Shown here: piece by piece, positions 1 through 29,526 of the stretch
How positions within the stretch are numbered: position 1 is the stretch's first letter
Layout: each line of letters starts with the position of its first letter
DNA from: a virus
Virus record (IMG/VR): IMGVR_UViG_3300031758_000400
Coordinates: 1-29,526 of that record
DNA length: 29,526 nucleotides
Direction: 5' to 3' (one strand)
Program-made: the position numbers and the translations under genes
Notes under the pieces: generated by a model
The model's database searches: none
What the model saw: only the letters and a program-made list of their open reading frames with translations
What the model was told of the DNA's origin: nothing

Positions 1-6
1 ACTTTT

Positions 7-450
7 ATGAATGATGACGGCAATGCTGAATTTAACGCTATCGATGATCGCAAAAACTTTTGCGTTTATCATAAGGTCAACTCAAAAACAATTAACACTT
101 ACGAAAGTAATTTTGGCGATGGTAACGATACCAAACGAATGGTGGTCGATATGTCGCTGGTTTGCTTTGCTAAAAAATCACAACTTCGAATTTCGTCAGA
201 TGAGATTGAAGATTTAATACTTGCAACTCTTCCTACTGATTTAAATTATATTTGGACATCCCAGTATAACGGACTTTCATTTGTTTCTATCGCTGCTACT
301 ACACTAATATCAGATGCATATGATGTTTGGAATACTGAATTTGACAACTATAAATACATGATTAGGAATGACCAGGCATTGTTTAAATTAAACTATCAAA
401 TCGAAATTATATACAGACAAAGCTGCTTACAAACTTGTCAAACTTGTTAA
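7..450 (+). CDS. virion protein, tail-completion/head-tail joining type (5' end may lie outside window)
   Basis: A 147-residue acidic protein read from the first ATG; no stop codon precedes it in frame within the six bases available, so the true start may be upstream of the window. The central stretch (about residues 45-60, MVVDMSLVCF) resembles the beta strand seen in small Bacteroidota-phage proteins encoded between head connectors and the tail tube gene. No enzyme motif or membrane segment is visible. It ends 12 bases before the probable tail-tube gene, which fits a tail terminator or neck role. The structural role rests on position and general resemblance only; specific function is inference. 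Confidence 0.55.
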   Translation: MNDDGNAEFNAIDDRKNFCVYHKVNSKTINTYESNFGDGNDTKRMVVDMSLVCFAKKSQLRISSDEIEDLILATLPTDLNYIWTSQYNGLSFVSIAATTLISDAYDVWNTEFDNYKYMIRNDQALFKLNYQIEIIYRQSCLQTCQTC

Positions 451-462
451 AAAAAATTAATT

Positions 463-1020
463 ATGTCTATCTATTATCCTTCGGGAAATTGCGGTGGAAC
501 TGGTTCATTACCAGTCTATTCATGCTCGCCCTGCCCTTCGTATGAATACGGAAGAATCAGGTCAATAGCACTAATCAAAACATCTTACACTATCTTAAAT
601 CCAAGCTCTCCAACGGAATGGAATACTGGTATCGCATCAGGTGATATCCGTGTTATATGGGAGACCCAGGGCAGTTATGACGGTGGGAGTACTTCAGAAT
701 TAGCGGGATTTGGAGACCGTGAAACTACTAATGGTGGAACAAAGCACTCATTGACTTGGAAAGATCCTAATTACAAAGAGAATGCGGATTTCTACAATAC
801 ACTTCGTGACTTGTCAGAGTGGACGATTGCATATCGCACATCTAATTCTATTCACATGGTTAACGAACCTTGTACATTCACTCCTAAAAATGACATCGCT
901 GACGATACAAAGTCAAATGTTGTTTGGAATGTAATGGCGGTTTGGTCATCTCCATTGTCACCAGTGCCTTATGATATCCCAGCTGGTATCTTTACTAACT
1001 GCTACGTAACAACTCCATAA
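463..1020 (+). CDS. probable major tail (tube) protein
   Basis: A 185-residue beta-rich protein with a cysteine-containing N-terminus (YPSGNCGGTG...CSPCPSYEYGR) followed by motifs such as GDIRVIWETQGSYDGG, KDPNYKENADFYN and AYRTSN. I recall this pattern from a widespread Bacteroidota siphophage virion protein next to the tail-completion gene, which makes tail tube the best guess. The leader is A-rich (TTAAAAAAAATTAATT) without a Shine-Dalgarno match. The neighbours are a tail-completion-type gene upstream and a small membrane protein downstream. The tape measure gene is far away (23.3 kb), an unusual separation for a tube gene, so another abundant virion protein remains possible. Confidence 0.6.
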   Translation: MSIYYPSGNCGGTGSLPVYSCSPCPSYEYGRIRSIALIKTSYTILNPSSPTEWNTGIASGDIRVIWETQGSYDGGSTSELAGFGDRETTNGGTKHSLTWKDPNYKENADFYNTLRDLSEWTIAYRTSNSIHMVNEPCTFTPKNDIADDTKSNVVWNVMAVWSSPLSPVPYDIPAGIFTNCYVTTP

Positions 1021-1024
1021 TGTT

Positions 1025-1240
1025 ATGACGGTGCGTCAAAAAAATCACTTATCAATGTTACATCAATTGATGACAGTGATAGGTCTACCAGTATTAATCT
1101 ACTTGGTTGGCGACATCTACGTGGACTTCAAGAAAATTCGTGACAAAAGCATTATGCATGAAAGCTCGATTGAGCAAGTAAAGAAAGATGTCGACAGACA
1201 CGAATCACAAATAGTTCAAATAATGCAAAAAGTGTATTAA
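1025..1240 (+). CDS. small membrane protein with C-terminal coiled coil
   Basis: This 71-residue protein has one hydrophobic segment at about residues 14-32 (TVIGLPVLIYLVGDIY) followed by a charged heptad-like helix (about 36-69). The layout resembles small phage membrane proteins found next to holins or the haemolysin XhlA type, where an amphipathic helix precedes or follows one TM span. It is the last gene before a Rho-independent terminator and lies four bases after the probable tail-tube gene. A lysis accessory or virion-membrane role is inference; no family was recognised with certainty. Confidence 0.55.
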   Translation: MTVRQKNHLSMLHQLMTVIGLPVLIYLVGDIYVDFKKIRDKSIMHESSIEQVKKDVDRHESQIVQIMQKVY

Positions 1241-1246
1241 TCAAAG

Positions 1247-1281
1247 AGGCATTTGATCCCGTAAGATTGAGTGCCTTTTTT
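1247..1281 (+). terminator. Rho-independent terminator
   Basis: AGGCATTTGAT (1247-1257) pairs with ATTGAGTGCCT (1266-1276) over 11 positions including three G-T wobble pairs; the loop is 8 bases and a run of T follows (to 1281). It ends the virion transcription unit and separates it from the lysis genes. Confidence 0.8.
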
Positions 1282-1297
1282 AAAATCCTAAAAGTAA

Positions 1298-1516
1298 ATG
1301 ATAAATGTAAGTTTTAAGAATTGGCGCAAAGATGGTATCGGCGCATTAAATGATTTAAGTTATATTTTCTTGGCACTTATTGGTGCTATTCAAGCGGCGG
1401 AAGCAATGGGATACACCATCGATATGCTATCGCCAAAGTCAAAACAGTTTTTGGTAGTTATGGTTATTCTTTTTAAGTTTGTTGAGAAAATGACCGTAAA
1501 AACTACTGAACAATGA
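1298..1516 (+). CDS. holin-like two-TM membrane protein
   Basis: A 72-residue protein with two hydrophobic segments, about residues 19-40 (LSYIFLALIGAIQAAEAMGY) and 50-65 (QFLVVMVILFKFV), short charged ends and a lysine-rich C-terminus. Size and topology match class II-like holins, which permeabilise the inner membrane to time lysis. It is the first gene after the terminator at 1281 and its stop overlaps the next start (ATGA), next to spanin-like genes, which supports a lysis role. No holin family is recognised by sequence and the endolysin is 7.5 kb away, so the call is contextual. Confidence 0.6.
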   Translation: MINVSFKNWRKDGIGALNDLSYIFLALIGAIQAAEAMGYTIDMLSPKSKQFLVVMVILFKFVEKMTVKTTEQ

Positions 1517-1845
1517 GAAAGCTATTAGTTACACTTGGATTTATTTTAGTTGTTGGACTAATTATTTTTTTTAGCATCCCACGAAATCCAAAGCCAACTC
1601 CTCCACAAGAAAGCAAATATCAAGAAGAGTTAGTTAGATTGAATGAAGAGATTAAAGGTTATGAACTGACCATTGCGGCTCTTCAGGATAGTTTAGTTAT
1701 TATGGATAGTTTAATAGCGAATAATCAAACCAAAGTTATTTACATAAAATCACAAGCAAATGAAAAAGCTAATCGTGTTAGTAGTTATACTACTAAACAA
1801 CTTAACGAGTTTCTCACAGAGCGCTACAAAGACAGTATCCGATAG
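1513..1845 (+). CDS. Rz-like inner-membrane spanin candidate
   Basis: This 110-residue protein has an N-terminal TM anchor (about residues 4-20, LLVTLGFILVVGLIIFF), a proline-rich linker (PRNPKPTPPQ) and a long predicted coiled coil (about 33-105). That is the architecture of i-spanins, which sit in the inner membrane with the coiled coil in the periplasm and help disrupt the outer membrane at lysis. It overlaps the holin candidate by four bases, and the following gene starts inside its 3' end in another frame, echoing Rz/Rz1-type overlap. No family-specific residues identify it, so the role is inferred from topology and context. Confidence 0.55.
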   Translation: MRKLLVTLGFILVVGLIIFFSIPRNPKPTPPQESKYQEELVRLNEEIKGYELTIAALQDSLVIMDSLIANNQTKVIYIKSQANEKANRVSSYTTKQLNEFLTERYKDSIR

Positions 1846-2194
1846 TGTTGTAATAATGAATAAGAAACTTGTCCAGTACATGGTGCAAGACCTTATCCGT
1901 TATGATGCGGACAAGCAAGCGTTAAATTTATTAGATAGTAATTTGCGTTTAAAAGATAAATTCATTTCTAACCAGGATGTGGTTATTAAATCACAGATAG
2001 GTACTATTAAAGACCTACGTTCGATAATCACGCAGTACGAAGTTGGAGAAACTGAATTGTTAGGCAATATTGACCAATTAAAAAATGACCTTAATCGTAA
2101 GAAAAGAAAGTTGCACTTTTACCAAACCGCTGCATTTGCCGCAGTCGCTGGCATTGTCATTAACCACTATATGTGGAAGTATGGTGGTAAGTAA
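1760..2194 (+). CDS. secreted coiled-coil protein with C-terminal TM, spanin-like
   Basis: The 144-residue product begins with a clear signal peptide (MKKLIVLVVILLNNLTSFSQ) in the Bacteroidota style, continues as a charged coiled coil (about 35-115) and ends with a hydrophobic segment (about 122-138, QTAAFAAVAGIVINHYMW). The start at 1760 is chosen although it overlaps the previous gene by 86 bases in another frame, because only this start supplies the signal peptide; the later ATG at 1856 would lose it. There is no lipobox cysteine, so it is not a classical Rz1 or u-spanin lipoprotein. A partner to the preceding i-spanin-like protein is the best inference. Confidence 0.6.
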   Translation: MKKLIVLVVILLNNLTSFSQSATKTVSDSVVIMNKKLVQYMVQDLIRYDADKQALNLLDSNLRLKDKFISNQDVVIKSQIGTIKDLRSIITQYEVGETELLGNIDQLKNDLNRKKRKLHFYQTAAFAAVAGIVINHYMWKYGGK

Positions 2195-2235
2195 CCACGA
2201 AGTTTGGCGATTTTGTAATAAATGTTTAAGGTTCT

Positions 2236-2550
2236 ATGATGCAAGGGAAAAGAGTGTATGTTGTTAGTGCTTTGATGCTAATCATATCAATAATTCTAAT
2301 CAGGATTTTAGCAGTTCAATTAACCAATTATTGCTTAACTCCAAAGGTTGGTCAATCTTATTCCGCATATCAAAAGGTACTTGTTAATGATAACGATGGC
2401 GCACTATACGAAGAGATGGAATACACCCAGGTGCAAGTATATAACTATACGAACGATAGTGTTTTTTACATCTTAACGATGTACAATGGTGTGAATTGTA
2501 ATGATAGTTTAGCCAGTACGATAGTAGAATTTTCAAAAATCTACCATTAG
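2236..2550 (+). CDS. membrane-anchored protein of unknown function
   Basis: A 104-residue protein with one N-terminal TM segment (about residues 8-27, YVVSALMLIISIILIRILAV) and a polar tail likely outside the inner membrane, containing three cysteines (C33, C88, C93 approximately). Start could be 2236 or 2239 (two ATGs in tandem). It closes the lysis-type cluster before the early promoter. I do not recognise a family; superinfection-exclusion or lysis-accessory functions are possible but unsupported beyond topology. Confidence 0.5.
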   Translation: MMQGKRVYVVSALMLIISIILIRILAVQLTNYCLTPKVGQSYSAYQKVLVNDNDGALYEEMEYTQVQVYNYTNDSVFYILTMYNGVNCNDSLASTIVEFSKIYH

Positions 2551-2614
2551 TTTATATAAGTTTTTAACTACAATATCAATTAGTTAGCATTTTTTAAGAA
2601 AAAAAAGTGTTGAC

Positions 2615-2649
2615 TTTGTGCTTTCGTATTATTGCAGTTTATATATTTG
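2615..2649 (+). promoter_or_regulatory. Bacteroidota-type promoter for the early operon
   Basis: TATATTTG at 2642-2649 matches the Bacteroidota -7 consensus TAnnTTTG exactly, and TTTG at 2615-2618 lies 23 bases upstream, within the range known for Flavobacterium TTG/TAnnTTTG promoters. An A-rich tract (2598-2606) precedes it. Transcription would start near 2655, leaving a leader of roughly 16 bases before the ATG at 2672. Confidence 0.7.
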
Positions 2650-2671
2650 CTGACATAAACAACTAAAAAAT

Positions 2672-2890
2672 ATGTCAACAACATTCAACAAATCAGAAGC
2701 TATCGCACTTGTTAGACAAGGCGCGAAAATCACGCACTCAAATTGGGAAGCGTCAGAATTTATCACTCGTAACTGGAGAGATGGATTTTTACAAGATGAA
2801 AACGGTGTACTTAAAATCTCTACGGAGTTTTTTAAATACCAACCTGACAATGGTTACACTTTATTTGTGGAGGAGGTTGTATGCTCTTAA
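2672..2890 (+). CDS. DUF2829/Tad2-like small protein (tentative)
   Basis: A 72-residue protein and the first gene after the early promoter. The N-terminal pattern EAIALVRQGAKITHSNW (about residues 9-25) followed by short strands and an aromatic C-terminal segment (NGYTLFVEE) resembles the DUF2829 fold, whose phage members include Tad2, a sponge that sequesters Thoeris cyclic-nucleotide signals. The similarity is to the general pattern (A..L..G.k...H..W), not to binding-pocket residues I can verify. First position in an early operon is typical for host-takeover or anti-defence genes. The function is tentative; the existence of the gene is well supported by promoter and leader. Confidence 0.45.
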   Translation: MSTTFNKSEAIALVRQGAKITHSNWEASEFITRNWRDGFLQDENGVLKISTEFFKYQPDNGYTLFVEEVVCS

Positions 2891-3000
2891 TGACCGAACT
2901 TGAATATGCGGAGTTCATCACTCCATCATGGACATCCATCGCAATCTTTGCTTTCATTTTATTTCTAATCCTAATCTCTATTAAACATGACAATAAGTGA
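2890..3000 (+). CDS. single-TM microprotein
   Basis: A 36-residue protein starting at the ATG of a TAATG overlap with the preceding stop codon (an in-frame ATG at 2881 would add three residues). Residues 14-31 form one hydrophobic helix (WTSIAIFAFILFLILISI), ending in IKHDNK. The overlap suggests translational coupling with the upstream gene. Function is unknown; small TM proteins at the head of early operons often act on the host envelope, but nothing here shows that. Confidence 0.5.
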   Translation: MTELEYAEFITPSWTSIAIFAFILFLILISIKHDNK

Positions 3001-3190
3001 AATTAACTCTACACTGGCAACCGCTCACCTAATAGGTCACATTCAGTTCTTTATTAGAAAAGCAATCGCTCAAAATGATGATCACACTGTTAAGCTACAT
3101 CTTCAAGCAATCATTACCGCGTGTGAACTTAATCCTGACCTTAATCATTTAATCGAACAATACGAAAATCAATTAAAAAAATATGAATAA
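2987..3190 (+). CDS. small helical protein of unknown function
   Basis: A 67-residue, probably all-helical protein (ISEINSTLATAHLIGHIQFF..., ending HLIEQYENQLKKYE). The ATG lies 14 bases inside the upstream TM microprotein, and its own stop overlaps the annealing-protein gene by eight bases, so it belongs to the same operon. No motif or family is recognised. Confidence 0.5.
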   Translation: MTISEINSTLATAHLIGHIQFFIRKAIAQNDDHTVKLHLQAIITACELNPDLNHLIEQYENQLKKYE

Positions 3191-3818
3191 ACTACCTACA
3201 ATTGCCGAACTATTCAACGATAACTTGGAAGAGGCATACAAAAATGAGCAACTTAATTTGCTACTGAACCAAGCACCTCCAGCTAACTGGGTAAAAAAAC
3301 ATCCGTACATTAAGGATTACAATTACCTACCAATCGACAAAATTGAGTATCTGTTACGCCGTGTATTCAAGCAATACAAAATTGAAGTCCTACGTGAAGG
3401 TACATCGTTTAATGGTGTTTATGTAGTGGTGCGCGTTCACTATCTTAATCCTATCACTAACGAGATGTGTTACCATGATGGTATTGGTGCGCAACAATTG
3501 CAAACAAAACAAGGTTCATCAGCTGCTGACTTGGCTAACATTAATAACGGTGCTTTGTCAATGGCATTCCCAATAGCTAAAACAATCGCAATTAAAGATG
3601 CGTGCGACCATTTCGGGACTTTGTTTGGTGCTAACCTTAACCGCAAAGATACCGTAGCTTATACACCTGATAAATCGGTAATAGACGCAAAAGAGCAACG
3701 TGTGGCAATGCTTATTTCAACATCAGCAAATGAAGCGGAATTAATGAGCATCAAAGAAATTATACCAGTAGCACTACAAGACCAATTCCAAGATAAACTT
3801 AATACTTTTAAGAAATGA
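3183..3818 (+). CDS. Rad52/Sak-like ssDNA annealing protein
   Basis: This 211-residue protein has features of Rad52/Rad22-Sak recombinases: an N-terminal core (about 45-155) with YLPIDKIEYLLRRVF, strands GTSFNGVYVVVRVHY, then GIGAQQLQ, ADLANINNGA, and the helix AKTIAIKDACDHFGTLFG followed by NLNRKD. Members coat single-stranded DNA and anneal complementary strands during phage recombination. The gene overlaps the downstream exonuclease by four bases (ATGA), the classic pairing of annealing protein with a 5'-3' exonuclease as in Red and RecET. The exact subfamily (Sak or DUF1071-like) is uncertain; the annealing role is well supported by sequence plus neighbour. Confidence 0.75.
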   Translation: MNKLPTIAELFNDNLEEAYKNEQLNLLLNQAPPANWVKKHPYIKDYNYLPIDKIEYLLRRVFKQYKIEVLREGTSFNGVYVVVRVHYLNPITNEMCYHDGIGAQQLQTKQGSSAADLANINNGALSMAFPIAKTIAIKDACDHFGTLFGANLNRKDTVAYTPDKSVIDAKEQRVAMLISTSANEAELMSIKEIIPVALQDQFQDKLNTFKK

Positions 3819-4507
3819 AATTTAGATGTTCAGGACTTGGCAACCTAATGGTTGAACCAAAATTAAAAAGCGAAAGCTTAAGCGAAACTACTAAAACTTA
3901 CTTGCGTGAAAAGTATATTTTTGAAAAATACCAGCGCTCAAAGTTTGTAGAAAGTAAGTACATGACTAAAGGCACGGAAGTGGAGGAAGAGAGTTTAACA
4001 CTACTATCTGTTGTCACACGTAAGCTTTATAATAAGAATGAGAAGCTACTTTGGAATGACTGGATAATAGGCACTCCCGACACTTACGAAGGTGACACAA
4101 TCGAGAATGCAATTACTATCATCGACATTAAATCATCCTGGGATATCTTTACATTCTTTGCCTCAAAGGAAGAGAAGTTAAATAAGATGTACTACTGGCA
4201 ACTCCAAGGTTATATGTGGTTGACTGGTGCTAAAGTCGCTCAACTTGCCTATTGCCTAATCAATACACCTACTAAATTAGTAGACGATGAAATTCGCAAA
4301 GTAGGTTATAAATTTACTGAAGGCACTGACGAATACAATAAAGCAATAGAAACCATCCGCAAAAACTCAACTTACGATGACTTGTCCTACAAAGAAAAAA
4401 TTCACACAATTACAATCGACCGAAACGATGAAGATATCGAACGACTTAAACTCCGAATCGAAGAGTGCCGAAAGCACATCTTTGACAAATATGGTTTCGA
4501 ATCCTGA
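3815..4507 (+). CDS. YqaJ/lambda-exo-like PD-(D/E)XK exonuclease
   Basis: A 230-residue nuclease with the ordered motifs of the lambda exonuclease/YqaJ fold: an N-terminal helix with KGTEVEEESL (E55), IIGTPD (D89), IIDIKSS (D104, K106) and the late helix YYWQLQGYMWLTG (Q129, Y133). These residues bind metal and define the active site in the family. The enzyme would resect double-stranded ends to create strands for the annealing protein encoded immediately upstream. It overlaps that gene by four bases. The C-terminal third (about 170-230) is charged and helical and probably contacts DNA or partner. Confidence 0.85.
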   Translation: MKFRCSGLGNLMVEPKLKSESLSETTKTYLREKYIFEKYQRSKFVESKYMTKGTEVEEESLTLLSVVTRKLYNKNEKLLWNDWIIGTPDTYEGDTIENAITIIDIKSSWDIFTFFASKEEKLNKMYYWQLQGYMWLTGAKVAQLAYCLINTPTKLVDDEIRKVGYKFTEGTDEYNKAIETIRKNSTYDDLSYKEKIHTITIDRNDEDIERLKLRIEECRKHIFDKYGFES

Positions 4508-4826
4508 CCATTACGGCGGTGACCAGGTGTATGAAGTAATCAAAGTAATAGAAGCTTGGGATTGCAACTTTAACATAGGTAACGCAGTAAAGTACCTTGG
4601 TAGATATAAAAAGAAATTTAACCCAACCGAAGACCTTAAAAAAGCAATTTGGTACATAGAACGAGAAATTATGAATATACAGTATGAAGGCGCATTTGAG
4701 AAATGGTTAGCCGAAAATTTAAAGTCAGGCAAAATTAAAATGTTAGAAAACTTTTATATATTTGATGACAGAAAAATAACTAAATTTGAACTACAAATGA
4801 AGTTCCAACAAATGATACGTAAATGA
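4491..4826 (+). CDS. DUF3310 family protein
   Basis: An 111-residue protein beginning MVSNPDHYGGDQVYEVI, with GNAVKYLGRYKKK and EDLKKAIWYIEREI following, the signature of DUF3310 (sometimes annotated as SaV-like or nucleotide-kinase-like, without demonstrated activity). A reading frame extends 114 bases further upstream but lies wholly inside the exonuclease gene, while the family consensus starts with NPxHY; therefore ATG 4491 is preferred. It overlaps the exonuclease by 17 bases. The C-terminal 45 residues are poorly conserved and lysine-rich. DUF3310 genes are common in phage replication/recombination clusters, consistent with this location. Confidence 0.8.
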   Translation: MVSNPDHYGGDQVYEVIKVIEAWDCNFNIGNAVKYLGRYKKKFNPTEDLKKAIWYIEREIMNIQYEGAFEKWLAENLKSGKIKMLENFYIFDDRKITKFELQMKFQQMIRK

Positions 4827-5149
4827 GAAAGCGCAATTTAAACATTATTAATGCTGGTACATCATTTAAATATGATCCTATTATGTTGCACTTGGTGTTT
4901 CAAAAGCTAGGTAAAGCATCTAAACTGACATCTGAACTTTGCTATCTTAACATACATCCAGTCCTAAAGTCAGAAGCTTACCAGGTATTAAGTGCGGTTG
5001 AAGGTTACACATTTAGCGACCTATTAAATGACTGTCTGAAATCTTATCTAGACAAAAATAATCACCTGGCAATAGACCAAACTAATCACACATTTAGTCA
5101 AATAATTGAAACTGAATTGAGCGAATGGTTGAATTTGAACATACATTAA
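4823..5149 (+). CDS. early protein of unknown function
   Basis: A 108-residue protein overlapping the DUF3310 gene by ATGA. It looks mostly helical, with a basic start (MRKRNLN) and a middle segment LKSEAYQVLSAVEGYTFSDLLNDCLKSYLD. No catalytic motif, TM or signal is visible and no family is recognised. Position within the recombination cluster suggests expression with the nuclease genes. Confidence 0.55.
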   Translation: MRKRNLNIINAGTSFKYDPIMLHLVFQKLGKASKLTSELCYLNIHPVLKSEAYQVLSAVEGYTFSDLLNDCLKSYLDKNNHLAIDQTNHTFSQIIETELSEWLNLNIH

Positions 5150-5457
5150 AGGTTAAAATGCCTAAATTCGAGTATCATAATTATAGTCAAATGAAACTTG
5201 AGAAAGGTCAATTTATAGTGTTGCAATCGAACTGCGCAGAGTTTAATGAGGTGTTATGGGGAGGAGTGATTTTTTATATGAATGACCTCTTCCCATTTGA
5301 CGAGTTCCAGTATCTGTTAGATGGTGGATTTATTAGAGCGCGTGAGGCAACATTAAGTGAGAAAGCAATGTGTTATCATACGTATGAGCGAACCAACCAT
5401 TCAGCTTGTTCATTAAACGGAATACAATTTTATTTAAATTATGAAGCAAGCCATTAA
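5125..5457 (+). CDS. early protein of unknown function
   Basis: A 110-residue protein with aromatic-rich sequence (MNDLFPFDEFQYLLDGGFIRARE). The start is uncertain: ATG 5125 overlaps the upstream gene by 25 bases, while ATG 5158 (MPKFEYHNY) lies eight bases after its stop and follows an A-rich leader. The C-terminus overlaps the methyltransferase start by 17 bases. No family is recognised. Confidence 0.5.
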   Translation: MVEFEHTLKVKMPKFEYHNYSQMKLEKGQFIVLQSNCAEFNEVLWGGVIFYMNDLFPFDEFQYLLDGGFIRAREATLSEKAMCYHTYERTNHSACSLNGIQFYLNYEASH

Positions 5458-6373
5458 TCAAATTTATAATGAATCATGTTTAGATACATTATCAAAAATG
5501 CCTGATAATTATTTAGATTGTGTAATTACATCTCCTCCATACTGGCAACTTCGTGATTATGGTTACGAAGGTCAATGGGGATTAGAACCAACATTTCAGC
5601 AATATCTTGAGCATTTATGGCAAATGATGGATGAAATTTATCGTGTGCTTAAACCTGAAGGAACTGTTTGGATTAATCTTGGAGATACTTACGGAGGTAA
5701 TAATTCTATGGCATCAAATAATGGAAGAGCTGGATTTGGTAATAAAAGAGAAACAATTGTAAATAGAGGAATTTCTAAATGTTTAATGCTTATTCCTCAT
5801 CGATTTGCAATTGGATGTATAGATAGAGGTTGGATAATAAGAAACGATATTGTATGGGCAAAAAGAAATGGAATGCCTGATTCAGTTAAAGATAGATTTA
5901 CTAAAAAACATGAATATTTCTTTTTTATGGTTAAGTCAGAAAAATATTATTTTGATTTGGATAGTATTAGAGATAAGCATAAATGGTCTGATGATAAAAG
6001 AAATGATGGCAAAAGACATCAATATGCTGATAATGCAAAAAGTAATAATGATGAGTGGATTGCAACAAATGCAGTATCTTTTAATCCATTAGGTAAAAAT
6101 CCTGGAGATGTTTCTGACTTTTGGGACATACCAACAAAACCAAATCGTGAATCTCATTATGCGCAATATTCTGATGATTTAATTAAAAAACCAATATTAG
6201 CTGGATGTCCTGAAGGTGGTTTAATTTATGACCCTTTCATGGGTAGTGGCTCAACCGCTGAAGCTTGTATTAGAGCAAATAGAAATTTTATTGGTAGTGA
6301 AATGTCAATAGATTATATCAATATAGCAAATAAAAGATTACAACCATTTCTAAAACAAAGAACACTATTTTAA
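5441..6373 (+). CDS. solitary beta-class DNA methyltransferase
   Basis: A 310-residue site-specific methyltransferase. TSPPYW (residues 30-35) is catalytic motif IV and DPFMGSGST (264-272) is the AdoMet-binding FxGxG region; the order motif IV then motif I defines the beta class. SPPY favours N4-cytosine modification but N6-adenine members also occur, so the base is not certain. No restriction endonuclease adjoins it, so it probably protects phage DNA from host restriction or marks it for regulation. Codons are strikingly A/T-ending compared with the neighbouring genes, suggesting recent acquisition. It overlaps the upstream gene by 17 bases. Confidence 0.88.
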   Translation: MKQAINQIYNESCLDTLSKMPDNYLDCVITSPPYWQLRDYGYEGQWGLEPTFQQYLEHLWQMMDEIYRVLKPEGTVWINLGDTYGGNNSMASNNGRAGFGNKRETIVNRGISKCLMLIPHRFAIGCIDRGWIIRNDIVWAKRNGMPDSVKDRFTKKHEYFFFMVKSEKYYFDLDSIRDKHKWSDDKRNDGKRHQYADNAKSNNDEWIATNAVSFNPLGKNPGDVSDFWDIPTKPNRESHYAQYSDDLIKKPILAGCPEGGLIYDPFMGSGSTAEACIRANRNFIGSEMSIDYINIANKRLQPFLKQRTLF

Positions 6374-6374
6374 A

Positions 6375-6518
6375 ATGAAACGAACTAATTTTAATCTCTT
6401 AATCCAGTTCTTGCAGTGTCGCAAGTATAATGGAATGCCTACGGTCAATGACATCATTAAGGCAATTAATCAAACTCAAACTAAAACTATTACACCTCCG
6501 CACTGGCAATGGCACTGA
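6375..6518 (+). CDS. 47-residue microprotein
   Basis: An open frame starting one base after the methyltransferase stop (TAAAATG context): MKRTNFNLLIQFLQ... ending TPPHWQWH. It contains a short helix and a DIIKAINQTQ segment. It overlaps the next microprotein by ten bases. There is no recognised family; support is the gapless operon spacing and A-rich leader. Confidence 0.45.
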   Translation: MKRTNFNLLIQFLQCRKYNGMPTVNDIIKAINQTQTKTITPPHWQWH

Positions 6519-6658
6519 CTAAAGATGAAAAGCAAAAGTTAGCTATGATATTAGCACTACTGCAAAATGAGTTTAACCAACTTAAAAAAAATGGTCAGTT
6601 TAAAGAATGTATCGGAATCGAAAAATCAATTGACATTATTAAACAAGTTTATAAATGA
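6509..6658 (+). CDS. 49-residue helical microprotein
   Basis: MALTKDEKQKLAMILALLQN... ending IEKSIDIIKQVYK, with a predicted helix-turn-helix-like pair of amphipathic helices. It overlaps the upstream frame by ten bases and the next gene by ATGA. Function is unknown; a small DNA-binding or dimerising protein is possible but not shown. Confidence 0.45.
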   Translation: MALTKDEKQKLAMILALLQNEFNQLKKNGQFKECIGIEKSIDIIKQVYK

Positions 6659-6837
6659 CTAAATGCAACGGCTACCTTTGCCCCATCAAATACCAGTGTG
6701 ATAGATTTACTTCACCATCAAAAAAAATTCAAAGCTATTTAACATCTATTCCTTATGACGACAAAAATCAACAATGTGCATTCTTTATTGATAACAGAGA
6801 TTATCAAAGAAAGAATAAATCAAATGATGTCAAATAA
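6655..6837 (+). CDS. cysteine-rich 60-residue protein
   Basis: This protein carries four cysteines in a zinc-ribbon-like arrangement (C4, C9, C15 and C41, in CNGYLCPIKYQC and QQCAFF). The pattern suggests metal binding, though no defined zinc-finger family is recognised. It follows the previous gene with an ATGA overlap and overlaps the next gene near its 3' end. Role unknown. Confidence 0.5.
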   Translation: MTKCNGYLCPIKYQCDRFTSPSKKIQSYLTSIPYDDKNQQCAFFIDNRDYQRKNKSNDVK

Positions 6838-7096
6838 TGAGCATTCAATGCATATCTTATTTGAGATTAAAGACCTATTAGCAGAGTTAAAAGGTCAAGA
6901 AATTAAAAACATCGAAGCGGCGTTTCGTGAAGGTTACATGACTACCGACCGATGGTCACTTGAACTGGAAGTGTTTGACCATATCAAAATGCGTTATGAC
7001 CAGGACACAATGACTTACGATGAGTATGACGCGGCTAAAAGAAGTGCTAATTTCTTTAGAACAAATTTTGGTACAGAGGAGGTGACAAATGGGTAA
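6824..7096 (+). CDS. early protein of unknown function with AFREGY motif
   Basis: A 90-residue protein when started at ATG 6824 (or 6827), just inside the end of the cysteine-rich gene; the frame is open upstream to 6755 but that would overlap the neighbour by 83 bases, so the later start is preferred. It is acidic and helical, with EAAFREGYMTTDRWSLELE (about 33-51) and a second helix YDAAKRSANFF. The AFxEGY element recurs in the protein at 7477. No family is recognised. Confidence 0.5.
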   Translation: MMSNNEHSMHILFEIKDLLAELKGQEIKNIEAAFREGYMTTDRWSLELEVFDHIKMRYDQDTMTYDEYDAAKRSANFFRTNFGTEEVTNG

Positions 7097-7301
7097 AACA
7101 TCAGTAAAATTCTTAAAAGACGAATTAAGTAAAATAATGAAATTAGATGATAGAGCATTATCATTATTTGTAGTCGCTGAAAATATTAATCGAGAACAAT
7201 TAGTTTATGCATATAAATTAGGTGTAAATGAAAAAGATTTGGAGGATGAATTATTAGATAAATTTGAAAATGCGCATCCATTTTTTAATGATATTTATTA
7301 A
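7089..7301 (+). CDS. small early protein of unknown function
   Basis: A 70-residue acidic protein (MGKTSVKFLKDELSK..., ending FENAHPFFNDIY). Its start is preceded by GAGGAGGTGA at 7077-7085, a strong Shine-Dalgarno-like stretch that is exceptional in this window, although it also encodes EEVT of the upstream gene. The sequence DDRALSLFVVAENINREQL suggests two helices. No family is recognised. It is the last gene before the tRNA-like element. Confidence 0.5.
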   Translation: MGKTSVKFLKDELSKIMKLDDRALSLFVVAENINREQLVYAYKLGVNEKDLEDELLDKFENAHPFFNDIY

Positions 7302-7341
7302 TAATCTATAAAGTAAATTCTCTGCAATCTGTAAAACGGTC

Positions 7342-7460
7342 GACCAGTTGGTGTAAGCGTGAATGAATAGCGCCTTGGGGAACAACCATATAGCTTTAAT
7401 TAATAGGTTTTTTGAAGCGTGGAAAATATGGGGATGAGAGTTCGAATCTCTCACTGGTCA
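7342..7460 (+). ncRNA. tRNA-like RNA, non-canonical
   Basis: The 3' part is a textbook tRNA end: T-stem GAGAG/CTCTC with loop TTCGAAT (7436-7452), then ACTGGTC (7453-7459), which pairs fully with GACCAGT at 7342-7348, and discriminator A7460; CCA is not encoded. At 119 bases it is too long for a normal tRNA. Between the ends I can fold a D-like arm (GGTGT 7350-7354 with GCGCC 7370-7374, 15-base loop), a tiny hairpin TTG-GGGAA-CAA (7375-7385) and a long arm replacing the anticodon arm (CCATAT/ATATGG plus GCTTTAA/TTGAAGC). No standard 7-base anticodon loop is found. It may be a tRNA mimic, a degenerate tRNA or one with an insertion. Confidence 0.55.
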
Positions 7461-7476
7461 CAAAAATTTAAATACT

Positions 7477-7704
7477 ATGACAACAATTCAAAAGTTAAAA
7501 CAAATCCTTGACGAAAAAGGAATTATGGGAGTAGGTGATTACTTCAAAGAAAATGCTTGGGAACTTGAAATGGAAGAGCAACGCATTATCCAGGATGCTT
7601 ACAACACCGCATACCTCGAAGGTTACGAATATGCCAACGCAACAGATTATAAATCGCCCAAATCAGGCGGTGATTATTACCACGAAAAATTCTTAAACAA
7701 ATGA
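7477..7704 (+). CDS. small early protein of unknown function
   Basis: A 75-residue acidic protein following the tRNA-like element by 16 bases with an A-rich leader. It contains IIQDAYNTAYLEGYEYAN (about 35-52), whose AYxEGY element resembles AFREGY in the protein at 6824, and ends SGGDYYHEKFLNK. It overlaps the GH5-like gene by ATGA. I know similar small proteins only as hypothetical phage genes. Confidence 0.55.
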   Translation: MTTIQKLKQILDEKGIMGVGDYFKENAWELEMEEQRIIQDAYNTAYLEGYEYANATDYKSPKSGGDYYHEKFLNK

Positions 7705-8975
7705 ACGGAGAAGTTATTAAAGATAGTAGCGGTGAGTGGCTAATTAAATACACCTACCTGACTGAAGATAAACAAGCAATCTCACACGATTTGCCCATAC
7801 ATCCATATTACAAAAAGTACAACTGGACTGTTGGTGATATTGTGAAATTCCAGTATGCAAAAGAATGCATCTATCATTATCCGCATCAATGCACTTGCCT
7901 TAATTCGACACTTTATGCACTTCCAGTTGTGCAACCTAAAAGCAAATTTGACTTATGGCTATTCATTATTACATTAGTTGCTTTTATTCTAATGCTATCC
8001 CAGGCATTTGGACAAGGTGTAACTATTATGTCAGGTAGTGGAAGTAAAGCTGATGTTGCCTATCTTAAACAATGCAATGTCCAAAACTTGCGCATCATGA
8101 TAAAGCCATTAGATCGCGCTAAAAAATTTAAGATATCACCTGATAGTGCGTTTAAAGTAGAATTGAACTGGGCTTTGAGATTAGTTGACGAATGCAACGT
8201 TCAAGGCATCAAACCAGTTGTTGCATTTAATGACCTATCATTTGATACTATCACGGATGAAATGCCGATGTTTTGGGCGGATACTAACTACCTGAACAAA
8301 GCTTATAAATACATCGACCAAGTAGGTGCAAAGTTTGCAAACAAGGTTTACATCTATGAGTTCCTTTCCGAACCAGCAATAAAATTAAAAGATACGGTTA
8401 TAAGTCCTCCACGTTTGGAAGAGTTTTACATTAAAGCACTTGCCATTATACGTAAGCGAGATAATAAAGCTTTATTTATGCTTACACCTGGTGCTTATGG
8501 ATTGCCTACAAACTACGGAAAGTTTTTGCCCTTTAATATTATGGATAGTAGTTTAATTTACAACTTTCATATGTATTTGCCGTTTAACTATACACATCAA
8601 GGTTTGAAAGGTCGCCCGAAAGGTATTGATTATCCTTTACCAAACTTTAATGCAGACACTATTTTAAAGCGATTTAAGGCGGTTAAGAAGTGGAGTGATA
8701 ATCATGGCTACCCAATTTATTTGGGAGAGTTTAACGCAGTCAGATGGTCTAAAAATAGTAGTGCTTATGTTCAGGATGTAATTAATGCGGCTAACCTATA
8801 CGGATTTGAATGGTGCTATTTTGCTTACAAACCAAATTTTTATGCGTGGAATCCGTTTTTTGATATCGCTAATCCTACAAAAAATCCAACTAAATACTAT
8901 TTAAAAAATTATGGCATCGATAGTCAGCACTGGCTAATGCTAATCTATTATTTACAAAATGGAAACACTAATTAA
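7701..8975 (+). CDS. membrane-anchored GH5-like glycoside hydrolase fusion
   Basis: A 424-residue fusion. Residues 1-80 form a small domain (IKDSSGEWLIKY, cysteines C57, C64, C66); 84-104 are a hydrophobic segment (LWLFIITLVAFILMLSQAFG) acting as TM anchor or internal signal; 105-424 resemble glycoside hydrolase family 5. Family residues visible are R131 (NLR), the acid/base E224 in LSEP, H290 and Y292 in FHMYLP with THQG after, the nucleophile E343 in YLGEFN, and W371. The usual N before the acid/base is replaced by S223. The catalytic domain would face the periplasm or outside. Substrate is unknown; host surface polysaccharide is a reasonable inference. The gene overlaps its upstream neighbour by four bases. 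Confidence 0.75.
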   Translation: MNGEVIKDSSGEWLIKYTYLTEDKQAISHDLPIHPYYKKYNWTVGDIVKFQYAKECIYHYPHQCTCLNSTLYALPVVQPKSKFDLWLFIITLVAFILMLSQAFGQGVTIMSGSGSKADVAYLKQCNVQNLRIMIKPLDRAKKFKISPDSAFKVELNWALRLVDECNVQGIKPVVAFNDLSFDTITDEMPMFWADTNYLNKAYKYIDQVGAKFANKVYIYEFLSEPAIKLKDTVISPPRLEEFYIKALAIIRKRDNKALFMLTPGAYGLPTNYGKFLPFNIMDSSLIYNFHMYLPFNYTHQGLKGRPKGIDYPLPNFNADTILKRFKAVKKWSDNHGYPIYLGEFNAVRWSKNSSAYVQDVINAANLYGFEWCYFAYKPNFYAWNPFFDIANPTKNPTKYYLKNYGIDSQHWLMLIYYLQNGNTN

Positions 8976-9066
8976 ATTCATTTTATATTTAATGCCTTTG
9001 ATGGGCATCAGTATGTTAATCGTTATAATAATTGAAATTTATGAAAATATCAGAAAACGGAATTAA
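8959..9066 (+). CDS. 35-residue TM microprotein overlapping the endolysin
   Basis: METLIKFILYLMPLMG... with one hydrophobic helix at about residues 5-26 and a basic end (ENIRKRN). It starts inside the 3' end of the GH5-like gene and runs 26 bases into the endolysin gene in another frame. A membrane microprotein directly coupled to an endolysin is a holin or pinholin candidate, but nothing other than size, topology and position shows this. Confidence 0.5.
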   Translation: METLIKFILYLMPLMGISMLIVIIIEIYENIRKRN

Positions 9067-9562
9067 ACTAATTAAATACTTCGAAGGTTTTTGTCCGAAG
9101 CCATACAAATGTCCAGCTGGCATTCCGACCATTGGTTATGGTGCAACATTCTATCTCGATGGAAGCAAAGTAAAAATGACTGATAAACCTATATCTGAAG
9201 CGGATGCTACTGTATTATTAGCTAAAATGGTTGTGCAATTTGAAAATCAGGTTAACTCATTCCTATCTGCTAAAGTAAACCAAAACCAATATGATGCTTT
9301 AATATCATTATCGTATAACATAGGTTGGAATGCTTTACGTAAATCAACATTGATAAAACTAATTAATGCTGATCCTAATGCCCAAGGTATTGAAATTGCC
9401 TGGATGAAATGGGTTCATGGTGGAGGACGCAAGTTACCAGGACTTGTTAGGCGCAGAAAAGCTGAAATTGAACTTTACTTTAAAGGTAAAAAGACACTTG
9501 AACAATTGGCAAATGAGATTATGAACCTCCCAAGATATAATGACGATGAAATTTATCTTTAA
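9041..9562 (+). CDS. GH24 lysozyme-type endolysin
   Basis: A 173-residue GH24 (T4 lysozyme-like) muramidase that cleaves the peptidoglycan glycan strand. The active-site region reads YFEGF...KCPAGIPTIGYG: E15, C24 and T30 have the spacing of the T4 catalytic Glu-Asp-Thr, with Cys in place of Asp as in many phage GH24 enzymes. QYDALISLSYNIGW and the late RRRKAE motif also fit. The frame could open at a TTG nine bases upstream, but ATG 9041 gives the standard MKISENGIKLIK start. No signal peptide is present, so a holin is needed for export. It lies next to a TM microprotein but far from the lysis cassette at 1.3-2.2 kb. Confidence 0.92.
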   Translation: MKISENGIKLIKYFEGFCPKPYKCPAGIPTIGYGATFYLDGSKVKMTDKPISEADATVLLAKMVVQFENQVNSFLSAKVNQNQYDALISLSYNIGWNALRKSTLIKLINADPNAQGIEIAWMKWVHGGGRKLPGLVRRRKAEIELYFKGKKTLEQLANEIMNLPRYNDDEIYL

Positions 9563-9785
9563 ACTTAACGAATATCCATTTGATGAAATGAATAAGCGCG
9601 AGCGCGACAACCTCGTTAATGCCTTACGCGATGAATTAGCTAAACTTACATGGCGAGAAATTGCCTGGACAGTTTGGGGCAACGTGTGCATCTCACTTAT
9701 GGTAAAAGATGAATTTTACTTTTTTAGAATTATTGAAATTGATAACCATTTAATACTACTTGAATATGACGGAACTGCGTCTTAA
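9540..9785 (+). CDS. small early protein of unknown function
   Basis: An 81-residue protein; ATG 9540 or 9546 both work (MTMKFIFKLNEYPFDEM). It has a charged helix (NKRERDNLVNALRDELAKL), then a WREIAWTVWGNVC segment and beta strands. It overlaps the endolysin by 23 bases and the next gene by 20. No family is recognised. Confidence 0.5.
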   Translation: MTMKFIFKLNEYPFDEMNKRERDNLVNALRDELAKLTWREIAWTVWGNVCISLMVKDEFYFFRIIEIDNHLILLEYDGTAS

Positions 9786-10032
9786 AAAAGAATTCGAGAT
9801 GAACCTCGAAGCTCAATTAATGCATCTTGAAAAGATAGATGCTTATCGTGAAAACATCATGCTTAATAACAATCTTACTTTGCATGAATTTACAAATGCC
9901 TTGCGCATCAATCAGCACCAGCAAGAGATTAATAAACTGCAAGAAAGAAATCGTTTAATTGATACTTATTTAACAGAACTATGGAAAACAGAATTAAAAT
10001 CGAAAAACTTAAAAAAGAAGTTGAAGAGTTAA
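9766..10032 (+). CDS. helical coiled-coil small protein
   Basis: An 88-residue highly charged helical protein (MTELRLKKEFEMNLEAQ..., ending KTELKSKNLKKKLKS). The frame also opens at TTG 9760, but the ATG two codons later is preferred. It overlaps neighbours on both sides. Leucine-rich heptads suggest self-association. Function unknown. Confidence 0.5.
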   Translation: MTELRLKKEFEMNLEAQLMHLEKIDAYRENIMLNNNLTLHEFTNALRINQHQQEINKLQERNRLIDTYLTELWKTELKSKNLKKKLKS

Positions 10033-10139
10033 CAAAGCATTTAAAACTCCGAACCGCTAACACTGACGCATCGCGAGATGCCGTAACAAAGATGATAGCA
10101 TTCAAGAAAAATCGAATTTTGGAGTTATCGATGCAATAG
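9981..10139 (+). CDS. 52-residue coiled-coil microprotein
   Basis: MENRIKIEKLKKEVEELTKH... followed by ANTDASRDAVTKM and ending ILELSMQ. The first 22 residues form a clear charged heptad repeat. It starts inside the previous gene in another frame and ends 27 bases before ssb. The overlap and coiled-coil pattern support it as real; function unknown. Confidence 0.45.
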   Translation: MENRIKIEKLKKEVEELTKHLKLRTANTDASRDAVTKMIAFKKNRILELSMQ

Positions 10140-10166
10140 TTATCTTTACAGAAATTACTGAAAATT

Positions 10167-10535
10167 ATGTTACAAGCTAATGTTACTGGGACTATCGGGC
10201 AAGATGCCATAGTTAACAACACATCCGAATATCAAATTTTATCGTTCAGCGTGGCTGCATCGCAGAAAAAAAACAAGAACGGTCAATATGATACAACCTG
10301 GGTTAAATGTGTTAAATTCTATCCACAAGGTAAAGCAATCGAGTTAACTAAAAAGTTAACCAAAGGTTCTAAAGTTGCCGTGTCAGGTAGAATAGAGTTG
10401 TCTGAATGGACAACCAAAACTGGAGAGAAAAAAGTCGACATTCAATGCAATGCCGATTACATCGAGGTCTTAAGTTCAACCTTTGATGCAGTGCCAGTGC
10501 CAGCGTCAAACAATGTCGCTGATCCTTTCGCGTAG
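10167..10535 (+). CDS. ssb: single-stranded DNA-binding protein
   Basis: A 122-residue OB-fold SSB. The N-terminus MLQANVTGTIGQDA, then ILSFSVAASQKKNKNG, TTWVKCVKFYPQGKAIE and SKVAVSGRIELSEW follow the bacterial SSB strand order. The C-terminal tail is short and ends VADPFA, a weak version of the acidic DDxPF tip that recruits partner proteins, with fewer acids and one residue beyond the F. It protects ssDNA in replication and recombination, fitting the annealing protein, exonuclease and primase-helicase around it. It is the last gene before a strong terminator. Confidence 0.9.
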   Translation: MLQANVTGTIGQDAIVNNTSEYQILSFSVAASQKKNKNGQYDTTWVKCVKFYPQGKAIELTKKLTKGSKVAVSGRIELSEWTTKTGEKKVDIQCNADYIEVLSSTFDAVPVPASNNVADPFA

Positions 10536-10563
10536 TTGTTAATTTGTTTTATGTTGTTAGTTT

Positions 10564-10590
10564 GGGCGCATCTTGCGCCCTTTCTTTTTT
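10564..10590 (+). terminator. strong Rho-independent terminator after ssb
   Basis: GGGCGCA (10564-10570), loop TCT, TGCGCCC (10574-10580), then TTTCTTTTTT. A GC-rich seven-pair stem in an AT-rich genome; it closes the early operon that begins at the 2.6 kb promoter. Confidence 0.88.
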
Positions 10591-10622
10591 ATAACTTATT
10601 AACAAAATGCACTTTTTTTTAT

Positions 10623-10729
10623 GGGAAGCGTTTTTTTTTTCGGGAAGCGTTTTTTTTTGACTTTTGGGAAGATTGGGAAAGTTGGGAAGGTATTTGGAAT
10701 CGTTTTGGAAGCGTTTTAGGAAGCGTTTT
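10623..10729 (+). repeat. tandem GGAAGCGTTTT iteron-like array
   Basis: Four exact copies of GGAAGCGTTTT start at 10624, 10643, 10707 and 10719, and a fifth with one change (GGAATCGTTTT) at 10696. Between them are three GGGAA-starting units at 10666, 10675 and 10684, spaced nine bases apart. T runs of 8 to 10 follow the first copies. The top strand is G/T-rich and C-poor. Iterated short motifs beside a primase-helicase gene suggest a replication origin, inferred rather than shown. Confidence 0.7.
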
Positions 10730-10944
10730 CGTGTTTTTAAAACATTGATTTTCAATGAGTGGGAGGTAAAGAAGCGCTTTTTTCTATATCTACTAATTAT
10801 TTTATAAAAAGTGCCTATTTTAGTATAAAATGCTAAAAGGTAGGGGATAATAGGAAAACATACCTTCCTTCCTTCCTAACCAATGTTAATAACACTTACC
10901 TTTAACTACTTGCTATTGTATTTTTTTATTTTACTTTTACATTC
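10730..10944. other. AT-rich non-coding stretch, middle of the 514-base intergenic region
   Basis: No convincing gene here; the open frame over 10536-10748 is low-complexity repeat. Visible elements are a hairpin CATTGA-TTT-TCAATG (10743-10757), the palindrome AAGCGCTT (10772-10779) with another GAAGCG match, AAGGTA/TACCTT arms (10837-10842 and 10861-10866) and a CCTT repeat (10863-10876). A T-rich tract (10917-10940) could serve as an unwinding element. Confidence 0.5.
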
Positions 10945-11049
10945 GGGATAAAGTTTATTAGTTAAAATAAGATATTTACTATCATAAATGGTAGAGTTAT
11001 TTTTGTAAGCTTTATCCCAAATAAAATTTAACTATTTAATTCTACCATT
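10945..11049 (+). promoter_or_regulatory. two interleaved inverted repeats upstream of the primase-helicase
   Basis: Repeat A: GGGATAAAG (10945-10953) with CTTTATCCC (11010-11018), extendable to 13 positions with one G-T pair. Repeat B: AATGGTAGA (10987-10995) with TCTACCATT (11041-11049), the latter ending at the start codon. The order A-B-A'-B' is that of a pseudoknot or a double operator. The -7-like element below lies between B and A'. Confidence 0.65.
10998..11005 (+). promoter_or_regulatory. -7 element of a Bacteroidota-type promoter
   Basis: TATTTTTG matches TAnnTTTG exactly. No good TTG/TTTG lies 17-23 bases upstream, so the -33 element is weak and an activator may be needed. Transcription would begin near 11012, about 38 bases before the primase-helicase ATG, making A' and B' part of, or adjacent to, the leader. 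Confidence 0.45.
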
Positions 11050-13557
11050 ATGATTAAAGAAGCTATTGCTTATTTGCAACAAGGCATCAGTGTATTACCA
11101 GTAAATAAGCTTAAAGTGCCAACCATTAAGAGTTGGACAAAGTACCAAAGTCAGTTAATGACTGAAGAGGAAGCCGAAGAGTTTTTTGCTGATGCCATAG
11201 GTATAGCAACCATCGGCGGTAAAGTAAGTAAAGGTCGAGAGATGATTGACATCGACTGCAAGTATGACCTTACTGGAAAGCTTTTCGAAAATTACGCAGA
11301 AACTATCCGCAATCATGCGCCTGACCTAATTGATAGGTTAGTGATAGTGCGCACTCCAAGTAATGGTTATCACCTCATTTATTTAACAGATGGCGAATGT
11401 TCTAAAAATTGCAAATTAGCTAATCGTTATTGTACTGACGAAGAGTTAGAGCATAATCCAAATGAAAAGGTAAAAGTGCTAATTGAAATTAAAGCGGAGA
11501 AAGGATATTGTTTAGCACCTCCAACATCAGGTTATGAATTTCAAAGTTTACGAACCGAGGCAATTTTAATTAGTGCTGAAGAGCGCGATTTACTATTGAC
11601 ACTGGCACGATCATTTAATCAGGTTGTTGAAAGTGAGGTTATAGTTCCAAAAAAGATTAAGGATGTCGATGACAGTAGTTTTATCGATAGTCCATTTGAC
11701 GATTATAATTTGCGCGGTGATATCTTAACTGAATTTACTAAACATGGTTGGACAATTGTCCAGGAAAATGGGACACGTTTCTTTTTGAAAAGACCAGGTG
11801 ACACATCGAGTAAAACATCAGGCACATATCATAAAGACCTAAATAAGTTTTATTGCTTTAGTACATCGACACAATTCGAAAGTGAAAAAGCATACAATAA
11901 AAGTGCAATCTATTGCCTTTTAAACTGTAATAATGACTGGACTAAATGCTTTAAGGAATTGTTGGATGCTGGATATGGTCGAGTGCGTAAAAACATAAAA
12001 AGTAAATATGCATCGGTCATCCATTCGATGAAAGCTGACAATGCCGAAAAGGATGAAATAATAGATGAGATACGTAAGCTGGATGGATTAAGCATTGCTG
12101 ATTGCGCCGAAATAATAGACAACTACGAAGCTAACCAAGGTAAAAAGATTGCGCAATTTTGGGAGGTCATTCCGAATAAGGATAGAAAGCCGACTATTAA
12201 AATTCAGTTGCATAAGTTCACGCAGTTTATTAGTAATCACCTGAACATTTATCGATATCGAATTGATAATACCTTTCGATATGTTAAGATTGAAAAGGGA
12301 TTAATTGAGGAGGTTAAAATAACAGACATTAAAGATGCTATTTATGATTACATAATGTCATTATCATATGTGTTTGATAGTATCATGCGTGATGATTTAC
12401 TTGAGATAGTTCAACAAAGGTCAAACACTTTATTCAGTGATGGTCAGATGGAATTTGTTGAATACACTAATGTTAAAATATTAAAGAGTGATAAGCACTA
12501 TGCATACTTTCCTTTTTTAAATGGCATTGCGCGAGTAAGTGCTACCAACGGCATCGAGTTGTTGGAGTATTCACATGATGACATTAAAAATTATGTGGTT
12601 TGGAAAAGTTCAGTTATTAAACATGAGATTAAGTTAAACGATAACTTTATTGAGCATCCATTTTATAAATTTATTTGGAAAATAAACGCGGATAATACAG
12701 ACCGTGCTGATTACTGCATGAACATTATCGGTTATCTCCTCCACGATTATAAAGATGAAATGAAACCTTACTGTATTATTTTTGGTGAGGAAAGTTCAAA
12801 TCATAAAGTTGGCGGTGGTACTGGAAAGGGATTACTAACGAAAGCCGTTAGCAAATTATGTAAAACGGTTACTATTGATGGAAAAGGATTTGATCCCAAT
12901 AAAACGTTTGCTTTTCAACGTATCACTATTGACACTAAAATTATTTTACTTCAGGACACTGAAAAGAATTTACCTTTTGAAAGCTTATTTAGTAAGATTA
13001 CTGATGGTTTAACAGTAGAAAAGAAAAATAAAGACGAATTATTTATTGACTACGAAAATTCCCCAAAGTTTTTAATTACCACAAATTATAATATCGATAA
13101 TGAATCTCAAGCATCTAACAGAAGGCAATTTTTACTTGAGTTTAGCAATTTCTTTAATGATAAAAATACACCAGTTGACTACCTGGGCGAACATTTATTT
13201 ATCGGGTGGAATGCTGAACGATGGGATATTTTTTACACTTTCATGTTAACATCAGTTCAGTTTTATTTAGGCAATGACTTGCGTAAAATGGCTGAATCAG
13301 AAACATCAATACAGAAGCGCATTAGTGATAAGTTTACACCTGAATTTTATGATTGGTTTGTTGAGCGAAAAGTGGAGGACTGGACAAAGATTAGCAGCTT
13401 GTATTCCGAATTTTTAACGCAGTCAGAGTTTAGCGAAAAGGACTATTCTAAACAAAGGTTCAGCAAAGCACTGGATAGTTCATGCAAATTTTTTGGATTA
13501 AAATACGAAAGGTCAAAAGAAGCGGTAACTAAAAACCTGATTGTAAGATGGAATTAA
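11050..13557 (+). CDS. bifunctional prim-pol primase fused to SF3-type helicase
   Basis: An 835-residue replication protein. The N-terminal archaeo-eukaryotic primase-polymerase domain (about 1-190) shows MIDID (D67, D69), NGYHLIY (H108) and IEIKAEKGYCLAPPT (E146). A linker (about 205-460) contains cysteine-bearing segments. The C-terminal D5-like helicase has Walker A VGGGTGKG (K593), Walker B IILLQD (D636), a sensor KFLITTNYN and the arginine segment SNRRQFLLEF. It would prime and unwind phage DNA at the origin, and the adjoining non-coding repeats fit that. It follows the inverted repeats directly and overlaps the SF2 helicase by ten bases. Confidence 0.9.
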   Translation: MIKEAIAYLQQGISVLPVNKLKVPTIKSWTKYQSQLMTEEEAEEFFADAIGIATIGGKVSKGREMIDIDCKYDLTGKLFENYAETIRNHAPDLIDRLVIVRTPSNGYHLIYLTDGECSKNCKLANRYCTDEELEHNPNEKVKVLIEIKAEKGYCLAPPTSGYEFQSLRTEAILISAEERDLLLTLARSFNQVVESEVIVPKKIKDVDDSSFIDSPFDDYNLRGDILTEFTKHGWTIVQENGTRFFLKRPGDTSSKTSGTYHKDLNKFYCFSTSTQFESEKAYNKSAIYCLLNCNNDWTKCFKELLDAGYGRVRKNIKSKYASVIHSMKADNAEKDEIIDEIRKLDGLSIADCAEIIDNYEANQGKKIAQFWEVIPNKDRKPTIKIQLHKFTQFISNHLNIYRYRIDNTFRYVKIEKGLIEEVKITDIKDAIYDYIMSLSYVFDSIMRDDLLEIVQQRSNTLFSDGQMEFVEYTNVKILKSDKHYAYFPFLNGIARVSATNGIELLEYSHDDIKNYVVWKSSVIKHEIKLNDNFIEHPFYKFIWKINADNTDRADYCMNIIGYLLHDYKDEMKPYCIIFGEESSNHKVGGGTGKGLLTKAVSKLCKTVTIDGKGFDPNKTFAFQRITIDTKIILLQDTEKNLPFESLFSKITDGLTVEKKNKDELFIDYENSPKFLITTNYNIDNESQASNRRQFLLEFSNFFNDKNTPVDYLGEHLFIGWNAERWDIFYTFMLTSVQFYLGNDLRKMAESETSIQKRISDKFTPEFYDWFVERKVEDWTKISSLYSEFLTQSEFSEKDYSKQRFSKALDSSCKFFGLKYERSKEAVTKNLIVRWN

Positions 13558-14771
13558 GAGATTATCAAAAAAGGATAGCGCAACAGACTGCTGAAAAGGT
13601 CAGAGAGTTTGGCTTTTGTTATATTGCCGCGGAGGTGCGTACTGGCAAAACATTAATGGCACTAAAAGCGGCTGAATTATTAGGTAAAAAGAATGTTTTA
13701 TTTTTGACTAAAAAGAAAGCCATCAAAAGTATTGAAGATGACTACACTAACTTCGGATTTAGTTATAAAATTAGGGTAATTAATTACGAAAGCATACACA
13801 AAATTAGGGATAACTTTGACCTAATAATATGTGATGAGGCACATACTTTAGGTGCTTTTCCAAAACCAAGTTTACGCGTTTCACAACTTCGTAATTTTTA
13901 TTATGAAACGGATAAGATACTTTTAAGTGGCACACCGCATCCCGAAAGTTATAGTCAGATATTTCATCAATTTTTTGTTTGCCAAAAAAATCCATTTGTT
14001 GGAATGAACTTTTACCAGTGGGCAAAAATCTATGTTAACATTAAGCAAAAGCAATTTGGCTATGGTATCGTAAATGATTATAGCGAAGTTTATGAATCTA
14101 AATTATTTCCGAAAATTGATGATTATTTTATTAGATGGTCACAAAAAAGTAGTGGATTTGTCACTGAAATTACAGAGGAAGTCCTTTATGTAAAAATGAA
14201 CAGTGATGTATATAATATTGCTGATGAATTAGAAGCTAATAAAGTTATTCAATTACCTGATGGGGATGTATTGGCTGATACTGGTGTTAAATTAATGGGT
14301 AAATTACATCAGCTTTATTCAGGTACTATTTTAACTGAAGATAATCAAGGAATAATAATAGATACTACTAAAGCTGAATTTATAAAAAAACATTTTGAGG
14401 GTAAAAAAATCGGCATTTTTTATAAGTTTAGGACAGAATTAGTAATGTTATATAAGGTCTTTGGAAGAGCGTTAACAGAGGATTTACATGAGTTTGACAC
14501 TACCGATAAGATTATAGCATTACAAATGGTAAGTGGACGCGAGGGTATTAGTTTGAAAAATGCTGAATATTTAGTGTTTATGAATATTGATTTTTCAGCA
14601 GTTACCTACTTTCAAGCACGTGATAGGATGACAACCAATGTCAGGACTTTTAACAAAATATTTTGGATATTTGCAATTAATGGTATTGAGCATAAAATTT
14701 ACAATGCCGTAAAAAATAAAAAAAATTATACGTTGCGACTTTTCAAAAAAGATTATGTACTTTCTCTATAA
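13548..14771 (+). CDS. SF2 DNA helicase (DEAH, SNF2/UvsW-like)
   Basis: A 407-residue superfamily 2 helicase. Motif Q region LRDYQKRIA, Walker A EVRTGKT (K34), DEAH box (96-99), motif III LSGTPHPES (127-135) and the late motifs SGREGISLKNAEYLVFMN and YFQARDRM (QxxDR) are all present. Such phage enzymes remodel replication forks or branched DNA, analogous in role to T4 UvsW, though that assignment is inference. The start overlaps the primase-helicase by ten bases. Its 3' end overlaps the GIY-YIG endonuclease by 17 bases, so that gene may have been inserted next to it. Confidence 0.87.
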   Translation: MELRDYQKRIAQQTAEKVREFGFCYIAAEVRTGKTLMALKAAELLGKKNVLFLTKKKAIKSIEDDYTNFGFSYKIRVINYESIHKIRDNFDLIICDEAHTLGAFPKPSLRVSQLRNFYYETDKILLSGTPHPESYSQIFHQFFVCQKNPFVGMNFYQWAKIYVNIKQKQFGYGIVNDYSEVYESKLFPKIDDYFIRWSQKSSGFVTEITEEVLYVKMNSDVYNIADELEANKVIQLPDGDVLADTGVKLMGKLHQLYSGTILTEDNQGIIIDTTKAEFIKKHFEGKKIGIFYKFRTELVMLYKVFGRALTEDLHEFDTTDKIIALQMVSGREGISLKNAEYLVFMNIDFSAVTYFQARDRMTTNVRTFNKIFWIFAINGIEHKIYNAVKNKKNYTLRLFKKDYVLSL

Positions 14772-15405
14772 ACACTATTATGACAATAAAGTTTTCTATG
14801 TAGGCATTGGCAAATGCAGAAAAAATAACGGCATTAGTAAATATCACCGAGCATACGATGAAAGCAAAAGAAGTGTAGCGTGGAAAGAAATGGCAAAGGA
14901 TGGATTTCGTTTTGAAATAGTGGAGGAGAGTGAAGATAGAAAGCATATCATGGAGCGCGAAAAATACTGGATAAAACATTATGGTCGGCGCATCGATGGT
15001 GGTAAGTTGGTAAACATATTACCAGGCGGCAATTTAGTTTTGGAAGATCCTATTAAAAAGCGCAATCGAATGATTGGTAATAAAAATAGGTTAGGTAAAA
15101 AGTTTAGTGAAAAGTCAATTGCACTTATTAGTTATAAATCTAAAGGCAATAAAAACGCAATTGGTTATCGTAGTTATGCAGCTAAATTGAAATATAGTTT
15201 CGCTAAATTAGGTAATACATATGCAAAAGGTAAGTTTGGTAATAAAAGTGGTAAGTTGCTAAATGTTGAAACTGGGCTTATCTTTGACAATATTCATGAG
15301 ATTAATGACTTCTTTTTTAATGGTTCTGTAAAAACTTTCCTAACTTTGAAAACCTACATTGCAAAAGGTGTAACGTTTAAAGGATTAACATTTTATCGCG
15401 TATGA
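14755..15405 (+). CDS. free-standing GIY-YIG homing endonuclease
   Basis: A 216-residue protein with a GIY-YIG nuclease domain at residues 1-90: FLYKH (4-7) and FYVGIG (14-19) stand for the GIY-YIG pair, R22 follows, and MEREKYWIKHYG carries the metal-binding glutamate. The C-terminal half is lysine/glycine rich with NUMOD-like modules (KKRNRMIGNKNRLGKKFS, KGNKNAIG) and a final ETGLIFDNIHEINDF segment, typical of DNA-binding repeats. Such genes cut related phage genomes and spread by repair. It lies exactly between the replication and tail fibre modules, overlapping both. Confidence 0.82.
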   Translation: MYFLYKHYYDNKVFYVGIGKCRKNNGISKYHRAYDESKRSVAWKEMAKDGFRFEIVEESEDRKHIMEREKYWIKHYGRRIDGGKLVNILPGGNLVLEDPIKKRNRMIGNKNRLGKKFSEKSIALISYKSKGNKNAIGYRSYAAKLKYSFAKLGNTYAKGKFGNKSGKLLNVETGLIFDNIHEINDFFFNGSVKTFLTLKTYIAKGVTFKGLTFYRV

Positions 15406-17060
15406 GTTATCAATTTATAGATGAAAGTGCAACTATACTTAAAGTTATTGTCGATGGTGATGAACTTTTATTTAAAAAGGTTTATTGTTCAACGGCGGTC
15501 GATGGTGATTATTTTATTTTAAATACCCACGAATACGAAAGTTCAATTTATCGTCAGGAGTTTAAATTGTTATACACCGATTGCACAAGTCCATCAGTAG
15601 CATCAGCAATAGCATTGCAAACTGCGGTAGATGCAATTATAAATAATTATGCTGGTACTTCAACTGGTGGTGGTATACTACACGGCACGGCATCAGGAAC
15701 TGATACTTATGCGGTAAGTATAACTGGTGTTACTTCTTATGCGGATGGTGATGCATACTTGGTTAGGTTTACTAATGGTAACACAACTGGATGTACATTA
15801 AACGTAAATTCTTTAGGTGCTAAAGCACTTTATCGCAATAATGATGGTGCATTAATAGGCGGTGACATTGTAGATGGCGGTGAGATTTTAACCGTTTATA
15901 ATTCAACTACTGATGCTTTTCAGTGTATAGGTACTGCACCAAACACATTGCTTGCATACGTAACAAATGCTGATAGTGTAACGATTACTAAAGGTCAAGC
16001 GGTATATGCTTTTGGTGGTACTGGCGACCGATTAAGAGTTAAGCTTGCATCGAATACAACTGATGCTACATCAGCACAAACTATCGGAGTTGTTCAATCG
16101 ACATCAATAGCAGCAAATCAGAAAGGATTAATCATCATGCAAGGTCAGCTTGACAACTTATCGATATTACCAACATCGACTTGGGCGGATGGTGATCCTA
16201 TTTATTTAGGTGCAACGGCTGGTTCGTTTACTAAAATTAAACCATCAGCACCAAACCATTTAGTTTATGTTGGCTATGTACTTACTGCAAGTCCTGGTTC
16301 AGCGGGTAGAATGTATGTGCGTCCGCAGAATGGTTATGAGTTGGATGAACTACATGATGTGCAAGCAACCGCACCAAACAATAATGACACTTTATATTTT
16401 GATAGTTCAGTTAGTCAGTGGAAGACTGCATCTATTGCAACCATTACTGGTAATGCAAGTGCATCAAACACTGGAGTATTATCCTCTACAGACTGGAGTA
16501 CATTTAATGGTAAGGTTACCTCGCCTTGGGCATATAGGTTAAGTGGTAGATTTTACACCCCTTCAACTAATGCATTAGCTATTGGCTCAACACCTAACGT
16601 AGCAAATAGCATTAGATATAGTCCAGTTATAATTGAGAGAGATATTACTATTACACAGTTAGGTATTTCAGTTGTAACAATAGCTGGGACTGGTAATACT
16701 GCGAGAGTAGGTATTTATTCAAACAATGCATCTACTAACCAACCATCAAGTAGATTAGTTGACAGTGGTACGATTACTTTAGATGGTTCAACTGGACAAA
16801 GGATTGTAACTGGATTATCAGTAACATTAACTAAAGGATTATATTGGTTTGCTTATTTTAGCAACGCAAGCACTGGAACTGTTGCATCAATAGCTAATTT
16901 AAATTTACCTGATGTTATTGGTACTACTGGGACATTAAATAATGGACTTATAACTGGTTATAGTCAATCATTAACCTACACAACTTTGCCAGCATCAGCA
17001 TCGAGTTTAGGTAACATATTTAGTGGGGCAAATTCATACTGCATTTATTATTATTATTAA
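15402..17060 (+). CDS. tail fibre/receptor-binding-type protein
   Basis: A 552-residue Ser/Thr/Gly/Asn-rich beta protein. The first ~70 residues (FIDESATILKVIVDGDELLFKKV) look like an attachment module; the middle holds TSYADGDAYLVRFTNGN and GQAVYAFGGTGDRLRVKLAS stretches; DELHDVQATAPNNNDTLYFD and NTGVLSSTDWSTFNGKV are modules I associate with Bacteroidota phage fibres, and the ~180-residue C-terminus (SGRFYTP... YCIYYYY) probably forms the tip. It overlaps the upstream endonuclease by four bases. Receptor identity cannot be told from sequence. The C-terminal run of tyrosines is unusual. Confidence 0.75.
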   Translation: MSYQFIDESATILKVIVDGDELLFKKVYCSTAVDGDYFILNTHEYESSIYRQEFKLLYTDCTSPSVASAIALQTAVDAIINNYAGTSTGGGILHGTASGTDTYAVSITGVTSYADGDAYLVRFTNGNTTGCTLNVNSLGAKALYRNNDGALIGGDIVDGGEILTVYNSTTDAFQCIGTAPNTLLAYVTNADSVTITKGQAVYAFGGTGDRLRVKLASNTTDATSAQTIGVVQSTSIAANQKGLIIMQGQLDNLSILPTSTWADGDPIYLGATAGSFTKIKPSAPNHLVYVGYVLTASPGSAGRMYVRPQNGYELDELHDVQATAPNNNDTLYFDSSVSQWKTASIATITGNASASNTGVLSSTDWSTFNGKVTSPWAYRLSGRFYTPSTNALAIGSTPNVANSIRYSPVIIERDITITQLGISVVTIAGTGNTARVGIYSNNASTNQPSSRLVDSGTITLDGSTGQRIVTGLSVTLTKGLYWFAYFSNASTGTVASIANLNLPDVIGTTGTLNNGLITGYSQSLTYTTLPASASSLGNIFSGANSYCIYYYY

Positions 17061-17061
17061 A

Positions 17062-17361
17062 ATGGGACAAGACATAATTTACCAATGGGTTGAAGATGGA
17101 GTAAATCAGGTTGTATCAGTTACAAATACACCAACCATCAATTATGAGTTATCAGGTTATATCGACTTGGTAGCTGGGAGAGCAACAGTAAGTTCTTATC
17201 ATGCTGGTAAAGCGGTTATACTTACGCGTAATCAGGACAACACTACCTTAATCGGTAACGTGTACATATTTTCGCCTAACACGGTTAACAACGTAAGCTT
17301 TGAGATTAGGTCAACTAACACCAGCGATAACGGTACTATTTATTGGCAAATAGTGGAGTAG
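17062..17361 (+). CDS. small fibre-associated beta protein
   Basis: A 99-residue protein starting MGQDIIYQWVEDG. The frame extends upstream to 17023, but that would overlap the fibre C-terminus; the ATG right after the fibre stop is preferred. Content is beta-rich (LVAGRATVSSYHAGKAVILTR) and probably forms a trimeric tip or accessory fibre piece. No family is recognised. It is followed by the twin hairpins. Confidence 0.6.
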   Translation: MGQDIIYQWVEDGVNQVVSVTNTPTINYELSGYIDLVAGRATVSSYHAGKAVILTRNQDNTTLIGNVYIFSPNTVNNVSFEIRSTNTSDNGTIYWQIVE

Positions 17362-17363
17362 TT

Positions 17364-17400
17364 ATTTAGATTAATTCTAAATAGATTAGTCAATAGTCTA
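17364..17400 (+). promoter_or_regulatory. twin adjacent hairpins
   Basis: ATTTAGA/TCTAAAT (17364-17370, 17376-17382; loop TTAAT) is followed immediately by TAGATTA/TAGTCTA (17382-17388, 17394-17400; loop GTCAA, one G-T pair). No T run follows, but TCAA repeats do (17401-17413). A processing or weak termination signal is possible; the function is not shown. Confidence 0.45.
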
Positions 17401-17422
17401 TCAATCAATCAATTATAAATCA

Positions 17423-17566
17423 ATGGCGAAAGCAACCAAAACAATAAGCACAAGGTTCATCAAAAAGGCGAGGCGTAAGCGACCTGGTGTGCATTCCAAA
17501 AAGAAAAATAGTGGACTAAAAATGTCCAAAAATTACCGCAAGAAATACAAAGGTCAAGGTGCTTGA
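17423..17566 (+). CDS. 47-residue highly basic microprotein
   Basis: MAKATKTISTRFIKKARRKR... ending KNYRKKYKGQGA, with roughly 20 lysines and arginines and almost no acidic residues. The shape PGVHSKKKNSG...NYRKKYKGQG matches a small conserved protein I recall from other Bacteroidota phages, without known function. It overlaps the VRR-NUC gene by eight bases. Charge suggests nucleic-acid binding. Confidence 0.6.
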   Translation: MAKATKTISTRFIKKARRKRPGVHSKKKNSGLKMSKNYRKKYKGQGA

Positions 17567-17819
17567 GAGTGTATATCAAAAGAAAGTAATTGCCAAATAT
17601 GAAAAGGATGGGTACTATGTTATTAAATTGGCTAAAACGAATAAGAACGGCATACCTGACTTATTGTGCATCAAACCGAGTGAGGTATTATTTGTGGAGG
17701 TCAAGAACGAGAAAGGGAGGTTGAGTGAATTGCAGAAGTACCGCATTAAAGAATTAGAAACAAACGGATTTAAAGTTATTGTAGATAAATATGAAATGGA
17801 CAATCATTCATCCAAGTAG
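17559..17819 (+). CDS. VRR-NUC domain nuclease
   Basis: An 86-residue stand-alone VRR-NUC nuclease (PD-(D/E)XK superfamily): N-terminal E3, GIPDLL with D34, LFVEVKNEKG (E47, K49) and Q59 in LQKYR. The best start is GTG at 17559; no ATG lies near the N-terminus. Members act as structure-specific nucleases, proposed in phages to resolve recombination intermediates. It fits the recombination genes at 3-5 kb although encoded far from them. It overlaps both neighbours. Confidence 0.85.
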   Translation: MLESVYQKKVIAKYEKDGYYVIKLAKTNKNGIPDLLCIKPSEVLFVEVKNEKGRLSELQKYRIKELETNGFKVIVDKYEMDNHSSK

Positions 17820-18438
17820 AGGTCGATGCCAAAAAGCATTTGAAGCAGCAGAGAGTTGCATTAATAACTTCGATAGTAGTGTAGATACACTTGAGTACAT
17901 TGTGAGTATTGATAGTGACGATGCAGAACAAACGTGTTATGCGCAATGGTGCGTGCCATCAGGAATTACTTTGATCATTAACAATAACCGTTCATTAGTC
18001 GATGCGTGCAACAATGCGGCAAAGATTGCCAGTGGTGATTGCTTCCTTGTTTTATCGGATGACTTCCTAACACCGCGTCACTGGAACGAACTACTTAAGC
18101 TTAAGATTGACCGCGATATGTATGGCATCCTGGTTAATGATGGTATAAGTGATGGTGACATTATGAGTTTGCCTATCATGAGCAAAAGCTTATACGAGCG
18201 CATAGGTTACATCTACCATCCCGAATTCTTTAGTCTGTTTGCTGACAATGCTCTGTTGGATGTGGTTAAGAAGTTAGATTGCCTAATTGATTGCAGACAT
18301 CTATTGTTTGAGCATATGCATTACATTGTAGGTAAAGCACCTAAAGATGCAACTTATGAGCGCGAGAATAGTCACTATGCATACACCAATGGTAAGATGA
18401 TTTACGATAAACTAAAGAAGCGCGGTTATGACCTCTAA
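17791..18438 (+). CDS. GT-A fold glycosyltransferase-like protein
   Basis: A 215-residue protein with the look of a family 2-type GT-A enzyme: MKWTIIHPSRGR start, IVSIDSDD (D41-D44), NNRSLVDACNNAAKIASGD and FLVLSDDF (D90, D91) as the DxD-like metal site. It would transfer a sugar from a nucleotide donor. No membrane segment is present, so it is cytoplasmic. It is the first of three consecutive sugar/modification genes and overlaps the VRR-NUC gene by 29 bases. The donor and acceptor cannot be predicted. Confidence 0.75.
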   Translation: MKWTIIHPSRGRCQKAFEAAESCINNFDSSVDTLEYIVSIDSDDAEQTCYAQWCVPSGITLIINNNRSLVDACNNAAKIASGDCFLVLSDDFLTPRHWNELLKLKIDRDMYGILVNDGISDGDIMSLPIMSKSLYERIGYIYHPEFFSLFADNALLDVVKKLDCLIDCRHLLFEHMHYIVGKAPKDATYERENSHYAYTNGKMIYDKLKKRGYDL

Positions 18439-18994
18439 AAAGTATTTGACCATTCTCATACCTACACTTAAGAAGCGTGGCTTTTACCTTGAGCGGTTAA
18501 TGAAGTGCTTGAATGCGCAAGATCAAACGCACGTGGAGATTATTAGTTGCGTTAATGAAGGTAACGTAAACATAGGTAAGATTAGAAACCTAATGCTTAA
18601 GCAAGTCCAAACACCTTACTGTGTCTTTATTGATGACGATGACCTGGTAGCAGACACATACATAAGCGACCACATAGAGATGATAAGCATGGGCGTGGAT
18701 GTGATAGGATTTAAAGGTTTGATTTATACTGATGGTCGCAATCCGATTGAGTTCGTTCATAAGCATGGTCAGACTTATGAAACGGCAAAGCAAGGCAAGT
18801 ACCCGATTTACCATCGCCCGATAATGCACATTAACGCCATACGAACCGAGATAGCATTAAAGGTTGGTTATCCTGAAAAGACATTTGGTGAGGACAAAGA
18901 TTATGGTTTGAAGTTAGCTAATAGCGGTTTGGTTACCAGTGCTGGCTTTATTGATAAGGTTGAGTATTATTACTATTATAGAACAAAAAAATAA
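18428..18994 (+). CDS. family 2-like glycosyltransferase
   Basis: A 188-residue GT2-like enzyme: LTILIPTLKKRGFYLERLM start (typical of GT2), FIDDDD (67-72) as the metal-binding DxD site, and FGEDKDYGL (153-161) resembling the catalytic ED motif. It overlaps the previous glycosyltransferase by 11 bases and the FkbM gene by one base (TAATG), so the three are co-translated. Likely targets are virion or cell-surface glycans, inferred from gene position next to the fibre genes. Confidence 0.8.
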   Translation: MTSKKYLTILIPTLKKRGFYLERLMKCLNAQDQTHVEIISCVNEGNVNIGKIRNLMLKQVQTPYCVFIDDDDLVADTYISDHIEMISMGVDVIGFKGLIYTDGRNPIEFVHKHGQTYETAKQGKYPIYHRPIMHINAIRTEIALKVGYPEKTFGEDKDYGLKLANSGLVTSAGFIDKVEYYYYYRTKK

Positions 18995-19572
18995 TGTATA
19001 GTCAAAATAACGAAGAGCAAATAATCCTAAACTATTTAGGTGATAGCACTGGTCACTTCTTGGACATTGGTGCTTTTGATGGAATAACTTTTAGCAACAC
19101 TTACGAGTTAGTTAAGCGCGGATGGACTGGTGTAATGGTTGAGGCATCACCACGAACATTTATAAAGTTGCAAGAAAATGTGGAGGAGTATAAAAATAAA
19201 TTAACTTTGGTTAATGCGTGCATTGTTACAGATGACCAAAAGTTGGTTGACTTTTACGATAACATCCAAGCGACTGCAACGCATAACTTACCGAATGTAG
19301 AGAAATGGAAAAAGCAAACACCATTTGATATGATAGCAGTAATGACTTGTCATCATAAGACCTTACTTGAAAAGGTTGGACATATGTACGATTTTGTGAA
19401 TATTGATGTGGAAGGTAGTTCGACTGATTTGTTCATGTGCCTTTATGATGAACTACCTGATGTTAAGATATGGTGCGTTGAGCATGATGGTAACGATAAA
19501 GCAATAATTGAGAAGGCGAAAGGATGTAAGGTGTTATTGCGTAATGGTGAGAATTTAATATTAGCTAAATAA
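18994..19572 (+). CDS. FkbM-family SAM methyltransferase
   Basis: A 192-residue FkbM-type O-methyltransferase: HFLDIGAFDGITFSNTYEL (residues 21-39) is motif I, GVMVEASPRTF supplies the acidic residue after the second strand (E50), and DFVNIDVEGSSTDLF matches the family's late strand. Such enzymes methylate hydroxyls on sugars or small molecules. With the two glycosyltransferases upstream it suggests production of a methylated sugar on phage or host surface. There is a short gap of eight bases to the small terminase gene. Confidence 0.85.
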   Translation: MYSQNNEEQIILNYLGDSTGHFLDIGAFDGITFSNTYELVKRGWTGVMVEASPRTFIKLQENVEEYKNKLTLVNACIVTDDQKLVDFYDNIQATATHNLPNVEKWKKQTPFDMIAVMTCHHKTLLEKVGHMYDFVNIDVEGSSTDLFMCLYDELPDVKIWCVEHDGNDKAIIEKAKGCKVLLRNGENLILAK

Positions 19573-19580
19573 ACTGATAT

Positions 19581-19847
19581 ATGAGTGATGGATTAATTCC
19601 AAAAGTTCCCAAAAAGAAAGGCGGTTTTAGAGAAGGTTCAGGTCGCAAGAAACGTGACGAAGAGCAAGAACTAATCCGTAAGCTATCGCCTTATGATGAC
19701 CGCGCCATTGCGGTACTACTGCGTGGTGTTGAACGTGGCGACTTTAACTTTGTGAAGCTTTACATGAACTATCGTTATGGTACACCACAACAACAAGTAA
19801 AGATAACCAACGAACAACAACAAGTAGTTATAAAGTGGGATGAGTGA
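19581..19847 (+). CDS. terminase small subunit
   Basis: An 88-residue protein with KKGGFREGSGRKKRDEEQELIRKLSP, a basic N-terminal DNA-binding region of the kind seen in small terminase subunits, and a helical part YDDRAIAVLLRGVERGDFNFVKLYMNYRYGTPQQ. It would recognise the packaging site and regulate the large subunit, whose gene overlaps it by eight bases. It is short for a small terminase. Confidence 0.8.
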   Translation: MSDGLIPKVPKKKGGFREGSGRKKRDEEQELIRKLSPYDDRAIAVLLRGVERGDFNFVKLYMNYRYGTPQQQVKITNEQQQVVIKWDE

Positions 19848-21069
19848 TATCGAGATTCATTTAAAGAAATTACACCAGGGACAAATAAATGTACTTAATA
19901 ATTCAAAGAGGTTTAATGTCCTTAAAATCGGTAGGAGGTTCGGCAAAACAACTTTTGCAATCAATTATCTCATACCTCGAATTGCTATTAGTGGTGGTTT
20001 TGTTGCCTATTTCACTCCTACTTACACTGACCTTGCTGACGTTTGGTCTGAAGTTAAAACAAGGTTATCGCCTATTATCGCAGAAAAGAACGAGCAAACA
20101 AAACAGATAAAGCTTATCACTGGAGGTGTGATTGACTTTTGGTCGATGGATAATCCTGACAGTGGTCGAGGTCGCAAGTATGCGCGTGTGATAGTAGATG
20201 AAGCGGAGAAAGCAAAGAAGTTTAAAGATGCATGGCAAAACACCATCTTACCAACGCTAATGGATTTTAAAGGTGATGCGTGGATTCTATCTACACCAAA
20301 GTTTGGGCAAACCTATTTTAAGCAATTGCACGCAAATAGAAAAGATAACTGGGCATCGTTTAACCTATCGACTTATGACAATCCATTTATTGATCCTAAT
20401 GAGATTGAAGAGATAAAGCAAACCATGGATGAGTTAAGCTTTAGGTGCGAGATATTAGCGGAGGATGTCGATGTGACTAATAATCCATTTGCTTACGCAT
20501 TTGATACGAATAAGCACATCGCAAGTGGTCTATTTTACGATGCATCTCTTCCAGTGTATTTATCATTTGACTTCAATAAAGACCCGATTACGTGTATTGC
20601 TGGGCAAAGCAATGGTAACACTATCCGCATCATTCAAGAGTTTGCGTTAAGCAATAGCGACATCTTTGAGTTATGTGATTTATTGTTGGCTACTTTCCAC
20701 AATGTGCCGTTAATTATAACTGGTGATGCCACTGGTCGCAATAGGTCGGCACTGACTAAAGGTAACTACAATTACTACACGGTAATAAAGCAAAAGCTGA
20801 TGTTAGGCGACAATCAAATGAAGGTCGGTAATATTAATCCATCTGTTGCCGATACGAGAGTGCTTATGAATAGTTTGTTGCAGAAAGCGGACATACAGAT
20901 TAACGATAGTTGCGTGAGGTTAATAAAGGATTTAAAGTATGTGGAGGTAGACAATGAAGGTGACATTAAAAAAGATAGAAGTAGTGAGTTTAAGATGTCC
21001 GATTTTTTAGATTGCTTTAGGTATTATTGTTTTGCGTTTCACCATCAATTTATTAAAATTTATGCGTAA
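19840..21069 (+). CDS. terminase large subunit
   Basis: A 409-residue packaging motor. ATPase: Walker A GRRFGKTT (31-38, K36), Walker B VIVDE (117-121), coupling motif LSTP (150-153). Nuclease (RNase H-like): D244 in SFDFNKDP, D296 in ITGDATGR and D388/D391 in SDFLD. It cuts concatemeric DNA and pumps it into the procapsid. It overlaps the small subunit by eight bases. No portal gene follows, which is unusual. Confidence 0.93.
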   Translation: MSDIEIHLKKLHQGQINVLNNSKRFNVLKIGRRFGKTTFAINYLIPRIAISGGFVAYFTPTYTDLADVWSEVKTRLSPIIAEKNEQTKQIKLITGGVIDFWSMDNPDSGRGRKYARVIVDEAEKAKKFKDAWQNTILPTLMDFKGDAWILSTPKFGQTYFKQLHANRKDNWASFNLSTYDNPFIDPNEIEEIKQTMDELSFRCEILAEDVDVTNNPFAYAFDTNKHIASGLFYDASLPVYLSFDFNKDPITCIAGQSNGNTIRIIQEFALSNSDIFELCDLLLATFHNVPLIITGDATGRNRSALTKGNYNYYTVIKQKLMLGDNQMKVGNINPSVADTRVLMNSLLQKADIQINDSCVRLIKDLKYVEVDNEGDIKKDRSSEFKMSDFLDCFRYYCFAFHHQFIKIYA

Positions 21070-21078
21070 ATTTGAAGC

Positions 21079-21750
21079 ATGGCAACATACACAACTACTA
21101 TTACAATTAAAGGTGATGAGTTAGGCAATGTACCAGGATGGTATATGTTTAGCACAACCGTTCAAGGTTTAGGTTATAACTTAACTCCTAATGCATCATT
21201 AACCGACTGGTGTGACCAAATTGTAGCGGATGGTTTAGCTGGTACATGGAATTATGTTATCACTTATTCTATCCAAGGTTCAACCACATTAAACACTGGG
21301 ACTGATTCCGTAATTACGTTTACGATTACTAATCCGAACGATGTACCATTAATGATTGTTATCACCACTGAAGATAATTACTATCCTGCAAGCTTTACTA
21401 ATCCATTAACTGTATGTGAAGGTGCATATGAATTAACATTAACTGCGTGCGAGGATAATTACGTTATACCAGCTGGTATTATACCAAGTAGTAACTATTA
21501 CTTTGTGATTGAAACAAACCGAGGTAAGCGTTATCGTCAAGCGGTAAGCACTAATGTAGATGGCGATGTTCAGCTATGGGCGGCAGCACCTGAATTCCCA
21601 GTTGGATTTTTTACACCTGAAATGTTTACTTATACTTGCAAAGTATATACTGATAGTGAGTTAACCGACCAGGTTCAATTTACGATAGACAATATCGTTT
21701 ACAACACAATAAATTTAAAATTCATTCACACAATAATCGTATCTGACTAA
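21079..21750 (+). CDS. beta-rich virion protein, unknown role
   Basis: A 223-residue Thr/Asn-rich beta protein (MATYTTTITIKGDEL start) with Ig-like strand patterns in the second half (YYFVIETNRGKRYRQAVSTN...). It follows terminase by nine bases. A TAAATTTG just before its ATG looks like a -7 element but lacks a partner. Amino-acid composition suggests a capsid, neck or tail decoration protein; no family is recognised. Confidence 0.6.
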   Translation: MATYTTTITIKGDELGNVPGWYMFSTTVQGLGYNLTPNASLTDWCDQIVADGLAGTWNYVITYSIQGSTTLNTGTDSVITFTITNPNDVPLMIVITTEDNYYPASFTNPLTVCEGAYELTLTACEDNYVIPAGIIPSSNYYFVIETNRGKRYRQAVSTNVDGDVQLWAAAPEFPVGFFTPEMFTYTCKVYTDSELTDQVQFTIDNIVYNTINLKFIHTIIVSD

Positions 21751-21751
21751 T

Positions 21752-22108
21752 ATGCCAAATTTAATTCAAGAAAGAGCTTATAGCAATCTTTCAATAACAT
21801 TAAGCACTATCAATAAACAATATTTTGAATTAGAATATGATGTTTATTATAATTATAATACTGACGATGATACCTACACTGGTACTGATTTCGTGCAAAT
21901 AATAATACCAATATCAAACATTAATGCGCAATTAGTGCAATGTAAAGATGAAACTGGTCAAGAAATTAATGCATCAATAGTTATTAAAAATAATCAAGAC
22001 ACTGTATTAACATTAAATACTAATGAATGGTATGTTGCTTTAGGTCAAATGCAAACTTCATTTTTTGATGATTTAATACAAGATATTTATTCAGTATCAT
22101 TCGCATGA
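21752..22108 (+). CDS. small virion-type protein, unknown role
   Basis: A 118-residue, beta-rich protein (LSITLSTINKQYFELEYDVYYNYN...) between the previous virion gene and a membrane protein. It is strikingly Asn/Asp/Tyr rich and its codons favour A/T. The next gene overlaps it by four bases. The role is unknown. Confidence 0.55.
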   Translation: MPNLIQERAYSNLSITLSTINKQYFELEYDVYYNYNTDDDTYTGTDFVQIIIPISNINAQLVQCKDETGQEINASIVIKNNQDTVLTLNTNEWYVALGQMQTSFFDDLIQDIYSVSFA

Positions 22109-22386
22109 TAGAAGCATTAATTATAAATAGTTTTATCTGTATTGGTTTTAACATCGCAACTGAACCAGGCATGATATTAAACTGGATAGAGAAGTTACTT
22201 GAAGATAAACCGCTATGGTTGCAAAAACCGATTTACCTATGTCCAGTGTGCATGGCATCAGTTCATTCATTGTGGGTATTCCCTACATTAGATTTGCCGT
22301 GGCATTATTGGTTTGGTTATACACTTGCACTATGCGGGATTAATGCGTTAACTTATGGATTTGTTAGCAGTATTAGAGAAAATTAG
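22105..22386 (+). CDS. integral membrane protein, DUF1360-like
   Basis: A 93-residue protein with three hydrophobic segments (about 2-19, 45-61 and 67-86) and a CPVC motif (C46, C49) in CPVCMASVHS, a pattern shared by DUF1360-type small membrane proteins of Bacteroidota phages. Residues CPxC can bind metal or thiols. It overlaps both neighbours. A host-membrane or lysis-related role is possible. Confidence 0.6.
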   Translation: MIEALIINSFICIGFNIATEPGMILNWIEKLLEDKPLWLQKPIYLCPVCMASVHSLWVFPTLDLPWHYWFGYTLALCGINALTYGFVSSIREN

Positions 22387-22606
22387 AACTGATTTAACTG
22401 GTTACCTGATTGAACAAGGTTTTGAATTTGTAGGGAGGTGTAATTGTTCAGCGTGTTATCAGGATAAATACAAACGCGATAACATCTTAATAAAGGTTTG
22501 TCGCAACAGAGCGGAGTTTACATTGATGAAAAACAAGCATATCTACGAGATAGCTAAATTAGATAAGTTACACGAAGCAATAGAAAGTTATGGAAAAAGT
22601 AATTAA
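22355..22606 (+). CDS. cysteine-bearing small protein, unknown function
   Basis: An 83-residue protein with RCNCSAC (C29, C31, C34) and C49, probably metal-binding or oxidised. The remainder is helical. It overlaps the upstream membrane gene by 32 bases and the downstream chaperone gene by 17. Similar proteins are known to me only as hypothetical. Located between terminase and tail genes. Confidence 0.55.
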   Translation: MDLLAVLEKIRTDLTGYLIEQGFEFVGRCNCSACYQDKYKRDNILIKVCRNRAEFTLMKNKHIYEIAKLDKLHEAIESYGKSN

Positions 22607-23189
22607 TTGGCAATTACACGAAGGTCACACAATAGTTCCAGCATTCACTGTTGGAGGTGTGCAGTATTATGGTTTGCAAGATAGTTTCAACACATTTACC
22701 GAGCGCGGATTTCAAGCGTTAGCGGTATATGATGAATGGAATAATCGAATGACTAACGACCATTTAAAAGCATTTGTGGAGGTGATGTATGAGTGGATGT
22801 CGGGCAAGAATGGTCAGATAGATATTATGAAGGTTGGAGAGTTGGTGATAATGATTAAAGAGCGTTTGAACTGGATAGTTCCGACCGCAGAGTTACTTTA
22901 TAAGATGGCTGGTGTTGCTTTTTTTGATGAACATGAGAGTCCTTATGTGTATGATGCAAAGTATGCTGAAAAGAAGATTAAATTTTGGAAAGACAATGTC
23001 GACCAACCAGAGGTTTTTTTTTGCAGTGTACCAATTGCTTTAAGGCACATATATCCCTTACCTCATATATCAGCAACCGATTTAGAGAAATGTCTAAAAC
23101 AGATCAGCGAAACGGAAAGGAAACAATTGTTGAAAGTTACTGGTTGGACATCCAACGAAATCTTGAAAACAATTTTGTCACTGGAGTAA
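22590..23189 (+). CDS. tail assembly chaperone (gpG-like), 0 frame
   Basis: A 199-residue protein directly upstream of the tape measure gene, the standard place of tail assembly chaperones. Features: MEKVINWQLHEGHTIVPAF start, a helical core, and EVFFCS at residues 141-146 encoded over nine T (23014-23022) forming T TTT TTT in frame. A -1 shift there would join residues 1-144 to the frame described next. Chaperone identity is inferred from position and the shift site. Confidence 0.65.
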   Translation: MEKVINWQLHEGHTIVPAFTVGGVQYYGLQDSFNTFTERGFQALAVYDEWNNRMTNDHLKAFVEVMYEWMSGKNGQIDIMKVGELVIMIKERLNWIVPTAELLYKMAGVAFFDEHESPYVYDAKYAEKKIKFWKDNVDQPEVFFCSVPIALRHIYPLPHISATDLEKCLKQISETERKQLLKVTGWTSNEILKTILSLE

Positions 23190-23281
23190 AAGTTGGTAAG
23201 CGGTATGGTGTAAATTATCGGAAGCTTACCTTAATCGAGTACCTTTTATTAGTAGAAGATATGTATAAAGAAAATGGCTGA
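23090..23281 (+). CDS. gpT-like -1 frame extension (or independent small ORF)
   Basis: The -1 frame, open from 22985 to 23281, contains ATG 23090 (63 residues if used). Its sequence KRYGVNYRKLTLIEYLLLVED resembles the C-terminal T domain of tail chaperones. It overlaps the 0-frame gene by 100 bases, too long for ordinary overlap but natural for a frameshift extension. A shift at the T run gives a 230-residue fusion (144 + 86). It overlaps the tape measure start by eight bases. Confidence 0.6.
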   Translation: MSKTDQRNGKETIVESYWLDIQRNLENNFVTGVKVGKRYGVNYRKLTLIEYLLLVEDMYKENG

Positions 23282-25805
23282 TAAAATAGTAATTGAAGTT
23301 GTCGGTAATACCGCTGGTTTAAAAAGCTTAACCGATGAATTTAATAAGACCGCTAAAGCATCTGATAATTTAACTGATAGTTTAAATGATAATGTAGATG
23401 CTAATAAAAAAGCTGAAGTAGAATTTAAGAATTTAAGACAACAAATTAAAGAAGCCAAAAATGAAGCGCAAGCAATGGCTGAAAAGTTTGGTGCAAGTTC
23501 TAAAGAGGCAACCACTGCTGCACAAAGAGTAGCAAATTTAAATGATGATTTAGAAGACTTCAATAACCGCGTTAAAGCTTTAAATCCTGAAGCAAAGTTT
23601 AATGCATTAAACAATGTGTTGGGGAATACATTAGGCGCATTTCAAGGTGTAGTTGGTGCGGTTCAATTGTTTGGTGGTGAGAGTAAGAAGGCGCAAGAAA
23701 TAGCACAAAAGATGCAAGGTGCTTTGAACTTTGCTCAAGGTGTGAATAGTGTCTTATCAATGAAGGATTCTTTCAAAGATTTAGCGGCGGTTTTAGGACT
23801 TGCACGAACGGCACAAGCTACCGCAGCAGTATCTACCAGTGCATTAGCAGTAGCAGAAACTGAAGCGACAGTTGCAACATTAGGTTTTAATGCGGCATTG
23901 CTTGCTAATCCAGTAGTATGGATAGTGGCTGCATTAGCGGCTGGTGCTGCGGCTTTTAAATTGTATGCTGATAGTGAGGCGGAAGCGGAAAAGAATGCCG
24001 AAAAATTAAAGACAACTCAAGAAGAGTTAAAAGATATAATTGATAAAGTCAACAATAGTATTTATAATGCAATTGATGCAAGTGATGAATACAATGTAAT
24101 GATAGGTAAAATGTCCCAAGGTCAAGCGGACATAAATAAGAATGCGAGAGAAGCTGGTAAATCTATTGAGGATTATCAAAAAGCAATTGCAAAAGCTTTA
24201 GCTGACAATAAACCAATTGAAGAGGCATTAAGCAAAAAACAAGCGATATTAGATAAGGATCTTCAGAAAGCTAAAGAGTATTCTGAAAGGTATGGTCAGA
24301 CTGAAAAGCAAAAGAATGATAGATTAAAAGTTATTAATGATAAATTTTTAGCTGATAATAAAAGTTTAATTGACCAAAAAGCGGCTAACGATAAGATACT
24401 TGAGGCAAGTGCAATTGGTGTTAGTGCCGTTACTGAAAGTCAGCAATTAAAAGATAATATCGCTCGAGAAAAACAAAGGCAAGCGGATATACGAGATTCA
24501 AAACAAGCGGCTGATAGAAGAGCATCTGACCGAGCAAAGGAGAAAGCGGAAGCTGAAAAAGCATTTCAGGAAGAGTTCACTCTTAAAAAGTTAAAGCAAA
24601 AGAATGAAGTTGACGAAGCTAAATCATCTGAAGAGAAATTAAAACTTCAACAACAATTTGCAAAAGAGAATTATGAATATGAGAAGGCACATTTGGAAGA
24701 GAGTGGTGCAACTGCAAATCAATTAAAGATACTTTGGGAAAATTACTATGGAGTTAAATTAGGTTTAAATGCTCAAGAAGAGAAAGCAAACCAAGATAAA
24801 CTTAAAAAGGAATTAGACGAAGAGCAAAAGTTAATTGATGCAAAGATTGCTTTACGTTTAAAACAAGAAGCTGATCCAGTTAAGCAAGCGCAAATTGAAA
24901 TGGATGCGTTGGATGACAAGTATGCAAAGATATTAGCTGATGAAACGCTTTCTTTAACTGAACGTGAAAGGATAAATACTGAATATCAAACGGCACAATT
25001 AACTATAACTGATAAGGTAACCAAGGCGGTTGTAGATGCTGAAAAGGAAAAGCAAGATGCTCAAGATAAAACCGCAGAAAATGCGCAGAAAAATGCAGAG
25101 AAAAGATTAGCTACTGAATTAGCTATTAAGGATGCAATTGTTGGGGCGGTTGGTAATTTTGCAGACATCGGATTAGACATTACAAAGCAACAATTAAATG
25201 CTGAAGAGCAACTATTAAAAGAGCAAAAGGATAAAGGTCTAATTTCTGAAGAGCAATATCAAAAGAAGTTAAACGAAATTAAGCATAGAGCGGATGTTGC
25301 CGATAAACAAGCGGCTATTTTCAAAGCTACACTTGACTTTGCATCAGCTTTAATTAACGCATTAAATGCACCTACTACTGCAATCCCAGCGGTACTTGCA
25401 TTAACTACTGCGGTGGCTGGTGCTAACCTTGCAAAGATTATCGCAACACCTTTACCAAAGTATCAAAAAGGTACTTTATCAGTACCAGGTGTGGACATGG
25501 GAAGAGATAGTGTAATGGCAATGCTACAACCAGGTGAGGCGGTTATTCCAACTGCAATAAACAAGAAATACGCCCCTACAATACGTGCAATCTACGAACA
25601 AAAGATAAGTGCATCTGACATTAATTCGTTCGTTAGAGGCAAGAAAAACGGCACTAATGGCGACCTTGTAGCAACAGTTGACACGTATGCTTTGAGTAGA
25701 GCAATGAGTAAGAATAGAAATGTGACGGTAGAGAATGCTCAAACAATAGGTAAAGTGATAGCAAATGAAATCGGTAGTCGCCTAAATAATCGTTATATCA
25801 TATGA
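23274..25805 (+). CDS. tail tape measure protein
   Basis: An 843-residue protein with the classic tape-measure layout: coiled coils at about 15-100 and 235-640 rich in K/E/A/Q, a hydrophobic segment (about 203-231, LANPVVWIVAALAAGAAAF), a second hydrophobic region around residues 690-730, and the C-terminal GEAVIPTAINKKYAP element. It sets tail length and carries segments for DNA ejection. About 0.15 nm per residue would give a tail near 125 nm, consistent with a siphovirus. It overlaps the chaperone extension and the next gene (ATGA). Confidence 0.92.
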   Translation: MADKIVIEVVGNTAGLKSLTDEFNKTAKASDNLTDSLNDNVDANKKAEVEFKNLRQQIKEAKNEAQAMAEKFGASSKEATTAAQRVANLNDDLEDFNNRVKALNPEAKFNALNNVLGNTLGAFQGVVGAVQLFGGESKKAQEIAQKMQGALNFAQGVNSVLSMKDSFKDLAAVLGLARTAQATAAVSTSALAVAETEATVATLGFNAALLANPVVWIVAALAAGAAAFKLYADSEAEAEKNAEKLKTTQEELKDIIDKVNNSIYNAIDASDEYNVMIGKMSQGQADINKNAREAGKSIEDYQKAIAKALADNKPIEEALSKKQAILDKDLQKAKEYSERYGQTEKQKNDRLKVINDKFLADNKSLIDQKAANDKILEASAIGVSAVTESQQLKDNIAREKQRQADIRDSKQAADRRASDRAKEKAEAEKAFQEEFTLKKLKQKNEVDEAKSSEEKLKLQQQFAKENYEYEKAHLEESGATANQLKILWENYYGVKLGLNAQEEKANQDKLKKELDEEQKLIDAKIALRLKQEADPVKQAQIEMDALDDKYAKILADETLSLTERERINTEYQTAQLTITDKVTKAVVDAEKEKQDAQDKTAENAQKNAEKRLATELAIKDAIVGAVGNFADIGLDITKQQLNAEEQLLKEQKDKGLISEEQYQKKLNEIKHRADVADKQAAIFKATLDFASALINALNAPTTAIPAVLALTTAVAGANLAKIIATPLPKYQKGTLSVPGVDMGRDSVMAMLQPGEAVIPTAINKKYAPTIRAIYEQKISASDINSFVRGKKNGTNGDLVATVDTYALSRAMSKNRNVTVENAQTIGKVIANEIGSRLNNRYII

Positions 25806-27835
25806 TAAAGTTTACACTTGACTATTTAGAGGTTGACCCAGCATTGAACTGGCAAGACATTAACTTTACCATTAAGACCGATAAGCAATATAATTTATTT
25901 TTGCAATATCAGGAATATACTTTGGATTTTGCTGGTAGCGGATTTGCTTACATTTATGATAAGATAAACAACGATAGCTTTTGTGAAAGTATACCTTGCG
26001 AGATATTTAGCACGTGCGATAAGGTTGACTATTTAATTTTTAGTGGCAACATATTGCTTACTGACTGCGAGGTTAACGAGCGTGCTTGTACGGTTAAATG
26101 TAAGGTTGTCGATAAATCATTTTTCTCACGCATCAATAACAATAAAAATATTAAGACCGCACTTGATAGTGGTAAAACTAAAAATGGTGAGGTGGTTACA
26201 AATTGTAACCAATACACGGTAGATGTTTATAGTGTATTAGGTAATACGTTTAAATACGAGGTTGAATGTGCGCGTGTGTGGGATGCTTTCCGTTATATGA
26301 TTGACTTTATGTCGGATAATACGATTGACTTTAGGTCTGATGCATTTGCATATACTGGTATTTATGGTGGTATAGCTTTGACTACTGGCTATCGTATGCG
26401 TAAAGGTACGGTCAGTGCATTAAGTGGTAGATGGACGCAATTTAGTTTTCTTGAGTTATATGAAGAGGTAAATAAGCGCATACCATTAGTGTTATTAGTT
26501 GAAGATCCTTATGGCAAGTTAGGTAAACCAACAGTTCGTATTGAACCAGCAGAGTATCGATTTAACACATCCGAAATATTTGATGCGCAAAACATTGATG
26601 AAATCATAACTTCTTTTGATACCGACAAGCTTTATGCAAAGGTTAAGTTTGGCTCACCAGTAGATTACAATTCTATTTATAAGTTCCCTGAAGCAATTAC
26701 ATTTTACGGATTCCGCGAGGAGGAGTTTCACTTATTAGGAACTTGTAACCTTGACTTGACATTAGACCTTACTGCGGACTGGATAACAAGTAGTAACCTA
26801 ATTGAAAAGATGGTTCAGAATTTAGACCAAAGTTATGATAGTGACATTGTGATGCTATCGACTGAAAGTTTAACTTTCACTACTGGTCGCACAACCAACT
26901 CAAATTTTATCAATACAGTACCTGATTACTATTACTATAATGAGTTACTAAACAATGATCACATATCTCAAAGGTATGGTCAAGATTTATCCGCAGAGTT
27001 AGCAAGTTATTATGCATCCTCCACAACTGGGCAAGTATATGCTTATGCTGATACACCAGTGTCAACTGCTAATGCACATGGTGCTGGATTATTAAACACG
27101 GTTGCTGAATTAGGCGATTTTTTAACGGCTGAAATTTATGATTACGGCAATTACTTTGATACGGCAACACATCAATACAATGCTTTAGAAACTGCGGTTT
27201 ACAATTTTGAGGCACAAATAACTTTCCAAACTGGTAGTATTAGCACTGGTACAAGTATAGTTTTAGTGCAACATTATTTAGTGCATTATGATAATGCTGG
27301 AACTGAAAAAGCAAGATATCATTTTGGCACTCGTAATAACTTTTATAGTGGTAATCAAGATGACCATTTTTGGGGATTTACGGCAAGTAGTGGTAACAAA
27401 ACTGCGACATTAACAAATACCAGTATAAGCATGGTGCAAGGTGATTACATTAAAATGTTTATGCGCTCAATACCGCAAGGTACTGGTTACAATTTTAATT
27501 TTCATTATTTCAATGTAGCTACTGGAGATGTTACCTGGGGCATTGAGTTAACTGATGAGGCAACTTATTTACGATGTACGGCAACAAGTATTTTTGGTGG
27601 TATCTTTAATAATGTAAATGCTGATGACTTGCGCGTTAAAGTTCATAAGTTTAATTATCCCATGACCGAACCTGAATGGTTACGCATCCTTAATAATCCG
27701 ATAGGAAACGTTAAATTTGCAATGAATGGACAAAAGATTAGAAATGGTTGGATACAAGAAATAAAGTATTCGCCTATCACTGGTCAAGCACAATTCACAC
27801 TAAACACATCTAAAGCGACCGAAAATGGCAATTGA
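25802..27835 (+). CDS. large distal tail protein
   Basis: A 677-residue beta-rich protein with cysteine pairs (CTVKCKVVD). The early part LDYLEVDPALNWQDINFTI resembles an N-terminal tail-tip fold, and GRWTQFSFLELYEEVNKRIP and YAKVKFGSP recall hub-type modules. Middle segments such as TGSISTGTSIVLVQHY are jelly-roll-like. It follows the tape measure, the usual place of distal-tail/hub proteins. No catalytic motif is visible. Confidence 0.7.
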   Translation: MIKFTLDYLEVDPALNWQDINFTIKTDKQYNLFLQYQEYTLDFAGSGFAYIYDKINNDSFCESIPCEIFSTCDKVDYLIFSGNILLTDCEVNERACTVKCKVVDKSFFSRINNNKNIKTALDSGKTKNGEVVTNCNQYTVDVYSVLGNTFKYEVECARVWDAFRYMIDFMSDNTIDFRSDAFAYTGIYGGIALTTGYRMRKGTVSALSGRWTQFSFLELYEEVNKRIPLVLLVEDPYGKLGKPTVRIEPAEYRFNTSEIFDAQNIDEIITSFDTDKLYAKVKFGSPVDYNSIYKFPEAITFYGFREEEFHLLGTCNLDLTLDLTADWITSSNLIEKMVQNLDQSYDSDIVMLSTESLTFTTGRTTNSNFINTVPDYYYYNELLNNDHISQRYGQDLSAELASYYASSTTGQVYAYADTPVSTANAHGAGLLNTVAELGDFLTAEIYDYGNYFDTATHQYNALETAVYNFEAQITFQTGSISTGTSIVLVQHYLVHYDNAGTEKARYHFGTRNNFYSGNQDDHFWGFTASSGNKTATLTNTSISMVQGDYIKMFMRSIPQGTGYNFNFHYFNVATGDVTWGIELTDEATYLRCTATSIFGGIFNNVNADDLRVKVHKFNYPMTEPEWLRILNNPIGNVKFAMNGQKIRNGWIQEIKYSPITGQAQFTLNTSKATENGN

Positions 27836-29447
27836 AAATATACCTAACCAACCAATACAGTTTGATCCTCCGATATTTGATGCACAAACTTGTTTGAATA
27901 GCGACCAAAAAAAGTACAATATGTTGCTTGAAGATGGTGATGAAATTTGCATTCAAGTTAAAAATATACCATCGACTGAAGTAGTAACATTTGATAGCAG
28001 TTTAAATTACACCAATGAATTTGAGAATGCAAACTTTGCTAACTCTTTAAATGATTGGTATCAGGTAGATGTTGTAACTGGTACTGATTATGGTTTGTTT
28101 GGAACGTGGTCAACATCATGGTTTTATTTTGCTAATGGTGGTGCAACAACTTACAATTCTAAACCAGCGGAGATAGGAATTGGTCAGTACATCGATAATC
28201 CTGGTAATATGTATATGATTAGCTTTGAAGCTGACATAACCGCTGGTGATATTATTGTTTACTTGGGCGACCTTGCAACACAAACATGGAACTCGCAACT
28301 TATAGATGGTGCAACTCCTAATATTGATGGACGATATACGGTCTATTTAAGTTCATATGCTGGTGACTTTTTAGCTTTTGCAAATCAAAATAATGGTGCG
28401 AAAGTTAATATCAAAAATGTTCGTGTAGTGGGAACTTGGGTATCTAATTTTGTTCCTGACAGTGGATTAGTTGACGGATGGATGTATGTTGAAAGTTTAA
28501 ACGGATGGCAATGCAAGGATATTAACCAAAGCTTGACAACTGCATTTAATTTAACTAATGCTCAAAACTATCGTCTATCATTTAAAGTGGCTAATCTTAC
28601 TAATGGTTCAATTAGTTGGTACGATGATGCAAATAATATTTTAACATCTGTTACTGAAAATAGACAATACGATTATTACTTTACTGCGCCATCGACTGAT
28701 CCTATTTATTTAATGACAGATAATGCTTTAGCGGTTGGAGGACTAATTTATGATTTTCATTTTTATGAAATGTGTTATGCTTATGAATGTGTAATAAGTC
28801 AAAATGGTGTAGCAGTAAGTGAGGAATTTGATAGCGCACATCCTACTTTCCCAGTGCAATTTTACCAAGATAGATTAATATGGTGCTTTGATATTGGGCA
28901 AATAAATAATATTGACACTGGTAATCCTATGGCAAGTGGTTGTTATGACATAACTATTTTAGGTAGTAATTGTGGTGACACTGATTATACATCATGGACA
29001 CGAATTAATTATAAAGCAACTGGTACACATCCATGTTCTGTTTGGGTAGAAGGTGATAATAGTGGTTATGCGTTTGACCTTTTCTTTAACTCCGATGATA
29101 CGGCGGTTACATATACATTAGGTCAGCGTTTAAGATTACTTCAATTTAATCCTATCTACCCAACCAAAGCAGAAACATATCTTTATTCAAATGGTCAAAT
29201 GACACGTACTTATGGTCAAACTGGTAAGAAGCGAGAAGCATGGTTTGATTATACCGATGAAAGCACGCACGATGTTATACGAGTTCAATTACTTTGTGAT
29301 ACATTAACCATCGATGGTGCGCAATTCTTTGCTATCGCAGAGGACTACGAACCTGAATGGGCGCAAAATGGTAAGCAAGCTTTAGCACAAAGCCGTGTCG
29401 AATTAATGGCGGTATCTGAACCAACACTATTTAATAAATCATGTTAA
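27825..29447 (+). CDS. tail-tip protein with carbohydrate-binding-like modules
   Basis: A 540-residue protein, last complete gene. After an N-terminal attachment part (IPNQPIQFDPPIFDAQTC) there are two CBM4/jelly-roll-like repeats (FENANFANSLNDWYQ at about 65-79; SGLVDGWMYVESLNGWQC at about 217-235), and a C-terminal domain with YEPEWAQNGKQ. Such modules bind glycans, so a role in host adsorption is plausible. It overlaps the previous gene by 11 bases and the next by one (TAATG). Confidence 0.7.
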   Translation: MAIENIPNQPIQFDPPIFDAQTCLNSDQKKYNMLLEDGDEICIQVKNIPSTEVVTFDSSLNYTNEFENANFANSLNDWYQVDVVTGTDYGLFGTWSTSWFYFANGGATTYNSKPAEIGIGQYIDNPGNMYMISFEADITAGDIIVYLGDLATQTWNSQLIDGATPNIDGRYTVYLSSYAGDFLAFANQNNGAKVNIKNVRVVGTWVSNFVPDSGLVDGWMYVESLNGWQCKDINQSLTTAFNLTNAQNYRLSFKVANLTNGSISWYDDANNILTSVTENRQYDYYFTAPSTDPIYLMTDNALAVGGLIYDFHFYEMCYAYECVISQNGVAVSEEFDSAHPTFPVQFYQDRLIWCFDIGQINNIDTGNPMASGCYDITILGSNCGDTDYTSWTRINYKATGTHPCSVWVEGDNSGYAFDLFFNSDDTAVTYTLGQRLRLLQFNPIYPTKAETYLYSNGQMTRTYGQTGKKREAWFDYTDESTHDVIRVQLLCDTLTIDGAQFFAIAEDYEPEWAQNGKQALAQSRVELMAVSEPTLFNKSC

Positions 29448-29526
29448 TGGAAAAAGGAGTTTTAATCCTATCACTTGGAAGCGACCTTTATGGAAGGTAT
29501 GCGTTCAACCTTGCTTTATCAATTAA
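29447..29526 (+). CDS. truncated gene at window end (possible glycosyltransferase-like)
   Basis: The frame begins at TAATG 29447, coupled to the upstream stop, and runs off the window after 26 codons: MEKGVLILSLGSDLYGRYAF... The start resembles nucleotide-sugar transferase-like phage proteins (..GVLILALG....Y.R.A.NLA.S), but this is too little to decide. Confidence 0.45.
   Translation, partial: MEKGVLILSLGSDLYGRYAFNLALSI

Follow-up and report, generated by a model that had tools for sequence, protein, structure and literature searches.

The current work identifies a family of phage RNAs that resemble tRNAs in the acceptor stem, T-arm and elbow, carry an additional hairpin within the D-loop, and are very probably non-decoding. 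After merging pattern scans of viral contigs with the results of a covariance model, the family counts at least 55 distinct sequences, spread over 79 viral records. One member lies in the stretch of DNA analyzed here (the window, all 29,526 bases of a viral record), which contains a phage module of terminase, tape measure, primase-helicase, endolysin and SSB genes. The RNA is fairly likely to act in trans and to work through the D-loop hairpin as its head. The elements of the window RNA are listed in Table 1.

Table 1. Elements of the tRNA-like RNA of the window
Element	Positions	Strand	Remarks
Whole tRNA-like RNA	7342-7459	+	118 nt; discriminator A at 7460; CCA not encoded; 79.3 bits with model R1 (window among 28 training sequences)
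Acceptor stem, 5' strand GACCAGT	7342-7348	+	Partner 7453-7459; double changes across relatives at all 7 pairs
T8 G9, D-stem 5' strand GTGT (7351-7354), A14 A15	7349-7356	+	T8 and A14 in 55/55; A15 opposite T48 in 51/55
Hairpin inserted in D-loop, stem GCGT/GCGC, loop GAATGAATA (7361-7369)	7357-7373	+	Stem covariation and loop conservation
Spacer CTT, G18G19 region GGGG, A21, D-stem 3' strand (7382-7385)	7374-7385	+	10-25 pair not conserved
Anticodon-arm slot, 46-nt bipartite arm CCATAT...ATATGG	7386-7431	+	Without 5-bp + 7-nt anticodon arm
Short variable loop GGAT, T48 at 7435	7432-7435	+	
T-arm GAGAG-TTCGAAT-CTCTC	7436-7452	+	Double changes at 4/5 pairs
Acceptor stem, 3' strand ACTGGTC	7453-7459	+	Covariation

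The first-pass annotation of the window had proposed an acceptor stem and a T-arm, and both were confirmed at the positions tabulated; the acceptor stem encloses 104 bases, not the 105 that it counted. Its remark that no canonical anticodon loop is present also holds. The D-like arm that it described is in fact a D-stem together with a separate hairpin in the D-loop, and the bases of its three-pair mini hairpin belong to the G18G19 stretch of the D-loop, which forms no helix in most relatives. Of its long bipartite arm, the outer helix CCATAT/ATATGG is present and conserved, and the inner GCTTTAA/TTGAAGC is kept in the relative L002 but re-written in L001. The combination of a perfect T-arm with a suitably spaced acceptor of 7 Watson-Crick pairs has a single instance in the window; of 1000 first-order Markov shuffles of the window, 2 contained it. 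The minimum free energy of the RNA is mildly unusual (z = -1.9), and in the window's own minimum free energy fold an alternative pairing takes the place of the D-loop hairpin. ARAGORN and Rfam searches of the window made no call at 7342-7459.

An exact 18-mer search returned 8 viral contigs. RNAs with wholly different acceptor stems were recovered from viral contigs by the pattern of the D-loop core, and three further scans enlarged the set; one scan used the D-arm sequence on both sides only and left the inserted part free. The covariance model R1 was built from 28 of the 55 distinct sequences, the window included. Membership was defined by an acceptor stem, a D-loop hairpin with RAATRAATA, a stem in the anticodon-arm slot, a T-arm, and an R1 score above about 70 bits. 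Members score 73-98 bits (the window RNA, a training sequence, is among them), the next best match reaches 48.6 bits, and the true tRNAs that these phages carry stay at about 40 bits or below. Training sequences match by construction, and members outside the training set (e.g., L075, L128, L135, L151) score like them. Because the family was collected with patterns taken from its own conserved core, the D-arm appears more conserved than it is, and the family less diverse.

No member was found in Rfam, in cultured phages (INPHARED) or in plasmids (PLSDB). The core pattern found none in 84,980 species genomes, where its two matches (L155, L156) fail model R1, and a model search at E 1e-8, run without a positive control, found none in 395 Bacteroidota genomes. 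As known here, the family occurs in uncultured viruses only. Automatic tools miss such RNAs or label them tRNA-Gln, tRNA-Met, tRNA-Phe or tRNA-Pyl; in some relatives, the ARAGORN 'Gln' calls set the anticodon in the D-loop spacer. The open-access literature searched, with subscription journals mostly outside the search, contains no description of the family, and the passages that a word search retrieved from a review of non-canonical tRNAs (PMC7609411) do not mention a hairpin insertion in the D-loop. Judged by the open-access literature, non-decoding tRNA-like phage RNA is a known kind, whereas this family, with its D-loop hairpin, appears to be new.

The fold is supported by two covariation tests on a MAFFT alignment (A2) of related sequences, in which change counts are not independent events. 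For the structure named beforehand, 97.6% of cells were paired, compared with 74.0% in shuffles and 36-53% when the structure was slid; double-changed cells numbered 142, compared with 38.1 in shuffles and 13-30 when slid, and affected 13 of the 20 pairs. RNAalifold, given no structure, arrived at the acceptor and T-arm as well as the D-loop hairpin and the slot stem; of its 21 pairs, 18 were double-changed. The first-pass annotation had suggested looking in relatives for compensatory changes and for a normal tRNA at the same locus; the former were found, and no case of the latter was.

In tRNA numbering the RNA is regular, with the acceptor at 1-7/66-72, T8 and G9, a D-stem at 10-13/22-25, a stem at 27-31/39-43 and a variable loop of 4 nt whose last base is T48. 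Two D-stem pairs, 11-24 and 12-23, never vary; 13-22 alternates between U-A and U-G, and 10-25 shows no conservation. The elbow contacts between the D- and T-loops (8-14, 15-48 and 19-56) are present, as judged from sequence only. At 19-56, 42 members have G-C, three (L037, L038, L070) have A-U and two (L150, L145) have U-A. The pair is ambiguous in L145 and the related L049 and L144 owing to a loop insertion, L049 and L144 having no clear pair; in six other members a one-base insertion probably accounts for the apparent mismatch. These base-pair changes are suggestive of a tertiary contact.

The inserted hairpin, of 17 nt with a 4-bp stem, lies between A15 and G18, at the point that would read TAA-TTGG in a normal Gln-like D-loop. 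Its stem covaries (T-A/C-G and G-C/C-G/U-G), and its loop reads RAATRAATA in 54 of the 55 distinct members; in the loop-blind scan the same loop was found in 31 of 32, with L093 as the exception. A probable hairpin-less relative is the 71-nt tRNA-like RNA at L038:4567-4637(-), in which the same D-arm, TGGTGTAA|TTGGTAACA, is uninterrupted and the anticodon loop has 6 nt. Two other explanations of the insertion were rejected. A bistable D-arm, in which GGTG pairs with CACC, is broken in members with TGATG, whereas the inner hairpin always pairs. A stop codon (UGA/UAA) in the loop as a release signal has the A/G alternation in its favor and nothing more.

In the window, the RNA sits in a 175-nt gap between genes on the same strand (7089-7301 and 7477-7704). 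Between the window and the L001 group it is 85% identical, whereas the stretches on either side (6712-7339 and 7465-7937) have no detectable match and synteny returns further out. Conservation between diverged flanks implies that the RNA is its own unit of selection. Matches of the window primase are mostly phages of Cellulophaga, Polaribacter and Bacteroides (29-33% identity among the matches listed), which makes a Bacteroidota host likely for this phage; the phages of the family probably infect Bacteroidota. About half of the fetched loci scanned also contain a tmRNA or further tRNAs, as many as 24; the rest, like the window, show none. Some members lie within arrays of 10-24 true tRNAs and others stand alone. 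Three phage contigs (L141, L143, L058) hold 22-24 ARAGORN tRNAs inside about 15 kb, and in L049, L051, L144 and L145 a phage tmRNA (with tags such as ANMNKVFSLIREEVAVAA) lies near the tRNA-like RNA.

The commonest neighbor across the set is a family of small Cys-rich proteins, present in 12 locus groups and including L089:3153-3368; a look-alike in the window (6655-6837) was assigned to it by eye. A Pfam scan of these two proteins gave no match. In a survey of neighbors at the family loci, no gene family borders most members, so adjacency does not indicate a protein partner. Several other differences and genes were seen around the window locus. The site of a DNA methyltransferase gene (window 5441-6373, compared with L002:549-1407) holds other ORFs in L002 and L004, a gene swap between relatives. 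L007, otherwise the same as the window over 5.7 kb, lacks 145 bp (window 9722-9866). The gene at 7701-8975, adjoining the endolysin gene, encodes a glycosyl hydrolase family 5 (cellulase) domain.

Action in trans is suggested by the different gene contexts of the members. Alternatively, the RNA could be an element that acts in cis on processing or stability: RNase P and RNase Z would cut a polycistronic phage mRNA at the tRNA-like fold, releasing an RNA without function. The position of the window RNA in a gap between same-strand genes fits this reading, and a free acceptor sequence and anticodon are what would be expected of mere punctuation. However, punctuation requires the acceptor and T-arm alone, which leaves the nearly invariant hairpin loop unexplained, and members also occur among 10-24 true tRNAs, which are themselves processing sites. 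The cis-acting element is thus considered unlikely, though it fares better than the other alternatives.

The loop of the hairpin is short, single-stranded and invariant, as would suit the seed (RAAURAAUA) of an antisense small RNA, and the G form, through its AAUGAAU, is complementary to CAUUCAUUU in one Bacteroidota 23S rRNA. A loop of the A form, however, would mismatch this site, and one 7-mer match across some 4.5 kb of rRNA is close to what chance would give. Across 0.72 Mb of member loci, complementary 8-mers showed no enrichment (188 compared with a mean of 166; rank 88 of 420 permutations). An antisense role is therefore improbable.

The slot normally occupied by the anticodon arm is 15-54 nt long across members, with loops from 3 nt upward and a stem that is kept and covaries. 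An arm of 5 bp with a 7-nt loop is possible in 27 of the 55, with T33 in 18 of those, and the other 28 have no such arm. Acceptor pairs use many combinations, and any base may be the discriminator. A working tRNA that decodes through this arm, with the D-loop hairpin as an intron or a tolerated insertion, is nevertheless suggested by two observations: removal of the hairpin gives the standard D-loop TAA|TTGG, and a large subgroup (L075, L089, L105 and others) has a Met-like CTCATAA, while others have TTTTAGA or CTTGTAG. Against it stand the free drift of slot length and loop, which makes decoding very unlikely, and the close relative of the Met-like subgroup, L135, which reads CTTATAA. Variation in acceptor and discriminator follows no pattern, the window RNA has no Rfam tRNA match even at E 10, and neither a bulge-helix-bulge nor a self-splicing intron was seen. 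Excision of the hairpin as an intron would, moreover, restore no anticodon. A working tRNA is thus very improbable, and the earlier proposal of a tRNA mimic without a decoding role is supported. The same proposal had placed the novelty in a replacement of the anticodon arm; the slot is still a stem, an unconstrained one, and the conserved novelty is the D-loop hairpin. As its loop is fixed while slot, acceptor and discriminator vary, selection acts on the elbow and the hairpin, not on amino-acid identity or codon.

A degenerate tRNA or pseudogene, the main alternative of the first-pass annotation, would agree with the missing anticodon and with the adjoining tRNAs in some phages, but is barely credible and is ruled out for the family by compensatory changes in the acceptor, T and D-hairpin stems, as well as by the conserved island between diverged flanks, though it could apply to single members such as L093, in which the loop is lost.

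Among known RNAs, the canonical tRNA (RF00005) shares with the family the 7-bp acceptor, the 5-bp T-arm with a TTCRANN loop, T8-A14, A15-T48, D-stem pairing of 11-13 with 22-24, G18G19, and a 5-bp stem in the place of the anticodon arm. The family differs from it in the D-loop hairpin and in having no conserved anticodon or 7-nt loop; the window has no 5-bp anticodon arm with a 7-nt loop and U33. The window does not match the RF00005 model, and 29 bits are reached by a minority of relatives only. Like the family, tmRNA (RF00023) combines a tRNA-like end of acceptor and T-arm with a non-canonical middle, but the window family has no conserved tag reading frame or long pseudoknotted body. With Rfam at E up to 10, the window RNA matched no tRNA, and its T-arm alone was matched, as a tmRNA fragment (7.3 bits, compared with a threshold of 47). 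A tmRNA with a very short tag was rejected, as the frame GUA-AGU-GGG-AAU-GAA-... shows no conserved stop or tag among members. Viral tRNA mimicry is also represented by the tRNA-like structures of plant RNA viruses, which form the 3' termini of RNA genomes; the window matched none of the Rfam families of this type.

The nearest precedent is found in RNA C and RNA D of Escherichia phage T4 (species 1 and 2 RNAs, 139 and 119 nt). These small stable RNAs come from the T4 tRNA region and their role is unknown (PMC3014915, PMC9697503); they are classed as late RNAs, checked by Northern blot (PMC9697503). RNA C likewise ends in a T-arm, CCGGG-TTCGAAT-CCCGG, but neither RNA has the D-loop-hairpin motif. 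Part of RNA C scored 14.8 bits with model R1, and RNA D was not reported by the model; these results do not indicate homology.

A second odd tRNA-like RNA was observed, often close to members of the family, at L052:413-515, L082:2137-2241 and 2414-2517, L086:1983-2088(-), L108:2659-2761(-) and 2821-2924(-), L070:1431-1577, L126:2099-2190, L092:2005-2111(-) and L135:1151-1257. Its acceptor is often AGTCAGG/CCTGACT, with a Leu-like D-arm, TGGCGGAA-TTGGTAGACGC, and a T-arm ACAGG-TTCGAAT-CCTGT. Between D-arm and T-arm lie 40-90 nt without a clear anticodon arm, and some copies look pseudoknotted.

For the trans-acting RNA favored here, the following course may be proposed. The RNA would be transcribed together with adjacent genes. 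RNase P and RNase Z need the acceptor-T-arm helix, and since this helix is kept in every member, the host enzymes would be expected to excise the RNA. It would then fold into an L, with the extra hairpin projecting from the elbow. Acceptor, discriminator and anticodon are free to vary, unlike the fixed elbow and hairpin, so the working parts are presumably the elbow and the loop of the hairpin. The RNA would most plausibly bind a host factor that detects tRNAs through the elbow, and the loop of the hairpin would make the specific contact. As a last, tentative step, the role that seems most plausible is that of a decoy or antagonist, for example of tRNA-targeting defence or of the translation machinery. 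The decoy idea is reasonable since phage tRNAs have been proposed as counter-measures to tRNA-cutting defences (PMC10264068).

The family may possibly represent a new class of phage effector RNA, in which a hairpin mounted on the elbow of a non-decoding tRNA would, during infection, neutralize a host tRNA-recognizing system (a tRNA-targeting defence nuclease, the ribosome or an elongation factor); this putative role is doubtful enough to be put forward with caution. The mislabelling or missing of such RNAs by automatic tools distorts phage tRNA counts. Tens of variants, a covariance model, a fixed loop and predicted key parts make the role of such RNAs testable. If the proposal is true, phage tRNA arrays would hold RNA decoys besides spare tRNAs.
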